Positions 1 to 64,000 of a stretch of 64,000 bases of DNA are shown in pieces. The position numbers and the translations under genes were made by a program. The DNA comes from Pectinatus haikarae (GTDB taxonomy: Bacteria > Bacillota > Negativicutes > Selenomonadales > Selenomonadaceae): positions 589,001 through 653,000 of the forward strand of contig NZ_WIQM01000016.1 of assembly GCF_015732185.1 (NCBI RefSeq), in the 5' to 3' direction. Numbering within the stretch: position 1 is the stretch's first letter; the number at the start of each line of letters is the position of its first letter. The notes beneath the pieces were generated by a model. It was not told where the DNA came from, searched no databases, and worked only from the letters and a program-made list of their open reading frames with translations.

Positions 1-67
1 AACAGCAGGTCTTGTTTATTATTTGATGTGAATACTGCTATTATCTTAACCTAACCCAAGAAATATA

Positions 68-523
68 TCAATATATTTTTCTGGGATCAGCTTCTACGAC
101 TGAACCGTCAGCTTCCAGATAAACAGCCTTATCGATCATAGCATTGCAGATCATGCGCCTGCACAAAAGACATGGTTTGCCCGATGCCAATGTTCCATCC
201 TCATTACAGCCGACGATGTAAATCACTGCACCCTTCATTTTTACCGGATCGGCAGCTATTATCGCATTTTGTTCGGCATGTACAGCCACACACAATTCAT
301 ATCTTTGTCCTTTGGGAACATGCTGCCTTTCCCTTTCACAGATTCCTGTATCAATGCAGTTATCCTCACCGCGCGGAGCACCGTTATAACCAGTACTGAC
401 AATAATTCTATCCTTTACAATGATAGCGCCATAGCGTCGGCGGAAGCATGTGGAACGCCGCCCTACCGCTCTGGCTATATCAAGAAAATATTCTGTCCAA
501 TCAGGACGGCTGTATTTATTCAT
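68..523 (-). CDS. comEB: dCMP deaminase family protein (ComEB-like)
   Basis: Zinc-dependent cytidine/deoxycytidylate deaminase family. dCMP deaminase converts dCMP to dUMP and feeds thymidylate synthesis; the Bacillus homologue lies in the competence locus and is called ComEB. The zinc site is visible: HAE near residues 82-84 and PC-x2-C near residues 117-121, with the usual length of about 150 residues. I start at the ATG at 523 (MNKYSRP) because a GGAG sits six bases upstream; a TTG four codons earlier has no ribosome site. It is the last gene of the minus-strand run that includes upp, glyA and rpiB, a gene order common in Firmicutes. The family call is firm; the exact substrate is inferred. 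Confidence 0.9.
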   Translation of the reverse strand: MNKYSRPDWTEYFLDIARAVGRRSTCFRRRYGAIIVKDRIIVSTGYNGAPRGEDNCIDTGICERERQHVPKGQRYELCVAVHAEQNAIIAADPVKMKGAVIYIVGCNEDGTLASGKPCLLCRRMICNAMIDKAVYLEADGSVVEADPRKIY

Positions 524-564
524 ATTTTTCTCCAAAACTATAAGACCAATATATGGCAGCCCGA

Positions 565-1203
565 TTATAGCGTACCGAACAATCTGTCGCCGGCATCACC
601 GAGTCCCGGCACTATATAACCGTTTTCATTAAGTTTTTCATCAATAGAGGCTGTATATATTTTTATATCGGGATGCATTTCATTTATAGCTCTTATACCT
701 TCAGGTGCAGACACCAGGCACAGATAAATGATATGCTTTGCCCCTTTTTCCTTCAACAGAGAAAGAGCAGCCGCAGCCGATCCTCCCGTGGCGAGCATAG
801 GGTCAATGACAATGAGCGTCCTCTCTGCCACGTCAGTCGGCAGTTTGCAGTAGTATTCGACAGGTTTGAGTGTCTTCGGATCTCTGTACATTCCCACATG
901 TCCTATTTTTATAGTCGGAATAAGTTTGACGATACCGTCTACCATTCCCAGCCCGGCGCGTAAAATAGGGATGAGCCCCATCTTTTTGCCATTGAGAGTT
1001 TTAGAGCTGCATTTTGCCACCGGTGTATTTATGCTCACGTCTACAAGAGGCAGATCACGTGTTATCTCATATGCCATCAGCATCGATATTTCTTCCAGCA
1101 GCTCCCGAAAATCCTTAGTGCCTGTTTCTTCCATCCGCATCAATGTCAGCTTATGCTGCACCAGTGGATGATCAATAACGCTTATCTTTAAATCGTCAGT
1201 CAT
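565..1203 (-). CDS. upp: Uracil phosphoribosyltransferase
   Basis: Salvage enzyme that joins uracil and PRPP to give UMP in the cytoplasm. The 212-residue length is typical. The PRPP-binding loop DPMLATGGS is at residues 134-142 and the C-terminal [13 protein letters not shown] motif that closes the uracil site is present. The start ATG at 1203 follows a GGGAG ribosome site. It sits 17 bases downstream of glyA and 41 upstream of the dCMP deaminase gene, so the three are probably one transcript for one-carbon and pyrimidine metabolism. Confidence 0.97.
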
Positions 1204-1220
1204 TTTTATTCTCCCTCAGA

Positions 1221-2465
1221 TCAGTATAAAGGATATTTTTCACACAAGGTCTTCACTCGCTTAGCAGCCTGTGCCATTATACCTTCATCATTTGGATTAT
1301 TGAGTACTGCAGCTATTATGCCGGCTGCTTTAGCCATATCCTTCTCATCAAAACCGCGTGTAGTGAGTGCCGGTGTGCCCAGCCTTATACCACTGGTCAC
1401 AAAAGGACTCAACGGTTCAAACGGTATAGTGTTCTTGTTTACGGTTATACCTATATCATCAAGCAGTTTTTCAGCATCTTTTCCGGTGATGTTTTTATTT
1501 CTGAGATCCACCAGCATTAAATGATTGTCTGTGCCGCCGGAAACAATACGAAAGCCTTCCTGTGTCAGCGCTTCTGCCAAGGCACGTGCGTTCTTTATAA
1601 TCTGACGCTGATATTCCTTGAATTCGTCACTCAGAGCTTCCTTGAAAGCAACAGCTTTGGCTGCTATGACATGCATCAGCGGACCACCCTGAATGCCAGG
1701 GAAAATAGCTTTATTGAACTGCTTGCCGAATTCGGCATCACGACAAAGGATAATCCCGCCGCGCGGACCGCGCAGAGTCTTATGTGTCGTCGAAGTAACT
1801 ACATCGGCATATTCTATAGGATTTGGATGAAGACCTGCAGCCACAAGTCCGGCAATATGAGCCATATCAACCATCAGATAAGCGCCGACAGATTTAGCTA
1901 TCGCTGAAAGGCGTTGAAAATCTATGATCCGCGCATAAGCGCTGGCTCCGGCAATTATCATTTTGGGATGATGCTTTCGTGCCAGCTCTTGCAATGAATC
2001 ATAGTCAATGCGCTCGGTTTCTTTATCTACGCCATACGGCACGACATTAAAATATTTACCGGAAATATTCACAGGGCTTCCGTGTGTGAGGTGACCGCCG
2101 TCAGTCAGATTCATTCCCAGGACTGTGTCGCCGGGCTGCAATAAAGCAAAATAGACTGCCGTATTAGCCTGGGCGCCGGAATGCGGCTGTACATTTGCAT
2201 ATTCAGCACCGAACAATTTTTTTACGCGGTCGATCGCCAGCTGTTCAACAATGTCGACACATTCACAGCCGCCATAGTAGCGTTTTCCCGGATATCCTTC
2301 CGCATACTTATTGGTCAGAACACTTCCCTGTGCCTGCATTACCGCATTGCTTACTATATTTTCCGACGCAATGAATTCCAATTTATTACGCTGCCGGGCA
2401 AGTTCAGCATTTATAGCATTATTTACCTCCAGATCTACTTTCTCCAAACCATCCACAAGATTCAT
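1221..2465 (-). CDS. glyA: Serine hydroxymethyltransferase
   Basis: PLP enzyme that interconverts serine plus tetrahydrofolate with glycine plus 5,10-methylene-tetrahydrofolate, the main source of one-carbon units. At 414 residues it is full length. The PLP-lysine motif [13 protein letters not shown] is present near residue 230, and the N-terminal SENIVS and [13 protein letters not shown] motifs are intact. A perfect AGGAGG ribosome site precedes the ATG at 2465. It lies between rpiB and upp on the same strand with short gaps. Confidence 0.98.
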
Positions 2466-2505
2466 TTATATCCTCCTAAAAACTCCCAAGTATTATATAA
2501 GCTGC

Positions 2506-2949
2506 TTATTTATCTGCAATAGCCATTATTTTATCCACACGCCGCTTATGGCGTCCACCCAAGAATTCTTCTGCCACCCAGACACGCACCATTTCAGCAG
2601 CGGGACCAAAACCAATATCACGGCCGCCCATTGCCAAAACATTAGCATCATTATGCTGACGGGACATACGTGCTGTAAATACATTATGACACAGTGCGGC
2701 CCGTATACCGTCAACCTTGTTGCAGGCAATGGAAATCCCTATACCTGTACCGCAGAGTGCTATTCCTCTTTCAGCTTCACCGGAGGTTATCTTAGCACAT
2801 ATTTTTTCAGCTATGTCTGGATAATCAACCGAGTCTGCTGTATACGTGCCAACATCTTCAACTGTTATATCGGTAAATTCAGCCAATACTTCTTTGATAT
2901 AGTTCTTCAATTCCAGAGCGCCCTGATCACAGCCAATAACAATTTTCAT
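2506..2949 (-). CDS. rpiB: Ribose-5-phosphate isomerase B
   Basis: Isomerises ribose 5-phosphate and ribulose 5-phosphate in the pentose phosphate pathway. The RpiB/LacAB signature is visible: GCDQGALELKN at the N terminus and CGTGIGISIACNK around residue 70, with the catalytic cysteine in the latter. About 147 residues is normal. I prefer the ATG at 2949 (MKIVIGCDQG) because family members begin there; an ATG four codons upstream at 2961 is possible. The glyA gene follows after 40 bases. Confidence 0.95.
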   Translation of the reverse strand: MKIVIGCDQGALELKNYIKEVLAEFTDITVEDVGTYTADSVDYPDIAEKICAKITSGEAERGIALCGTGIGISIACNKVDGIRAALCHNVFTARMSRQHNDANVLAMGGRDIGFGPAAEMVRVWVAEEFLGGRHKRRVDKIMAIADK

Positions 2950-3087
2950 AAAAATCAGCATCCCATGAGGATGCTTCTACACCACCTATCATTTTTAACA
3001 TAATTCTAACATATTGCATCATCCGCTGGCAAATATTTTACACTTTCCAGCAAAATTCAATCATTGAAATTTACTGATCGGAAAATA

Positions 3088-4125
3088 TCATACACTTATA
3101 ATTGTCTGTCCGCTTGCCTTTTTCAGACGATTCATGATAGCGAGTCCCACTCCTGTCTGTACCGTTCCTTCTGCCAAAATAACATCCACATTTTTATCGT
3201 CAAAATACAGCAGCGCATTATATAAATTAGCCGCTATTGCATATAAATTTTTTCTGCTGCCGTAATTATATACAGCATCACTGTCAAAAAGACCGGCAAT
3301 TTCACTGCTCGCTATGATCCCGACTTTGAATCCAGCCCTTTTTCGTCTGCCTAATTCCCCGGTCAAGGCTCCCAGCATATTGGCAGCTTTTCCGGAAAAT
3401 AATATCAACGGCGCTTTCGGTGCATAATGGCGATATTTCATACCGGGTGCTTTCGGCACTTCATTTTTTCCCGTTAAAGCAGGATCTACAGCTACTTTAG
3501 GAAATATTTCTTCCAGCATTTCTTTGGTAATTGCTCCCGGGCGTAAAATAATCGGTATATCTTCAGTACAATCCACTATCGTTGATTCGACACCGAAGCC
3601 TGATGGTCCGCCGTCAAGAATAAGCGGTATATGACCGTTCATGTCACGATAAACATCATTTGCGGTCGTGGGGCTCGGACGACCTGAAAGATTGGCACTC
3701 GGTGCCGCTATGGGAACTCCCGCCATACTTATCAGTTTTCTTGCCGTATCATTATCCGGCATCCTCACTCCCACTGTGGATAAACCGCCTGTAATAGCGT
3801 CCGGCACCGTGTTCTTTTTAGGCACAATTATAGTTACGGGTCCAGGGCAAAAAGCTGCCATGATCTCCATAGCCGTATGCGGCAGCCGATCCGTTACCAT
3901 AGACAGCATTCTTATACTGTCTATGTGCAGTATAAGAGGATTATCCGAAGGACGTCCCTTAGCTTTATATATTTTTGCTGAAGCCTGTGCATCAAGACCA
4001 TTCGCTCCAAGCCCGTAAACTGTTTCAGTCGGAAAAGCCACTACTTCTCCGAGCTTGATGAGTTCTGCCGCTTTTTTTATACCTGATTCCCCGGCATCCT
4101 CTACCTTTATTATTTCCGTTTCCAT
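3088..4125 (-). CDS. sua5: L-threonylcarbamoyladenylate synthase, Sua5 type
   Basis: Makes threonylcarbamoyl-AMP from threonine, bicarbonate and ATP, the first step of the t6A modification at position 37 of ANN-decoding tRNAs. At 345 residues it is the long Sua5 form: an N-terminal YrdC domain (about 1-205, with the KGRPSDNPL and PSANLSGRPSPT motifs) and a C-terminal Sua5 domain (about 235-345), rather than the short TsaC form. The start overlaps the end of prmC by 16 bases, showing translational coupling. The tsaC/ywlC names apply to the same role. Confidence 0.95.
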   Translation of the reverse strand: METEIIKVEDAGESGIKKAAELIKLGEVVAFPTETVYGLGANGLDAQASAKIYKAKGRPSDNPLILHIDSIRMLSMVTDRLPHTAMEIMAAFCPGPVTIIVPKKNTVPDAITGGLSTVGVRMPDNDTARKLISMAGVPIAAPSANLSGRPSPTTANDVYRDMNGHIPLILDGGPSGFGVESTIVDCTEDIPIILRPGAITKEMLEEIFPKVAVDPALTGKNEVPKAPGMKYRHYAPKAPLILFSGKAANMLGALTGELGRRKRAGFKVGIIASSEIAGLFDSDAVYNYGSRKNLYAIAANLYNALLYFDDKNVDVILAEGTVQTGVGLAIMNRLKKASGQTIISV

Positions 4126-5009
4126 AATATAACCACCCGCTCTATTCCTGCCAGATCTCTTAATACTTCAACTTTTCCCCAGGTATTTTTCTGCGCTAAT
4201 GCTTTTACATCCGAAGCCTGATTTATTCCTATTTCACAGGCAAAAAAACCATTTTCCGTCAACAATTCTTTACTGTCAGCCAAAAGCCGTCGGTAAAAAT
4301 TTAATCCGTCAGCATCGTCTGTCAGCGCCCTTCTCGGCTCATATGCACGCACCTCAGGAGCTAATGCAGGCATATCGGCAAGAGGAATATACGGCGGATT
4401 GGATATGATAGCTGCCAGCCGGCCTTTGTTTTCCTCTTTTTGCAGCGGTTCAAGCAGATCTCCCTGCAAAAATTCAAGGCTGTCAGCTACTTTAAGAAGT
4501 ACGGCATTCTTTTGTGCCATTGCCAAAGCCTCCGCTGATATATCAACAGCAACTCCTCTAAGATTTTTTCTCAGTTTGACCAGTGATACAGCAATGGCAC
4601 CGCTGCCCGTACCTATATCGGCAAACACAGCCTCACTGTCTCCAGGGAGACGCTCGATCGCAGCTTCAACTAAAAGTTCTGTTTCCGGTCTTGGCACCAA
4701 AACATGCTCACTGACCTTAAAAGGCATCCCCATGAATTCCTTCTGTCCTGTCAGATAAGCAACAGGTATGCGCGCAGCCCTTTTTTTTACCAGCCCGCGG
4801 AATTGCACCAGTTCATTTTCCTGCAAGGGCTCATCAAAATGTACATATAAATATATTCTTTCCTTACCTAAAAGATGGGAAAGAAGAACTTCGGCATCAA
4901 GTCTCGGCGAATCGATGGCTTTTGCAGCAAAATATTCCTGTGTCCATTTCAAAAGCGCGCCTATAGTCCATACTTTTGTATCACCCGCGTGCAATTTATT
5001 CTTTGTCAT
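4110..5009 (-). CDS. prmC: Peptide chain release factor N5-glutamine methyltransferase
   Basis: SAM-dependent methyltransferase that methylates the glutamine of the GGQ motif in release factors. The target gene prfA lies immediately upstream, six bases away. Motifs seen: an N-terminal helical domain with RLDAEVLL, the SAM loop DIGTGSGAIAVSL near residue 140, and the diagnostic NPPY near residue 205. Length of 299 residues is slightly long for the family but normal. Its start region lies just after the prfA stop, whose last codons supply a weak AGGT ribosome site. Confidence 0.95.
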   Translation of the reverse strand: MTKNKLHAGDTKVWTIGALLKWTQEYFAAKAIDSPRLDAEVLLSHLLGKERIYLYVHFDEPLQENELVQFRGLVKKRAARIPVAYLTGQKEFMGMPFKVSEHVLVPRPETELLVEAAIERLPGDSEAVFADIGTGSGAIAVSLVKLRKNLRGVAVDISAEALAMAQKNAVLLKVADSLEFLQGDLLEPLQKEENKGRLAAIISNPPYIPLADMPALAPEVRAYEPRRALTDDADGLNFYRRLLADSKELLTENGFFACEIGINQASDVKALAQKNTWGKVEVLRDLAGIERVVILWKRK

Positions 5010-5015
5010 ATATCA

Positions 5016-6083
5016 TTACCTGACCTGCTGCAGCCTTTCCGATTGATCGGCCGTAATAAGTGCATTTATCAGCTCATCAAGTTCACCGTTCAGCACCGAA
5101 TCAAGCTTATGCAGTGTCAACCCTATGCGATGGTCCGTAACACGCCCCTGCGGAAAATTATAAGTCCTTATTCTCTGGCTTCTGTCACCCGAACCCACCT
5201 GACTTTTTCTGTCGGCAGCTATACTGTCACGCTGATTTTTTTGCGCCGCATCATTGAGTCTCGCTCTCAATACACGCATAGCTTTTTCCTTATTTTTCAG
5301 CTGGGATTTCTCATCCTGACATTGTACTACTATTCCTGTCGGCATATGCGTTATACGGATCGCCGAATCAGTCTTATTTACATACTGTCCACCGGCACCG
5401 CTTGCTCTGTATGTATCTATACGCAGATCAGCCTGCTTTATATCTATTTCTACATCTTCTACTTCCGGCAGTACCGCTACAGTCACTGCGGAAGTATGTA
5501 TTCTTCCGCCAGACTCTGTTTCGGGAACCCGCTGCACACGATGCGTTCCGCTTTCATATTTGAACCGGCTGTATGCGCCCCGGCCTTCAATGCAAAAAGA
5601 AATTTCTTTAAAACCGCCAAGTTCAGTGGAATTGGCATCAAGGATCTCACTTTTCCAGCCTTTCATTTCTGCATAGCGTGAATACATGCGGAACAGATCA
5701 CCGGCAAACAGGGCAGCTTCATCTCCGCCGACACCGCCGCGTATTTCGATGATAACATTTTTATCATCATTGGGATCTTTGGGCAAAAGTAAAATGGGAA
5801 GCTCTTCCTCAAAAGCTTCCTTTACTTTTTGCAATGCGGTTATTTCCGTTTCCAGCAATTTTTTAAATTCACTGTCAACTTCTTCAGCCTGCATTATTTT
5901 ATTTTCACTTAACTCACTGCATGTTTTTTTGTATTCCCGATACTTTGTTACTATTTCATTAAGAGATGCATGTTCTTGACTATATCGCTGCCAGCGCGGA
6001 ATATCCGCTAAAATATCAGGATCGCTTATGAGCGATTCCAATTCCAGATATTTACTTTCAATTGCCTCTAACTTTTCTAACAC
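5016..6083 (-). CDS. prfA: Peptide chain release factor 1
   Basis: Class I release factor that recognises UAA and UAG and triggers peptide release. The catalytic GGQ is in [16 protein letters not shown] near residue 230 and the stop-codon recognition segment (PxT class) precedes it. At 355 residues it is full length. It is followed six bases later by prmC, which modifies the GGQ glutamine, a classic functional pairing. Confidence 0.98.
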
Positions 6084-6106
6084 GAACGCTTATCCTTCCC
6101 CATATA

Positions 6107-7039
6107 TCAATTATTATCGAGTGCCTGCGCAAACGACAGCTTTGCATCATATTCTTTTATGGTATTTTCCTGAGTTTGTACGACCACTGCTTCTACGGCC
6201 TTGACTGCAACTTCTATCATCGATTCATCAGGTTCTTTTGTAGTGAGCCGCTGAAGCCACAGGCCCGGCAAAACGGCAATATGCACAAGAGGATTGTTTG
6301 AGCGCCCGGAAAACCTAATAATTTCGTATGATATTCCTGCAACAACCGGCAGTAATATAACACGCGACAAGATCCTATACAGAAGATCCGGCCAGCCCAA
6401 AAAGGCAAATGTCACTATGCTGACCAGCATGACGATCAATAAAAAGGATGTACCGCAGCGCGGATGAAACCGCGAAAATTTTTTTATATTTTCCGGTGTA
6501 AGAGGAACTCCCGCTTCATATGCGAAAATAGTCTTATGCTCAGCTCCGTGATATTGAAAAACACGGTAAATATCCTTCACTCTGGATATCCCGTATATAT
6601 ATATAAGGAATATAGCCAGTCGCAATACGCCCTCTCCCAAGTTCATATAAAAGGGATCATCTGTCGGAAAATATTTTGCTGCAGCGGTAGGAATAACCAC
6701 AAACAGCAAAATTGCGGCTGCTATGGACACAAATATTGTAATAGCCATATCTTTATCCGAAAGTTTATCATCCTCTTCCTCACCTGCCATTTTGGCCGAA
6801 TAGGAAAGCGAACGCATACCAATCATCAACGATTCACCGAGAGAGAGCACACCGCGCAGGAAAGGTTTTTTCAAAATAGGGTACTTGCTGCCGAGTGAAT
6901 TTACAGGTCCTTTTTTCACACAGATTTCACCCGACGGTTCGCGGACAGCTGTAGCTACATATTCAGCACCACGCATCATCACGCCTTCAATGACAGCCTG
7001 ACCGCCTATATTCATTTTCGTACAGCTTTTTTCTTTCAC
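6107..7039 (-). CDS. DUF1385 family membrane protein
   Basis: Conserved Firmicutes membrane protein of unknown function, nearly always found beside prfA and rpmE. The family hallmarks are visible: GGQAVIEGVMMRG near the N terminus, YHGAEHKTI around residue 165 and a FHPRCGTSFLL segment around residue 190. Several hydrophobic segments lie in the middle and after residue 195. The start chosen is a GTG at 7039, placed eight bases after an AAGGAG site; an ATG at 7015 is the other option. The HGAEHK histidines suggest metal binding, but no role is established. Confidence 0.88.
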   Translation of the reverse strand: MKEKSCTKMNIGGQAVIEGVMMRGAEYVATAVREPSGEICVKKGPVNSLGSKYPILKKPFLRGVLSLGESLMIGMRSLSYSAKMAGEEEDDKLSDKDMAITIFVSIAAAILLFVVIPTAAAKYFPTDDPFYMNLGEGVLRLAIFLIYIYGISRVKDIYRVFQYHGAEHKTIFAYEAGVPLTPENIKKFSRFHPRCGTSFLLIVMLVSIVTFAFLGWPDLLYRILSRVILLPVVAGISYEIIRFSGRSNNPLVHIAVLPGLWLQRLTTKEPDESMIEVAVKAVEAVVVQTQENTIKEYDAKLSFAQALDNN

Positions 7040-7203
7040 GCCTAAACTCCTTTATTCCATAGATATTTATTGTTCACACTAAGCTTTCTTCCACCCCAAA
7101 ATCAAAGAATATTATGCATGGGGCCTGACCTTTGCCAACGTATTTATTCGATCAATTTCTCATCTGATTATCAGCCGAAAAAATAATTCTATATATAAAT
7201 GAA

Positions 7204-7223
7204 GCAGAGCATTACTGCTCTGC
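7204..7223 (-). terminator. Hairpin downstream of rpmE
   Basis: Arms of eight bases (7204-7211 and 7216-7223) with a four-base loop, just downstream of the rpmE stop on the minus strand. The following tract is AT-rich but not a clean T run, so this is a weak terminator candidate. The rest of the 199-base spacer to the DUF1385 gene shows nothing recognisable. Confidence 0.45.
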
Positions 7224-7238
7224 CGCCCATAACAAATA

Positions 7239-7439
7239 TTATTTTGTCCCGTAACGTTTGTTAAATTTTTCAATTCTACCACCGGCAGCAGATTCACGCT
7301 GACGTCCCGTATAAAACGGATGACATTTCGAGCATATATCTACGCGCAGATTTTCTTTAACAGACCCGGTTTTAAAAGTATTGCCGCAGCCGCAAACAAC
7401 TGTCGCTTCTTTATAATCAGGATGTATTCCCTGTTTCAT
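7239..7439 (-). CDS. rpmE: 50S ribosomal protein L31 (zinc-binding form)
   Basis: Large-subunit ribosomal protein that bridges the subunits. The 66 residues contain four cysteines that form the zinc site of the C-plus type: C-x-C near residue 16 and C-x2-C near residue 36, plus the HPFYTGRQ motif. I start at the ATG at 7439, six bases after GAGGTG; an in-frame GTG three codons upstream has no site. The zinc-bearing form is usually the default L31 under zinc-replete growth. Confidence 0.96.
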
Positions 7440-7626
7440 ATAACACACCTCATTTCTACTAAGCTATCGGTTTATAATTATAGCACACTGCTTTGTCTCT
7501 TGCAAGCAGCCGCCGGATTATTCACCGTTCATTTTACCGTCTTAAAACCGCCTATACCCATAAGATTTTTTGCCCGTTTTTAAAACAAAATCATCGATAA
7601 TGAAAAAGAAATCTGCCCTTTTACTC

Positions 7627-8241
7627 TTAAGCTTCTGATTCTTTTTGCTCACGTAATTTTCTCATTTTCTTTTTATGATCTTTTTTCCATCTGTTGCTGT
7701 AACGTTCTTCCTCACTGAAAATACAACCGCAATAGGGCTGTCTGTATAGCTCTAATTTTTTGCATATCTCTACTCCTTCATCCCAGCCTGTACGAAAATC
7801 CTCATAAAAAAACGGAATATTTTCAGCTCGGGCAATCTTTTCGGCTGCATCCTTCATAACATTATGCAGTTGATAAGGACTGACGAACAATGTAGAAGTA
7901 AATGCATCAAAACCATTCTCTCTGGCATATACTGCCGTCTTCCGTAACCTCCACGCATAGCACATGCGGCAGCGGGGTTTTTCTGCCAGCGTTTCTTCAC
8001 GCTTTTCCGCCGACAGAGCTCTGCGTAAAAATGTTCTGAGATCATAATTTTTATCAGCTACAACTGCTAATCCTGCTTTGTCTCCAAATTCCATCGCGGT
8101 GTCAATTCTTTGTTTAAACTCCTTATAAGGATGAATATTGGGATTAAAAAAATAACCTGTCAATTCATGCCCGCCAGCACGCAGGTTTTGCACAGGGTAG
8201 CAAGAGCATGGACCGCAGCACATATGCAAAAGTATTTTCAT
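7627..8241 (-). CDS. queH: Epoxyqueuosine reductase QueH
   Basis: Non-orthologous replacement of QueG: reduces epoxyqueuosine to queuosine in tRNA, the last step of Q biosynthesis. Family formerly DUF208. Seen: N-terminal HMCCGPCSCYP with the conserved cysteines (positions 8, 9 and 12), FFNPNIHP, KPRCRMCYAWRL near residue 110 and the later YCGCIFSEEERY cysteines near residue 180, which together can ligate iron-sulfur and mononuclear iron. Length 204 is typical. It starts five bases after the ruvB stop, the usual pairing being with ruvB or queA. Confidence 0.93.
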   Translation of the reverse strand: MKILLHMCCGPCSCYPVQNLRAGGHELTGYFFNPNIHPYKEFKQRIDTAMEFGDKAGLAVVADKNYDLRTFLRRALSAEKREETLAEKPRCRMCYAWRLRKTAVYARENGFDAFTSTLFVSPYQLHNVMKDAAEKIARAENIPFFYEDFRTGWDEGVEICKKLELYRQPYCGCIFSEEERYSNRWKKDHKKKMRKLREQKESEA

Positions 8242-8246
8242 CCGAC

Positions 8247-9296
8247 TTACCTTCTATTATTTTCTTCAAATAATTTTTCCTGTTTTACGGCACTGCCTGT
8301 CACAGAGATATTCATATGCTTATATCCCAGAGCCGTTACTATGCGGCCGCGCGGTGTGCGATTGATAAAGCCCAATTGGAGTAAATACGGCTCATATACA
8401 TCCTCTATAGTGTCGCGCTCCTCACTTATAGCTGCTGCCAAAGTTTCTACCCCCACCGGCCCGCCGTCGAACTTCTCGATCATTGTCATGAGCATACGTC
8501 TGTCAATATTATCAAGACCGGCTTTATCAACTTCCAGCATTGCCAGAGAACTATCAGCAATCGCATCAGTTATAACACCGTTGCCTTTTATCTGAGCAAA
8601 ATCACGCACTCGTTTCAAAAGTCTGTTTGCAACACGCGGCGTACCGCGCGATCTTTGTGCAATCTCGGCAGCACCCCTGTCTTCAATTTCAATGTTTAAA
8701 ATTTCTGCTGATCTTTTAATAATATAAATCAGCGCTTCCGGTTTATAGTACTCAAGACGCGAAATAACACCAAATCGGTCTCTTAAAGGTGATGCCAATG
8801 CCCCGACACGTGTGGTCGCCCCGATAAGGGTAAAAGGGGCTATATCCAAACGAATAGAACGAGCCGATGGTCCTTTTCCTATTATTATGTCCAATGCGTA
8901 ATCTTCCATAGCAGAATACAGCACTTCTTCCACACTGTGCGACAGTCTGTGTATTTCATCAATAAAAAGAACATCTTTTTCCGTCAGATTAGTCAAAAGA
9001 GCCGCTAAATCACCGGCTCTTTCAATGGCCGGCCCCGATGTAACTCTAAAATTCACGCCCAGTTCATTTGCAATTATTGACGCAAGCGTAGTCTTGCCCA
9101 ATCCCGGAGGACCGTAAAGAAGCACGTGATCAAGAGCCTCTCCCCTTGATACTGCTGCCTTTATGAAAATCGCCAAATTCTCTTTTGCCTTATCCTGTCC
9201 AATATATTCATTCAGATGTTTAGGACGAAGGCTGTACTGCCACATATCCGTATCATTTTCTGCCCCGGCAATAATGCGGTCTTCACTGTTTTCCAT
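8247..9296 (-). CDS. ruvB: Holliday junction branch migration helicase RuvB
   Basis: Hexameric AAA+ motor that drives branch migration of Holliday junctions with RuvA. Walker A GPPGLGKT is at residues 62-69, Walker B DEIHR near 116-120, sensor GATTR follows, and the C-terminal winged helix (PHR-equivalent segment TPRGRIVT) ends the protein. At 349 residues it is complete. No ruvA or ruvC is in the window; they would be expected elsewhere or beyond the neighbouring gene. A GGGAG site precedes the start. Confidence 0.97.
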
Positions 9297-9323
9297 ACCA
9301 TTCTCCCGTTACTCAAACGATCT

Positions 9324-10310
9324 TTAATTCCTTTTGAAAATAGACTTCCCCAGAAATTCTCTGCCAAAGGTCCTCAGAGAATAATAAAATCCCGCTAAAA
9401 AAGGCAGATACTCAGCAAAAAGCCGCCACCCCACAGCTACAACTCCGACTGTCCCCCCCGGTGCGATAGTATTGAACAACAGGATAAAGCCGCCTTCAGC
9501 AATTCCCGATCCGCCTGGTGTCGGTGAAAAATATAAAAATAAATTCAAAAAAATCATACGTCCCATTACCAATATCCAATTCACATCAGTGCCCAAGCCC
9601 AGCAAAAGAAAAGGAACGACAGAGTACAACGCAATCAGACTCAGACCGGATATTACAAAAACCTTAAGCATACCAAAGGGTGCTGATGTCAAAAGCAATA
9701 TCGCCTTTTTATTATCACGATAAAAAGTTATGAGTCTGCGTCCTTTTTTACGGGAAATGCGTCTGGCAATAAATATTGCCACTCGATCAAAATAACCGCT
9801 TACCATAGCCCATACAAGTATTGCAATAATTGAAATAGCCAATATAGAAAATACAAGTAAGAATGTATTGGATACCCATGGCAGCACTCCATCGTCACTC
9901 AATAGGATAAAAGGCATGCATATAAATAAAAAAGCTATGGAAACGATCGTTCGAACAATCACTATTACAGCTGCCTTCCCCATGGGAATATCAGCATATC
10001 GTAAAAACATCAGCTGCGCTACTGCTCCTCCCGAAAATCCCGGTGTCAAAAGCGCAAGGAAATAATTTCCAAAAACCACTCTGGCGGCCTGTATCGGCGT
10101 TATTTTTTCTCCTGATATTTTAATAAGCTCAATTAATCTGAATCCATCCAAAAAAAGTCCGACTGCTACGCTCAAAAAAGCTGCTGCAATTGACCAGGGT
10201 TTAAAATCAAGTAAATTTCTTAAGGTGTTTATATCTACAGTAAAATATATTACACCATAAGAGATAAGCCCCACCAGCAGCAGCAATAATATAAGGCGTT
10301 TATAAAACAT
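9324..10310 (-). CDS. Lysylphosphatidylglycerol synthase transmembrane-region family protein (UPF0104)
   Basis: Integral membrane protein of about 328 residues with roughly eight hydrophobic segments, matching the flippase-like LPG_synthase_TM/UPF0104 family. Features seen: FRLIELIKISG, the conserved GNYFLALLTPGFSGGAVAQ segment, a second FSPTPGGSGIAEGGF segment and a final WRLFAEYL. It lacks the cytosolic aminoacyl-transfer domain of MprF, so it should not synthesise lysyl-lipid; lipid or glycolipid movement is the usual guess. I moved the start to the ATG at 10310, which has GGAGATTCAA directly upstream; the longer frame would translate through a long hairpin. Downstream of minE. Confidence 0.85.
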   Translation of the reverse strand: MFYKRLILLLLLVGLISYGVIYFTVDINTLRNLLDFKPWSIAAAFLSVAVGLFLDGFRLIELIKISGEKITPIQAARVVFGNYFLALLTPGFSGGAVAQLMFLRYADIPMGKAAVIVIVRTIVSIAFLFICMPFILLSDDGVLPWVSNTFLLVFSILAISIIAILVWAMVSGYFDRVAIFIARRISRKKGRRLITFYRDNKKAILLLTSAPFGMLKVFVISGLSLIALYSVVPFLLLGLGTDVNWILVMGRMIFLNLFLYFSPTPGGSGIAEGGFILLFNTIAPGGTVGVVAVGWRLFAEYLPFLAGFYYSLRTFGREFLGKSIFKRN

Positions 10311-10341
10311 TTGAATCTCCTTAGTTACTGTGACAGATACC

Positions 10342-10413
10342 GGTTCCGCAAACTCGCAAGAAATGGCCTTTTGCTTATTTAACAAAAGGCCATTTCTTGC
10401 GAGTCTGCAAACC
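10342..10413. repeat. Long near-perfect inverted repeat between minE and the UPF0104 gene
   Basis: A perfect 22-base stem (10352-10373 with 10383-10404) closes a nine-base loop, and the pairing extends outward with small mismatches to GGTT/AACC at 10342-10345 and 10410-10413. It begins directly after the minE stop on the minus strand. There is no T run on either side, so it is not a standard terminator. It may be an RNA-processing or stability hairpin, or one copy of a dispersed intergenic repeat. Confidence 0.85.
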
Positions 10414-10414
10414 A

Positions 10415-10708
10415 TTACCTATGCATATTGCGTGAAGACATAACTTGAGGCTTTATTCTTTTTACCGGTATACTGGCTAAAAGAGCCACTGAATTATCAT
10501 CATCAGATAAGCTTATTTCCATATCATGCTGATTTATATCCATATAGGTTGAAATCACTTTTATTATATCGTCTTTTATATGATTGACCACTTCAGGTGA
10601 AATATTTGCCCTGTCGTGTATAAGTACGACACGCAAGCGATCCCTTGCTATTTTCCCCGACGGTTTATCATCATCGCGTCCAAACAGTTTCATAACAGCC
10701 CTCAACAT
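10415..10708 (-). CDS. minE: Cell division topological specificity factor MinE
   Basis: Stimulates MinD ATPase and generates pole-to-pole oscillation that keeps the MinCD inhibitor off mid-cell. The 97 residues contain the N-terminal amphipathic/MinD-binding region (MKLFGR and the RLRVVLIHDR segment) and the C-terminal dimerisation domain. A GAGGAGG site precedes the ATG at 10708. It follows minD by 13 bases. Having MinE rather than only DivIVA is typical of Negativicutes and clostridia. Confidence 0.95.
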   Translation of the reverse strand: MLRAVMKLFGRDDDKPSGKIARDRLRVVLIHDRANISPEVVNHIKDDIIKVISTYMDINQHDMEISLSDDDNSVALLASIPVKRIKPQVMSSRNMHR

Positions 10709-10721
10709 AAGTTATACCTCC

Positions 10722-11510
10722 TCATACATGCAATATCTGTTTTAATTTATCAAACAGTGTTTTTTTCCGGAGATCAAGAAAAGGGATCTGTTCTCCGCAT
10801 ATTCGCCCCACGATATTATTGTATGCTTGCCCGGCTAAAGACTTTTTGTTAGAAATTACCGGTTCTCCTCTGTTAGTTGAGGTCACGACCATTTCGTCGT
10901 CCGGAACCTGCCCTATACAGTCTATTGCCAAAATGTCATTTATATCATCCATGTCAAGCATATCGCCCGAATCGACCATATGGCTTCTTATCCTGTTCAC
11001 AACAAGTTTTATGCGGTCTTTATCTGCCCGGTTCAGTTCGCCGATAATTTTATCTGCGTCACGTACTGCGGCAACTTCAGGCATAGTGACCACAATGGCA
11101 TAATCCGCTGCCGCTATTGCCGTCTTAAATCCCTGCTCAATTCCCGCCGGGCAATCTATCAGTATATAATCAAATTCGCCGCGCATTTCGTTGCATATAT
11201 CAATGAGCTGCTGTCCGGTTACAGCAGTTTTATCCCGAATCTGCGAAGTAGGCAGCAAAAAAAGCGTTTCATGTTTTTTATGCCGGACCAATGCCTTTTT
11301 GTAACTGATGCGACCTGTCGCCACATCGACAAGATCATACATTATACGATTTTCCAAACCGAGCAGCAGGTCAAGATTTCTCAGCCCTGTATCAGTATCA
11401 ATAAGCGCGACTTTATTGCCTCTTTTAGCCAGTCCAACTCCAAGATTGGCGGTCGTTGTTGTCTTGCCGACACCGCCTTTTCCGGACGTCACAACTATTA
11501 CGTCACTCAT
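10722..11510 (-). CDS. minD: Septum site-determining ATPase MinD
   Basis: Membrane-associated ATPase that recruits MinC and is displaced by MinE. The deviant Walker A SGKGGVGKTTT is at residues 9-19, with the signature lysine, and the DTDTGLRNLDLLLGLE switch follows. The C-terminal amphipathic membrane-targeting helix (FDKLKQIL) is present. At 262 residues it is full length. minC lies 14 bases upstream and minE 13 bases downstream, so the three are one operon. Confidence 0.97.
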   Translation of the reverse strand: MSDVIVVTSGKGGVGKTTTTANLGVGLAKRGNKVALIDTDTGLRNLDLLLGLENRIMYDLVDVATGRISYKKALVRHKKHETLFLLPTSQIRDKTAVTGQQLIDICNEMRGEFDYILIDCPAGIEQGFKTAIAAADYAIVVTMPEVAAVRDADKIIGELNRADKDRIKLVVNRIRSHMVDSGDMLDMDDINDILAIDCIGQVPDDEMVVTSTNRGEPVISNKKSLAGQAYNNIVGRICGEQIPFLDLRKKTLFDKLKQILHV

Positions 11511-11524
11511 ATATGCCCTTCTTC

Positions 11525-12178
11525 CTACCGGTTAATCGCCTCTAATACTATCTTTCCCTTACTGACATAAGCTTTTTCAGGATAGGGTGCATCTGCTTTG
11601 GACATCCTTTTATCCGGCGCTCTTGCTACCAAGTCAGCAACCCTGATTTGCATGGGTATAAGATACTCCGCCGTCACCGTTGCATTTACATCGCCGAAAG
11701 CACCGGCATGCACGATACCCCGGCACGCACCCCTGACCTCAATATTCCCTCCTGCAATTATAGACGCTCCCGGATTGACATTGCCATTGATAATTATCGA
11801 ACCGTCAGAAATAACTTCCTGCCCGTTTCTTATCGTTTGATTTATTACGGTTGTCTTTAATTTTCTGTCCTTGTCTTCTGACTCATGCGCCTGAGTTCTA
11901 TCAACGCTTTCTAAAGACACCTTTAATGGTTCAGCTTTCTCCTCATAACCGTCCTGCAGAATCAGACCATATGAAGAAAAGATACCGCGCACACTTTGTT
12001 TTTGTGCCTTGTTGAGCCAGCCAGCCTCCAACTGGATGACAGTCCCTTCTTGAAAAAAATTAAAGGAAGAGTCCAGTTTCTGCCTTATTAAATTTTCGAT
12101 TGTAGGAAAGTCGACAGTATTTGTCAATATCAATTTTAAGCCTGATCGGCTTCCCTTAAATACAACTTCTTCACTCAT
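11525..12178 (-). CDS. minC: Septum site-determining protein MinC
   Basis: FtsZ assembly inhibitor positioned by MinD. The N-terminal FtsZ-binding domain covers about residues 1-100 and the C-terminal beta-helix MinD-binding domain (about 115-217) shows the GSIIINGNVNPGASIIAGG and GDVNATVTAEYLIP repeats. Length of 217 is normal. First gene of minCDE; mrdA ends its own run 134 bases upstream. Confidence 0.94.
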   Translation of the reverse strand: MSEEVVFKGSRSGLKLILTNTVDFPTIENLIRQKLDSSFNFFQEGTVIQLEAGWLNKAQKQSVRGIFSSYGLILQDGYEEKAEPLKVSLESVDRTQAHESEDKDRKLKTTVINQTIRNGQEVISDGSIIINGNVNPGASIIAGGNIEVRGACRGIVHAGAFGDVNATVTAEYLIPMQIRVADLVARAPDKRMSKADAPYPEKAYVSKGKIVLEAINR

Positions 12179-12312
12179 CGTATATATACATCCTGCTGTC
12201 CGCTATTTTCTAACCGTTAAATTCCGTCTGCCTATATTTTTAAAACTGCAATTTAAAACACCTTTTTACTTATGTTCGCTCTGGTATATATATATTCCTG
12301 CCTATACCTTTA

Positions 12313-14160
12313 TCAGTGATCCACTTTTACTCCCGATTTTATATCATTGTTGCTGACAGTCGCCGGTTCCTTCTGCGGATCAATAAGCGGTGGCTCAGGA
12401 ACCAGATTAAAAGCAGCTTCCAATATGGCCTTGCCTATCGGCACAGCTGACTGTGCCCCATAGCCGCCATTTTCCACTATAACGGCAACTGCCACATTTG
12501 GATCTTCATATGGTCCATACGCCACAAACCAGCCATGATCGGCACCATGAGGATTTTCTGCCGTCCCCGTTTTACCCGCAATATTTACAGGAAAAGAACC
12601 GCCAAAAAAAGATGCAGCTGTACCCACTCTGGTGACCTCCAGCAGGCTTCTTTGTATAAGCTTTATAAATTCTGGATTCACCCCGTCAAGCTTGCTCAAA
12701 ACAACCGGATCAAAATGTTTGTAAACTGAACCGTCCGGGTTTGTTATATCCTCCACCAAATGTGGTTTATAACGTGTTCCGCCGTTTGCTATTTCACTCA
12801 TTATCATTGCTGCCTGAATCGGTGTGACAAGGTTGAAGCCCTGTCCAATGGCCGCATCGAGTGTCTCGGACAGATACCAGTCTTCCTCATAATTTTTTTT
12901 CTTGTACTCTCTGCTGGCTATTAAACCGCTTGCCTCATAAGGCAGATCTATACCCGTTTTTTCTCCCAAGCCATAAAGCTTCGCATATTTGCCGAGCGTA
13001 TCTATTCCTACACGGTTGCCCATTTCGTAAAAATAAACATTATCCGAATGAGCCAGTGCCTCGCCAAAATTAATCAGCCCCAATGCTTCTCCATCTGCAT
13101 TATGTTTGGGAACAAGCCAATATACACCCGGGTCAAAAATTTTCTCTTCGGGCGTGACCTTGTGCTCATTCAAAGCCGCTGTGCCGGTGACTATTTTAAA
13201 AACAGACCCAGGCGGATATTCCCCGGTTATAGCCTTATTATCCATAGGATGATAAGGATTATTGTTTATTTCATTCCAATCCTTTTCAGAAATTCCTCTC
13301 GCAAATTTATTAGGATCGAAAGAAGGACGGCTGGATATGGCCAGTATTGCCCCTGTTTTGGGATTCATGACGACCGCAGCAGCAGCATTTGCATGTATCT
13401 CCTTCAGTCTGTCATCAATAGCTTTTTCTACAGCAAGCTGCAATCCCATGTCAATTGTCAGATGCAGATCCTTACCCGGGATAGGCTCCTTTTTGCCTAA
13501 AATCTGCACAGGTTTTCCCGTAACATCAACTTCAACTTGTTCACCGCCTGCCGTTCCGCGTAAATACTCATCGTAAATTTTTTCCAAGCCGAATTTGCCT
13601 ATTGAGTCTCCCAGTTTATAGTTATCATCTTTATGCGTTTTCAGCTCATCCTCATTTATTTCGCCGACATAGCCAAAAGTATGTGCACCTATAGTCTTGT
13701 ATATATAATCCCGCACTGGCTGTGCTTCAACAACTACTCCCGGATATTTTTCTTTTTGTTCTTCAATAATAGTCCAAATTTCCGGTCCGACATCTGTTTT
13801 CAACCGTATAGGATCAAAACCCCTATGCTTTTTTATTTTATCTTCTATCTCCGCTTTATCCATATGCAGCAAAGCCGCCAGATTATCTATCAGCTGCGGT
13901 TTTATTTCTTCTTCAAGCGGCAGAATAGCCACTGTGAAACCAGGCTGATTCATTACCATAGGATTGCCGTTTTCATCATACATGGTACCGCGCGGCGCCA
14001 TGGTAGGTATGATTCGTATTCGATTTCCTTCGGCCTGTTTTTTATAAAAATCGCCTTCGTATATCTGCAAATAACCAAGTCTGATAATCAATGCCAATAT
14101 AATCAGAACCGAAGCAATGGACAAAGCTTTCAATCTATTGAATATATCTTTCGATTCCAA
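12313..14160 (-). CDS. mrdA: Penicillin-binding protein 2, elongation transpeptidase
   Basis: Class B PBP that cross-links peptidoglycan during rod elongation. It has one N-terminal transmembrane segment (about residues 12-32), a pedestal domain, and a transpeptidase domain with the three active-site motifs: SVFK near 319, SDN near 370 and KTGT near 535. Length is full. The first ATG at 14178 has no ribosome site; GGGGAG lies eight bases before a TTG at 14160, so I choose the TTG start. It sits downstream of mreBCD, its functional partners. RodA is not in the window. Confidence 0.95.
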   Translation of the reverse strand: MESKDIFNRLKALSIASVLIILALIIRLGYLQIYEGDFYKKQAEGNRIRIIPTMAPRGTMYDENGNPMVMNQPGFTVAILPLEEEIKPQLIDNLAALLHMDKAEIEDKIKKHRGFDPIRLKTDVGPEIWTIIEEQKEKYPGVVVEAQPVRDYIYKTIGAHTFGYVGEINEDELKTHKDDNYKLGDSIGKFGLEKIYDEYLRGTAGGEQVEVDVTGKPVQILGKKEPIPGKDLHLTIDMGLQLAVEKAIDDRLKEIHANAAAAVVMNPKTGAILAISSRPSFDPNKFARGISEKDWNEINNNPYHPMDNKAITGEYPPGSVFKIVTGTAALNEHKVTPEEKIFDPGVYWLVPKHNADGEALGLINFGEALAHSDNVYFYEMGNRVGIDTLGKYAKLYGLGEKTGIDLPYEASGLIASREYKKKNYEEDWYLSETLDAAIGQGFNLVTPIQAAMIMSEIANGGTRYKPHLVEDITNPDGSVYKHFDPVVLSKLDGVNPEFIKLIQRSLLEVTRVGTAASFFGGSFPVNIAGKTGTAENPHGADHGWFVAYGPYEDPNVAVAVIVENGGYGAQSAVPIGKAILEAAFNLVPEPPLIDPQKEPATVSNNDIKSGVKVDH

Positions 14161-14182
14161 GCTGTTTTCTCCCCGCATTTAA

Positions 14183-14215
14183 TAATTAAGACACCCTTAA
14201 AAGGTGCCTTAATTA
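14183..14215. repeat. Intercistronic hairpin between mreD and mrdA
   Basis: Thirteen-base arms (14183-14195, 14203-14215) with one mismatch around a seven-base loop, spanning the mreD stop. There is no T run after it. It may tune mrdA expression or mRNA stability within the operon. Confidence 0.55.
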
Positions 14216-14704
14216 CTCATCAAAACTCTTATTTTTCAGCCAGCACACTATTCTGTGCATCAAATAAGAAAAGCATAAATTATATACCAATGGTATTACT
14301 AACAAGTTGTATGCATTCTGCATAATATTTACTGTATAACCAAGCATCAATATAACAATAAGAGATATCAGATAATTCGCAGCTGTTGCCACAATAGATG
14401 AAATGACAGGCAAAATAATTTTTTTCTCATAGACCCGGCCTATCATAAAGCCAAAACCAAACCCAATCATCATCTTGCTCAGTGTATTGAAGCCAAGAAA
14501 TGTTCCCGATGCAACATCCTGCAGAAGTCCGCTGCAAAATCCAATAAAAGCGCCTCGTCTGAAGCCATGCGTCAGTGAGTACGATACCGTCAGCAACAGC
14601 AGCAGATCTGCGTTGATATTATGAAAGGATACCAGATTCAACAGGGAAGTTTGCAAAATATATGCTGCAAGAAAAACAGCAATCCAGGCAATTTTTTTTT
14701 TCAT
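14213..14704 (-). CDS. mreD: Rod shape-determining protein MreD
   Basis: Polytopic membrane component of the elongasome, 163 residues with about five hydrophobic segments and the family motifs LLLLLTVSYSLTHG and GFRRGAFIGFCSGLLQDV. It overlaps the mreC stop by four bases (ATGA), and an AAGGAA site lies upstream. Its place between mreC and mrdA supports the call, since MreD sequences are poorly conserved. Confidence 0.92.
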   Translation of the reverse strand: MKKKIAWIAVFLAAYILQTSLLNLVSFHNINADLLLLLTVSYSLTHGFRRGAFIGFCSGLLQDVASGTFLGFNTLSKMMIGFGFGFMIGRVYEKKIILPVISSIVATAANYLISLIVILMLGYTVNIMQNAYNLLVIPLVYNLCFSYLMHRIVCWLKNKSFDE

Positions 14705-15618
14705 TTGGCCGTTCCTTCTTCGTTGCTGCTTCCGTCAGCCGCCCGCTGCATTTGTTGAATAAGTGCATCCGGAGGCAATTCGCGGGAATTTACCACAACT
14801 GCCACATCCTCCAGCTTCTGAAAATCTACTGCCGTCTTCACAACTGCATATTTTAACAGACCACCGGATTCATTTTGCACATCATCAACTGTGCCTATGA
14901 AAATTCCCTTGGGATATATTCCGCCCAGACCTGATGTTATTATCTGATCGCCCTGTTGTATATCAGATGATCTTGGAATATTATCCATATGAACATCAGA
15001 CTGTTTATTTATATCGCCCTTCACTATACCTGCTATCCTGGAATCACTGCGCTGGATCAACGCACCGACCGAAACACGAGGATCAGTTATAAGTTCCACA
15101 ATAGAATATCCGCTGTAGGCCTCGACCACTGAACCCACCAATCCTTCAGGAGTCACAACCGGCATATCTTTTTTTATGCCGTCACTGCTGCCGCGATCAA
15201 TTACAACATTATTGACCCATGTAGCCGGATCACGTGCTATAACAGTAGCCGTAACCAAATCAAAATTCTTTGCCTTTCCCTTGTAGTCCAAAAAAGCTCT
15301 CAGGCGTTGATTTTCGGCGACTAATTCGTTATTCTGCAAGCTTTGTTCTCGCAGCTTCGTTACCTCATCCTTCAGCTGCCTATTTTCGTCATAAACAAAT
15401 ATCAATTGACTTACAGTAGTGATCACATTACCGCTTTTATTGCTTATAGCCGATGAAAGGCTTTGAAACGGGGCAAGTAAAGTTGTCACAACACTATTCG
15501 TCAATGGCACGGAAACTCTGTCCTTAGCTGAAAAAAATATAATGCAGAATATACTCAGCAGAACCAATATCAATATCCATACTCTTTTGCCCATAGGATC
15601 ATTTGTCTGCATATTCAT
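14701..15618 (-). CDS. mreC: Rod shape-determining protein MreC
   Basis: Periplasmic-facing scaffold linking MreB/MreD with PBP2. Seen: one N-terminal transmembrane segment (about 12-32), a coiled coil (about 70-110, RQLKDEVTKLREQ), then the beta-rich MreC domain with VIARDPATWVN, GVPVxT-like MPVVTPEGLVG and DQIITSGLGGIYPKGI. At 305 residues it is typical. It is followed by an overlapping mreD. Confidence 0.96.
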   Translation of the reverse strand: MNMQTNDPMGKRVWILILVLLSIFCIIFFSAKDRVSVPLTNSVVTTLLAPFQSLSSAISNKSGNVITTVSQLIFVYDENRQLKDEVTKLREQSLQNNELVAENQRLRAFLDYKGKAKNFDLVTATVIARDPATWVNNVVIDRGSSDGIKKDMPVVTPEGLVGSVVEAYSGYSIVELITDPRVSVGALIQRSDSRIAGIVKGDINKQSDVHMDNIPRSSDIQQGDQIITSGLGGIYPKGIFIGTVDDVQNESGGLLKYAVVKTAVDFQKLEDVAVVVNSRELPPDALIQQMQRAADGSSNEEGTAK

Positions 15619-15631
15619 TTATATCCGCTTC

Positions 15632-16666
15632 TCATCTCAGCTTTTTTGTTGTCATCATAACACGCTTGAGCAAATCAATATTTTCCAGTGATTTTCCCGT
15701 ACCTTCACCGACGCAGGAAAGCGGATCTTCGGCTATCAGCACAGGCATCCCTGTTTCCTTGCCCAACAGTTTATCAAGGTTTGACAACAGTGCCCCTCCA
15801 CCGGTCATCATTATGCCATGGTCCATTACATCTGCAGCTAATTCAGGAGGAGTACGTTCCAATGTACTTTTTACTGCTTCAACTATTTTATGAACAGGTT
15901 CACGCAATGCCTCTTCTATTTCGTGTTCACTGATATCGAGCACTTTGGGCAGTCCGCTGACAAGGTCGCGTCCGCGTATTTCCATATGCTTGCTTTGCTG
16001 CGCCGTTATAGCTGTTCCTATATTTATTTTTATTTCTTCTGCTGTACGTTCTCCGATCATCAGATTATACATACGTTTTATATAATGAACAATAGACAGA
16101 TCCATTTCGTCACCGCCTATGCGGATGGAACAGCTTGTAACTATTCCGCCCAGTGATATCACAGCTATTTCTGTTGTACCCCCGCCAATATCAACTACCA
16201 TATTCCCCGTAGCTTCTTCGACAGGAAGTCCGGCACCGATAGCCGCTGCCATCGGTTCTTCTATCAAATATGCCTCATTTGCTCCGGCCTGCCGTACAGC
16301 GTCAATTACAGCGCGCTTCTCCACCTCTGTGACTCCTGAAGGCACTCCTACAACTACACGCGGTTTCATAAAAGAACTGCGGTTCATAGCTTTACCTATA
16401 AAATATTTGAGCATTGACTGCGTCACATTGAAATCTGCAATAACACCATCTTTCATAGGTCTTATTGCAACAATATTTCCCGGTGTGCGCCCTATCATCC
16501 TTTTTGCTTCTTCACCGACTGCCAATACATTATTTGATTCTCTGTCTATTGCAACAACTGATGGCTCACGCAGGACTATTCCTTTTCCTTTCACGTGCAC
16601 CAGTGTATTTGCCGTCCCTAAATCTATGCCCATATCATGAGAAAATCCACCAAAAATGTTCCACAT
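15632..16666 (-). CDS. mreB: Actin-like rod shape protein MreB
   Basis: Cytoskeletal ATPase forming membrane filaments that direct lateral wall synthesis. The actin fold motifs are clear: phosphate 1 DLGTANTLV at about residue 15, phosphate 2 [12 protein letters not shown] near 165, and adenosine MTGGGALL near 290. At 344 residues it is full length. The N terminus (MWNIFGGF) carries the hydrophobic membrane-binding start seen in family members. First gene of mreBCD-mrdA; radC is 113 bases upstream, a common neighbour. Confidence 0.98.
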
Positions 16667-16779
16667 TATGAATAAGTGCTCCCTTCAAATCCTGTAAAAT
16701 ATCAATCAATTTTTATTGTCGTTCTTTATAATACAATTATCTCCTGTACGGACGACATTATGTATCCGCTGGAGTTTTA

Positions 16780-17475
16780 TCATCTCATCAAGCCTTGCTC
16801 TTTAAAGCTTATGTACCCGTTCCCCCCGACAATTATATGATCTGCAATTTCTATTCCCATTATCTGTCCTGCTTTTATCAAGCGACGGGTAGTGGCGATA
16901 TCGTCACCGCTCGGAGCAGGGTCACCGCTGGGATGATTGTGCGCCAAAATAATCGCTGCTGCTGAATTGTTCAATGCCTCAGCCATTACCTCGCGCGGAT
17001 GGACTATTGACGCATTTAAGATTCCCACAGATATTATTCTGAAAGACAATACCTGATTCTTTACATTTAAAAGTACGATGGCGAATTTTTCTTTTGTTTC
17101 ATATTTCAGGCGCGGCATAATATAATCCGCTGCATCGGGCGGACCGTTTATGACAATCTTTTTTTTAGAAGGCTCCTGAGCAATTCGTCGTCCAAGTTCT
17201 ACCGCAGCCAAGACAGTTGCTGCCTTAGCCGGTCCGATACCATGTATCCTGCTCAGCTGCACTGCCGATAAATTCACTATTGAAGCTAATCCCCGTTCTT
17301 TATACAGAGATAACAAATTTTCAGCTACACGCAAAACAGATGCCTCTTTTGTCCCGGAGCGTAACAAAATGGCCAATAACTCGGCATTGCCGAGTGACTG
17401 GACACCATATGCTATAAGCTTCTCGCGCGGGCGTTCCTGTTCGGGCAGATCACGGACCATCGTATTTTTTATCAT
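16780..17475 (-). CDS. radC: RadC family protein (JAB1/MPN metalloprotein)
   Basis: The family was once linked to DNA repair but its function is not settled. It has an N-terminal helix-hairpin-helix region (about 25-100, with LSRIHGIGPAKAA) and a C-terminal MPN+/JAMM domain with the metal motif HNHPSGDPAPSGDD near residue 175. The 231 residues are complete. Its position just upstream of mreB is conserved across many Firmicutes. Confidence 0.94.
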   Translation of the reverse strand: MIKNTMVRDLPEQERPREKLIAYGVQSLGNAELLAILLRSGTKEASVLRVAENLLSLYKERGLASIVNLSAVQLSRIHGIGPAKAATVLAAVELGRRIAQEPSKKKIVINGPPDAADYIMPRLKYETKEKFAIVLLNVKNQVLSFRIISVGILNASIVHPREVMAEALNNSAAAIILAHNHPSGDPAPSGDDIATTRRLIKAGQIMGIEIADHIIVGGNGYISFKEQGLMR

Positions 17476-17837
17476 GGTGAAATCCTCTAACCACTAAGCC
17501 AATTCAAAACTCCAGCCCCCGATAATATACTTCAAACAACAGATACTGTAACAAAAATACTATACCAAATAAATTAGTGTAAGACAATGCATATTTTATA
17601 AATCGATTGAAAAATTTTATAAATTACTTCGTCAGTTATTGCACCACACTCTCAAAGTTAATTTTTTCTTGGAAATACTCATTTTAAAATTATCTTTCTG
17701 GACGTTTAATTCCTATTTTAGATATCTTTATTTTTTATAGAACGTCAATCAAAAAGCATAATATAATACAGATCTGTACTTCGTTCGAAACTGTTTACCC
17801 GGCGTATAGTCAAAACACCTTAAAAGCCTTGTTATAC
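17476..17837. other. Intergenic spacer between radC and sigH
   Basis: AT-rich divergent spacer. Apart from the sigH promoter at its right end I see no gene, repeat or structured RNA in it. Confidence 0.5.
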
Positions 17838-17866
17838 TTGACTTGACAGCATTGCTAATGTATAAT
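17838..17866 (+). promoter_or_regulatory. Promoter of sigH
   Basis: A TTGACT hexamer (17838-17843), 17-base spacer and perfect TATAAT (17861-17866), about 100 bases before the sigH start, fit a vegetative sigma-70 promoter. Confidence 0.7.
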
Positions 17867-17963
17867 TTCAAATAAGATCAACGATTGTCTTATATCAATA
17901 TATGACACAATCTCATAATTTGGAAATGACGCGAAAGCATCGTCATATTTCCGGACTGGAGCG

Positions 17964-18857
17964 ATGATGCGAATGGAATTAAAGAGCAATTCTGTTTCTA
18001 AGGAAACAGCCGAAACCGCACCGGAAAACAGCAGTTCAATAGATAGTACAAAAGACAGTACAAAGATATCCTCTCGTAATATTGCAAGAAAATGTGCTGC
18101 AGCAAAGCTTCCATCCGTACAAACAGACGAATCGCCCGCCAAAGAATTGGAAGCGGCTCTCAGTGCATTAAGCGATGAAGAACTTCTATCAGAAATAAGA
18201 GAAAAACATGATAATTTTGCTTTGGAATATTTAATAAAAAAATACCGGAACTTTGTCCGGGTCCGTTCGCGCTCTTATTTTCTGATTGGCGCAGATCGCG
18301 AAGATATATTGCAAGAAGGAATGATTGGCCTTTATAAGGCTATACGCGATTTTCGCGATGAAAAATTATCATCTTTTCGTGCTTTTGCGGAATTATGTGT
18401 CACAAGACAGATAATAACTGCCATAAAAACTGCCACTCGCCAAAAACACATTCCCCTAAATTCATATATTTCCCTGAACAAACCTATATATGATGAAGAT
18501 TCTGATCGTACTTTGCTTGACATTCTGTCAGGCACCGCTGTAAGCGATCCGGAGGAATTGATGATAAATCGTGAAGAATTTCTTGCCATAGAAGGAAAAA
18601 TGGAACAAATTCTCAGTGACCTGGAATGGAAAGTTCTTATGTCATATCTTGACGGTAAATCGTATCAGGAAATAGCGGTTGATCTAAATCGTCATGTAAA
18701 ATCCATTGATAATGCCCTGCAACGGGTCAAGAGAAAATTGGAAAAATATATGAGCAGCCGTGCTAAAGCAGAAGAACGTCCTTTATATAAACAGGCCAAT
18801 AGTGCCAATAAGCATTTTGATGATCTTTATTTTACTCTAAATTCCAAAAATGAGTAG
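17964..18857 (+). CDS. sigH: RNA polymerase sigma factor, SigH family
   Basis: Alternative sigma factor of the SigH (sigma-30) type, which in Bacillus directs transition-state, competence and early sporulation genes. From about residue 70 the protein follows the family: region 2 with REDILQEGMIGLYKAIRDF and FRAFAELCVTRQIITAIK, then region 4 with ILSDLEWKVLMSYLDGKSYQEIA and HVKSIDNALQRVKRKL. The 297 residues exceed the usual 210-220 because of about 65 extra Ser/Thr/Glu-rich residues at the N terminus and a short C-terminal tail. pfp follows after 11 bases. The start could be one of three closely spaced ATGs (17964, 17967, 17976). Confidence 0.88.
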   Translation: MMRMELKSNSVSKETAETAPENSSSIDSTKDSTKISSRNIARKCAAAKLPSVQTDESPAKELEAALSALSDEELLSEIREKHDNFALEYLIKKYRNFVRVRSRSYFLIGADREDILQEGMIGLYKAIRDFRDEKLSSFRAFAELCVTRQIITAIKTATRQKHIPLNSYISLNKPIYDEDSDRTLLDILSGTAVSDPEELMINREEFLAIEGKMEQILSDLEWKVLMSYLDGKSYQEIAVDLNRHVKSIDNALQRVKRKLEKYMSSRAKAEERPLYKQANSANKHFDDLYFTLNSKNE

Positions 18858-18868
18858 GGGGGATTCTC

Positions 18869-20110
18869 ATGTCGCAAAAAACTATTGCCGTGATCTGCGG
18901 CGGTGGTCCTGCACCGGGTATCAACAGTGTCATCCGGTCTGTCACATCTGAGGCCGCACGCAATGGCTGGAAAGTTCTTGGCATCTACGAAGGCTTTTCA
19001 CATCTTGCCAGAGGAGAAAAGAAATATGTCGAGCTTGTTTATGACAACACAAGCCGTATCCATCTTACCGGCGGTTGTCTGCTGCAGATGTCCAGATTTA
19101 ATCCCACAAAGAATGACGCTGATCTGCAGCGTGTCGTAGAAACGCTTGCCGAGCTTAATGTCACGCACATGCTTACCATAGGCGGTGACGATACTGCATT
19201 TAGTGCATCCGCAGTGGCCGCTTATTCTCAAAAAACAGGTAATCCCATTAATGTTGTCCATGTACCTAAGACTATTGACAACGATTTGCCGCTGCCTGAA
19301 AATGTGCCTACGTTCGGTTTCGAAACAGCCCGCGCGTTTGGCACGACAGAAATAGAAAATCTGCTGGAGGATGCCCGGACTACCAATAATCGCTGGTATC
19401 TGGCTATCGCCATGGGCCGTACTGCCGGCCATCTGGCTTTGGGTATTGGTCGTTCCGCCGGTGCTGCAATTACCATAATCCCAGAAGAATTTCCCCAATA
19501 TAAAATAACGCTTCAACACCTTATAGATATACTGGTCGGTGCTATGATAAAACGCTATATGATAGGCAGAAATTATGGTGTAGCTGTTATTGCCGAAGGT
19601 GTTTTAGAAAAAATTGCTCCAGAGGATTTTGCTAAACTCGGCAAGGTCTCTCTGGATGAACACGGACATATTCGTTATGCCGAGCTTGACTTCGGGGAAA
19701 TATTAAAAGAAGCCATCAGTAATGAAATGAAACAGCTAAGTATCAAACTGACTATTGTCGACAAAGAAATCGGTTATGAATTGCGCTGTGCGGCGCCTAT
19801 TGCTTATGATATAGATTATACTACTATGCTTGGCTATTCCGCTGTCCAATTTCTATTAAAGGGCGGTACAGGCGCTATGATTTCTGTGCAGGGAAGCCGA
19901 GCTATTCCTATGTATTTTGAAGAATTAAAGAATCCAACCACGGGAAAAACATTTGTCCGCAAGGTAAATATTGACTCCGTAAGCTATAAAATTGCCCGCA
20001 GTTTTATGCAGCGGCTGGAAAAAAAAGATCTCGACAACCCTCAAATAGCAAAAATATATGCCATGACACCTGAAAAATTCAAAAAACGATATATCTATTT
20101 ATTTGAATGA
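18869..20110 (+). CDS. pfp: 6-phosphofructokinase, pyrophosphate-dependent type
   Basis: Phosphorylates fructose 6-phosphate to the 1,6-bisphosphate. Residues point to the pyrophosphate-using group: GGDDT at 105-109, where ATP enzymes have GGDGS, and PKTIDNDL at 133-140. The N-terminal GGGPAPGINS phosphate-binding loop and MGRTAGHLA are present. The 413-residue length matches long PPi-type enzymes. A GGGGGG ribosome site precedes the ATG, 11 bases after sigH, so the two may be co-transcribed. The reaction would be reversible and save ATP. Donor preference is inferred from residues only. Confidence 0.9.
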   Translation: MSQKTIAVICGGGPAPGINSVIRSVTSEAARNGWKVLGIYEGFSHLARGEKKYVELVYDNTSRIHLTGGCLLQMSRFNPTKNDADLQRVVETLAELNVTHMLTIGGDDTAFSASAVAAYSQKTGNPINVVHVPKTIDNDLPLPENVPTFGFETARAFGTTEIENLLEDARTTNNRWYLAIAMGRTAGHLALGIGRSAGAAITIIPEEFPQYKITLQHLIDILVGAMIKRYMIGRNYGVAVIAEGVLEKIAPEDFAKLGKVSLDEHGHIRYAELDFGEILKEAISNEMKQLSIKLTIVDKEIGYELRCAAPIAYDIDYTTMLGYSAVQFLLKGGTGAMISVQGSRAIPMYFEELKNPTTGKTFVRKVNIDSVSYKIARSFMQRLEKKDLDNPQIAKIYAMTPEKFKKRYIYLFE

Positions 20111-20127
20111 CCGATTCATCGTTTTAT

Positions 20128-20180
20128 GGACAATAAAAAGAGCCTGTGCACAAACAAGCACAGGCTCTTCTTATTGTCCA
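20128..20180. terminator. Bidirectional terminator between pfp and a membrane protein gene
   Basis: A 23-base inverted repeat with one mismatch around an eight-base loop, centred at about 20154, between convergent genes. The right arm includes the stop codon of the minus-strand gene. Confidence 0.85.
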
Positions 20181-20746
20181 TAAGGTGTTTTGCAATCTGT
20201 TTGAAAAACTTCTCTATAATCCATACGATCGATAACTCTCAACAATTTGTAAAATACAATTATATTTATGGCTGATCCAACCTCATAAACGGCTATTGCC
20301 ATATAAGTTACAAGCTCCTGCCCACCGGCATTGATCAGTACTATAAAACAGCCCCCCAGCATCAGCAATATTGATTTTCCTATCTCCAGCCTCATAGCTC
20401 TCACCAAAAAAAAATACCCCTTTGGATTTGGCGCCCATATGATGCGGTTAATCAACAAAGCTAAAATCATATATACGCCTGCCGTCAAAATTATTACCGC
20501 ATCAGCGCGTAATATCATGCTTAAAAGTGAACAGAATATCGCACCCGGCCAATTAAACGGAAATATCATACCTGCCAGTAAAAGCCAGCTCACTGAAAGG
20601 ACCCCCGTTGCCTGACTGGCATATAAAAAATAAAACAGCACCGCCCAGCTGACTGCCAGCAGCTCCGCCGCCAGCAGAATTCCCGCCAAAATTCTCATCC
20701 GGCTTATAAACTTTAATTTCCCAGACATGTCACCATGATTGAACAT
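20171..20746 (-). CDS. Hypothetical membrane protein with about five transmembrane segments
   Basis: I do not recognise the family. The 191 residues show about five hydrophobic segments (roughly 15-35, 45-65, 70-100, 120-140 and 145-170) separated by short basic loops, and short hydrophilic ends. Its stop lies inside the terminator shared with pfp, and it is 40 bases downstream of the chemoreceptor gene on the same strand, so they may be co-transcribed. The start is uncertain: an ATG at 20728 would remove six residues. Function unknown. Confidence 0.7.
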   Translation of the reverse strand: MFNHGDMSGKLKFISRMRILAGILLAAELLAVSWAVLFYFLYASQATGVLSVSWLLLAGMIFPFNWPGAIFCSLLSMILRADAVIILTAGVYMILALLINRIIWAPNPKGYFFLVRAMRLEIGKSILLMLGGCFIVLINAGGQELVTYMAIAVYEVGSAINIIVFYKLLRVIDRMDYREVFQTDCKTPYGQ

Positions 20747-20786
20747 TATAGATTCTCTTAATCCCTTCTAAAATTAGATACTCGTC

Positions 20787-22766
20787 CTAAACCTTAAAGC
20801 TCTTGATCATATCCTGCAATTCATCCGCAAGTTTTTTCAATGAATCTGCCGAAGCTGCCGTTTCCTCAATAGATGCAGCCTGTTCTTCACTGGCAGCAGA
20901 AACTGTCTGCGTCTCACCGGAGGTAGAGGAACTGGTGCGACTTATATCTTCTACGTTCCCCTGGATAACGGATGCACCTTTTGCAATTTTCTCCACAGCT
21001 GCGGTTATTTCCTCAAGTCTCGCGCTCATTTCATTAACATTATCGGTTATCTTATGGAAAAAGTCTGCCGATTCCCTTACCTGTCCTGCTCCTGCGCTTA
21101 CTTCCTTCGTGCCTGTCTGCATTGAAGCTACAGCTATGTCCGTATCTTTCTGAATAGCCCCTATCAGTTCGGCGATTTCAGCAGAAGCTCCCTGCGATTG
21201 TTCAGCCAGCTTGCGCACCTCCTCCGCTACAACAGCAAATCCCTTACCGTTCTCGCCTGCCCGTGCAGCCTCAATTGCAGCATTCAGCGCCAAGAGATTT
21301 GTCTGTCCGGCGATCTCAGCTATACTGCCAACAATTTTACCTATTTTTCTCGACTGTTCGCCCAGTGTGAAAATAGTCTTTGCCGAATCATTTGTGGCAC
21401 TTTCAATGCTTTCCATCTGTTTTATAGCCAAATCAGCGATTGATTGTCCCTTTTGAGCATTTTCAACAACACTTGTCGAATAGTTCGCTGTCTCTTCAAT
21501 ATTAGTCCTCAAGGCGTCTATATTATTAACTATTGAGCATACTTCACTATTTGCCCTTTCAATGTGCTCGAGCTGTTTTGAAGCATCGGCTGCCACGCTT
21601 GCTATAGATTGCGCTATCTGTGAAGATGCCTGTGCAGATTGTCCCATTGTATCGGTCAAGCCGCTGACATACGCTGATAGCTGATCAGATCCGTCGTGTA
21701 TTTTTTTCAGCACGGTGCCCCATGATTCCTTTATTTTCAGCATCACCTTTGCCACATCACCTATCTCATCATCCCTATGTTCGTCAGAAATGACAAAATT
21801 ACTCCGCAGGTCACCAGCAGCCAATGTTTCCGCAAAACTCGCAACAATATTCAAGCTCATAGTAATTTTTCTTACTGTAAAAAGAATTATCCCCATTAAT
21901 ATTAAAGCAATAGCAATACCGCTGGCAACTAAAATATAACCCATGCGGCGTTCGTTGGCATACATTTCCTTTTCAGATACAGAAGTACAAAGAAGCCAGC
22001 CTGTCCCTGGAATTTTCTTTGCGGAGTAAATATAGTTTTCATTTTCACTATTTACAACCAAATTGTCAAAACCGTCCTTGTTTTGAGCGACAGCATCAGC
22101 GATATTTTTTAACTTTCCACCATCTACCTGCCCTATATTATCACCAGCTTTATAGCTGGGATGCGCTATAAAATCCCCCTTGCCGTCAAGCAAAAAAGCG
22201 TGTCCGGACTCGCCAATATAGATATTGTTGACGATCTTTTGAATATTATCCAAATTCATATCCAGTTCTACGACCTGTCCGTCAGCGCTCCGCGTTGACA
22301 ATGTCACGCACATTTTTCCTGTTGCCGTATCCACATATGCTTCTGTATAGCTGATTTTTCCCGGTTCATTGTCCAGTGCAGCCTTATACCACCCGCGTGT
22401 TCGCGGATCAAAATCTGCCGGCAATACTCTGCCCGCAGCATCAATATACGATCCATCTTGACGCGCCGCAAACAAGCCCATTTTCAAATTGTCATGATCA
22501 GCATCAAGGACAGGCTTCAGCATTGATCGTATCTGGTCAGCATCTTTTCCTGCCATATTTACTGCCAATGTACGCAGGATTGCTTCCTGTTCCGTGAAGA
22601 CCATGCCTATAGATGCCGTATCCGCATCCATCTTATAACTGATACTCCGCTGCAATTCAAGTTCCGCTTCTTTTGTCGAATAATGATAAGCAACCAGGCT
22701 GAGTCCTCCTATCAAAATAATGAGCGGTACCAATAGAGTAATCATCATTTTTGTGCGTATATTCAC
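20787..22766 (-). CDS. Methyl-accepting chemotaxis protein with double Cache sensor
   Basis: Transmembrane chemoreceptor. N-terminal transmembrane helix (about 7-27), a large extracellular dCache_1-type sensor (about 35-275; [11 protein letters not shown] and [16 protein letters not shown] are typical), second transmembrane helix (about 282-302), HAMP (about 303-360) and the methyl-accepting signalling domain with hairpin tip [20 protein letters not shown] near 495. The GTG start at 22766 has GAAAGG eight bases upstream. Such sensors often bind amino acids or carboxylates; the ligand is not predictable here. It implies a motile cell with CheA/CheW elsewhere. Confidence 0.95.
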
Positions 22767-22961
22767 AAAATCAAACCTTTCTCAAAACGGAGTCATTACA
22801 AAAATAACTTCCATCTAAATTTATTATATTAATAATCAGTACAAAAATTTCATAATAGAGTTATTATAAAACAATTTTTCTCAATTTCAAACTATTTTAC
22901 ACATTTTTTATGCATTCTTTCCAAGAATTTATCTAAGAAAAAATAAAAACCTACAACGTTC

Positions 22962-22990
22962 TTCACAAAAATACATAAATTCGTTATAAT
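22962..22990 (+). promoter_or_regulatory. Promoter of lepA-hemW
   Basis: TTCACA (22962-22967), 17-base spacer, TATAAT (22985-22990), about 50 bases before the lepA start. Confidence 0.6.
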
Positions 22991-23037
22991 CATTATATCT
23001 ATAAGATTATTTCATTAAAAGAGAGGGTCACTTATAA

Positions 23038-24831
23038 TTGGACGCAAAAAACATCAGAAATTTTTCAATAATCGCCCATATTGATCACGGAAAATCAACA
23101 ATAGCCGACAGGCTAATAGAACAGACCGGAACATTGACACAAAGAGAAATGGAAAATCAAATTCTGGACAGTATGGAACTTGAAAAAGAACGAGGCATAA
23201 CGATAAAGGCTCAGACTGTCAGATTGAATTACAAGGGAAAAGACGGACAAATTTACGAACTCAATTTAATAGATACTCCCGGCCATGTCGACTTCAACTA
23301 TGAAGTTTCTCGCAGTCTGGCAGCCTGTGAGGGGGCTTTGCTTGTAGTCGATGCTGCCCAAGGTGTAGAAGCACAGACACTTGCCAACGTTTATCTGGCG
23401 CTTGAGCATGACCTTGAGATCATACCGGTTATCAATAAAATAGATCTGCCCAGCGCCGATCCCGAACGAGTAAAAGCCCAAATTGAAGATGTGATCGGCC
23501 TTGATACCAGTGAAGCCGTTCTATGCAGTGCTAAAACCGGTATAGGAATCGACAGGATATTTGATGAAATAGTAGACAAGATCCCTGCTCCTTCAGGTAA
23601 GGACGATGAACCTCTCAAAGCCCTTATTTTTGATTCATACTTTGATTCTTACAAAGGGGCCATTGCTCATGTGCGTGTCTTTGAAGGAATGATCAAACCT
23701 GGAATGAAACTAAAAATGATGTCTACGGGAAAAACATTTGAAGTAACAGATACAGGTTGTTTCCGTCCATCCCCTGTAAATGTTGACGAACTCTGCGCAG
23801 GACAGGTTGGCTTTGTTGCCGGCAGTCTGAAAAATGTGAAAGATATACGTGTAGGTGACACCATAACGACTGTACAGAATTCCACCAAAGAACCTCTACC
23901 TGGTTACAGAGGAGTCACGCCTATGGTTTATTGCGGACTTTACCCTGTTGACAGCAGCGATTATGACAATTTAAAGGATTCTTTGGAGAAACTCCAGCTG
24001 AATGATGCCGCACTGGTATTTGAACCGGAAACGTCTATAGCACTCGGATTCGGTTTCAGATGCGGTTTTCTTGGCCTTCTCCACATGGACGTTGTTCAGG
24101 AACGTCTGGAACGGGAATATAAACTAAAGCTTATAACCACTGCACCGAGTGTTATATATCACATCTACAAAACTAATGGGGAAATGCTTAAAGTTGCCAA
24201 TCCTTCCGGATTACCGCCGACCACGGAAATAGAACATATGGAAGAACCGTTTGTAAAAGCCACTGTTATCGTGCCAAATGATTATATAGGCGCTGTGATG
24301 GAAATATCGCAGGAAAAGCGCGGTACATTTATCAGTATGGACTATATCGACAACCGGGTCATGCTTACTTACACCATTCCTCTAAATGAAATAATCTATG
24401 ATTATTTCGATAAGTTGAAATCTACCACGCGCGGATATGCTTCACTTGATTACGAACTGGCCGGCTACCAGCAGTCAAAACTTGTAAAATTGGATATTTT
24501 GCTGAACGGTGATATGGTCGATGCACTTTCAACTATTGTGCATATAGACAGGGCACAGCCGCGGGGCCGTCAGTTAGCGGAAAAACTCAAAGAAATCATT
24601 CCGCGGCAAATGTTTGAAATACCTATTCAGGCTGCCATAGGCAATAAAATCATTGCCCGGGAAACAGTCAGAGCTATGCGCAAAGATGTGCTCTCAAAAT
24701 GTTATGGCGGTGATATAACACGAAAGCGCAAACTCTTGGAAAAACAAAAAGAAGGGAAAAAACGCATGAAATCTGTTGGCAGCGTAGAAGTGCCACAGGA
24801 AGCATTCATGGCTATCTTGAAAGTAGACTGA
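23038..24831 (+). CDS. lepA: Elongation factor 4 (back-translocating GTPase)
   Basis: Ribosome-associated GTPase LepA/EF4. G1 AHIDHGKST near residues 14-22, G3 [14 protein letters not shown] near 78, G4 NKID near 131, EF-G-like domains II, III and V, and the LepA-specific C-terminal domain with [23 protein letters not shown]. At 597 residues it is complete. It starts with TTG after a GAGAGGG site. hemW follows with a one-base overlap (TGATG), a frequent pairing in Firmicutes. Confidence 0.98.
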
Positions 24832-25961
24832 TGATTTCCGTATATATCCATATACCTTTTTGTCTTGCAAAATGTCTTTACTGCGATTTTCCGTCAACAG
24901 CAGCAGAAAAAAATATTTATCATAAATATATATCCGCGCTGCGGCAAGAAATAAAATTAAAGCATCAACAGCTTGGCTCCTTATTTGTTGATACTGTCTA
25001 TTTTGGCGGCGGAACGCCTTCTCTTCTGCCTGCCGAATATATTACAGAAATCCTCACCGCATTAAACTCACTTTTTTATATTTGCGCCGATGCGGAAATA
25101 ACTTTGGAAGCAAATCCCGGTACGGTGAATCTACCAAAGCTTGCAGCGCTGAAACAATCGGGTGTTAACCGTCTCAGTTTCGGCGTTCAAAGTACACAAA
25201 ACATTCTGCTCAAAAATCTCGGCCGCATACACACTTTCGAGGATGCCAAAAAAGCTGTCAATGCTGCAAAAAAAGCTGATTTTTCCAATATAAGCCTGGA
25301 TCTTATGTATGGCCTTCCCCACCAGACACTTGTTATGCTGCAGGAAAGTACAAATTGGATTCTGCACCAAAATATACAGCATGTCTCCATTTATGGCCTT
25401 CAGGTAGAAGATGGCACGCCTTTTGCCGAAATGCAAAAAGCGGGGACACTGCATTTACCCGACGAAGATGCTGTTGAAACGATGTACGATTATGTAACAG
25501 ATATCCTTCCTCATTATGGTTTTCATCGCTATGAAATAGCCAATTTTGCAAAAAAAGGATTTGAAAGCCGTCACAATACAGGCTACTGGCAGGACAAACC
25601 TTATATCGGTCTCGGCTGCGCGGCTCACTCTTACTATAATTCAAAACGTACATACAATACACATGATCTTTATGAGTACATCCGGTCATGTAATAATGGT
25701 ATTATACCCGTTTTCACGGAAGAGATAATAGACAGCAAAGCCTGGATGGAAGAATTCTGCTTTTTAGCTCTGCGCACCGCACAGGGAATTAACAAAAACA
25801 GCTTTCAAGAAAATTTTCATAGGGATATCCATACTGTTTATGGTAAAAATATAACTGAACTTCTCAGTCAAAAATTATTGGCGGAAAATACTACACACCT
25901 ATTTTTGACTCCTTTGGGCATGAAGCTTGGTAATGCCGTATTTGAAAAGTTTTTATTATAA
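24831..25961 (+). CDS. hemW: Radical SAM heme chaperone HemW
   Basis: Radical SAM protein once annotated as oxygen-independent coproporphyrinogen oxidase. The CxxxCxxC cluster is at C11, C15 and C18 within PFCLAKCLYCDF; the cysteine after C18 that marks HemN is replaced by D-F, which supports HemW. Other motifs: YFGGGTPSLL, EANPGT, NRLSFGVQS and the HNTGYWQDKPYIGLGCAAHSY segment. The 376-residue length fits. It binds heme and probably inserts it into respiratory enzymes; in an anaerobe the clients are unclear. Confidence 0.92.
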   Translation: MISVYIHIPFCLAKCLYCDFPSTAAEKNIYHKYISALRQEIKLKHQQLGSLFVDTVYFGGGTPSLLPAEYITEILTALNSLFYICADAEITLEANPGTVNLPKLAALKQSGVNRLSFGVQSTQNILLKNLGRIHTFEDAKKAVNAAKKADFSNISLDLMYGLPHQTLVMLQESTNWILHQNIQHVSIYGLQVEDGTPFAEMQKAGTLHLPDEDAVETMYDYVTDILPHYGFHRYEIANFAKKGFESRHNTGYWQDKPYIGLGCAAHSYYNSKRTYNTHDLYEYIRSCNNGIIPVFTEEIIDSKAWMEEFCFLALRTAQGINKNSFQENFHRDIHTVYGKNITELLSQKLLAENTTHLFLTPLGMKLGNAVFEKFLL

Positions 25962-26100
25962 TAGCCACCCATTTATGCTGCCCTGCTTTCCTCGGTTCGA
26001 AAATACCTCAGTGGCAGTTTAGAGCGTTATCAAGTCGGCCTGGGCATTGATGACACAACCGTATATAAAAATCCTCGGTAAAACCGTATATACCTAAATA

Positions 26101-26138
26101 AAAAAACTCTGGAATATCTCTCGATATCCAGAGTTTTT
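26101..26138. terminator. Bidirectional terminator between hemW and the DASS transporter
   Basis: A-rich left flank, stem of about 14 bases with one bulge, four-base loop and T run on the right. It serves convergent hemW (plus) and the transporter gene (minus). The remaining spacer from 25962 holds nothing I recognise. Confidence 0.8.
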
Positions 26139-26141
26139 CAT

Positions 26142-27563
26142 TTACCACAAACCGCATAGCTTCCACCAAAAACCACCGATCCCCAGCCAGATAAGAATAT
26201 TTACTGCTGTAATTATAAAACCAAGTTTCCACCATTCTGCCTGAGAAACATATCCTGCACCAAAAAGGATAGGTGCTGCCCCCCCGCCGTAATGTGTCAG
26301 CGGAATCATCAGATTTGACAAAACAGCAAAAGTAATCGCTGCAAGAAGCGGCGGCGCTCCAACCGCAACGGCTACCCCCAGAAAAGCAGCATACATGGCC
26401 CCAATATGGGCCGATACACTGGCAAAACCGTAATGCGAGTAAACATAAACCAATATCAGTATACCAAAGGCGGGAACCCACGGAATACCCGCCTGTAAAA
26501 TGGTGTTGCCAACATTGGTCGACAAATATTTTATAAAACCCGATTTTGCCAATGCATTTGCCAATGCTATCAATGAACCCATCCAAAACATAGTATCCCA
26601 TGCACCTTTTTCATCAAGCACATCCCGCCAGTTCAACACTCCGGTCAAAAGCAATACAACAACAGTGAGCATCCCCACAGCTGTTGCATCCATATCTGTC
26701 AAACCAGATGTTGACCACAGCACCAAAGCTCCCACAAAAACAGCTATTACTATTTTTTCATTCAGAGATATCTTTCCCATCTTTCTCAGTTCGTCATCCG
26801 CCATTTTTCTTGCAAAAGGCATTTTGCCGATCTCAGGCGGAAAAAGTTTATAAAGAAGATATGGCATCACTATCAAAGAAATAATTCCTGGGACAATTGC
26901 TGCGGCAGCCCATATTCCCCAAGTTATATGTACATCTGCCGTTTTTTCCGCTAATTCTACTATAAGCGGATTCCCTGCCATAGCCGTCATGAACATCGCG
27001 CACGTAATAGCATTAGCCTGATATTCTATTTGCATTATATATGCACCAAATTTTCTCGCAGTTACCCCTGGTTCTGATCCAAGTGCCGCTGAAAGGCTTT
27101 GAATAATTGGATAAATGATCCCACCGGCCCGTGCCGTGCTTGAAGGTGTGGCAGGCGAAATTATAAAGTCGCTGAACGTAATAGCATACCCCAGTGTCAG
27201 CGATGATTTTCCTATCGTCTTGATTATAAAAAATGCTATACGTTTGCCAAGTCCGCTCTTAATAAAAGCTCTTGCCAGTAAAAATGCACAAATAATAAGC
27301 CATATTGTACTATTTCCATAACCGGAAATGGCTGATTTCACAGTCATCACACCCAGCAGCACCGCTGCCGTAACGCCTGTAAAGGCCACTGCTCCTATAG
27401 GCATCGGCTGCAATATAAACCCTATAATGATTGCGGCAAACACGGCAAAAAGGTGCCATGCGAACAAATCAAGACCACTTGGTGAAGGACAGAACCATAA
27501 AAGTACACCTATAAGAAATACATAAAAAAGCTTCTTTTTGCTTTTTATCAATTTTACGCACAT
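26142..27563 (-). CDS. DASS family (SLC13-type) anion symporter
   Basis: Divalent anion:sodium symporter or exchanger, a membrane protein of 473 residues with about 12 hydrophobic segments. The internal NSTIWLIICAFLLARAF and ITCAMFMTAMAGNPL segments are typical of the CitT/TtdT branch, which takes up C4-dicarboxylates, citrate or tartrate. It lies downstream of a fumarase-superfamily lyase gene and opposite a LysR gene, so the cargo may be the lyase's substrate or an exchanged dicarboxylate. A hairpin lies in the 161-base gap to the lyase. The start is ambiguous because AAAGG directly abuts the ATG. Confidence 0.88.
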   Translation of the reverse strand: MCVKLIKSKKKLFYVFLIGVLLWFCPSPSGLDLFAWHLFAVFAAIIIGFILQPMPIGAVAFTGVTAAVLLGVMTVKSAISGYGNSTIWLIICAFLLARAFIKSGLGKRIAFFIIKTIGKSSLTLGYAITFSDFIISPATPSSTARAGGIIYPIIQSLSAALGSEPGVTARKFGAYIMQIEYQANAITCAMFMTAMAGNPLIVELAEKTADVHITWGIWAAAAIVPGIISLIVMPYLLYKLFPPEIGKMPFARKMADDELRKMGKISLNEKIVIAVFVGALVLWSTSGLTDMDATAVGMLTVVVLLLTGVLNWRDVLDEKGAWDTMFWMGSLIALANALAKSGFIKYLSTNVGNTILQAGIPWVPAFGILILVYVYSHYGFASVSAHIGAMYAAFLGVAVAVGAPPLLAAITFAVLSNLMIPLTHYGGGAAPILFGAGYVSQAEWWKLGFIITAVNILIWLGIGGFWWKLCGLW

Positions 27564-27582
27564 CCTTTGTATTAAAAGCAGA

Positions 27583-27616
27583 ATTGCCTTATAGTCATCA
27601 TCTGCTATAAGGCAAT
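27583..27616 (-). terminator. Hairpin between the lyase and transporter genes
   Basis: Twelve-base perfect arms (27583-27594, 27605-27616) with a ten-base loop; on the minus strand a short T-rich stretch follows. It could be a partial terminator or attenuator that lowers transporter expression relative to the lyase. Confidence 0.6.
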
Positions 27617-27724
27617 AATTTTATTAATCGACTTATTCAAGTAGACTTTTATAAAATTTTTCTTTAAAGAAATCCGCGGTACCCCATCAGAAAATTCCTA
27701 TTTCCGGCAAAGTTTTATCCGATA

Positions 27725-29074
27725 TTATTTTGCACCGTATTTTTTCAATACACGATCTGCAAATTGCGGTGCATAGCCAATATAGTTATGCGGATCAAGC
27801 ATTGTATCCAATTCCTTATCAGTGAAGGCTTTTCTCACTTCCGGTTCATTTTTAAGCGCATCTTTCATCTGTGATTCTTCTTCATAAGCCTTCATACAGC
27901 AGCGGTATACTATAGAATGAGCTGTCATTCGTCCAAGTTTTGGTGCCAAATGCATCATGATACATTCGCTCATCATCAAACCTCTCAGTTTATAAAGATT
28001 ATTTTCCATATGTTTTGGATAAACGATCAGATGCTGCAGCACATCTTTTGATTTGTCGAGGGCAGCCGCTATAAGATGGCATGCACGGGGAATTGCTTCC
28101 CATTCTGTCAGAAAACATCCCCAGTCACGTTCATTTTCACTGACCATCGATTCCACTATAGCAGGTGCAATACTGCGTACACTGCGGCATACTGCAATAA
28201 TGCCTTCTACGACCTGAGGATTGCGTTTATGCGGCATGGTGGATGATCCTACTTTTCCCATGAAAAAAGGTTCTTCAAGTTCCAGTATTTCGGTACGCTG
28301 CAATGTCAATATTTCATGAGAAATTTTTCCTAATGTCCCTGCGCATATAGCCAGAGTGCTGACAAATTCAGCCTGACTGTCGCGCGCTACATGCCATGCA
28401 ATAGTCGGTACTTCCAGACCCAGTATCTCCATCATGCGAGTCTGCGTTTCCAATCCTTTTTCCGGCTGTGATGCTAAGGTTCCAACAGCTCCTGCCATTT
28501 CACCGACAAAAACACGTTTCTTTATTTCTTCCAATCGCTGTATATCTCTTCCAAGTTCATCAGCCCACACTGCCACCTTGTAGCCAAGCGTTATAGGCAG
28601 AGCATGAATTACATGCGTGCGTCCGCACATGATTGTATCGCGATATTTCTTCACTAAATCCAATGTGTATTTCTGGCAGGCTTTCATATCCGCAAGAATG
28701 ACATTATAGGCATCCTTCATCTGCAGGACCAACCCTGTATCAACAATGTCCTGACTGGTAGCACCCCAGTGAACGTATTCTCCGGCATTTCCCGGCAGAA
28801 TTTTTTTAAATTCCTTTAATAAGGGTACAATAGTTATGGATGACTTATAATTTTCTCCCACTGCGGACAGGTCAATCAAATTTGCATCAGCATTGGCATT
28901 TATCTTGTCTGCTTTATCCTTGGGAATAACACCCAGTTCTCCCTGTGCTTTAGCAAGAGCAGCTTCCGTATCCAGCCATTTTTGAACCAAAGCTCTGTCG
29001 CTGAAAATTTCTCTCATCTTATCGGTGCTGAACAAACAGCCAAAGACTTCACTATCAATAGTTGTAGATGCCAT
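27725..29074 (-). CDS. Fumarase/aspartase superfamily lyase, adenylosuccinate lyase-like
   Basis: Lyase releasing fumarate from an N- or C-substituted succinate. The superfamily signature GSSTMPHKRNP is near residue 275, with the GRTHVIHALPITLGYK and WGATSQD catalytic segments upstream; the catalytic serine and histidine regions are present. At 449 residues it resembles PurB and 3-carboxymuconate cycloisomerase, the last also in the C-terminal YIGYAPQFADRVL. No purine gene is nearby; instead a dicarboxylate-type transporter follows, which argues for a catabolic role such as cleavage of an N-substituted aspartate. Housekeeping PurB cannot be excluded. AAGGAGA precedes the ATG. Confidence 0.85.
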   Translation of the reverse strand: MASTTIDSEVFGCLFSTDKMREIFSDRALVQKWLDTEAALAKAQGELGVIPKDKADKINANADANLIDLSAVGENYKSSITIVPLLKEFKKILPGNAGEYVHWGATSQDIVDTGLVLQMKDAYNVILADMKACQKYTLDLVKKYRDTIMCGRTHVIHALPITLGYKVAVWADELGRDIQRLEEIKKRVFVGEMAGAVGTLASQPEKGLETQTRMMEILGLEVPTIAWHVARDSQAEFVSTLAICAGTLGKISHEILTLQRTEILELEEPFFMGKVGSSTMPHKRNPQVVEGIIAVCRSVRSIAPAIVESMVSENERDWGCFLTEWEAIPRACHLIAAALDKSKDVLQHLIVYPKHMENNLYKLRGLMMSECIMMHLAPKLGRMTAHSIVYRCCMKAYEEESQMKDALKNEPEVRKAFTDKELDTMLDPHNYIGYAPQFADRVLKKYGAK

Positions 29075-29415
29075 ATTATCTTTCTCCTTTTCCGCCTTAC
29101 CTGAAATTCATTGCGGTTAATTTATTTTGTAAATAAATCATAACAAAGAAAAAATACAAAGAAAAATTACTCATTATTATAGAAATATAATATAATATTA
29201 TAAATTTCAATGATTTCTAAAAAAATATGTCATAATACTATATTTTGATAAATTATAACTATCGATTTTATTCTCTGTTATAAAAATTTTATTAATTATA
29301 ACTTATCGTTATTGAATTATTAAATTATATTATTGATTTTTCCCGCATATATTTTCCATATACACCTTTTATATGCTAAAATTAAATAAATATACTCTTG
29401 AAAGGACATAAATTT
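29075..29415. promoter_or_regulatory. Divergent AT-rich control region between the lyase and LysR genes
   Basis: The spacer is extremely AT-rich. It contains a 17-base near-palindrome at 29186-29202 (TATAATAT-A-ATATTATA), flanked by GAAA and TTTC, which could be an operator or the lyase promoter. LysR-type regulators usually bind such divergent spacers. No other feature is seen. Confidence 0.4.
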
Positions 29416-30303
29416 ATGGAACTGCGGCAGTTGGAATATTTTCTCATGGTCAGTAAACTAAAAAGTTTTACCCGAGCTGCTGAACGTCTGTACATTTCTC
29501 AGCCTGCAGTAACTAATGCCATTCATGGCTTGGAAGAGGAGCTGGGCATCCAGCTGTTTGACCGCAGCCAGAAACAGATTGTACTGACATCCGAGGGTAA
29601 GGTTTTTTACCGTCATGTGGATAATGTCATGAAAGGAGTATCAAAGACTCTTTTAGAAATAAACAATCTGAAAAATTTGAATGGAGGCTCACTGACAATA
29701 GGGCTTACCAATTTTGGCGGACTTGAAGCGGGAACTGATATACTGCACCAGTTCAGCAAAATATATCCCAGCATTGCCGTGACAATTATAGAAAAAAATC
29801 TTTTTTCTCTACAGCAGGATTTATTGGAAGAAAAAATCGATGCCGCAATTTTTTTTGATTCGGCAAATCCTGCTTTTACACATATATTGCTCGGCAGCAG
29901 CGAGCTGGCACTTTGCTGTTGCTGTGATCATAAATTTCGTCATAAAAATTCTATTGACTGGCAGTCTCTCGGTGGTGAAAAAATAATTATGTCAAAAAAC
30001 AGCAATTTTTTCAGACAATATATAAAAGAATCCATCGATAAAATAAATCCGCAGCCGGAATTTATTTTCGGACCGACACACGTCCAAACCATCAAAAGTC
30101 TGGTAGCAAGCGGTGCAGGAATATCTGTTCTTCCCAGAAAATTATGTGAAACAGATACAAGATTAGTGACTATTTCTTTTTCTCCTCAAATTTACATGCC
30201 TTCTTACATGGCATATAAGAATGTAAAAACAAAATCACATGCGGCAGAAGCCTTTATCATGTTTGTGAAAAAATTTGTTGCCGAAGGAGTTGATCTCTTA
30301 TGA
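29416..30303 (+). CDS. LysR family transcriptional regulator
   Basis: N-terminal winged helix-turn-helix (residues 1-60; MELRQLEYFLMVSKLKSF, RLYISQPAVTNAIHGLEEELGIQLFDR) and a C-terminal effector-binding domain (about 90-295). The start is the ATG at 29416 with AAAGGA upstream. It is divergent from the lyase/transporter genes and so is probably their regulator, with a carboxylate or amino acid effector. Its stop overlaps the start of the next gene (ATGA), showing tight coupling to that unknown protein. Confidence 0.93.
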   Translation: MELRQLEYFLMVSKLKSFTRAAERLYISQPAVTNAIHGLEEELGIQLFDRSQKQIVLTSEGKVFYRHVDNVMKGVSKTLLEINNLKNLNGGSLTIGLTNFGGLEAGTDILHQFSKIYPSIAVTIIEKNLFSLQQDLLEEKIDAAIFFDSANPAFTHILLGSSELALCCCCDHKFRHKNSIDWQSLGGEKIIMSKNSNFFRQYIKESIDKINPQPEFIFGPTHVQTIKSLVASGAGISVLPRKLCETDTRLVTISFSPQIYMPSYMAYKNVKTKSHAAEAFIMFVKKFVAEGVDLL

Positions 30304-31181
30304 TGCCAGCAATTGCAGCTGTCGGCAGCAATCAGCTTATAGCAAATGAAATATGTCTTTTAACAGAAAATATGCTCAACAGCAAAGTACCTGTTTCCTG
30401 CTTCCGTACCGATGAAATAAAAACCTCCCCTTTGCTCGATTTCTATATTTGCGCGCCTACTCAATATGAAAAACTCTGCCATACAATTTCACCAAAAAAT
30501 TTATTTATTTTTGAATTGATTCCAACCAGTACTTTCTTTTTAAAAATAGCGCGTATTCCTGCAGAATCGACTGTATATGTGTTCAATAATCTGCTTCCGT
30601 ATACACAAACACTTATAGCATACTGTCATTCTCTGGGAATCACCGGCTTACACTTTGAAGCTATTGCTTATGAAAGCATGGAAGAGTCAGAAATATCCTT
30701 CCACCTAAAGAAGGCAGAATACATCATAGGCGTGGACCGTTTTGTTGGATCTGAAGCGCTTCTGTCACCTCACTATAGACAGTATCTGCGAGATGATGTC
30801 AGAATAATAGCAGCGAAAAGAACTGCTTCTGTGCGTTCTTCCTGTGTATTTCTTCATGCACTGGCCGTTTTTTACTATACTCAGGCAGAACATAAATATA
30901 ATCAATTACTGCAATCCGCCAGCCTGACTGAAGCTTCTGCTCTTGCTATGAAAGAGCTTGCTTTTAAAACAGACAACGCAATAAATATGATCCGTACCGC
31001 CTCAGTACAGATTATAGCTAATCAAATAGATTTATCCGCAAAAGAAAGCACAGCAGAGATGCCAGATTATGCCGCGCACAGCATAGCCGAAGAAGACATT
31101 CCCTATTTCGCCCGTATAGTAAATGACCTTTTGCTTACATTTGCCATTCTCAACAAAAAATTGGAATATATCAGCAAATAG
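30300..31181 (+). CDS. Unrecognised protein translationally coupled to a LysR regulator
   Basis: I do not recognise the family. The 293 residues look soluble: no signal peptide and no convincing membrane helix. The first half has an alternating beta/alpha pattern with valine- and isoleucine-rich strands (AIAAVGSNQLIANE; FYICAPTQYEKL; TVYVFNNLLPYTQTLIAYC; AEYIIGVDRFVGSEALL), somewhat like the PrpR N-terminal sensory fold, but I cannot confirm it. The last 100 residues are helical. No helix-turn-helix, nucleotide loop or catalytic motif is visible. The start overlaps the LysR stop (ATGATG, starts at 30300 or 30303). It may be a co-sensor for the LysR protein. Confidence 0.75.
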   Translation: MMPAIAAVGSNQLIANEICLLTENMLNSKVPVSCFRTDEIKTSPLLDFYICAPTQYEKLCHTISPKNLFIFELIPTSTFFLKIARIPAESTVYVFNNLLPYTQTLIAYCHSLGITGLHFEAIAYESMEESEISFHLKKAEYIIGVDRFVGSEALLSPHYRQYLRDDVRIIAAKRTASVRSSCVFLHALAVFYYTQAEHKYNQLLQSASLTEASALAMKELAFKTDNAINMIRTASVQIIANQIDLSAKESTAEMPDYAAHSIAEEDIPYFARIVNDLLLTFAILNKKLEYISK

Positions 31182-31218
31182 ATACATACATTTTATATTC
31201 CCGTCCTATTTTCAACCA

Positions 31219-31272
31219 ATAAAAAAACCTTCGCCCAACAGCATTTGCAGCTATTGGGCGAAGGCCTTTTAT
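31219..31272. terminator. Bidirectional terminator between the unknown gene and katA
   Basis: Perfect 11-base arms (31228-31238, 31254-31264) with A run on the left and T run on the right, between convergent genes. Confidence 0.88.
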
Positions 31273-31308
31273 TTATACTAAATTATCTATTGTAATGACT
31301 TTTCATAT

Positions 31309-32817
31309 CTATTTTTTTAGAGAAGTTGCCTCGGCAAGCTCATCATGTGATAATTTTGACAGCTCTTTCACCTTTGCAAAATCAAGTGATAAGGCATCAG
31401 CAATCCTTTTGCCGTAATCTTCATCCGCGAGAAAGCAATGCGCAGCATGACGATATTTTATATTATCTGTGACGGGAGCTATATTCGCCGCGGTATTTGC
31501 TATAAGAACTTTTTTTTGTTCGTCGCTCATTAATCTATAAAGATTTCCCGGCTGATAAAAACAATCATCGCTCTGTTCAATCTTCGGTTCATAACGATCC
31601 ATGGCGCCGCTCAAACTCAGTGCTTCTTCCTTAAAAGCACTTTGTTCTTCCCATTCACCATAGCTGTTAGGCTCATAGCCTATGGTCGACCCGTAATTAT
31701 CATCCACCCGCATAAATCCATCACGGTGATAGGCGTGCACCGGGCATTTTGCTCTGTTTACAGGAATCTGCATATGGTTTACTCCCAGACGATAACGCTG
31801 GGCATCACTATAGGAAAATAACCGCCCCTGTAAAAGTTTGTCAGGAGAAAATCCTATACCCGGTACAATGTTCGCCGGATTAAAAGCTGCCTGTTCAACT
31901 TCGGCAAAATAATTTTCCGGATTGCGGTTAAGTTCCAATACGCCCACTTCAATCAAGGGAAAATCTTTATGACTCCAAACTTTTGTAATATCAAATGGAT
32001 TTTCTTTATAATTTTCGGCCTGTTCCTGCGTCATAATCTGGAAATACATAGTCCAGCGCGGATAATCTTTCTTTTCTATAGCCTGAAAAAGATCCCGCTG
32101 ATGACTCTCCCTGTCTTTGGCTATAATGGCAGCTGCCTCTTCATCGGTCAAATTTTTAATGCCCTGCTGTGTAACAAGATGAAATTTCACCCAAAAGCGT
32201 TCACCATCAGCATTTATCAGACTGTATGTATGACTGCCAAAGCCATGCATATAACGATATGATGCAGGAATTCCCCTGTCTGACATAACAATAGTGATCT
32301 GATGCAATGCCTCCGGCAGCATAGTCCAAAAATCCCAGTTGCTCTGCGGCGAATGCATATTAGTCTTAGGATCACGTTTTACGACGTGATTCAGATCTGA
32401 AAAATGAAGAGCATCACGAATAAAAAATACCGGGGTATTGTTGCCTACAAGATCCCAATTGCCTTCTTTTGTATAAAATTTAACAGCAAAACCACGTATA
32501 TCACGTTCCGCATCAGCTGCACCGCGTTCTCCGGCGACAGTTGAGAATCTGGTAAATACAGGTGTTTCTTCATTCAATGTAAAAATTTTAGCTTTTGTAT
32601 ACTTACTCACATCATGGGTCACAGTAAATTGTCCATAAGCACCCGAACCTTTTGCATGCATACGTCGTTCCGGAATCACTTCTCTGTCAAAATGGCCAAG
32701 CTTTTCCATCAGCCAGACATCCTGCATTGTTACCGGACCTCGTTCACCTGCTGTCAAAGAATTCTGATTATCGCTGACCGGTGCTCCGGCCGCAGTCGTT
32801 AGCTTTTTTTTCGTCAT
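31309..32817 (-). CDS. katA: Heme catalase, monofunctional small-subunit type
   Basis: Degrades hydrogen peroxide. Seen: distal histidine in [12 protein letters not shown] (H54), distal asparagine region [11 protein letters not shown], the catalase signature [20 protein letters not shown] and the proximal tyrosine motif [14 protein letters not shown] near residues 340-353. The 502-residue length fits clade 3 catalases. No signal peptide, so cytoplasmic. A GGGGGG site precedes the ATG. A strong promoter with a PerR-like palindrome lies upstream, pointing to peroxide control. For a presumed strict anaerobe it is an accessory defence; heme supply is not visible here. Confidence 0.97.
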
Positions 32818-32847
32818 TTCTGTCCCCCCATTTATTCGTAATATTAC

Positions 32848-32891
32848 ATAATAACTAATATTATAATATAATGAACAGAATTTATTGTCAA
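32848..32891 (-). promoter_or_regulatory. katA promoter with a PerR/Fur-like operator
   Basis: Minus-strand TTGACA (32886-32891), 17-base spacer, TATTAT (32863-32868). A perfect palindrome ATAATA-n5-TATTAT (32848-32864) overlaps the -10 and start site. The half-sites resemble PerR boxes (TTATAAT-type inverted repeats), so a peroxide-sensing repressor is likely. Regulator identity is inferred. Confidence 0.6.
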
Positions 32892-32970
32892 TATATAAAT
32901 ATTAGCAATATTGTTTTTTTTGAAAATATTAGTGAATATACCGCTGACATGGATTTTGGATTTTGCAAAC

Positions 32971-33002
32971 TAATAAGCGCCGGAATTCTCCGGCGCTTAT
33001 TA
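32971..33002 (-). terminator. Hairpin terminator downstream of the phosphoethanolamine transferase gene
   Basis: Thirteen-base perfect GC-rich arms (32971-32983, 32990-33002) with a six-base loop directly after the stop codon. The T tract is weak. Confidence 0.7.
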
Positions 33003-33003
33003 G

Positions 33004-34833
33004 TTATTGCGGTTTACCGATATATGGATCTTCCGTAAGTTTTCTCTGTCCCAGCATTGTCGTCAGATTCTGCAGATTGAATTTATACTGCGGTGAAGAA
33101 AAATCCTGCCCTTCATCATAATGATTCGATGGAGCATTCAAAATACCGCATACGGTATCATATATCATATCGTTAGTAAAATATTGTCCCTGATTCTGCT
33201 GCAGTGTACTGCTTCGCACAGGATACGTTCGCTGATATTCCCCTGAAAGATAAACAAACATCGGTATACGGACCATGTCAAATTTGAACACATCCGGATT
33301 ATGTGATATATTTACATCCTCACCATGATCAGAATAATATACCATGGCCTGCAGATGGAGATTTTCTTTAGCATAATTGTATATCTGAGACAAAATATAA
33401 TCCGTATAAAGGATACTATTGGCATATGATGATTCCGTTGAAGTGCTGTCTTCATTCTTCCATTTCTCAAAATCAGCCGGGTATCTGTTATTGTAATAAA
33501 TATGGCTGCCCATAAGATGCAGAACAACGAAATTGTTTTTTGACGGATCTATTTCCGGCAGAAAATTCAACAGTGTTCCGTCAACCTGATCAGTGAACAC
33601 ATAAGAATCATCTGTCCATTTTGCATGATCGGCTGTCTTTGCTATCAAAGTTATTGCACTGTCATATTGCCCATAGCGTCCCTGATTGCTGAACCAATAA
33701 GTATCATAGCCCGCTTTTTTCGCTACGTCAATAACAGACAACGAATTGTAAAACTGCTTATCATTATATTGACTTTGCTCTGTTAAAGCTCTCTGCAGGA
33801 CAGGGACAGTCTGTACCCAGGATGAATAAGCATTGTCAAATACGACAAAATTCGGATCCTGCCTGCGCTGTTCAAGCCACGGGGTATCATCATAAGCAAA
33901 AGAAGGCGTATATGTTTTCATATAGTTACGCGATGCCGATTCACCTATGACCATGATAACCGTTCCGGGCGCTTTCTGTGCCAATGTGGCCGCACTTGAC
34001 AGCTGCATATCTTCATATCGCTCGGTGTAATTGATACTGTATTTTTGCGTCTGCTGGACATAATCCGAAACCTCCTTCCAATTATTTATAATGGATGTCT
34101 GCGGAAAGAGGAAAAAAAAGGAATAGACTGCCGTGAACAATGTCAACAAATATAAGACACTTTTTTTCTTTCGGTCAGGATCAGAAGTTATCAGCTTCAA
34201 AGATAAGCGCCGATTCATTCTGTACATAAAATAAAAAATCATTCCGATGCTGATCAAAACAAGCACTATCCCAAAAACACCGACAGTAGACTGGACAAAA
34301 TCTACACTTTCTTTTGGGTTGGTCAGATACAATGCCATCAAAGTGGCCGGCGTCAGGCAATGCTGATAAATCAGATAATACGCAATTTCCAGTGCCGGAA
34401 TCAAAAGGCATAATATATCAAGCACTGCAAACAGGACAGCTGCCTTGCTTTTTCCCATTCTGCTCTGTAAAAACACAGCCTGCAGGGACGCAAGCATAAT
34501 AAAAAGCCCTGTCCCGAAAAGAAAGTCTATCCGTATCTGCGATATATACCACGCCGAGTGATAAGTCCATGAATACAGCAGCGGAAAAGTGATGCACCAT
34601 GCCAGCCCGGGCAGAATATGCGCTGATAATTCAGCTGAAAACAAACTGCTCCCAGTCAGATACTGGATCAGACACAACGAAATTATTGTCGGCAGCAAAT
34701 AGGCAAAATAATTTACAGGCCCCATATCCTGACCGATATTTATATAAAACAAAACCAAACAAATATAAAAAACCAAAGATGCCACAAGGAAGCCGACACT
34801 TCCTGCACGATAATTTTTTGTCATTAAACGCAT
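33004..34833 (-). CDS. Lipid A phosphoethanolamine transferase, EptA/CptA-like
   Basis: Inner-membrane enzyme of the alkaline phosphatase superfamily that moves phosphoethanolamine from phosphatidylethanolamine to lipid A or LPS core. About five N-terminal transmembrane helices (residues 12-32, 40-60, 72-92, 105-123, 135-157, then 187-207 and 228-246) precede a sulfatase-like domain. The nucleophile motif GESASRNY is at 297-304, with serine where EptA has threonine; the metal residues in YYSDHGEDV near 505 are present. The 609 residues are somewhat long. It implies an outer membrane with LPS and can lower cationic peptide binding. Target and substrate are inferred. Confidence 0.85.
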   Translation of the reverse strand: MRLMTKNYRAGSVGFLVASLVFYICLVLFYINIGQDMGPVNYFAYLLPTIISLCLIQYLTGSSLFSAELSAHILPGLAWCITFPLLYSWTYHSAWYISQIRIDFLFGTGLFIMLASLQAVFLQSRMGKSKAAVLFAVLDILCLLIPALEIAYYLIYQHCLTPATLMALYLTNPKESVDFVQSTVGVFGIVLVLISIGMIFYFMYRMNRRLSLKLITSDPDRKKKSVLYLLTLFTAVYSFFFLFPQTSIINNWKEVSDYVQQTQKYSINYTERYEDMQLSSAATLAQKAPGTVIMVIGESASRNYMKTYTPSFAYDDTPWLEQRRQDPNFVVFDNAYSSWVQTVPVLQRALTEQSQYNDKQFYNSLSVIDVAKKAGYDTYWFSNQGRYGQYDSAITLIAKTADHAKWTDDSYVFTDQVDGTLLNFLPEIDPSKNNFVVLHLMGSHIYYNNRYPADFEKWKNEDSTSTESSYANSILYTDYILSQIYNYAKENLHLQAMVYYSDHGEDVNISHNPDVFKFDMVRIPMFVYLSGEYQRTYPVRSSTLQQNQGQYFTNDMIYDTVCGILNAPSNHYDEGQDFSSPQYKFNLQNLTTMLGQRKLTEDPYIGKPQ

Positions 34834-35152
34834 AAAACTGCTTCATCCTTTAATATAAATTATACAAAACACCAATAATATACTATACTATAAAAATCTA
34901 AATTCTGCATGAAAAATTTAATAAAAAAATAAATTTTTTTTAACAAACTTATCTTTATTAAAACTATAGCATAAATATAAAGGATTTATATATGTATCCA
35001 TAGAAAATTCTCTTTTATGGGAAATTTTGCCTATTTTGAGGAGCTCTACAAAAATCATCAATATCATATTATACTATCGATCCCACTAAAAATCTGGATA
35101 TTCATCTACAAGTGAAGAATAGATGAACAATTTTACCGGATGGAGGACGCCT
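34834..35152. other. Divergent AT-rich spacer
   Basis: Spacer between the phosphoethanolamine transferase gene (minus) and the GGDEF gene (plus). It is very AT-rich with several possible -10 hexamers but no convincing -35, repeat or structured RNA. Confidence 0.4.
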
Positions 35153-37081
35153 ATGCAGAAAAAAAATGGCCTGCCGACAAGCCGGGTTATATACCCAAGT
35201 GATAAATTATCTGAACAATTTATAAAAGAAAGCGAGTGCACTGCAACGAAAACCTTTGACACAGAAAGTTATCGTATTTTAGCCGAGCTGAGTCAGGCAA
35301 TAATGTTTGAATGGGAAATAGTAAATGACCATATATCAGTATCCGATAATTGGAGCTTGGTATTTGGCAATAAACCTCCTATTGGAAATTTCAGCGGCAA
35401 TATTGACCGGATTTTTTCCATAGATCCAAAAACAAAGAATGTTTTTACAGAATACGTAAATAGAACAAAAAAAATTAAAAAAGTCGGTCCTCAGCATTAT
35501 GAAAAATTTGAACTTCATTTACTGACAAAAAATAATGAATATATATGGTTTCAGGTGAGACTTCTCCTTCGCTGTGATGAGAACGAAAGCCCTGAACGTG
35601 TTTTCGGCATGATGACTGATATAAATATGCAGAAGAAGGAATATGAGAGTCTGCTGCACGAAGCCCGTCATGATGTTTTGACAAATCTGTACAATAAGGC
35701 TACCACACAGCGTCTCATTGCTCATTATCTCCGTCATTCCCGTTTAAAAGATAAGCGTCAGGTTCTTTTTGTCATTGATATTGACAATTTCAAGGATATA
35801 AATGATCTTTTCGGTCATTTATTCGGTGATTCGGTTATAGTTGATATTGCCCACAGCATTAAATTGGTATTCAATAAAACTGATATTGTAGGCCGTATTG
35901 GCGGTGATGAATTCATGGCTTTGTGCAAAAACTGCAGTGAAGACCTGTTCATCAGAAAATCCCACGAATTACTTGCTGCGCTTTCCAAAACATATACACA
36001 TCAGGCTCGTTCTGTAAAAATATCCGCCAGCATCGGTGCCGTTATTTCACCTGATTACGGCACCCGTTTTGAAGACCTTTTCAGAAAAGCCGACAAAGCA
36101 TTATATTATATAAAAGCCAGCGGTAAAAACAACTATTGTCTCTATGACAATGACTTGTCAGTGCCTCAGTATGTCAATAAAAGAGAATTCTTACTCACGG
36201 GCAACAGCGAAAAAAATAAAAAATTTTTTCATGAAAATGTTGTCGAATATATTTTCAAAATCCTGCACCGCAGTACAGATGCAACAGCGGCAACTAATCT
36301 TATTTTAGAAATAATCAGCAATAGATATAAAATCAGTCGTGCTTTTATTATCGAAAAAAACAGCGACGGCAATTATTCTAATACCTTTGAATGGTGCAGT
36401 GACAAATCAGCCTCAAAAAAAAGTTCACATCAAGATATACCCAAAGGAACCGCAGAAAAATTTTTCAGCTGTCTTAACGAAGACGGCATATTCGGTTGTG
36501 CCGATGTAAAGCTGCTTCCTGCAGAGATGCAGATTCATTTTAAGGACAGCGATATTCACGCTATATTGGAATGTGCTGTTTTCAGCGAGGGAAATATCAG
36601 AGCTATGATCGGCTTTGAATACCACACGCATCCGCGTGAATGGAAGAGTGAAGAGATAGAATCTTTATCTTTCACTGCGGAAATACTCGGTACTTTTCTT
36701 ATTCAAAAACGTACGCTTGATAAAATGAAACATTCCCATATGCAGACATTGGAGATTTTGGACCATATAGAATCCTTCATCTATGTAATTGATACCAAAA
36801 ACTATGAAATTCTTTTTTTGAATAAGAGTGCTGCTGAGTTCTTCGGAACAAAACAATTGGGAAAAAAGTGCTATAACATTATTGCCGGTGAAGAGGCTCC
36901 CTGCTCTTTTTGTCCGATAAAGCTGCTTGATGAATCAACCGACTCGGCACAAAAAGTAATTTATCTGGAAAAACGTGATCTGTGGCTGCGTGCTGCTATC
37001 TCAAAAATCCATTGGTCCGCAGACCGAGAGGTATGCATGGTCCACTGTCACGACATCACGGCATTAAAAAAGAAAAAATAG
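35153..37081 (+). CDS. PAS-GGDEF diguanylate cyclase with C-terminal GAF and PAS regions
   Basis: Probably makes cyclic di-GMP. Order by eye: N-terminal PAS (about 40-165), GGDEF domain (about 175-335, active site GGDEF at 250-254), a GAF-like region (about 370-510) and a C-terminal PAS (about 530-640) carrying three cysteines in CYNIIAGEEAPCSFCP. The I-site RxxD is NKTD, so product inhibition is probably lost. No transmembrane helix, so cytoplasmic. Start chosen at the ATG at 35153, after GGAGG; an ATG ten codons earlier has no site. The cyclase lies between sensors rather than at the C terminus, which is unusual. No EAL domain. Confidence 0.88.
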   Translation: MQKKNGLPTSRVIYPSDKLSEQFIKESECTATKTFDTESYRILAELSQAIMFEWEIVNDHISVSDNWSLVFGNKPPIGNFSGNIDRIFSIDPKTKNVFTEYVNRTKKIKKVGPQHYEKFELHLLTKNNEYIWFQVRLLLRCDENESPERVFGMMTDINMQKKEYESLLHEARHDVLTNLYNKATTQRLIAHYLRHSRLKDKRQVLFVIDIDNFKDINDLFGHLFGDSVIVDIAHSIKLVFNKTDIVGRIGGDEFMALCKNCSEDLFIRKSHELLAALSKTYTHQARSVKISASIGAVISPDYGTRFEDLFRKADKALYYIKASGKNNYCLYDNDLSVPQYVNKREFLLTGNSEKNKKFFHENVVEYIFKILHRSTDATAATNLILEIISNRYKISRAFIIEKNSDGNYSNTFEWCSDKSASKKSSHQDIPKGTAEKFFSCLNEDGIFGCADVKLLPAEMQIHFKDSDIHAILECAVFSEGNIRAMIGFEYHTHPREWKSEEIESLSFTAEILGTFLIQKRTLDKMKHSHMQTLEILDHIESFIYVIDTKNYEILFLNKSAAEFFGTKQLGKKCYNIIAGEEAPCSFCPIKLLDESTDSAQKVIYLEKRDLWLRAAISKIHWSADREVCMVHCHDITALKKKK

Positions 37082-37083
37082 AA

Positions 37084-37127
37084 CAGCATTAAGCCGGGCA
37101 GTTACCATGCTGCCCGGCTTAATGCTG
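37084..37127. terminator. Bidirectional terminator after the GGDEF gene
   Basis: Perfect 18-base arms (37084-37101, 37110-37127) with an eight-base loop, between convergent genes. Confidence 0.85.
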
Positions 37128-37158
37128 ACTTCACAGAAATCTGCTGTTTTCATGGATG

Positions 37159-38274
37159 CTATATTATACTGAAAGGATCTTTTGCCGTGGTATCATAAAT
37201 GATCTCTATATTCCACTTATTTTTTCTCGCATAAAGATTCAGCTTATCGGCCAACGCCTCCGCAACAGGAGCTTCCGTGCCAAAATGACCGGCATCTATA
37301 AGATTCATGTCAAGCTCCTGCGCTTTTTGTGCCTCATGATATTTGACGTCACCGGTGACATACAAGTCTGCTCCCTGCATTTTTGCCTTGCCGATAAATT
37401 CAGCACCGGCACCGCTGCATAAAGCTACTCTTTTTATTTTTCTGTCATTGCTTTTCACAATGCGGACATAATCCACCGGTAGTATCTCTTTTATCATAGC
37501 TGCAAATTGTTCCAAAGAAAGCTTTTCTTCGATTTCACCAATCCGTCCCAGCCCTGCTGCCTTCCCTTTCGTTTTCAAAGGATATATTTCGTAAGCAGCT
37601 TCCTCATAGGGATGTACTTTCAGCATCGCCCGGACTACTCTGTCCTTTATTTGCTCCGGCAATACTGTTTCCAGCCGTACTTCATCGACAGATGCTATCC
37701 TGCCAATTTCTCCGATGTAGGGACTTGTTCCTTCTCTTGGCAGAAAATGCCCTTTTCCACGGACCTCAAAGGCACAGTGGGAATAATTGCCAATAAAACC
37801 AGCTCCCGCTTTACCAATGGCAAGACGCACCGCCTCGGCATGGCTTTGCGGCACAAATACGGCCAGCTTGACTAATTCTTCTGCAAAAGTAATATCCAGC
37901 GGCCGAATATTATGCAGATGCCACATTTCGCACAGCATATCATTTACACCGCCATTTGCACTGTCCAAGTTAGTGTGCGCGGCAAAGACAGCTATATTGC
38001 TTTTGATCAATTGCCGTATCAGCCTTCCCGCCGGAAGATCAGTACGTATTTTCTTCAACGCATGAAATATGAAGGGATGATGTGAGATTATCATATCACA
38101 TTCTTTTTCAACGGCTTCCCGCACCAATGCCTCTGTGACATCAAGGCAGGTGATTATCTTGTTTATTTTTTGAGCCGGATCTCCCAAAAGCAGCCCAGGA
38201 TTATCCCATTCCTCCGCCAGAACGCGTGGTGCGATCTGTTCCATTGCCTCCATTGCCATCTGGCATTTTATCAT
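37159..38274 (-). CDS. Nif3-like dinuclear metal centre protein (YqfO type)
   Basis: Member of the NIF3/DUF34 family, sometimes labelled GTP cyclohydrolase I type 2; function unsettled, with metal-chaperone and cofactor roles proposed. Metal ligands are visible in SHHPFIFH (residues 64-71) and HTNLDSANGG near 96, with the C-terminal GDVKYHEAQ and DAGHFGTE motifs. The 371 residues include the inserted PII-like middle domain of the long YqfO form. Its start overlaps trmK by 74 bases, unusually long; later in-frame ATGs at 38259 and 38244 would shorten but not remove the overlap. Confidence 0.9.
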   Translation of the reverse strand: MIKCQMAMEAMEQIAPRVLAEEWDNPGLLLGDPAQKINKIITCLDVTEALVREAVEKECDMIISHHPFIFHALKKIRTDLPAGRLIRQLIKSNIAVFAAHTNLDSANGGVNDMLCEMWHLHNIRPLDITFAEELVKLAVFVPQSHAEAVRLAIGKAGAGFIGNYSHCAFEVRGKGHFLPREGTSPYIGEIGRIASVDEVRLETVLPEQIKDRVVRAMLKVHPYEEAAYEIYPLKTKGKAAGLGRIGEIEEKLSLEQFAAMIKEILPVDYVRIVKSNDRKIKRVALCSGAGAEFIGKAKMQGADLYVTGDVKYHEAQKAQELDMNLIDAGHFGTEAPVAEALADKLNLYARKNKWNIEIIYDTTAKDPFSII

Positions 38275-38950
38275 CGCTCATCATCTCCAAGCTTTTAATA
38301 AGAGCAGACAGTTTCCGATGCTGTTCATCATTTCTCTGTACGCGTGCAAGATTATAGCCGGCGAGCATTTTTTTGCTGCGCCGTAAAAGTTCGGCAATAT
38401 GGTATTTAAAAAGAGCCTGCTTTTTTGCCAGCAATATCGGTCCCACCGTGAGAACCAGCTCATCGGGCATGTCCCGCTGCCCCGGAACGGCATAGATCAG
38501 CTGATATATATGGTGCTGCTCTTTTGCCAGGGCTTCGTCTTCTATATGCCAGCCAATATCATAAATATAACGCCGGACTTTTTCACAGGCAAGCTGAGGC
38601 TGCAGAACAAGACCGTGCAAAGCCGCTGTCACTTGCGGTGATTTTTCCAGCAATGAATTTATAAGCAAGCCGCCCATTCCGGCAAAAACGGCTACATCGG
38701 CTTCTCCGGGACGCAACGCAGACAAGCCATCGCCCAGCCTTACATCGATCCAAGTCTCCATGCCTTGCTCCCTAACCGCCCTTTTTGCCGTCTGATACGG
38801 TCCCTCATGCACATCAACAGCAATGGCATTTTTTATTCTGCCGGTTTTCAACAGATAGATTGGCAGATTGGCATGATCCGTACCGATATCGGCAAGGACT
38901 ACATTTTCAGGCACGAAACCGGCCGCAGTCAGCAAACGGGAAGTCAGCAT
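38201..38950 (-). CDS. trmK: tRNA (adenine(22)-N1)-methyltransferase TrmK
   Basis: SAM-dependent enzyme that methylates N1 of A22 in tRNA D loops. Seen: DIGTDHANLPIYLL near residue 22, the DVHEGPYQTAKRAV and GDGLSALRPGEAD motifs and AGMGGLLI near 90, all diagnostic of the family. The 249 residues have a glycine-rich tail encoded within the overlap with the Nif3-like gene. AGAGGATG precedes the ATG at 38950. The trmK-yqfO pairing, usually behind rpoD, is conserved in Firmicutes. Confidence 0.93.
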   Translation of the reverse strand: MLTSRLLTAAGFVPENVVLADIGTDHANLPIYLLKTGRIKNAIAVDVHEGPYQTAKRAVREQGMETWIDVRLGDGLSALRPGEADVAVFAGMGGLLINSLLEKSPQVTAALHGLVLQPQLACEKVRRYIYDIGWHIEDEALAKEQHHIYQLIYAVPGQRDMPDELVLTVGPILLAKKQALFKYHIAELLRRSKKMLAGYNLARVQRNDEQHRKLSALIKSLEMMSDDKMPDGNGGNGTDRTTRSGGGMG

Positions 38951-39025
38951 TTATTTCATCCTCTGCAAATAATATATTGTATAATTATATCATATATTAT
39001 CTGCCTTATGTTTAATCCATCAGGC

Positions 39026-39066
39026 AAAACGGCTCTGATCACATAAAAAGCGATCAGAGCCGTTTT
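39026..39066 (-). terminator. Terminator of the MetE-like gene
   Basis: Perfect 15-base arms (39026-39040, 39052-39066) ending in A run/T run, directly after the stop codon. Confidence 0.88.
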
Positions 39067-40182
39067 CTATTCCGCGTCCCGCCAAACTTCTTCAGCAATT
39101 CTCTTTATCAGTGCTATTTTTGCCCACTGCTCTTTTTCTGTCAGCAGGTTTCCCTCTTCTGTGGAAGCAAAACCGCACTGCGGACTGAGACACAATTGCT
39201 TCAAAGGAACAAATGCCTGTGCCTCTTCGATTCTTGCCTTTACAGCATCTGCGCTTTCGAGTTCAGGTGTTTTCGATGTTATAAGTCCCAAAACTACTTT
39301 CTGTTCCCTGATAAAACGCAGCGGACTAAAATCTCCGGCTCTTTCACTGTCGTATTCCAGAAAAAATCCGTCCACATGACATCCGCCGAACAGCACCTCC
39401 GCGACAGGTTCATAGCCGCCGGAAGAAAACCATGTCGATTGAAAATTACCGCGGCAAATATGCATCGTTATCGTCATATCTGCCGGTTTATCATTTATAA
39501 TTTCATTTATCACACTTACATATGCCTCTGCTATGGCATCAAGATCAAAACCGCGTTCAGCATAAGCATCACGCTTTTCCGCAGAACAGAATTCTCCCCA
39601 TGAGGTATCGTCAAGCTGAAGATAACGGCAGCCCAAATCATAAAATATTTTAACCGCTTTTTTGTAAGCGGCAGCAATATCACTGTACAAGCTGCTGTCT
39701 TGTTCATAGATATCAATAGGTGTATATTGTTCCGCACGCACGCAGGTAATAAGGTGCAGCATAGATGGTGACGGTATGGTCAGTTTTGCCATATGCTTAT
39801 CATCCGCCTGTGCCTGCAAAAATTTAAAATGTTCGACAAAAGGATGATTTTCCGGAAAATCGATTTTGCCGGTAATTTTTATTGTTTCGGCTTTTGGCTG
39901 ATGATCCTTGAATGCCACTGACCATGCCTTAGCCTTTACTTTTGTTATGCCATCAAGCTCTGCAAGAAAATCAAGATGCCAGAATGCTCTGCGGAATTCA
40001 CCGTCAGTTATTGCCTTCAAACCAATACTTTTTTCTTTATCGACCAGATCTTTTATACATTCATCCTCAACTTCCTGCAGCTGAGCAAGAGAGATTTTTT
40101 CCTCGTTGAATTGTTCCCGTGCTTTTTTTAAAATTTGCGGGCGCAGAAAACTGCCCACTATATCATAGCGAAAAGGTGCCAT
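39067..40182 (-). CDS. MetE C-terminal-like cobalamin-independent methyltransferase (YxjG/YxjH type)
   Basis: Single-domain relative of cobalamin-independent methionine synthase. The protein opens with the FRYDIVGSFLRP segment and has ITDGEFRRAFWHLDF, MHICRGNF near residue 245 and CLSPQCGFAS near 345, which contain the likely zinc ligands (His and two Cys). At 371 residues it corresponds to the catalytic half of MetE. In Bacillus the homologues are under S-box control and may use an unusual methyl donor; I see no S-box or T-box in the 137 bases upstream. A LysR gene is 137 bases upstream on the same strand. AGGAGG precedes the start. Confidence 0.88.
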   Translation of the reverse strand: MAPFRYDIVGSFLRPQILKKAREQFNEEKISLAQLQEVEDECIKDLVDKEKSIGLKAITDGEFRRAFWHLDFLAELDGITKVKAKAWSVAFKDHQPKAETIKITGKIDFPENHPFVEHFKFLQAQADDKHMAKLTIPSPSMLHLITCVRAEQYTPIDIYEQDSSLYSDIAAAYKKAVKIFYDLGCRYLQLDDTSWGEFCSAEKRDAYAERGFDLDAIAEAYVSVINEIINDKPADMTITMHICRGNFQSTWFSSGGYEPVAEVLFGGCHVDGFFLEYDSERAGDFSPLRFIREQKVVLGLITSKTPELESADAVKARIEEAQAFVPLKQLCLSPQCGFASTEEGNLLTEKEQWAKIALIKRIAEEVWRDAE

Positions 40183-40319
40183 AAATATACCTCCTGAAAT
40201 TTTTTTGATTTTCTATTATGGTGCTTTTATGGAATAAACAGCGCAGCAACATCATGCGTATATTATAGCGCAGTACCAATATATATGGTAAGGCTTATTT
40301 TTTTTAATCAGTTATAGTA

Positions 40320-41234
40320 TCAAGCTATAACACTGGCAGAAATATAATGCTTCAATTTGTCAATATAATTTTGTGCCAGCGGACTCAAATGAGCATGCTT
40401 ATTATAAATATAGCCCACACGAATCTTTTCCTTACTGACAAGCGGTACGGAAATAATATTGCTGCCATTAAGATCTTCACTGAGTACTCCGCTGGAAATG
40501 GTATACCCGTTCAATCCTATTGCCAGATTAAAAAGAGTTGCCCTGTCACTCACACGAATGCTTTTTTTATGAGATATGGTGCTGTGTATTTCCTCAGAAA
40601 AATAAAAAGAATTATAGGTTCCCTGCTCAAATGACAGACACGGATAAGGATCCAGATCAGTAAATGCCACAACTTTTTTATGAGCAAGCGGATGGCGGGA
40701 ACTCATAAAAACATAAGGCCGTGTAGCAAAAAGTTCGACAAATTTCAAATCATTTTCATGAAGTATTTTGCTTATTACCTGTTCATTGAATTCACACAGA
40801 TAGATAACACCTATTTCACTGCGCATATCCTTTACATCATCTATTATGTCATGTGTTTTAGTTTCGCGTAAGGTAAACTCGTATTCATCATGCTCATATT
40901 CCCTAATAAGATTCACAAAAGCATTTACCGAAAAAGCGTAATGCTGTGTGGAAATAGCAAACAGCCGGCGTGACGGTTTTTTATGCATATAGCGTTTTTC
41001 GAGAAGCTCCGTCTGCTCCAATATCTGCCGGGCATAGCTGAGAAAATCCTGTCCGTCTGAGGATAAAGACACTCCTCGGTTAGTACGGATAAATATATCT
41101 ATTCCCAGCTCCTGCTCCAAGGCTTTCACGGCATTGGACAGACTGGGCTGCGATATAAAAAGTCTTTGTGCCGCTGTGTTTATGGATCCTGAGTTAACTA
41201 TTTCCACAATATATTTTAATTGCTGAAGCGTCAT
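40320..41234 (-). CDS. LysR family transcriptional regulator
   Basis: Winged helix-turn-helix at residues 1-60 (MTLQQLKYIVEIVNSGSINTAA and RLFISQPSLSNAVKALEQELG), substrate-binding domain about 88-300. CysB/CynR-like overall. Start at the ATG at 41234 with AAGGAGA upstream; an earlier frame start lacks a site. It faces the T-box and MFS gene across a 180-base spacer and precedes the MetE-like gene, so either could be a target. The effector is not predictable; sulfur-amino-acid control of the MetE-like gene is a reasonable guess. Confidence 0.93.
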   Translation of the reverse strand: MTLQQLKYIVEIVNSGSINTAAQRLFISQPSLSNAVKALEQELGIDIFIRTNRGVSLSSDGQDFLSYARQILEQTELLEKRYMHKKPSRRLFAISTQHYAFSVNAFVNLIREYEHDEYEFTLRETKTHDIIDDVKDMRSEIGVIYLCEFNEQVISKILHENDLKFVELFATRPYVFMSSRHPLAHKKVVAFTDLDPYPCLSFEQGTYNSFYFSEEIHSTISHKKSIRVSDRATLFNLAIGLNGYTISSGVLSEDLNGSNIISVPLVSKEKIRVGYIYNKHAHLSPLAQNYIDKLKHYISASVIA

Positions 41235-41415
41235 TTTGTTCTCCTTAAAAGCAATTACACAAATAAGTCCGATCACATCAAATCGCTACGTCAAATACTT
41301 TTAAAACTAAATTATATTTTACTTTGCTCCCATATTGTTTGTCAAATAGGAAAAACCTATGTCCTTATCAGCAGCAATCTCTCTAACTTCCCCTATACGA
41401 AAAAGTAAAAACAGC

Positions 41416-41444
41416 TTGACATATTCAAAATATACGAGTATATT
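41416..41444 (+). promoter_or_regulatory. Promoter of the T-box leader
   Basis: TTGACA (41416-41421), 17-base spacer, TATATT (41439-41444), placing the start site near 41452. Confidence 0.75.
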
Positions 41445-41469
41445 ATTTTACATTAAGTTTATGTAACTT

Positions 41470-41753
41470 TGTAATTTAATAATTTAAATTCCGTGATGGG
41501 AAAAAGTATTTTTTGCATAAGGTTCACAGAGAGTCGTTACCCGGCTGAAAGACGATAACCGTATCAGAGAAAAAAATCCTCCCTGAGAAATGTGGCTGAA
41601 CAAATTTTGTAAGCCACATCGTCTGATCCACGTTACAGGAAACGCGTATTATAATGTACGTTTGAGCGCCCGGATCAATAACATTTTCCGGGAATTTAGG
41701 TGGCACCACGGAAGCAAAACCTCCGTCCTTTTCAGGACGGAGGTTATTTTTTT
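41470..41753 (+). promoter_or_regulatory. T-box riboswitch upstream of an MFS transporter
   Basis: Complete transcriptional T-box leader. Seen in order: AGTA box (41505-41508), AGAGAG bulge (41527-41532), GGCTG apical loop motif, 3' strand of stem I ending near 41583, a stem with arms near 41590 and 41610, the T-box itself TTTAGGTGGCACCACGG (41695-41711) and an 11-base terminator with T run (41718-41753). The bulge TGGC (41701-41704) should pair with a tRNA ending GCCA. The specifier is uncertain: the probable loop 41573-41579 offers UCC (Ser) or AAU (Asn), both normally with G73. Uncharged tRNA would raise expression. Confidence 0.9.
41718..41753 (+). terminator. T-box intrinsic terminator
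   Basis: Perfect 11-base arms (41718-41728, 41735-41745), six-base loop and a run of seven Ts; its 5' arm competes with the T-box antiterminator. Confidence 0.92.
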
Positions 41754-41771
41754 ATTTTGGAGGCATCATTT

Positions 41772-43094
41772 ATGAATACTATCAATTTTACCCATTTAAA
41801 ACATCAGCGCGATCTGCGTATCATTCTGCCGGTATTTCTTGTCTCTATTATTGCCTGCGTCGATCGTGTAAATATTGCTTATGCCGCCCTTACAATGACG
41901 CAGGATCTCAACTGGATCACTCCTGAAATATTTGGGACAGGTGCCGGTATTTTCTTCATGGGCTATTTAATATTTGAGATACCCGGTTCTCTGATAGCCG
42001 TTAAATTTTCTGCCGCGAAATGGATAGCCCGCATCATGTTTTCCTGGGGTCTTGTATGCATACTTATGGCATTTATGCATACACAATTTGAATTTTATCT
42101 TTATCGTTTTTTACTTGGCGCGGCAGAAGCCAGCTTATATCCCGTTATTTATTCTGTCCTTTTTCCCCGCTGGTTCACTGCTGGTGAACGAGCCCGCGCC
42201 ACATCCCTTATGCTTACGTCATTGCTGCTCTCCACAATAATCGGCGCACCACTTGCCGGTTTTTTACTCAATACATCATTTTTTGGCATGCATGGCTGGC
42301 AGGAACTGTTTATACTCGAAGCCATACCGGCTATTTTGTTTGCCTTTTTTTTCTTATTTTGTGTAAAAGACCGCCCGGAAAAAGTAGCATGGCTTTCGAC
42401 AGAAGAAAAAAACTATCTTATCCAAGCTTATGAGAAAGAACAGTCGCGTCTGCAAAGCAAAAAGAAATACACAGTCGTGCAGGTTTTTAGTGATCCCAAG
42501 GTTTTAAAGCTATGTTTTATTTATTTTATGTGGGTAATCGGTTTTTGGGGGTTCAACTTCTGGATGCCTACCGTGCTCAAAGGTTTATCAGGCTGGTCAA
42601 CACAGCTGCTTGGCGGTGCTATCGCCATACCTATGATTGCGGCATTGATAGTGCAATTGATAATCGGCCACACGTCCAGTACAACTGGAGACAAAGTCTG
42701 GCATGTATCCGGTACCCTGTTTATCGGCGCCATAGGCCTTGGACTCAGTCCATTTGCCGCCAATATATATGAAGCTCTTTTCCTTGTCTGTCTCTCGGCC
42801 ATTGGTATTTATGCTGCGATGGGTGTATGGTGGACTATACCGACCACTTTCCTTACAGGTCCTGCGGCGGCAGCATCTGTTGCTCTTATCAATTCCTGCG
42901 GCAATCTCGGCGGCTGGGTCGGTCCTTATATGATGGGCTGGATAAAAACCTCCACCGGTTCATTTAATTTTGGCTATTTTTTGATGTCTGGTTTCATGTT
43001 TATCGCCAGCATTACTGTTCTCTCCATAAAATATAGCTGGAATAGAAAAAAAGAGACTACAGCCGCAAAAAACAAATCTTTGACTGAATCATAA
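41772..43094 (+). CDS. MFS transporter, anion:cation symporter (ACS) family
   Basis: Twelve-helix permease of 440 residues. ACS hallmarks: CVDRVNIAYAALTM near residue 33, GYLIFEIPGSLIAVK near 66, RFLLGAAEASLYPVI near 118 and the CVKDRPEKVAWLSTEEK loop near 205. Family members carry organic anions such as hexuronates, tartrate, phthalate or 4-hydroxyphenylacetate. Here it is controlled by a T-box, so its cargo should relate to an amino acid or its precursor. TTGGAGG ends nine bases before the ATG. It is alone in its transcript: a terminator follows. Confidence 0.92.
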   Translation: MNTINFTHLKHQRDLRIILPVFLVSIIACVDRVNIAYAALTMTQDLNWITPEIFGTGAGIFFMGYLIFEIPGSLIAVKFSAAKWIARIMFSWGLVCILMAFMHTQFEFYLYRFLLGAAEASLYPVIYSVLFPRWFTAGERARATSLMLTSLLLSTIIGAPLAGFLLNTSFFGMHGWQELFILEAIPAILFAFFFLFCVKDRPEKVAWLSTEEKNYLIQAYEKEQSRLQSKKKYTVVQVFSDPKVLKLCFIYFMWVIGFWGFNFWMPTVLKGLSGWSTQLLGGAIAIPMIAALIVQLIIGHTSSTTGDKVWHVSGTLFIGAIGLGLSPFAANIYEALFLVCLSAIGIYAAMGVWWTIPTTFLTGPAAAASVALINSCGNLGGWVGPYMMGWIKTSTGSFNFGYFLMSGFMFIASITVLSIKYSWNRKKETTAAKNKSLTES

Positions 43095-43131
43095 ATATTC
43101 ACGATAAAACTAATTTTTTTAAATCATACAC

Positions 43132-43177
43132 AAAATAATGCCGCTGATATCTTTTACGCTATCAACGGCATTATTTT
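43132..43177. terminator. Bidirectional terminator between the MFS and aldolase genes
   Basis: Perfect 12-base outer arms (43132-43143, 43166-43177) between convergent genes, with A and T runs in the arms. Confidence 0.82.
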
Positions 43178-43204
43178 CGTTACATACAATCGCTCTTTAT
43201 TCCA

Positions 43205-43885
43205 TTACGGCATATCACAAATATGATCTTTTCCAAAAACACTTTCCCAGTCAGCAGCAAAATCATCTACAGCTTTTTTTATCGACGGAACAGCAAAGGC
43301 TGCCAGTAATATATCAGGACTTACAGTAGCAGCCTGCGCTCCGCAGGCAAAGGCTTCATTCACCTGATGTATATTTTTAAAACTGGCCGCAAGAATCTTT
43401 GTACTATAGCCATATCTATCGATCATGGAAGCAAAGAACTCTACAGCAGCGGCAGCATCAATATCCAGATTTTCCATACGATTGAAATACGGTGCGATGA
43501 AGTCTGCTCCGGCCTCCATCGCCATAAAGCCCTGTGTTTTGCTGTAAACAGCAGTTGCCGTGATTTTTGCTCCTTCCTTTTTCAGCAGGCGGATAGCCTT
43601 CAAGCCTTCTGGCGTCACCGGTATTTTTATGTATACTGCCCTGTCTATTTTCTCCAATATCGTATGCGCTTCTTCAAGTATTCCCTCACATTTTTCAGCC
43701 AGTATCTGCACATGCAGCGTCTTATCAGCACCTATAATGCCGCGTATTTTTCTGAAATGTTCAAAAAAATCTATCCTGCCCTCTTTTTTTATGATGCTCG
43801 GATTACTTGTTATGCCCGTTATTGGCAACAGGTCAACACATTTTTCAATCATTGTCATATTGGCGGTATCTATTAAATATTCCAT
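43205..43885 (-). CDS. Transaldolase-family protein, fructose-6-phosphate aldolase-like
   Basis: Class I aldolase of the TalC/FSA branch, 226 residues, too short for classical transaldolase. The Schiff-base lysine is in YIKIPVTPEGLKA near residue 87, with GITSNPSIIKKEG and the ATAVYSKTQGFMAMEAGADFIAPYFNRM segment typical of the family. It could cleave fructose 6-phosphate, the product of MtlD, to dihydroxyacetone and glyceraldehyde 3-phosphate, or act as a small transaldolase. It is the last gene of the mannitol run, 31 bases after the EIIA gene. AAGGAGA precedes the ATG. Confidence 0.88.
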   Translation of the reverse strand: MEYLIDTANMTMIEKCVDLLPITGITSNPSIIKKEGRIDFFEHFRKIRGIIGADKTLHVQILAEKCEGILEEAHTILEKIDRAVYIKIPVTPEGLKAIRLLKKEGAKITATAVYSKTQGFMAMEAGADFIAPYFNRMENLDIDAAAAVEFFASMIDRYGYSTKILAASFKNIHQVNEAFACGAQAATVSPDILLAAFAVPSIKKAVDDFAADWESVFGKDHICDMP

Positions 43886-43916
43886 GTCCGTCTCCTTTTA
43901 ATTTTCATATCCGGCA

Positions 43917-44345
43917 TTATTTTATGCCTATTATATCAAGTATTTCCTGCTCATCCTTAGCCTGTATCAACTTGTCCACATTCTCTACATCGCAGACGAT
44001 TTCCGACAGCTGCGTCAGTATTGACATGTGTGTATTATTCTTCCCCGCAATACCGATAACTATATATGCTGTTTTCCCTTTGCCGAAGGATACCCCTTGC
44101 GGAACCTGCAGCAAAGATATCCCCGATTCCATTATCTGGCTCTCCGAACCGTTTATTCCGTGCGGTATTGCTATTTTATTGCCGACGTAAGTCGATATTA
44201 CTTTTTCTCTTTTCTGCATTGATTCAATATATTCCGGCTGCACATATCCGCGGTCAGCCAAAATCCTGCCCGCTGCATTTATCGCTTCTTCCTTATCCGA
44301 AAAAGTCTGATTTATAATAATGTTATCTTTTGTGAAAATGTTCAT
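43917..44345 (-). CDS. mtlF: PTS mannitol-type EIIA component
   Basis: Phosphocarrier protein of the fructose/mannitol EIIA family, 142 residues. The phosphorylated histidine is in NKIAIPHG near residue 60, and the following GSESQIMESGISLLQVP and VIGIAGKNNTHMSILTQL motifs are standard. It takes phosphate from HPr-P and passes it to the EIIB domain of MtlA. A second EIIA gene opens this operon, so the set has two. GAAGGTG precedes the start. Confidence 0.92.
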   Translation of the reverse strand: MNIFTKDNIIINQTFSDKEEAINAAGRILADRGYVQPEYIESMQKREKVISTYVGNKIAIPHGINGSESQIMESGISLLQVPQGVSFGKGKTAYIVIGIAGKNNTHMSILTQLSEIVCDVENVDKLIQAKDEQEILDIIGIK

Positions 44346-44367
44346 GCTTACACCTTCTATAATAAAT

Positions 44368-45843
44368 TTATTTCCCCATAATGCGCCGCAGAAGTTTCAC
44401 TTCTTCGTCCGTAAGCAAAGGAGATACCGTCACAGCCTTACTCAAACCGGCTTGCAGCGGTGCCGTTGAAATAATGATGTCATATTGCGCAAGGGCTTCC
44501 TCCTGCAGTTTTATAAGCGGCAGCGTTTTTTTCACCAAAATATTCGGAAATTCTTTTTTCAGCCTGCTGACCAGGAGCTTGGATGTTCCCATTCCGCTGG
44601 TACAAATCACCAAAGCTCTAAAAACACAGCTGTCAGCATCATTCACTGCCGCGGCAAAATATAAAACAATATAGGCTATTTCATCATCGGAGATACTTTC
44701 TCCCGAAAAAACACTGTCGCATATTTTTCTTGTCATTTCATATATATTTTTATAATTTTTTTTAATGTCCTCCCTATAGGGATTGCTTGTCCATATTCCT
44801 TTTTTTATACGATTCAGCGCCATTGACAGATGGTTGTATAAATTTTTTTCCAAAGCCGGACTGCGCAGTTTTTGGTGCAGCTCGCACTCAGCCCTGCTTA
44901 TCAGCTCTGATACATTCTGCAGTAAAACCTTGTCATACTCGGTTTTCCCGCTGCAATCGAGCTTTAGATAAAGACTTGCTATCCATAAGAAATATTCTGT
45001 CTCTTTTTTTCTCAACACACAGGAAAATTCTTTTTCCAAAGCTTTTTTAAAATCATTCAGAAAGAGCTGCTCATCATAATACATCATCAGATCATTGGTA
45101 AAGGAATATTTACCACTCAGAAGATTATTCCGCCTAAGCAGCACTGCCAGCATTACTATTGCCTCCTGGAAATTCCGGTCAGTTATCTGTATATCGCATG
45201 CAGTGACTGCGGACCGTAAAAGTCTGTATATTCTCTTGAAATAGCTTTTATATTCCAGTTCACGGAAAATAAATTTTGCTGTAACGGATGCTGCATATTC
45301 GTCAGCCAGATATTTGAAAAAATCCTCTACCTTCAGATTATTCAGTATAAGCCTCACCAGCAGATGACGTTTAAGCACCTCATCGGCTTTTATAAAAAAT
45401 CCGCTGCCTTTTTTACTTTCGATTTTTATCTGATACTTTGGCGCAGATTTTTTCAGCCTTATAAGATCGTTGCGTACAGTCTTCAATGAAGACTTCGTAT
45501 CAATTGCCAACACCTGTGCTTTTGTATAAAATTTCTCATCCAGCAGTCTGAGCATAATCATATCTTCCCTGATACTTACAGGATATATTTCGTGCAGAAC
45601 ACTGTCGTTCAAAAAACTTTTCAGCCGTATCAAATCTCTCGGCAGAGCTTTTACTTTTATACCTTTACTAAATACGGTAGTCAGCATAATATCATGCTTC
45701 GAAAATATTTTGTTTATATCCGGCAGTTCACGGTAAATTGTACGCTCTGTCAGCTTCAATTTTTCAGCCAATTCCTTCATTGATACATATTCAGAAGCCT
45801 GACAAAGATATTCTATTATCTTTTTTTGCCTGATGGATACCAT
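44368..45843 (-). CDS. mtlR: PRD-domain transcriptional activator (MtlR/BglG family) lacking EIIA domain
   Basis: Regulator of the mannitol operon. N-terminal helix-turn-helix domains (about 1-130; MKELAEKLKLTERTIYREL), two PTS regulation domains (about 170-385) and a C-terminal EIIB-like domain with ALVICTSGMGTSKLLV near residue 405. Full MtlR proteins of about 690 residues also carry a C-terminal EIIA-like domain; at 491 residues this one lacks it, and a separate EIIA gene follows 22 bases downstream. Phosphorylation of PRD histidines and the EIIB cysteine should set activity. Symbol by operon position. Confidence 0.88.
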   Translation of the reverse strand: MVSIRQKKIIEYLCQASEYVSMKELAEKLKLTERTIYRELPDINKIFSKHDIMLTTVFSKGIKVKALPRDLIRLKSFLNDSVLHEIYPVSIREDMIMLRLLDEKFYTKAQVLAIDTKSSLKTVRNDLIRLKKSAPKYQIKIESKKGSGFFIKADEVLKRHLLVRLILNNLKVEDFFKYLADEYAASVTAKFIFRELEYKSYFKRIYRLLRSAVTACDIQITDRNFQEAIVMLAVLLRRNNLLSGKYSFTNDLMMYYDEQLFLNDFKKALEKEFSCVLRKKETEYFLWIASLYLKLDCSGKTEYDKVLLQNVSELISRAECELHQKLRSPALEKNLYNHLSMALNRIKKGIWTSNPYREDIKKNYKNIYEMTRKICDSVFSGESISDDEIAYIVLYFAAAVNDADSCVFRALVICTSGMGTSKLLVSRLKKEFPNILVKKTLPLIKLQEEALAQYDIIISTAPLQAGLSKAVTVSPLLTDEEVKLLRRIMGK

Positions 45844-45865
45844 TTATCATCACTCTTTATTCAAA

Positions 45866-47077
45866 TTAGATAATATCACCCGTAGTTTTTTTATAAAAAG
45901 CATCGACTGTTTCTATCATTCTTTCATAGGAGTCCTTTCTCGCAAACATGGCAAAAAATTTCGCCGTATATATAAATATTCTGCATTCCGGCGTTATATG
46001 ACAAACTTTTTCCAAAACCGCCCTGCAATTCTCCTCGGTACATTCCTTATCTGCTTCACGCAGGAACGCACTTACAGCGCCGGCTATCCCTATTGATATA
46101 TAAACAGGCTCCACTTCCATCTGCAAACAGCTGACTGCTGCGCCAATCAACCGATCCTCCGGCTGCAGTTTGCGCAGCGGATCTCTGCCCACACGCAGCA
46201 AGGTATCCTTAAGTCCCGGATTTTGAAAACGATACAGCAAATCATTCATATGCAAACAAAGTTCATCGTACTTGACATTATATTTTTTTGCAAGCATCCG
46301 CACGGCTTCCTGCATAGCTCCCGTAATTATCAAACGTATTGAGGAAACCTTGACTGCATCACTCACGTATCGCAAGTTTTCCCGCATTCCCAGATATGCG
46401 CTGATTGCATGTGCCATATTGTGCAGATACAGCTTTCTCTGCACATAAAAGTCAAACGGCTCATAGGCTATTATCTTTTTGCAGGCGGGAGGTTCTCCCA
46501 GGAACCCAGCCTTGTCCACAGGCAGGATATCATACGGCTCTGCTGCGACGTAGAGCGGATCGCTTTGCCGTTTTTCGTCCGGGACTAAGGGAACCATCCT
46601 GCCGATACAGGTTTCCACCAGTCCCGTGTTTTGTTCAAAAATTTTAACGGCATCACCCGCCATGTGCTTTTTAATTTCTCCGGCCAGAAAACTATCTGCA
46701 TCCATCAAATTTTCACATATCAATATATTGAATACGCGGCTGTTCTTCTTCCAGCGCGCCTGAAGGCCATATGCTATGCTGCCCGCTATTCGGGGCAGCA
46801 TAGCAGCACCGACAGCTGTGGCCATCAAATCGGCATCCTCCATTTCTTTTGCTATGAGATCCATATTTCTGCCATTTACACCGCGCACATTTCTTATCCT
46901 GTTCATGCGGCTGCCGGCAGAATCAACTATTTCCTGCCAATACTCGTGCCGCTCGTTGAGTTCCCTGATAAGCACCTCATCCACATCAATGAATACTACC
47001 TCATAGCCAAGCTGTGAAAACAGTGCCCCTATAAAGCCCCTGCCGATATTGCCCGCTCCGTACATAATGAATTTCAT
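45866..47077 (-). CDS. mtlD: Mannitol-1-phosphate 5-dehydrogenase
   Basis: Oxidises mannitol 1-phosphate to fructose 6-phosphate with NAD. The Rossmann loop MYGAGNIGRGFIG is at residues 4-16 and the polyol dehydrogenase C-terminal domain with the YLHNMAHAISAYLG motif (about 222-235, including the catalytic lysine/histidine region) follows. The 403 residues are slightly longer than the usual 380-390. GAGGCGG precedes the ATG. mtlA lies 24 bases upstream and the PRD regulator 22 bases downstream. Confidence 0.96.
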   Translation of the reverse strand: MKFIMYGAGNIGRGFIGALFSQLGYEVVFIDVDEVLIRELNERHEYWQEIVDSAGSRMNRIRNVRGVNGRNMDLIAKEMEDADLMATAVGAAMLPRIAGSIAYGLQARWKKNSRVFNILICENLMDADSFLAGEIKKHMAGDAVKIFEQNTGLVETCIGRMVPLVPDEKRQSDPLYVAAEPYDILPVDKAGFLGEPPACKKIIAYEPFDFYVQRKLYLHNMAHAISAYLGMRENLRYVSDAVKVSSIRLIITGAMQEAVRMLAKKYNVKYDELCLHMNDLLYRFQNPGLKDTLLRVGRDPLRKLQPEDRLIGAAVSCLQMEVEPVYISIGIAGAVSAFLREADKECTEENCRAVLEKVCHITPECRIFIYTAKFFAMFARKDSYERMIETVDAFYKKTTGDII

Positions 47078-47101
47078 ATTACCGCCTCTTTGCCGTGAAT
47101 A

Positions 47102-48550
47102 TCACTTCTTGTTATTTTTTTCCAATTCAGTAACCAATGCATCGTATTCCGGTGCATTGATATAATCAGATATTGAAATATGTTTTTTGTCCGGCCTGAC
47201 CTTTCTCGCACTGCCGGTAAGCTCAATATGAGTAACTACTATATCCGCGTCATCAGGTATGCGCTGTATAGATGCATGTTCCACCGTTATATCAAGTCCC
47301 GCCTTCTTTATCTTTTTCGCCAATACCGCAGCGGACATTGCACTTGAACCCATGCCTGCATCACAGGCCACAACAATCTTCCTTACAGGCAGCTCCGCAG
47401 CTTCCCGTCTCGATTCTGAGACCTCCATCGGAATTATCTGATCCAGTATATTTCCCGGATTTTTTATTGAATCTCTGGTTTTTATTGCTTCCTGCAAATC
47501 CCCCTGTCCTTTGGACATTCTGACAAAAATAGCTGATACCAGAAATGATACTATCGAAGACACAGCTACGCCGCTTAAAACCGGTATAAAATTCCCCCTG
47601 GGTGTCATTGCCATCAAAGCAAATATACTTCCCGGTGAAGGCGTTGCCACCAAGCCCGTTTGAAAGAGAGTAAATATCAGCGTTCCGGTTATCCCTCCGG
47701 CAATAACTCCGATGATCGTCAACGGATTCATCAACACATAGGGGAAATATATTTCGTGTATCCCGCCAAAGAAATGTATAAGTATTGCTCCCGGTACCGA
47801 ATCCTTCATTGTACCTTTTCCGTACATCCAGTAAGCCAGCAGCAAGCCAAGCCCCGGTCCCGGATTTGTAACCAGCAAAAACAAAATTGATTTTCCCTGC
47901 GTGACTGTCTGCTGAATTCCCAGCGGACCCAAAATACCGTGATCTATGGCATTATTCAAAAATAGAACTTTTGCCGGCTCTATCAGAATTGCCGATAGGG
48001 GCAGCAGGTTGGCTTGTATGAATTGCTGCATTATTCCCGATATGACTATATTTATATTCTGTACAATCGGTCCGATTACCAGAAAAGAAAAAATCATTAA
48101 AATACCGCCTAAAATTCCGGCGGAGAAATTGTTGACAATCATTTCAAAACCGGATTTTACCCTGCCGTCGACAATATCATCAAATTTTTTGATTAGATAA
48201 CCACCAAGCGGCCCCATCACCATTGCTCCCATGAACATGGGAATCTGTGCACCTACTACCAGTCCCAGTGTTGCCAGAACTCCCACCACGGCACCGCGTT
48301 CACCGTTCACGATCCGTCCGCCTGTATAACCGATCAGCAAGGGCAGCAGTGTTTTCACCAGAGGTCCAACTAATTCTGCCAGTTTCTCATTTGGATACCA
48401 TCCCGTGGGTATAAACAGAGAAGTAACCAGCCCGAATGCTATAAATGCTGAAATATTAGGTATTACCATGCCTGCCAAAAAACGGCCGAACTTTTGTATC
48501 CTTATCTTCACTATAGATGATTTCTGCATTGTATTTACCACATTTTCCAT
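47102..48550 (-). CDS. mtlA: PTS mannitol-specific EIICB
   Basis: Membrane permease that imports and phosphorylates mannitol. EIIC with about eight hydrophobic segments spans residues 15-350 and contains the substrate motif GGIHEIYFPYVLMNP near 270; EIIB spans about 380-482 with the phosphocysteine loop VACDAGMGSSAMSAAVL. There is no fused EIIA, which is supplied by separate genes. I start at the ATG at 48550 (MENVVNTM), which removes overlap with the upstream EIIA gene; an ATG at 48586 is possible. Confidence 0.96.
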   Translation of the reverse strand: MENVVNTMQKSSIVKIRIQKFGRFLAGMVIPNISAFIAFGLVTSLFIPTGWYPNEKLAELVGPLVKTLLPLLIGYTGGRIVNGERGAVVGVLATLGLVVGAQIPMFMGAMVMGPLGGYLIKKFDDIVDGRVKSGFEMIVNNFSAGILGGILMIFSFLVIGPIVQNINIVISGIMQQFIQANLLPLSAILIEPAKVLFLNNAIDHGILGPLGIQQTVTQGKSILFLLVTNPGPGLGLLLAYWMYGKGTMKDSVPGAILIHFFGGIHEIYFPYVLMNPLTIIGVIAGGITGTLIFTLFQTGLVATPSPGSIFALMAMTPRGNFIPVLSGVAVSSIVSFLVSAIFVRMSKGQGDLQEAIKTRDSIKNPGNILDQIIPMEVSESRREAAELPVRKIVVACDAGMGSSAMSAAVLAKKIKKAGLDITVEHASIQRIPDDADIVVTHIELTGSARKVRPDKKHISISDYINAPEYDALVTELEKNNKK

Positions 48551-48566
48551 TGATTCATCTTCTTTC

Positions 48567-49004
48567 TCAATTTTGATTGAAGACATCGTGAAAAAATTTT
48601 TTATCCTCAGTGACAAATAATTTATTTAATAACACTTTATCTTCCAATATATCTGATAATTTCGAGAAAAACACATCATCTTCTTCAGGATTTATTGCCA
48701 GACCTATAAGCAAATAAACCATACCTCCCCCATATTGCAATCCTTTTGGAAACTGCAGGACGCAAATACCCGTCTTTTGAATAAATATCTCTGATCCAGG
48801 CATCCCGTGAGATATCGCAATCCCTCTGCCTATATAAGTGCTGCGCAATTTTTCACGCCGTATCATACTGGCAACATATTCCTGTTCCACAAAACCACCG
48901 GCTGCCAAATAATTTCCGGCTTTAGCAACAGCCGCCATTATATCAACAGACTCAATTCCCATAAATATACTGATATTCACCGCTGATTTTTCTTTGTCAG
49001 CCAT
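48567..49004 (-). CDS. Second PTS EIIA component, divergent copy
   Basis: A 145-residue EIIA of the fructose/mannitol family, clearly related to the gene at 43917-44345 but diverged. The phosphohistidine motif reads AISHG near residue 64 instead of AIPHG, followed by MPGSEIFIQKTGICVLQFP and LIGLAINPEEDDVFF. It is the first gene of the operon, with AGGAGA upstream of the ATG. It may serve transport, or it may be specialised for regulatory phosphorylation, since the PRD regulator lacks its own EIIA domain. Confidence 0.88.
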   Translation of the reverse strand: MADKEKSAVNISIFMGIESVDIMAAVAKAGNYLAAGGFVEQEYVASMIRREKLRSTYIGRGIAISHGMPGSEIFIQKTGICVLQFPKGLQYGGGMVYLLIGLAINPEEDDVFFSKLSDILEDKVLLNKLFVTEDKKFFHDVFNQN

Positions 49005-49020
49005 GCCTGCTTCTCCTATA

Positions 49021-49049
49021 AAATAAACGTTTATTTGCTTATTATTATA
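49021..49049 (-). promoter_or_regulatory. mtl promoter -10 and a 16-base palindromic operator
   Basis: Minus-strand TATAAT at 49044-49049 has no good -35 (TGGTCT), as expected for an activated promoter. Immediately downstream lies a perfect palindrome AAATAAACGTTTATTT (49021-49036) with a CG centre like LacI-family or cre sites. It sits at about +1 to +16, a position suited to repression. Confidence 0.5.
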
Positions 49050-49162
49050 ACGTATGCAATATACTCAGACCAGCAAATCTAGTGCTATCTTTTTCAAACT
49101 ACTTCTGACAAAATTACCGCTGTCAGTAAAAATTTCCATAAAATTTTAACCATTTTCTCCAT

Positions 49163-49195
49163 AAGAAAAAGGCCTTGCGAATTTCGCAAAGCCTT
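49163..49195 (-). terminator. Terminator of tRNA-Ser
   Basis: Twelve-base arms (49169-49180, 49184-49195) with one wobble and a minus-strand T run at 49163-49170. Confidence 0.82.
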
Positions 49196-49205
49196 GAATT
49201 TACTA

Positions 49206-49293
49206 TGGCAGAGAGGGTGGGATTCGAACCCACGGTACCTTGCGGTACAATTGATTTCGAGTCAATCACCTTCGACCACTCGGACACCTCTCC
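49206..49293 (-). tRNA. tRNA-Ser(CGA)
   Basis: An 88-base class II tRNA read on the minus strand. The anticodon loop CTCGAAA gives anticodon CGA (plus-strand 49257-49259), reading UCG. A long variable arm (GTACCGCAAGGTAC) confirms serine type, and the T arm GTGGGTTCGAATCCCAC is intact. The 3' CCA is encoded and the discriminator is G. Confidence 0.96.
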
Positions 49294-49348
49294 ATCGTTA
49301 AAAAGCAATAAAATTATAACACATGGCAAATCAAATTTCAATATTTTT

Positions 49349-49546
49349 TTATTCGTTCGTTTTTTTCACAATATCTTTCGCCATTTTTTCAAATTTTGGA
49401 CGCGGCATCATAACATAATGTCCACAGCCACAGCATTTTATACCAAAATCCATTCCCACCCGCAATATTTCCCAAGTGTCGCTGCCGCAGGGATGCTTTT
49501 TTTTCATTTTGACAATATCACCTTTTTGATAGTCAATCTTATTCAT
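49349..49546 (-). CDS. DUF951 family small protein
   Basis: Small conserved Firmicutes protein of unknown function, 65 residues. Features: YQKGDIVKMKKKHPCGSD at the start, then IKCCGCGHYVMMPR with three cysteines, which with the first cysteine probably bind zinc. Start at the ATG at 49546 after AAAGGTG; a GTG three codons upstream is less likely. It overlaps the end of the CDF transporter gene by eight bases. Related genes often lie next to mechanosensitive channel or translation genes; here context adds little. Confidence 0.85.
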   Translation of the reverse strand: MNKIDYQKGDIVKMKKKHPCGSDTWEILRVGMDFGIKCCGCGHYVMMPRPKFEKMAKDIVKKTNE

Positions 49547-50483
49547 TTTTTTCACCTTTATTACTTATGTTGTTATCCAAATTTAATTTGCATGTAGTTC
49601 TGGAAACTCGTTCGACAGGTTCGGGATGTATTACAACATCTACGGTCGCTCCCATAGTTTTTTTAATGTCCATTTCAATGGCATCACAGACTTTATGCAC
49701 ATCGCCTAAACTCATGCCGCAGTCAAAATTTATATGTGCATCTATCATTTTATATGCACCGGATGAACGTGTACGTAAATTATGATATCCCAATACAGCT
49801 TCATATTTCATAAATATATTCGATATCTTTTTTTCATATTCGGCTGACAAGCTCGCATCTGTCAGATCCCGCGTACTCTTAACGATCATTTTATAACCTG
49901 CCCGAAAGATTATCATCGCTACTGCTATTGCCACTACCGGATCAAGCCAATACCATCCCAGAATATGTATACCACAAAGCCCTATCAGCACTCCCACCGA
50001 AGTCCAAACATCAGACTGCAAATGCAGTCCGTCAGCTTCGAGTGCCTGTGAATCAGTTTTCCTTGCGACGGAAATCAATCTGCGCGAAACTAGTAAGTTG
50101 ATGATTATAGAAACAAACATTATCGCGATGCCATATTCAATATCCTGTATCTGCGGATTAGAACGGAATTTATCGAAAGTTTCATAAATTATCATTACAG
50201 CGGCCAGAACTATAAGCACTGCCTCGATTGCCGAAGATAAATTTTCATATTTACCATAGCCATAGTCATATTTTTGATCAGGCGGTATCATTGCCTTTCT
50301 GACTGCCCAAAAAGCAATCATAGCGGCAATAAGGTCGACACCTGAATGCATTGCCTCTGAGATCAAGCTCATTGCGCCGACATATAGGCCCACACAAAGT
50401 TTCAGTACGACTAGTATTGTATTCGATATCACTGACAAATATGCTGTACGCCGTTTCAAAACACCATGTGCAGCCGTATCCAT
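49539..50483 (-). CDS. Cation diffusion facilitator family transporter
   Basis: Exports divalent metals (zinc, manganese, iron or cobalt) in exchange for protons. About 315 residues with six hydrophobic segments (about 15-210) and a C-terminal cytosolic domain with the HINFDCGMSLGDVHKVCD motif. Metal-site residues are visible in SEAMHSGVDLIAA (about 45-57) and in ALEADGLHLQSDVWTS (about 150-165, HxxxD). The start is the ATG at 50483 with GAGAGG upstream. Metal choice cannot be read with confidence. The DUF951 gene overlaps its end. Confidence 0.92.
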   Translation of the reverse strand: MDTAAHGVLKRRTAYLSVISNTILVVLKLCVGLYVGAMSLISEAMHSGVDLIAAMIAFWAVRKAMIPPDQKYDYGYGKYENLSSAIEAVLIVLAAVMIIYETFDKFRSNPQIQDIEYGIAIMFVSIIINLLVSRRLISVARKTDSQALEADGLHLQSDVWTSVGVLIGLCGIHILGWYWLDPVVAIAVAMIIFRAGYKMIVKSTRDLTDASLSAEYEKKISNIFMKYEAVLGYHNLRTRSSGAYKMIDAHINFDCGMSLGDVHKVCDAIEMDIKKTMGATVDVVIHPEPVERVSRTTCKLNLDNNISNKGEKNE

Positions 50484-50525
50484 TATTTTACCTCTCATTC
50501 AAATACAATTTATAATAAGCACAAA

Positions 50526-50557
50526 AAATTAATCTGCGGAAAACCGCAGATTAATTT
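50526..50557 (-). terminator. Terminator at the end of the liv operon
   Basis: Perfect 14-base arms (50526-50539, 50544-50557) with a four-base loop, downstream of the CBS-ACT gene; the arms themselves start and end with A/T runs. Confidence 0.85.
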
Positions 50558-50605
50558 ATTTACATTATAGTAGCATACAACATACCAAAAGTAAAGGTTA
50601 CGGCT

Positions 50606-51256
50606 TTACAGCATACCGATTTTAGTTATATGAGAAACTTTATAACCTAGTTTTTGAAGATCAACTGTGATTTCATTCAAATCCGGAAAAGTTCCGCGAA
50701 TAATTGCCTCAGAATCACCATTAGGTGTGTTAAAAGAAACAAAACTGTCAATATTCAGCTGGTGCTTTGCAAATACATCGGCAATCTCTTTGGTCGCACC
50801 GATTTTATCCTTAAAATCAAGAGTAACACGCATTTTACCGCTGGCCAGCCCCATTACCTTTACCAATACACGGAAAATATCCGTTTCAGTTATTATGCCT
50901 ACCAACACCCCAACACTGCTCACTACCGGCATACCGCCTATTTTATTATTGCACATCAGCAGCGCTGCTTCTTCAACAGTTGCTTCATCAGAAACACAAA
51001 CTATCGGAGCAGACATTACATCGCTGACCGGCATTTTTGCCAGTAGCGAATTTATTTCATACTTAGCCAAGGTAGTCGCAGGGGAAGGAGCTATGCGTGA
51101 AATGTCACGATCACTTATAATACCTACTACTTTGCCGTCTTTCATAACAGGCAAACGGCGAAAATGATTCATTTTCATGAGTCCCGCAGCCTCATCCACA
51201 GGAGTATCCGCTGAAACAGTAATTGGGTTTCTTGTCATATAACTTGATACAAACAC
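50606..51256 (-). CDS. CBS-pair and ACT domain protein (AcuB-like)
   Basis: Cytoplasmic small-molecule sensor of 216 residues: two CBS domains (about 5-60 and 77-135; SYMTRNPITVSADTPVDEAA, DVMSAPIVCVSDEATVEEAA) and a C-terminal ACT domain (about 143-215; VTLDFKDKIGATKEIADVFAKH). CBS pairs bind adenosine nucleotides and ACT domains often bind amino acids. It starts with GTG after AAAGGAG, 28 bases downstream of livF, so it is probably the last gene of the liv operon and may sense branched-chain amino acid or energy status. Resembles AcuB, but no acuA or acuC is nearby. Confidence 0.88.
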   Translation of the reverse strand: MFVSSYMTRNPITVSADTPVDEAAGLMKMNHFRRLPVMKDGKVVGIISDRDISRIAPSPATTLAKYEINSLLAKMPVSDVMSAPIVCVSDEATVEEAALLMCNNKIGGMPVVSSVGVLVGIITETDIFRVLVKVMGLASGKMRVTLDFKDKIGATKEIADVFAKHQLNIDSFVSFNTPNGDSEAIIRGTFPDLNEITVDLQKLGYKVSHITKIGML

Positions 51257-51284
51257 ATTATCAGACTCCTTTCATTAACAGCCA

Positions 51285-51998
51285 TTATCCGCCAAGATAT
51301 GCCTTACGCACGTCCTCGCTGGCAGACAGCTCTTTAGCATCGCCGCTGAGCGTGATTTTTCCGGTTTCCAAAACATAGGCACGATTAGCTATTGATAACG
51401 CCATATTAGCATTCTGTTCTACAAGAAGAATAGTTGTTCCTGCTTTATTTATATCCTTTATTATCTCAAAAATTTCTTTTATCAAGAGAGGCGCCAATCC
51501 CATAGATGGTTCATCAAGCAGAAGAAGACGCGGACTGCTCATAAGAGCACGTCCCATCGCAAGCATTTGCTGTTCACCGCCTGACAGCGTGCCTGCCTCT
51601 TGTTTCTTGCGTTCGGCAAGACGGGGAAAATGTTTGAATACTCTTTCCAGATCGCTTTTTATGCCATTCTTATCTGTTCTGATATAAGCTCCTAGTTCAA
51701 GATTTTCCATAACTGTCATATTGGCAAAAATACGGCGGCCTTCCGGTACCTGAGATATTCCATATTCGACAATTTTATGTGCCGGCTGCCCGCTTATCGT
51801 CTTATCTTCAAACGATATTGTTCCTGTTTTAGGTTTAAGCAGCCCGGAAACAGTGCGCAGAGTGGTAGACTTGCCTGCACCATTAGCGCCAATAAGCGTG
51901 ACTATCTCACCTTGGTCCACCTCAAGGCTTATTCCTTTGATTGCATGAATAGCACCATAAAAAACATTTATATCATCCAGTTTCAACATTATAGCCAT
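51285..51998 (-). CDS. livF: Branched-chain amino acid ABC transporter ATP-binding protein LivF
   Basis: One of two ATPases of the leucine/isoleucine/valine importer. Walker A GANGAGKSTT near residue 39, signature LSGGEQQMLAMGRAL near 140, Walker B LLLLDEPSMGLAP near 158 and the H-loop equivalent VEQN. The 237 residues are normal; the short form and motif variants mark LivF rather than LivG. GAGGAGG precedes the start, two bases after livG. Confidence 0.95.
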   Translation of the reverse strand: MAIMLKLDDINVFYGAIHAIKGISLEVDQGEIVTLIGANGAGKSTTLRTVSGLLKPKTGTISFEDKTISGQPAHKIVEYGISQVPEGRRIFANMTVMENLELGAYIRTDKNGIKSDLERVFKHFPRLAERKKQEAGTLSGGEQQMLAMGRALMSSPRLLLLDEPSMGLAPLLIKEIFEIIKDINKAGTTILLVEQNANMALSIANRAYVLETGKITLSGDAKELSASEDVRKAYLGG

Positions 51999-52000
51999 TA

Positions 52001-52774
52001 TTAAGCCTCCTCACCAAGATAAGCACGGATAACCTCCGGATTTTTCTTAATCTCATCAGGCACTCCCTGGGCTATAATAGAACCATATTCCAGCACATAT
52101 ATACGTTCACAGATTCCCATTACGAGACTCATATCATGTTCGATAAGCAAGATGGAAAGAGCATATTCTTTTCTTATCCAGCTGATCATGTCCATAAGCT
52201 CGTTTGTTTCCTGCGGATTCATTCCGGCCGCAGGTTCATCCAAAAGCAAAAGCTGCGGATGTGTAGCCAACGCGCGCGCTATTTCCAGACGGCGCTGTGC
52301 ACCATAGGGCAGATTTTTTGCTATTTCGTCGGCCTTATCTTCCAGCTTAAATATTTTCAGCAGTTCCCGCCCGGTTTCTTCAATCTGACGTTCCTGTTTG
52401 ATGTAACGGCCAAAACGAAACGCAGCTTCCAGCAAATTATAATTCAAATGAGTATGATAGGCAATTTTTACATTATCCAAAACACTCAGCTCAGAAAACA
52501 GACGTATATTTTGAAAGGTTCTGGCAAGTCCTCTCTGTGTGATCTGGGATGGTTTCATCCCCAGCAAACTCCTTCCGTCTAAAGAAAGAGTCCCTGAGGT
52601 TGGCTGATAAACTCCCGTAAAAAGATTAAATGCCGTCGTCTTTCCTGCTCCGTTCGGACCGATAAGTCCCACTAATTCGCCTTTATTTATAGTCATATTA
52701 AAATTGCTGACAGCTTTTAACCCGCCGAACAATTTTGATATGTTCTTTGCCTCCAACAATATGCTCATACTCAT
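52001..52774 (-). CDS. livG: Branched-chain amino acid ABC transporter ATP-binding protein LivG
   Basis: Second ATPase of the importer, 257 residues. Walker A GPNGAGKTTAF near residue 37, signature LPYGAQRRLEIARAL near 155 (the LivG-type LPYG variant), Walker B LLLLDEPAAGMNP near 175 and the switch histidine in LLIEHDMSLVMG. It overlaps the livM stop by four bases. Confidence 0.95.
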   Translation of the reverse strand: MSMSILLEAKNISKLFGGLKAVSNFNMTINKGELVGLIGPNGAGKTTAFNLFTGVYQPTSGTLSLDGRSLLGMKPSQITQRGLARTFQNIRLFSELSVLDNVKIAYHTHLNYNLLEAAFRFGRYIKQERQIEETGRELLKIFKLEDKADEIAKNLPYGAQRRLEIARALATHPQLLLLDEPAAGMNPQETNELMDMISWIRKEYALSILLIEHDMSLVMGICERIYVLEYGSIIAQGVPDEIKKNPEVIRAYLGEEA

Positions 52775-53712
52775 TTTCCCCCTTTAAAACGTTTAAAAAT
52801 GGGCAAACTCGTAATTTCGATATTGCCGAACAACCCCTGCGGACGATAAAACATGAGCGCAATAAGGACAACGGCATATATGCTCATTCGCAGTTCAGGC
52901 CAATCGGAAAGCAGCGCCGAGATAGTAGTAAGAATAAATGCTCCTGCTATGGAGCCGGTAATAGAACCCATGCCGCCCATAACCACCATTATCAGATAGT
53001 TAAATGATGATAAAAAAGTAAAGGACGACGGATGCACTATATAGAAAGTATGAGCAAAGAGACATCCTGCCACTCCGGCAAAGCCTGCTCCTACGGTAAA
53101 AGCAAGCACTTTGTACTTTGTCGTATTCACACCCATAGCCTCCGCAGCTATTTCGTTTTCGCGAATTGCCACACAGGCACGGCCAAACGATGAATTCACA
53201 TAATTTTTTATAAAAAATACTACAAACAGCATTACAAAAAACGCCCATGCAAAATTTGTAGATTTGGGAATTCCCATAAAACCGGCCGCTCCGCCCACGT
53301 AATTGACATTCATTATAACGATACGAATTATTTCGCCCAGTCCTAATGTAGCTATAGCAAGATAGTCACCGCTGAGTCTCATCGTCGGCAGACCGATAAG
53401 GCAGCCTATGATAGCCGCCGTTACAAATGCCGTAATTAAACCGACAATAAAAGGCATATGAAAATTAACCGACAAAACAGCTCCCGTATAAGCTCCTATA
53501 GCCATAAAGCCTGCATGCCCCAAAGAAAATTGGCCTGTATAGCCATTTATAAGATTAAGACTTACAGACATAATTATATTTATACAGATTACAATTATAT
53601 TAAGCTGCCAAAAAGGATCCAAGGCTTCAGAAGAGATCAATCCCTGCAATACTGCAAAGACAATTAGGCTGATAACTATTGCCTTAAGATCTGTTTTACG
53701 CAATGAACTCAT
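52771..53712 (-). CDS. livM: Branched-chain amino acid ABC transporter permease LivM
   Basis: Integral membrane permease of 313 residues with about nine hydrophobic segments. Family motifs: LNLINGYTGQFSLGHAGFMAIGAY near residue 55, AIATLGLGEIIRI near 118 and the coupling region AIRENEIAAEAMGVN near 185, followed by KVLAFTVGAGFAGVAGCLFA. It forms a heterodimer with LivH. It begins nine bases after livH. Confidence 0.95.
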   Translation of the reverse strand: MSSLRKTDLKAIVISLIVFAVLQGLISSEALDPFWQLNIIVICINIIMSVSLNLINGYTGQFSLGHAGFMAIGAYTGAVLSVNFHMPFIVGLITAFVTAAIIGCLIGLPTMRLSGDYLAIATLGLGEIIRIVIMNVNYVGGAAGFMGIPKSTNFAWAFFVMLFVVFFIKNYVNSSFGRACVAIRENEIAAEAMGVNTTKYKVLAFTVGAGFAGVAGCLFAHTFYIVHPSSFTFLSSFNYLIMVVMGGMGSITGSIAGAFILTTISALLSDWPELRMSIYAVVLIALMFYRPQGLFGNIEITSLPIFKRFKGGK

Positions 53713-53721
53713 TTATCACAC

Positions 53722-54609
53722 CTACACTTTCTCGTTAGTATTTTTGCCCAAGAGACCTGACGGTTTAAAAAGTAAAACCAATATCAATATGGCAAAAGCT
53801 GCCGCATCACGAAAAGTAGAAGAAATAAAACCGCTTACCAGTGCTTCTATAATGCCCAGAATAATACCGCCGGCAGCAGCTCCCGGTAAGATGCCTATGC
53901 CGCCAAGAACAGCTGCAACAAAAGCCTTAAGGCCCGGCATTATTCCCATGAGAGGATCAATGGAATTGTAATAAATCCCCACCAATACTCCCGCAGCGGC
54001 AGCCAGGGCCGAACCTATCCCGAACGTTACTGAAATAATCCTGTTAGAGTTTATCCCCATCAACTGCGCCGTCTCAGTATCAAAGGAAACAGCACGCATA
54101 GCCTTTCCCACTTTCGTATACTGGACTATATAGGTCAAAATAGCCATAAGAATTATTGTTATGGCAAAAATCATTATCTGCTGATTATTAATAATAAACG
54201 GTCCTATATGATAAGCAGCATCATCCAGAAGACTGGGAAAAGTCCTCGGCTGCGGCGTAACAAAATACATCATTGTATACTCAAGAAAAAATGATACACC
54301 AATCGCTGTTATCAATACAGATATACGTGGTGCTGAACGCAGCGGTCTATATGCAAACCTTTCTATAAGCATCCCCAATATTCCTGTCAGAAGCATTGAT
54401 ACAAGCAAAGCAGGCAAAACCGGCCAATTCATTATAGTTATGCAAAAAAAGCCGATATACGCACCAACCATATAGATATCGCCATGCGCAAAGTTTATAA
54501 GTTTGATAATGCCATATACCATGGTATATCCTAAAGCAATCAGCGCATAAATACTCCCCAGCGATATTCCATTGATCAGCTGCTGCAGGAACTGATCCAT
54601 AATCCCCAT
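53722..54609 (-). CDS. livH: Branched-chain amino acid ABC transporter permease LivH
   Basis: Permease partner of LivM, 295 residues with about eight hydrophobic segments. The N-terminal QQLINGISLGSIYALIALGY and INFAHGDIYMVGAY motifs are diagnostic; MRAVSFDTETAQLMGIN is the coupling loop and KAFVAAVLGGIGILPGAAAGG follows. A GGGGG site precedes the ATG at 54609. It is separated from livJ by 383 bases containing its own promoter and an attenuator-like RNA. Confidence 0.95.
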   Translation of the reverse strand: MGIMDQFLQQLINGISLGSIYALIALGYTMVYGIIKLINFAHGDIYMVGAYIGFFCITIMNWPVLPALLVSMLLTGILGMLIERFAYRPLRSAPRISVLITAIGVSFFLEYTMMYFVTPQPRTFPSLLDDAAYHIGPFIINNQQIMIFAITIILMAILTYIVQYTKVGKAMRAVSFDTETAQLMGINSNRIISVTFGIGSALAAAAGVLVGIYYNSIDPLMGIMPGLKAFVAAVLGGIGILPGAAAGGIILGIIEALVSGFISSTFRDAAAFAILILVLLFKPSGLLGKNTNEKV

Positions 54610-54771
54610 CAGAAAGCCCCCATTACATTTTATTTTTTTAATAAATACATAATACTATAATCAAAAGTTAAATAAATGAGAATTGCAACACTGCACTGTC
54701 CCGTGCACTTATAATTCTCGTTAAAAAACACTTTGACCATGTACCACTATTTGGCTGGCTCCTAATTATAG

Positions 54772-54807
54772 ACAAAAATAAAACCTTCAGCCGACCAGCT
54801 AAAGGTT
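54772..54807 (-). terminator. Intrinsic terminator inside the livJ-livH spacer
   Basis: Ten-base arms (54798-54807 and 54782-54791, one G-U pair) with a six-base loop, followed on the minus strand by TTTTATTTTTG. It stops the short RNA that begins at the internal promoter, unless the alternative fold forms. Confidence 0.85.
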
Positions 54808-54886
54808 CCGATGCCAACCAGTGCTTCAACCTAAGCAGCTCACCGTTGAGCACATATCAACTATTATAAACATACGATCAGTTATA
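54774..54886 (-). ncRNA. Candidate structured leader or small RNA between livJ and livH
   Basis: About 113 bases from the predicted start to the terminator. Fold seen by eye: a nine-base hairpin (54845-54853 with 54821-54830, one bulged base, 14-base loop), then a GGTT/AACC hairpin (54816-54819 with 54804-54807, eight-base loop) whose right arm shares four bases with the terminator's first arm, so the two are mutually exclusive. That is attenuator architecture upstream of livHMGF. I do not recognise it as a T-box or any riboswitch class known to me. It could equally be an independent small RNA. Confidence 0.6.
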
Positions 54887-54892
54887 TTTGAT

Positions 54893-54922
54893 ATTATATG
54901 TTACAGATTATATTATTGTCAA
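54893..54922 (-). promoter_or_regulatory. Internal promoter upstream of livH
   Basis: Perfect TTGACA (54917-54922) and perfect TATAAT (54893-54898) with an 18-base spacer on the minus strand, inside the livJ-livH gap. Confidence 0.8.
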
Positions 54923-54992
54923 TATCAGTCTGATATCTGCCAATCCTTCAGTCAATTCCAGCCGAACCGACCGAAATTGACCGTCCCCCTGA

Positions 54993-56174
54993 TCAATTTT
55001 CCGGGGCTATCTTTTCCCGCATAACTTTATTGCCATCTTTCATTTCAATTATTACGGCAGATTTTATAGGATTATGATCCTTATTTATACTGATAACACC
55101 AGTTCCTACCTGAATATCCTTCAGATTTTCCAATGCATCACGTATTTTTTGCGGATCGCTGCTCTTAGCCTGTTTAATGGCTTCAATCAGCATTTTTCCG
55201 GCATCATATCCCAAGGCTGCAAAAACATTAGGTTCCTTGCCGTTATTTTCTTTTTCAAACATTTTTATAAAATTCTGCACATCTTTATCCTGATCGGAAT
55301 AATGTGTACTGTAAAATGTATTGTTCAGCGGATCTTTGCCCGCTATATCTATAACCTTTGTATCATCCCAGCCGTCCGTACCAAGTAAAGGTGCTGTTAT
55401 TCCCAGTTCACGCGCCTGTTTTACTATTTTGCCGACTTCTTCATAATAAGCAGGAATAAAAATTATATCCGGGTTGGCTGCTTTTATTTTTGTGAGTGTT
55501 GTCTTAAAATCCTGATCCTTCTGGACAAAAGCTTCTTCGTCGACGATCTGCCCGCCTGATGCTTCAAATTTTTCTCTGAATACCTTTCCCAGACTTTTTG
55601 AATAATCCGTGCTTGAATCAACATAAATAACCGCTGTTTTTGCATGTAGTGTTTTAACTGCAAAGGTAGACATTACTTCTCCCTGCTGCGGATCAATAAA
55701 GCAGCTGCGAAAAACAAAGGGCTTAACCTTGCCATTATCATCTACAGTTACCTTCGGGCTGGTAGCTGCCGGTGCGATAAGAGGAATCTTGCTGTCTGTC
55801 ACGATTGGCGATGAAGCTAAAACATCACCGGTAGTAGCCGGTCCGACAATAGCTGAAACCTTATCCGTAACCAACTTTGTTGTCGCATTAGCTGACTCTG
55901 ATGCTTCCGATTTGCTGTCTACTTCTTCAAGCTCAATTTTCTTTCCGTCGATTCCGCCTGCATCATTTACTTCCTTAACTGCCAATCTCAAGCCGTCCAA
56001 AGCAGCTGAACCATAATTTGCGGCATTCCCGGTAAGCTCGAAATTCGCTCCGATTTTGATGGTATTGGCATCATCTGCATTCTTTTGTCCGCCACAGCCG
56101 GAAAGAACTGCTGACATCATTGTCACACCAAGAAGCGTACCGACAATTTTTAAACGCTTTCCCCTTAATTCCAT
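54993..56174 (-). CDS. livJ: Branched-chain amino acid ABC transporter substrate-binding lipoprotein
   Basis: Periplasmic-binding-fold receptor for branched-chain amino acids, 393 residues. It has a basic N terminus, a hydrophobic segment and the lipobox LSGC with the lipidated C27, then a Peripla_BP_6 domain with IKIGANFELTGNAANYG, LRLAVKEVNDAGGIDGKKIEL and VSAIVGPATTGDVLAS. AGGAGG precedes the ATG. It is the first gene of the liv cluster with its own promoter; the separate promoter before livH would allow more receptor than permease or different control. Confidence 0.95.
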   Translation of the reverse strand: MELRGKRLKIVGTLLGVTMMSAVLSGCGGQKNADDANTIKIGANFELTGNAANYGSAALDGLRLAVKEVNDAGGIDGKKIELEEVDSKSEASESANATTKLVTDKVSAIVGPATTGDVLASSPIVTDSKIPLIAPAATSPKVTVDDNGKVKPFVFRSCFIDPQQGEVMSTFAVKTLHAKTAVIYVDSSTDYSKSLGKVFREKFEASGGQIVDEEAFVQKDQDFKTTLTKIKAANPDIIFIPAYYEEVGKIVKQARELGITAPLLGTDGWDDTKVIDIAGKDPLNNTFYSTHYSDQDKDVQNFIKMFEKENNGKEPNVFAALGYDAGKMLIEAIKQAKSSDPQKIRDALENLKDIQVGTGVISINKDHNPIKSAVIIEMKDGNKVMREKIAPEN

Positions 56175-56341
56175 GAAACTCCTCCTATTAAGATACCTTA
56201 CTTAGATTTTTAAAAGCATCTTTCCCCAGGTATGAACTTGATTATACGACGACCGCTTACACTGCAATCAGCTCAGTTGAACCCAGATCTCTATCTCGTA
56301 TAAAAAAGAGCATTAACTGCCATTCTTATTGCAATAAATAT
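56175..56341 (-). promoter_or_regulatory. Untranslated leader of livJ
   Basis: About 160 bases from the livJ promoter to its start. It has a palindrome TTATTGCAATAA near the 5' end and ATACGA/TCGTAT and ATACC/GGTAT arms. A stretch TCAACTGAGCTGATT resembles TCAACGGTGAGCTGCTT in the livH leader RNA. No terminator is seen, so any control would be post-initiation and unproven. Confidence 0.4.
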
Positions 56342-56370
56342 ATTATAGTTTGCAAGTATACACTAGTCAA
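56342..56370 (-). promoter_or_regulatory. Promoter of livJ
   Basis: Minus-strand TTGACT (56365-56370), 17-base spacer, TATAAT (56342-56347). The rest of the spacer up to manA at 56592 is AT-rich with nothing else recognisable. Confidence 0.75.
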
Positions 56371-56592
56371 GAAAAAATTTTAGGGTTATATCGTTTATAT
56401 ATACAAAAAAAACTTCTTATCCTCATTTTAGGAAAAAATATAAATAGTATTTTTCATAATTCCTTTAAAATATGAAAAGGGGACAAAAAATCATACTATT
56501 CTCTCCTGATGCACAATATAATTGTTCCTGATAAAATCAGGCAATATCGCTACTCAGATATACTGTGCTATAATAAACCAGAGGTGAATTAT

Positions 56593-57558
56593 ATGCTATA
56601 TCCATTAAAATTAAAAGCTCCCCTTAAAGATTACATTTGGGGCGGAACCAGACTGAAAAACGAGTATGGAAAAGAAACAGATTTGCCAACGATTGCGGAA
56701 AGTTGGGAATTGTCATGTCACCAGGCCGGCTTAAACATTATTGAAAATGGTATCTTCAAAGGACAAACCCTGCCTGAATGCATTTCCCATTTGGGCAAAA
56801 AAATCATAGGCACAAAAGCAGCCAGTCTTGATTACTTTCCCTTGCTTATAAAATTAATAGATGCCCATGATAATCTATCCGTACAGGTACATCCAAATGA
56901 TGACTATGCTCAAGCAGTAGAAGGCGAACCCGGCAAAACCGAAATGTGGTACATAGTCGATGCCGAACCCGGTGCAAAATTGATTTATGGCTTTAAAAAT
57001 AAAATAAGCCGGGATGAATTTGAAAAACGTATAACTGATAATACCTTGCTTGATATATGCAATCAGGTTTCTGTAAAAAAGGGCGATGTATTCTTCATTT
57101 CCTCCGGCACACTGCATGCCATCGGCAAAGGTATACTCATAGCTGAAATACAACAAAATTCCAATACAACATATCGTGTTTATGACTATGGCAGAAAAGG
57201 CAAGGACGGCAATCCACGAGAACTGCATATAGCAAAAGCCCTGACGGTAACCGATCTGCATCCGCCGGCACAGAAAAAAGGCGCAATTGGCTCCATAAGC
57301 ATTTTTTCTGACTATAAAATAAAACTATTATCCCAATGCTCTTTATTTACAGTATATCTTTTTACTATTGCCGGCAACTGCACACTCTGCGCAGACAATG
57401 AATCCTTCCATTCTTTGCTTGTACTGAACGGTGAACTATGCCTTGATGCACCCAACGAAAGTTTAATATTAAAAAAAGGAGACAGTGTATTTATCCCAGC
57501 TTCCATGGGAGATTATCGCATCAACGGTATGGGAGAATTTATTTTAACGACTCTCTAA
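56593..57558 (+). CDS. manA: Mannose-6-phosphate isomerase, class I
   Basis: Zinc enzyme interconverting mannose 6-phosphate and fructose 6-phosphate, supplying GDP-mannose or LPS precursors or mannose breakdown. Zinc and active-site motifs: QVHPNDDYA near residue 98 (His), GKTEMWYI near 113 (Glu), SGTLHAIG near 172 (His) and the arginine segment EIQQNSNTTYRVYDYGR near 190. The 321 residues fit the short Bacillus type. Start at the ATG at 56593 with AGAGGTG upstream; an ATG 28 codons earlier lacks support. It stands alone on the plus strand. Confidence 0.93.
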   Translation: MLYPLKLKAPLKDYIWGGTRLKNEYGKETDLPTIAESWELSCHQAGLNIIENGIFKGQTLPECISHLGKKIIGTKAASLDYFPLLIKLIDAHDNLSVQVHPNDDYAQAVEGEPGKTEMWYIVDAEPGAKLIYGFKNKISRDEFEKRITDNTLLDICNQVSVKKGDVFFISSGTLHAIGKGILIAEIQQNSNTTYRVYDYGRKGKDGNPRELHIAKALTVTDLHPPAQKKGAIGSISIFSDYKIKLLSQCSLFTVYLFTIAGNCTLCADNESFHSLLVLNGELCLDAPNESLILKKGDSVFIPASMGDYRINGMGEFILTTL

Positions 57559-57644
57559 AGCAATCATGGTATATACCTGGCTGCCTCCGAAATCAGCTTT
57601 TATCATTGCAAAAAGCTTCACACCAGATTATTTTTTCATGCAGA

Positions 57645-57676
57645 CAAAAAAAGCCTTCTTCCATGGGAAGAAGGCT
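57645..57676 (-). terminator. Terminator of tRNA-Lys
   Basis: Perfect 11-base arms (57652-57662, 57666-57676) with a three-base loop and a minus-strand T run. Confidence 0.85.
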
Positions 57677-57687
57677 CTATAACCAAA

Positions 57688-57763
57688 TGGTGGCTCACCC
57701 GAGATTCGAACTCGGGACACCCTGATTAAAAGTCAGGTGCTCTGCCAACTGAGCTAGTGAACC
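57688..57763 (-). tRNA. tRNA-Lys(TTT)
   Basis: A 76-base tRNA on the minus strand. Anticodon loop CTTTTAA gives TTT. Acceptor GGTTCAC/GTGAGCC with one G-T pair, intact D arm (AGCTCAGTTGGCAGAGC) and T arm (CCGAGTTCGAATCTCGG); discriminator A and encoded CCA. Confidence 0.97.
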
Positions 57764-57839
57764 ATTTAAGTGCCGCTCATCAAGCCGACTATGATATTAT
57801 ACTAAGCTAAGAAAGATTTGTCAACACTTTTATCGATTT

Positions 57840-59078
57840 TTATTTTTGCAGCTGCCATTCATCAATAATGCTGCCATCCTGTTTATACGCTTTTACCGCA
57901 AATTTATGCATATCAGCATCCAGTTTCAGATACATTGGCTCAGAAACAGGATTAAAAAATTCTTCGTCAGTGCTTTTTTGCGGAGAATTTTTCCATGCCT
58001 GATCACCGCTCCTGCCCGTAGAGACATAGACTGCTGGGCTGCCGCCAAAGCTTAAAGGCTCAGTACGTGAATAAGAATGTATATGCGCACTGAACACTGC
58101 GTCAACACCATGTCTGCTTATTATAGGCAAAAATGTTTCACCGATATTATTCAAGGAACCGTCAAGAGGGATTTTCCACGGTTGCCTGTGCATCAGCACT
58201 ATTTTCCACGGCAGATTCGACATGGCTAAATCTTTATCCAGCCATTCTGCCTGTTCCTTAAAAAGATTAGGCAGTGCCGCCTGCTGCTCCTCAAGCTGTG
58301 TATCCAGTACCACAAAATGCACTGGCCCGTAATCAAAAGAATAGGCATGTTTTTGGATGCCGTATGAACTGTTTTCAGGAACATCAAAAAGGAGCTGGAA
58401 AATTTTTGGTCCAACCGGTTTCCAATCAAGATCATATGTTTCATGATTTCCCATAACAGGAGCGACAGGTATTGCATTAGAAAATTTGGCTATACCACCG
58501 AGCCATGCCCGCCATTGCGATAAGTCCATACCATTATCGACCAAATCGCCCATATTTATAAAGAAATCTATATCCGCATTTTTCGCATATGCTTCGTTGG
58601 CTGTTTTTTCCCACACAGAATAATCAGCAGATTGTGAATCACCGAAAATAATGGCCGACAACGTCAATTTATTTTCATCAGGAGTAGAAAAAGCATACCA
58701 ATCAGAAAATCCGGCACCCGAACTCACACGATACCTGTAAGCTGTGTTGGGATCAAGCGAGCGAAGCTTCACCGTATATACTGATGTAGCTTCGTCAAAG
58801 GAAGAAACAGTTGCTTCATAGCTTACATCACAGTGTTCTGCATACGAAAGCTCCAGCAGCCCCGTATCATTTTTCCTGCCAAGCCATGAAATAGTCCTGC
58901 CGTGCGGCGCATCAGGCGGAATAGTCTGCCAGACGTAAAAGGGTTTTCCTTCAGCTTCATCAATTATATTTTCCGGTTTTTTTTCAATACCTGTATATAT
59001 TTGGGGATAAAACATATATAAAATCCCCAGGAAAAGAATAATTATGCATATTGCCAGCGTGATAATCTTCCTAGACAT
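57840..59078 (-). CDS. Membrane-anchored or secreted metallophosphoesterase (purple acid phosphatase-like)
   Basis: Calcineurin-like phosphoesterase outside the inner membrane. Residues 1-28 form an uncleaved signal-anchor (MSRKIITLAICIIILFLG). A fibronectin-type/PAP N-terminal domain (about 55-150) precedes the catalytic domain with all metal motifs: FGDSQS near 162, NMGDLVDNG near 195, MGNHE near 230, HRQPW near 305 and SAHIHSYSR near 340. The 412 residues are complete. Start at the ATG at 59078 with GAGGAG upstream. Substrate unknown; phosphate scavenging or nucleotide hydrolysis in the periplasm is plausible. Confidence 0.9.
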   Translation of the reverse strand: MSRKIITLAICIIILFLGILYMFYPQIYTGIEKKPENIIDEAEGKPFYVWQTIPPDAPHGRTISWLGRKNDTGLLELSYAEHCDVSYEATVSSFDEATSVYTVKLRSLDPNTAYRYRVSSGAGFSDWYAFSTPDENKLTLSAIIFGDSQSADYSVWEKTANEAYAKNADIDFFINMGDLVDNGMDLSQWRAWLGGIAKFSNAIPVAPVMGNHETYDLDWKPVGPKIFQLLFDVPENSSYGIQKHAYSFDYGPVHFVVLDTQLEEQQAALPNLFKEQAEWLDKDLAMSNLPWKIVLMHRQPWKIPLDGSLNNIGETFLPIISRHGVDAVFSAHIHSYSRTEPLSFGGSPAVYVSTGRSGDQAWKNSPQKSTDEEFFNPVSEPMYLKLDADMHKFAVKAYKQDGSIIDEWQLQK

Positions 59079-59230
59079 AAAACACTCCTCATTTAAAAAT
59101 ATACACGCTGAATTCATTCATTACATAAAAAATAAACAAAATATAACGCTTAAACATTTATCAGGAAAAAGAAATTATTTTTTATCAATTTTCAGGCAGT
59201 ATTGCCAATTCTGCATCACTGCTTCATTTT

Positions 59231-59827
59231 TTATAAAGAGTCCTTGATATTCGCCATAATTTCTTCCATATTTTTTTTGAATGCACCGCGTTTTGCTCTT
59301 AAATCACTGGTCGATGAGTTATTTTCCTTAGTAACATCTATGCTTTTTATAACAGCATCCCCATCAGCCAAATACGCTTTGACTTCAACGGATGCACGCC
59401 TGACCGTTTCCTTACCCCAAGAACCTGAGCCCCGTTCCGTTTTTTCGATCACCGGATCTTTTACAATGATAAATAACACTTTATCATATCCACTATATTT
59501 CACAAAATCTAAAATAATATCTTTAGTAAGTGGTTGTTCGTCAAGAAACCCTTTGTCCAACCAATAGTTTTGATATTCAGTTTGAACATTTGTCCCTACA
59601 TCGACGGTATATTTTTTTATATCGGTCGGAGACTGTACCATTGCCTCAGAAATAATATCAAAAAAATCCGATGTTTTGACATCTGCATTACCTATAATTA
59701 TCACACCAATTTTCCCCGTTGACCGCTGTAAAAGGTCCGATTGCCCTTTTTGTTGGACATCAGCTGCAAATGCAGTTAACGTAAATAAAGAAAAAAACAT
59801 CATCGCCAATACAAAAATTCTTTTCAT
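59231..59827 (-). CDS. Hypothetical secreted protein
   Basis: I do not recognise the family. A clear signal peptide (MKRIFVLAMMFFSLFTLTAFAA, cleavage near residue 22) leads a mature protein of about 176 residues with IGVIIIGNADVKTSDFFDIISEAM and DKVLFIIVKDPVIEK, suggesting an alpha/beta fold, and a basic helical C terminus. It contains no cysteine in the mature part. Start at the ATG at 59827 with AGGGG upstream; an in-frame GTG three codons earlier is less likely. Similar small exported proteins with this look are common in Selenomonadaceae, but that is recollection, not a search. Confidence 0.72.
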   Translation of the reverse strand: MKRIFVLAMMFFSLFTLTAFAADVQQKGQSDLLQRSTGKIGVIIIGNADVKTSDFFDIISEAMVQSPTDIKKYTVDVGTNVQTEYQNYWLDKGFLDEQPLTKDIILDFVKYSGYDKVLFIIVKDPVIEKTERGSGSWGKETVRRASVEVKAYLADGDAVIKSIDVTKENNSSTSDLRAKRGAFKKNMEEIMANIKDSL

Positions 59828-60106
59828 CCTTAACACCCCTATGATCGATTTTTAGTGCATTTACACGTTTGGAGGAAATTTTTAATTATATTAATTCAGT
59901 TTATTCTAGCACAGATAAAGTCTCACGTAAACTTTGCAATTTTATTCTCTTTGTACAATCTATAAAAAAACAATAACAGGGAATGAGAAATTACATTTGA
60001 AGCACAATAAATTTTTGTATTAGCAAAATCATTACTTTCGTATAAAATTGATAAAGTCTTATGTAGTCTGGTTTTGATAAAAGGAAACATCGCTGCAATA
60101 ATTTGT

Positions 60107-60709
60107 TCAAACAATTTTGACCCCCAACATTTGTGCTAGGCCAGCAGCTTGCACCGCATTGATTTTTACACCTTTAAGTTCGTCGAATGTTTCGGATACC
60201 ATTATCCCCTCAATGATACAATCTGATAAATCTATTCCTTTAAGTGATGTTTCAAAGAAATCCACACACTGAAAATTAGCCGCTCTAAATTTACTTCTTT
60301 GAAATTTTACCTCAGAAAAAAAAGATTCTTTAAAATTGCTGTTATCTATAGTACATTCCTTCCATACTGTATTGGCAGCGTTTACATAACATAACGAGCT
60401 ATTCAAGAAGATCATTTCTTTAAAACAGCTCTTGCTGAAATTACTTCCGTCTCCCTTGCATTCTAAAAATTGGGATTTTTTCCAGTAGCTTTCTGTAAAA
60501 ATACAATTTGAAAGAACACAATTTTCAAAAACCACATTATAAAAGCTGTCTTTTGAAAAATTGCAATTAATAAATTGACATTTAACAAATTGTACTGATT
60601 CAAATTCTATTTTTGAAAAATCGGCATTTGTGAAAGCTTCATATTCAAAATTCATATTCTGAATATCGCCATCTTCTAATCTTGCGTCGGCAATCATTTT
60701 TCCCAGCAT
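60107..60709 (-). CDS. Pentapeptide-repeat-like protein
   Basis: About 200 residues dominated by five-residue repeats with central phenylalanine (for example ADFSKIEFES, CQFINCNFSKDSF, CIFTESYWKKSQF, SNFKESFFSEVKF, AANFQCVDFFETS), predicted to form a right-handed quadrilateral beta-helix from about residue 25 to 165. A short helical tail with GVKINAVQAAGLAQ follows. Such proteins mimic DNA (Qnr/MfpA type) or are of unknown role; nothing here shows gyrase protection. It is rich in cysteine and lysine and AT-rich. It lies 121 bases left of the mobile-element scar and may be host or older acquired DNA. Confidence 0.8.
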   Translation of the reverse strand: MLGKMIADARLEDGDIQNMNFEYEAFTNADFSKIEFESVQFVKCQFINCNFSKDSFYNVVFENCVLSNCIFTESYWKKSQFLECKGDGSNFSKSCFKEMIFLNSSLCYVNAANTVWKECTIDNSNFKESFFSEVKFQRSKFRAANFQCVDFFETSLKGIDLSDCIIEGIMVSETFDELKGVKINAVQAAGLAQMLGVKIV

Positions 60710-60830
60710 GGTACCAAGATGCCTCCCTATCCATTATAAATTATCATGGTACAAAGAATACTATAACAATATTGACAAAACAAAAGGCCACACTAAGCTT
60801 ATCAATTTTCATATGACCTACATTTTCCCT

Positions 60831-60876
60831 TGGTGGGATGTCCTGGTTTCGAACCAGTAACCTCTTGCATTGAAAG
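60831..60876 (-). other. tRNA 3'-end fragment, copy A (attachment-site scar)
   Basis: A 46-base piece reading on the minus strand as the 3' half of a tRNA: anticodon-stem 3' side, short variable loop, T arm with GGTTCGAAACC, acceptor 3' side ATCCC and ACCA. No 5' half is adjacent. It matches copy B (61098-61143) at about 40 of 46 positions. Interpreted as the left attachment site of an older integrated element. tRNA identity is not assigned. Confidence 0.75.
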
Positions 60877-60953
60877 ATGCCCAGTACCGGATGGGACACA
60901 ACAGTGCCCGTATGCTTCTGGACGTATACAGCCACCGCTCCAGCAGCTCTTAA
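60864..60953 (+). pseudogene. Remnant of a tyrosine integrase C terminus
   Basis: The plus-strand frame beginning at the tRNA fragment junction reads DAQYRMGHNSARMLLDVYSH and then ends after a short serine tail at 60951-60953. The MGH...LDVYSH part is the typical C-terminal active-site block of phage-type tyrosine recombinases, including the nucleophile tyrosine. The rest of the gene is missing. It is unlike the intact integrase nearby (LGHSKVSHTLELYGH), so it came from a different element. Confidence 0.72.
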
Positions 60954-60980
60954 TCACTCTGAAAATATTCCACCTAAACC

Positions 60981-61019
60981 AAAAATCGTGAAAGCCAAAT
61001 AACGGCCCTCACGATTTTT
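60981..61019. terminator. Hairpin between the two attachment-site copies
   Basis: Eleven-base arms (60981-60991, 61009-61019) with extra AGCC/GGCC pairing inside and T and A runs at both ends; bidirectional terminator form. Confidence 0.7.
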
Positions 61020-61058
61020 TATTACCGTATTGCTATACGTTGCTGCATTTTACTTAAA

Positions 61059-61088
61059 AAGGATTTGCAGCAATCACTGCAAATCCTT
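61059..61088 (-). terminator. Terminator downstream of tRNA fragment copy B
   Basis: Perfect 12-base arms (61059-61070, 61077-61088) with a six-base loop and a minus-strand T run, ten bases after the CCA end of copy B, as expected for a tRNA terminator. Confidence 0.8.
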
Positions 61089-61097
61089 GAATTTTCC

Positions 61098-61143
61098 TGG
61101 TGGGATATACTGGTTTCGAACCAGTGACCTCTTGAATGTGAAG
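61098..61143 (-). other. tRNA 3'-end fragment, copy B (attachment site of the present element)
   Basis: Second copy of the tRNA 3' half, reading on the minus strand and ending in CCA at 61098. Anticodon-arm pairing breaks down at about 61136, where the element sequence should begin. It lies 165 bases from the integrase stop, the normal layout for an element integrated into a tRNA 3' end. The intact tRNA should be at the other end of the element, beyond 64000. Confidence 0.78.
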
Positions 61144-61160
61144 CAACTTAAAAAATACCT

Positions 61161-61247
61161 TTCGAAGCCTTTATTTAGTGGGGTTGCAGGATTTTTACCT
61201 CGAAAAAATTGCATTTTGGAAAGTCTTTATTTATAAGGGTTTGCAGG
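61161..61247. repeat. Imperfect direct repeat next to the attachment site
   Basis: About 30 bases at 61161-61190 recur imperfectly at 61216-61247 (shared cores CTTTATTTA and GTTTGCAGG/GGTTGCAGG). Two TGTGCCCA copies follow at 61265-61272 and 61276-61283. These may be integrase arm-type or excisionase sites. Confidence 0.5.
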
Positions 61248-61307
61248 AGTTAAGAAAAGTTAACTGTGCCCAAAGTGTGCCCACTTTTTTTCAACAATTA
61301 AGTTTTC

Positions 61308-62435
61308 TTAACCGTATCTTCTTATAGGCAGCTGATAAAGATTTTTAGTATTTTCAACTAATGTTCGATCATAGTCCGGTATCGCGTGACCATATAATTC
61401 GAGTGTATGGCTAACCTTACTGTGCCCAAGTCTGCGGGACACTTCAATGATAGGTTCGCCTGCCGCTAGTAGGTTTGTTGCATAAGTATGCCTTAACGTG
61501 TGAAACTTCTTATACCCTATACCAGCATCACGCAGCACACTATGCCAGAACTTATCAAATGCAGTCGGTTCAATGGGATTGTTACGGGCACTTACAAAAC
61601 ATAGCTGCTCATCATTTTTAGGTAGCCGGTCAAGCAGCTTTTGCAGCTCTATCATTGTCTGGTCATAGACAATTAATTTCCGGACAGATGCCTTTGTTTT
61701 TGGGTTGCCCATTATCAGATCACCGCCGGCACGTACCAATATTTTACGGATAAATATCTGCTTGGTCCTGGGGAAAACGTCACAACGCCTTAATCCCAAT
61801 ACTTCGCCTTTGCGCATTCCCGTTGTCGCGGCTAAAAGCACAGCAGCATATTTTTTCTTCAGTATCGGGTGGCTGGCGCAGGTTTGCAGTATTTTTGCTA
61901 TCTCGGCTTTGGTAAATATCTGGATGTCTTTTTTCTCGAAATGCGGGGCATCCACACTGTCCATGATATTTTTCCTGATCAGGCCTAATCTGTACGCTTT
62001 TGAAAATATACCGACAAGTGTTGAATGTACCTTGTGCGTAGTATTTGCTGAAACCTTTTTAAGCAGCTCCTTGTACAGCTGCTGCACGTTGAGCGGAGTA
62101 ACTTCCTGTAATTTTAAGCCTGCAAGCGGTTTTAAATAGCCAACAAGGAATTTATAATAGTCATACGTACTTGGCCTTACAGAGTCCTTTTTGTAGGTTT
62201 TCAGCCAATCGAGTGCCCAACGCCCGAATAACGCATCAGACGGTGCAACAAAATTATTATTGTTTATGTCATTACGCTGTGCAACCAGAAAAGCCGCTGC
62301 GTCTGCTTCGTTGTCAAACCTTTGATAGTGCCTATTTCCCTCATTATCAAAAAAAGCTACTCTGTACTTTTTACGGGATTTTTCGTATGCTATAGATCCC
62401 TCCCCACGTTTACGAATTTTTTTATTAGTAGACAT
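61308..62435 (-). CDS. int: Site-specific tyrosine recombinase (phage/ICE integrase)
   Basis: Integrates and excises the element at the tRNA site. An N-terminal arm-binding domain (about 1-55; RGEGSIAYEKSRKKYRVAF), a SAM-like core-binding domain (about 60-150) and the catalytic domain (about 165-375) with Arg in TTGMRKGEVLGLR, HTLRHTYATNLL, and the tyrosine in LGHSKVSHTLELYGH. At 375 residues it is complete and all catalytic residues are present. I start at the ATG at 62435 after AGGAGG; the longer frame upstream runs into the repeated hairpin. Its 3' end faces the attachment site. Confidence 0.94.
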   Translation of the reverse strand: MSTNKKIRKRGEGSIAYEKSRKKYRVAFFDNEGNRHYQRFDNEADAAAFLVAQRNDINNNNFVAPSDALFGRWALDWLKTYKKDSVRPSTYDYYKFLVGYLKPLAGLKLQEVTPLNVQQLYKELLKKVSANTTHKVHSTLVGIFSKAYRLGLIRKNIMDSVDAPHFEKKDIQIFTKAEIAKILQTCASHPILKKKYAAVLLAATTGMRKGEVLGLRRCDVFPRTKQIFIRKILVRAGGDLIMGNPKTKASVRKLIVYDQTMIELQKLLDRLPKNDEQLCFVSARNNPIEPTAFDKFWHSVLRDAGIGYKKFHTLRHTYATNLLAAGEPIIEVSRRLGHSKVSHTLELYGHAIPDYDRTLVENTKNLYQLPIRRYG

Positions 62436-62516
62436 AAAAAATAGCCTCCTATTCGTTTGAAAAGAAAGCTGATTACTGATATAATTTAATTGCAATTTGG
62501 TTGAGTAATCAGCCAT

Positions 62517-62553
62517 GAGCCGTTTTGGTGTTACAGCACCGGGCGGCTTTTTT
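62517..62553. repeat. Repeated intergenic hairpin, copy 1
   Basis: Nested inverted repeat (inner GGTG/CACC, outer AGCCG/CGGCT) with a T run on the plus strand, placed right after the stop of the 62557-63342 gene and before int. About 70 percent the same as copy 2 at 63533-63571. Confidence 0.65.
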
Positions 62554-62556
62554 ATT

Positions 62557-63342
62557 TTAGTATTTAATTTCTCTGAAAATCAGAATTGGAACAATTTTAT
62601 ATAACGATTTTGAATATAAAGTACTCATGGCAGAAGCGTAAACATCAATAGCATTTTCAATTGATTCGACTTGTGTGGGGTCCGCTTTAGCAGAAACAGA
62701 ACAATCAAGAATACCAAGCGTAAACCAATTATCTGGCAGATTTACACCGTAAGTCCTCATGAGATCATCTTGCCTTATAGATAATCCATTTTCTTTTAAT
62801 GTCCCATTTATAATTTCTTCTTTGAAATTTATAGATAGAGAAATGGAATCCGGCATCTGCTGTATCATACCATTCATTAACTTAAAAATATCCTGAGCAT
62901 TTTTATTGAATTTAATGCCTAATGCCGACTGATTTTTTATAATTGCAGGTAGTATAGCTTTCATGCTGGCGATATCACGAATAGTGATTGGTGAATGAAT
63001 TAAAGCTAAATCTCCTGCACATGGAAAAGGTAGTTTTGATAAAGATGTAAGGTTTAAATCATTAAGCAGATTTATTAATTGGCTATGATACGGGTCATAC
63101 CGCTCTGCTGCACTGCTATTGTCTTTATTGTCGTTTTCATATGAGCCGTTCATAATACCTGTATTAAGTTTTGCGGATGTAGAAGAACCCTCAGAAGTAC
63201 CAATAGTTTTGGTTACACTTCTCAGGGTTCCATTGCGTATCTGTGATATTAAAGAATCTATCCGTTCTTTATCAACATAGAGAAAATCAATTAGCGAAGA
63301 TTTTTCAGGAAAGTCAGCGTCGGTTCCGTCTTCTTGCCCCAT
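62557..63342 (-). CDS. Unknown mobile-element protein, possibly DUF6414-like
   Basis: A 261-residue soluble protein. The N-terminal segment SLIDFLYVDKERIDSLISQI resembles the start of DUF6414-type proteins found on mobile elements, but I cannot confirm it. Then comes a Ser/Asn/Asp-rich linker (about 45-85), a helical middle (about 90-170) and a beta-rich C-terminal half ending YKIVPILIFREIKY. No catalytic motif, signal peptide or membrane segment is visible. An AAGGAGG site, itself inside an overlapping 50-codon frame, precedes the ATG. Cargo of the element; a defence or phage-interaction role is a guess only. Confidence 0.72.
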   Translation of the reverse strand: MGQEDGTDADFPEKSSLIDFLYVDKERIDSLISQIRNGTLRSVTKTIGTSEGSSTSAKLNTGIMNGSYENDNKDNSSAAERYDPYHSQLINLLNDLNLTSLSKLPFPCAGDLALIHSPITIRDIASMKAILPAIIKNQSALGIKFNKNAQDIFKLMNGMIQQMPDSISLSINFKEEIINGTLKENGLSIRQDDLMRTYGVNLPDNWFTLGILDCSVSAKADPTQVESIENAIDVYASAMSTLYSKSLYKIVPILIFREIKY

Positions 63343-63443
63343 TTGTTTACCTCCTTGGCAATCTCTTTACATTTGGCAGCATGCTTATCATATTGAACTT
63401 TAATGGCATCAACATTAATTGATACGTTGATTTTCTTTTCCAT
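63291..63443 (-). CDS. Small open reading frame of 50 codons upstream of and overlapping the unknown gene
   Basis: A short protein beginning MEKKINVSINVDAIKVQYDK, lysine-rich and probably helical. GGGGG lies eight bases before its ATG at 63443. It overlaps the start of the 62557-63342 gene by 52 bases in another frame, and the downstream gene's AAGGAGG lies within its codons, so ribosomes on it could control that gene. It may be a real small protein or a leader; no family recognised. Confidence 0.55.
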   Translation of the reverse strand: MEKKINVSINVDAIKVQYDKHAAKCKEIAKEVNKWGKKTEPTLTFLKNLR

Positions 63444-63532
63444 AATGATTGCCCCCTTTTTTCTTAATTATAACAACAATAGGAAGAAGTGTACATATTA
63501 AATTTTTATAGTAAATTGCTATTTATTACCCT

Positions 63533-63571
63533 CCATGGCGGTCTGGTGCTACAGCACTGGGCAGCTTTTTT
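63533..63571. repeat. Repeated intergenic hairpin, copy 2
   Basis: Inner GTGC/GCAC stem with plus-strand T run, directly after the stop of the small membrane protein gene. Matches copy 1 at 62517-62553, including the position relative to the preceding stop codon and a CATGG at its far end. Confidence 0.65.
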
Positions 63572-63838
63572 CTATTTTATATCGCGTTGACAATGCGGAC
63601 AAACTGTCGCACCCGGTTTTACATATTCCTTACAGTATGGGCATTCGGTATAACCCTGCTTTTCAAAATCTTCTTTTATTTGCTTTGGAGATTTAGGAAT
63701 AACTAACGAATGTATTAATGCTATTATGAAAAGCAACACACCGTAAATATACCATGCAACAAAATCTCTCCCCTTTTGATGTGCTATTGTTGCGGGTATG
63801 ATTCCAAGAATTAAAGCCGTAGTAAGAAGCATCAGCAT
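63572..63838 (-). CDS. Small membrane protein with C-terminal zinc ribbon
   Basis: About 88 residues: two hydrophobic helices (about 2-20 and 28-50) and a cytosolic tail with a zinc ribbon, CPYCKEYV...CPHC (two CxxC knuckles, about residues 65-85). Function unknown; similar two-helix zinc-ribbon proteins are common on phages and plasmids. I start at the ATG at 63838 with AAGTGAG upstream; an ATG at 63877 would add 13 residues and overlap the next gene. Located inside the mobile element. Confidence 0.72.
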   Translation of the reverse strand: MLMLLTTALILGIIPATIAHQKGRDFVAWYIYGVLLFIIALIHSLVIPKSPKQIKEDFEKQGYTECPYCKEYVKPGATVCPHCQRDIK

Positions 63839-63869
63839 AATTAACTCACTTTCTTTCATCAGATATATT

Positions 63870-64000
63870 TTAATCATCTATATTAGGCCCCATAATATGT
63901 CCCCAGCTTGCAACTTCATTACCTGATAATTCATGTATGATTGAAAGGTGAAACGAATCTAGTTTTAAATCAATTTCACGCGAATGCGCCATTGTAGACC
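63870..64000 (-). CDS. Partial or short hypothetical reading frame at the right edge
   Basis: Minus-strand frame whose last 40 codons begin at an ATG (63992) and end in a TAA at 63870; it stays open to the window edge, so the gene may be longer. The visible end reads LSGNEVASWGHIMGPNIDD. It ends 31 bases before the preferred start of the zinc-ribbon gene. No family recognised. Confidence 0.4.
   Translation of the reverse strand, partial: STMAHSREIDLKLDSFHLSIIHELSGNEVASWGHIMGPNIDD

Follow-up and report, generated by a model that had tools for sequence, protein, structure and literature searches.

A T-box leader that most likely reads isoleucine precedes an organic-anion-type MFS carrier gene in Pectinatus haikarae

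Introduction

T-boxes upstream of transporter genes are well known, and a T-box paired with a carrier is a useful functional lead; in the portion of their paper available to us, Wels et al. used such leaders to assign transporters to a substrate class (PMC2494555). We analysed a stretch of 64,000 nucleotides from Pectinatus haikarae (the window, to which coordinates refer unless a locus is named) in which a T-box stands before the gene for an MFS carrier of the ACS type. Which amino acid does this leader read, and what does the answer suggest about what the carrier moves? An earlier note made from the letters of the window had offered UCC (serine) or AAU (asparagine) as the specifier.

Results

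The leader upstream of the carrier gene is a genuine transcriptional T-box. It matched Rfam family RF00230 over the full model (1–219) and scored 124.7 bits, well over the gathering score of 93 bits (E = 3.2e-27); together with the bulge and the terminator this match bears out the earlier description of a full transcriptional T-box with a TGGC bulge. The features of the leader are as follows.

41416–41444, forward strand: promoter-like site, TTGACA-17-TATATT, 11 of 12 consensus positions matched (a consensus match only)
41484–41733, forward strand: T-box leader, Stem I to antiterminator (Rfam RF00230; covariation over 24 leaders)
41498–41501, forward strand: GGGA, 5′ strand of the four-pair helix below the specifier loop, pairing with UCCC at 41580–41583 (Rfam alignment)
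41575–41577, forward strand: AAU (Asn) in the -1 frame, overlapping AUC
41576–41578, forward strand: modelled specifier AUC (isoleucine) in the +0 frame (Rfam alignment and helix-checked script)
41577–41579, forward strand: UCC (Ser) in the +1 frame, overlapping AUC
41701–41704, forward strand: T-box bulge UGGC, TGGC in the DNA (read in the sequence)
41718–41745, forward strand: intrinsic terminator hairpin of 12 pairs, then the T-rich tail ATTTTTTTAT

Two cuts containing the terminator hairpin folded at -21.6 kcal/mol, with z-scores of -5.3 and -6.9. The antiterminator was seen in the Rfam alignment; its isolated cut (41696–41738) folded no better than shuffled sequence (z = 0.20). The promoter-like site is weak evidence, with 7 such matches in the region versus 6.9 expected from shuffles. 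Covariation was scored over 24 leaders, made up of 22 orthologues, the leader of the genome's own BASS-type carrier and locus L165. Across ten helices, 87.0% of cells were paired and 33 of 47 pairs had changed on both sides; none of 500 shuffles reached this pairing, and slid partners gave at most 51.7%. The GGGA/UCCC helix was paired in 100% of cells, two of its four pairs showing changes on both sides.

Read by hand, the register is ambiguous among AAU, AUC and UCC. We settled it as AUC because of the Rfam alignment, the position of the helix beside UGAG, and the behaviour of other T-boxes. The GGGA/UCCC helix directly adjoins UGAG, presumably the K-turn, and leaves one base, C41579, and then AUC. 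The base 3′ of the codon is thus C; the usual base after a T-box specifier codon is a purine, and among the carrier-family leaders that were read it is A or C. Loop E of the window's leader has AAA in place of GAA. The position of AUC is that of the +0 frame as the available part of the TBDB paper defines it (PMC7778990), and the leader has no serine codon in that frame. The two codons put forward by the earlier note are accordingly the +1 and -1 frames around the modelled AUC, and the modelling for which the note had called comes close to the outcome it had set against its own reading, a specifier matching an A73 tRNA such as that for isoleucine.

As a control for the register, we read the +0 codon in the other T-boxes of the same genome, whose draft assembly comprises 17 contigs and 3.11 Mb. 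It holds 13 T-boxes at E up to 0.001, and 9 lie above the Rfam cut-off; the gathering score therefore misses true T-boxes (4 of the 13 here). Ten of the other T-boxes stand before genes from which an amino acid, or its family, can be predicted, and in all ten the +0 codon agreed with the gene. The helix-checked script gave UAC for DAHP synthase (where the gene predicts the aromatic family only), UUC for pheA, CUC for leuS, GUA for valS, UGG for trpE and UUC for pheS, adding one spurious codon each for pheA and trpE; Rfam alignments gave CUC for leuA and AUC for ileS, and ACC for thrS and GGC for glyQ were read by eye. Two further T-boxes, one before an aminotransferase gene (GCU) and one before the BASS-type carrier (AUC), lie outside this control. 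The script returned no candidate for several T-boxes, including the genome's own leuA, thrS, ileS and glyQ and the serA T-box of genome G025, which were read by alignment or by eye, and in this run, over the T-boxes of three genomes, it listed AUC for the window's own leader together with two spurious codons. Elsewhere it gave false extra candidates at some loci (L053, L065, L096, L115, L116 and L131, for example), only false codons at L147, and none at L094 and L144; these last three were read by eye.

The comparison of orthologous T-boxes, likewise proposed by the earlier note, also went against its two codons, AUC being present in each carrier-family T-box that was read. A protein search of 100 genomes found 22 loci (L044–L065, the window's own and 21 relatives) at 72–100% identity. 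RF00230 scored above its cut-off upstream of the carrier gene in all 22, and AUC was among the helix-checked candidates in every one of these leaders, as the sole candidate in 20. Four loci were examined at 50–58% identity: L066–L068 (50–57%) had no T-box by Rfam at E up to 0.01, and L069, which probably is the same genome as L165, has one with AUC. In a named set, which overlaps the first, a T-box was present at 48 of 79 loci (47 by pattern, and L148 by Rfam). AUC was among the candidates in 44 of these and was found by eye in the other four (L094, L144, L147 and L148). No T-box was found at the remaining 31 loci, 16 being judged by Rfam at the gathering score and 15 by the core pattern only. 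An apparent T-box core at L166 proved false and was left out of the counts. Among the named relatives, the carrier of Pectinatus cerevisiiphilus is the nearest (87% identity), and the subfamily occurs in Selenomonas, Mitsuokella, Megamonas, Megasphaera, Pectinatus and several Clostridium.

We placed 71 carriers on a tree, leaving out 8 of the 79 named loci, which lacked an automatically cut protein, and one duplicate. On it the presence of a T-box needs at least 3 changes, a minimum forced by the starred branches, versus a mean of 22.3 for shuffled labels; none of 500 shuffles was as low. T-boxes fall into three groups: 36 rows that form a Negativicutes clade, 6 in a Clostridium clade, and a single Pelosinus. 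The association between T-box and carrier looks to have been acquired repeatedly, since the Clostridium and Pelosinus rows sit among relatives without a T-box; the three changes may instead represent one gain and two losses. Finding this kind of switch in three distinct groups of carriers carries more weight than a single leader would.

The leader had no match when compared with phage sequences. Among the genome's own T-boxes, that of the BASS-type carrier (L001) was the most alike by score (218, the next being 161); percent identity was similar for several of them, so that identifying a parent T-box by likeness is unproven. In Clostridium luticellarii (L148) the T-box lies at 4510–4781 of its locus, and its core has GGCGGTACC where GGTGGTACC would stand, a replacement that would weaken pairing between UGGN and the tRNA.

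Reading AUC sets the C of the bulge opposite A73. Although tRNA-Ile(GAU) was not found in this draft genome, both copies found in a genome of the same genus (G004) end ACCA, and the genome's other two AUC T-boxes (ileS and the BASS-type carrier) have UGGU; taking A73 from these, the bulge base forms a C·A mismatch with tRNA-Ile. Every other one of the 13 bulges in the genome can pair or wobble with its assigned tRNA; the window's UGGC is alone in doing neither. The earlier note had used the bulge to argue for a tRNA with discriminator G, and it had rightly read G73 for tRNA-Ser and A73 for tRNA-Lys in the window, which end GCCA and ACCA. The C is indeed a real oddity and fits the serine frame. 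However, 19 of the 22 orthologous leaders have UGGU with the same AUC, UGGC being limited to three (the window's own, L045 and L051), and in G025 a T-box before serA combines a +0 UCC, with G as the next base, with UGGU (84.4 bits, below the cut-off; codon read by eye). For these reasons the bulge argument is weaker than it looks. The available part of the TBDB paper has bulge and discriminator pairing in the majority of T-boxes, not in all (PMC7778990). Because the pairing is not universal, the mismatch lowers the case for membership among isoleucine T-boxes and does not end it. The combination of UGGC with AUC offers a natural test of the extent to which T-boxes depend on the discriminator pair. 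The bulge of the thrS T-box also varies within the genus, being UGGG here (L010) and UGGA in P. cerevisiiphilus (L193); tRNA-Thr here has U73, which gives a G·U wobble.

We turn to the gene under the control of this leader and to its surroundings.

40320–41234, reverse strand: divergent LysR-type regulator gene, which P. cerevisiiphilus also has close to its carrier gene (91% identity); a candidate link to the carrier only
41759–41763, forward strand: GGAGG before the carrier gene
41772–43094, forward strand: ACS/SLC17-type MFS carrier, 440 amino acids (family, profile and structure matches)

The carrier scored 133 bits against PF07690 (MFS_1). Against TIGR00893, the D-galactonate transporter subfamily, it reached 262 bits, below the cut-off of 395, so that it is not placed in that subfamily. 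A profile search with the carrier found VGLUT2/3, DgoT and sialin, and an AlphaFold2 model (pLDDT 87.6) had sialin, VGLUT2 and DgoT as its best structural matches. These matches agree with the earlier assignment to the ACS type, and the link it drew through the T-box to one amino acid is supported as well. E. coli DgoT (6e9n) shares its fold with the model (E = 1.1e-12, TM 0.79) at about 18% sequence identity. All 26 aligned sequences, the window's own included, have the MFS fold with the charged set of D-R in TM1 and R...E in TM4, and D31, R32, N34, Y65, R112, E119 and N374 are invariant among them. Counted by hand on the profile alignment, these residues align with D46, R47, N49, Y79, R126, E133 and N393 of DgoT, in which, according to the parts of two papers available to us, D46, R47, Y79, R126 and E133 handle the proton and the carboxylate (PMC6532931, PMC11649914). 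By likeness, the carrier would be a carboxylate transporter of the ACS/SLC17 type, coupled to protons.

The residues of DgoT that bind the hydroxyls of galactonate, Q164, Q264 and S370, correspond in the profile alignment to L151 (M in 4 of the 26 aligned sequences), Y251 and G351 of the carrier. These replacements suggest a carboxylate with fewer hydroxyls and a less polar pocket; the hint is weak, because Y251 is common to a relative in a tartrate operon and because it rests on few sites.

The window's carrier gene stands alone, with a convergent gene like those of fructose-6-phosphate aldolase and transaldolase downstream. Two relatives have neighbours from isoleucine or branched-chain metabolism. 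In Clostridium sp. cel8 (L152) a threonine ammonia-lyase gene (TIGR01127, 491 bits against a cut-off of 379; isoleucine synthesis) lies directly 3′ of the carrier gene and, counted from its first possible start codon, shares 4 bases with it, and in a Nitrospiraceae metagenome-assembled genome (L143) a gene like those of branched-chain aminotransferases, below the listed cut-offs, precedes the carrier. At least 11 of the 31 relatives without a T-box have genes of the pyruvate/acetoin-dehydrogenase type (E1-alpha, E1-beta, lipoyl or dihydrolipoyl-dehydrogenase) within 5 kb; in Veillonellaceae, carriers without a T-box sit amid such genes at L134, L138, L140, L142 and L154. A relative of about 40% identity, among the best plasmid matches, lies in the tartrate operon of Allorhizobium ampelinum plasmid pAtS4c. 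This protein, which we take to be TtuB-like, is encoded beside a divergent LysR gene, as is the window's carrier; unlike the latter, it adjoins genes for tartrate dehydrogenase, glycerate kinase and pyruvate kinase. Family substrates thus vary, given the neighbours of the relatives without a T-box and the one in a tartrate operon, and what the contexts have in common is small carboxylates or ketones rather than any single substrate.

The window's LysR regulator had only one other match, short and at 40% identity, among the ORFs of the 79 named loci. The P. cerevisiiphilus locus L091 has an ORF at 3468–4538, placed between the genes for the LysR regulator and the carrier, whose start looks asparaginase-like by eye; the window lacks an ORF of this kind there.

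Isoleucine appears to be tied to a second organic-anion-type carrier in this genome, through the T-box of L001. That T-box (AUC, UGGU; L001/L176, C4:505350–505585) precedes a BASS/PanS-like carrier gene, which is followed by ilvD; the carrier scores below the cut-offs of these families. The genome also has a BrnQ homologue and a threonine ammonia-lyase, so an extra route to isoleucine is not obviously needed. Presence of BrnQ, of threonine ammonia-lyase or of citramalate synthase did not explain which genomes keep the carrier.

Discussion

From the T-box with its +0 AUC and terminator, the conserved pairing of T-box and carrier, and the conserved coupling residues, all directly observed, we infer a response to isoleucine starvation, a direction of transport and a kind of substrate. 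The leader would be an ordinary T-box of class I (transcription-terminating), with AUC as the codon for tRNA-Ile(GAU). Uncharged tRNA-Ile would pair with AUC and, less well owing to the C in UGGC, with the bulge; this pairing would favour the antiterminator over the terminator at 41718–41745, and the carrier gene would be transcribed. The carrier would then most likely import a carboxylate that feeds isoleucine synthesis and the isoleucine pool, for example a branched or C4 2-oxo- or 2-hydroxy-acid, and less likely isoleucine itself. We regard this explanation as a whole, an isoleucine T-box read through AUC that controls a proton-coupled carboxylate carrier supplying isoleucine synthesis, as probable.

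That the T-box reads isoleucine, and not serine or asparagine, is the most likely reading of the leader, and what decides it is best seen by following the neighbouring frames. A T-box answering serine only in the window's lineage would have UCC as its specifier, and UCC is present, with a bulge C that pairs with G73 of tRNA-Ser. Under serine, however, there is no reason for the A of AUC to be kept in each carrier-family T-box read; P. cerevisiiphilus has UCA in place of UCC; and the +0 frame agrees with the gene in all ten controls. The 19 UGGU orthologues and the UGGU of the G025 serA leader, where serine is read in the +0 frame, also speak against it, and we consider it very improbable. Asparagine through AAU in the -1 frame fares worse. 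The codon is there and tRNA-Asn has G73, yet a U precedes AUC (GAAUAUC) at L051, L060, L092, L120 and L128, which destroys AAU, and this reading has next to no weight with us.

A mixed reading deserves somewhat more attention. In Pectinatus and in G025 the T-box might answer two tRNAs, AUC serving for tRNA-Ile and the overlapping UCC or UCA for tRNA-Ser, and the change from U to C in the bulge would fit G73 of the latter. All three UGGC leaders have UCC or UCA in the +1 frame, and the genome has tRNA-Ser(GGA) and tRNA-Ser(UGA), both with G73. A T-box answering both tRNA-Asn and tRNA-Glu is known as well; we give it no evidential weight. The lysK T-box of Bacillus cereus answers tRNA-Lys and tRNA-Asn according to the part of that paper available (PMC2916919), and TBDB, as far as its description was at hand, considers the -1 and +1 frames too (PMC7778990). 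On the other hand, UCA or UCC occurs in the +1 frame of UGGU orthologues also and so says nothing by itself, a codon that abuts the helix would have no free base beneath it, and the serA leader again combines a +0 UCC with UGGU. We hold the two-codon reading to be unlikely. Slightly less likely still is its fuller form, in which an isoleucine T-box would have become a dual switch for isoleucine and serine in two lineages, tRNA-Ser would pair best, and the carrier would answer two starvation signals. Returning to tRNA-Ile as the preferred partner, one may ask whether the carrier moves isoleucine or branched-chain amino acids themselves. Wels et al., in the part of the paper available, give transporters the amino acid of their T-box (PMC2494555), and the repeated association of T-box and carrier fits any substrate related to isoleucine. 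Against this, the residues with which proton-coupled organic-anion carriers achieve coupling and handle the carboxylate are invariant here, the nearest solved relatives are anion carriers of the SLC17 type, and the relatives' contexts are organic-acid catabolism or isoleucine synthesis. Isoleucine as the substrate is therefore possible but clearly the weaker reading, and import of a carboxylate for isoleucine synthesis is the one that we prefer.

The leader shares Stem I, the AUC specifier, a UGGN bulge, a predicted antiterminator and a terminator with the isoleucine class of T-boxes (RF00230; ileS and branched-chain synthesis), which in this genome includes L001 and L012; it differs in having UGGC rather than UGGU, C after the codon, AAA for GAA, and an ACS-type carrier under its control. 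In the table of Wels et al., the isoleucine entries are ABC and LIVCS systems and MFS stands in the lysine row; no isoleucine-controlled MFS carrier was seen in it, as flattened text from the available part of the paper (PMC2494555). Nor did the literature searched mention an isoleucine T-box before an ACS/MFS carrier; TBDB lay outside this search, and absence is unproven. The T-box would give the carrier subfamily a concrete physiological role in isoleucine supply. Should it move a branched or C4 oxo- or hydroxy-acid, the carrier would offer anaerobes of the rumen and gut a route to salvage precursors of isoleucine.

Upstream of the ileS T-box, and on the strand opposite to it, there is a c-di-AMP riboswitch (L012, 1972–2104, forward strand); P. 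cerevisiiphilus has one likewise (L200, 1971–2103, forward strand).
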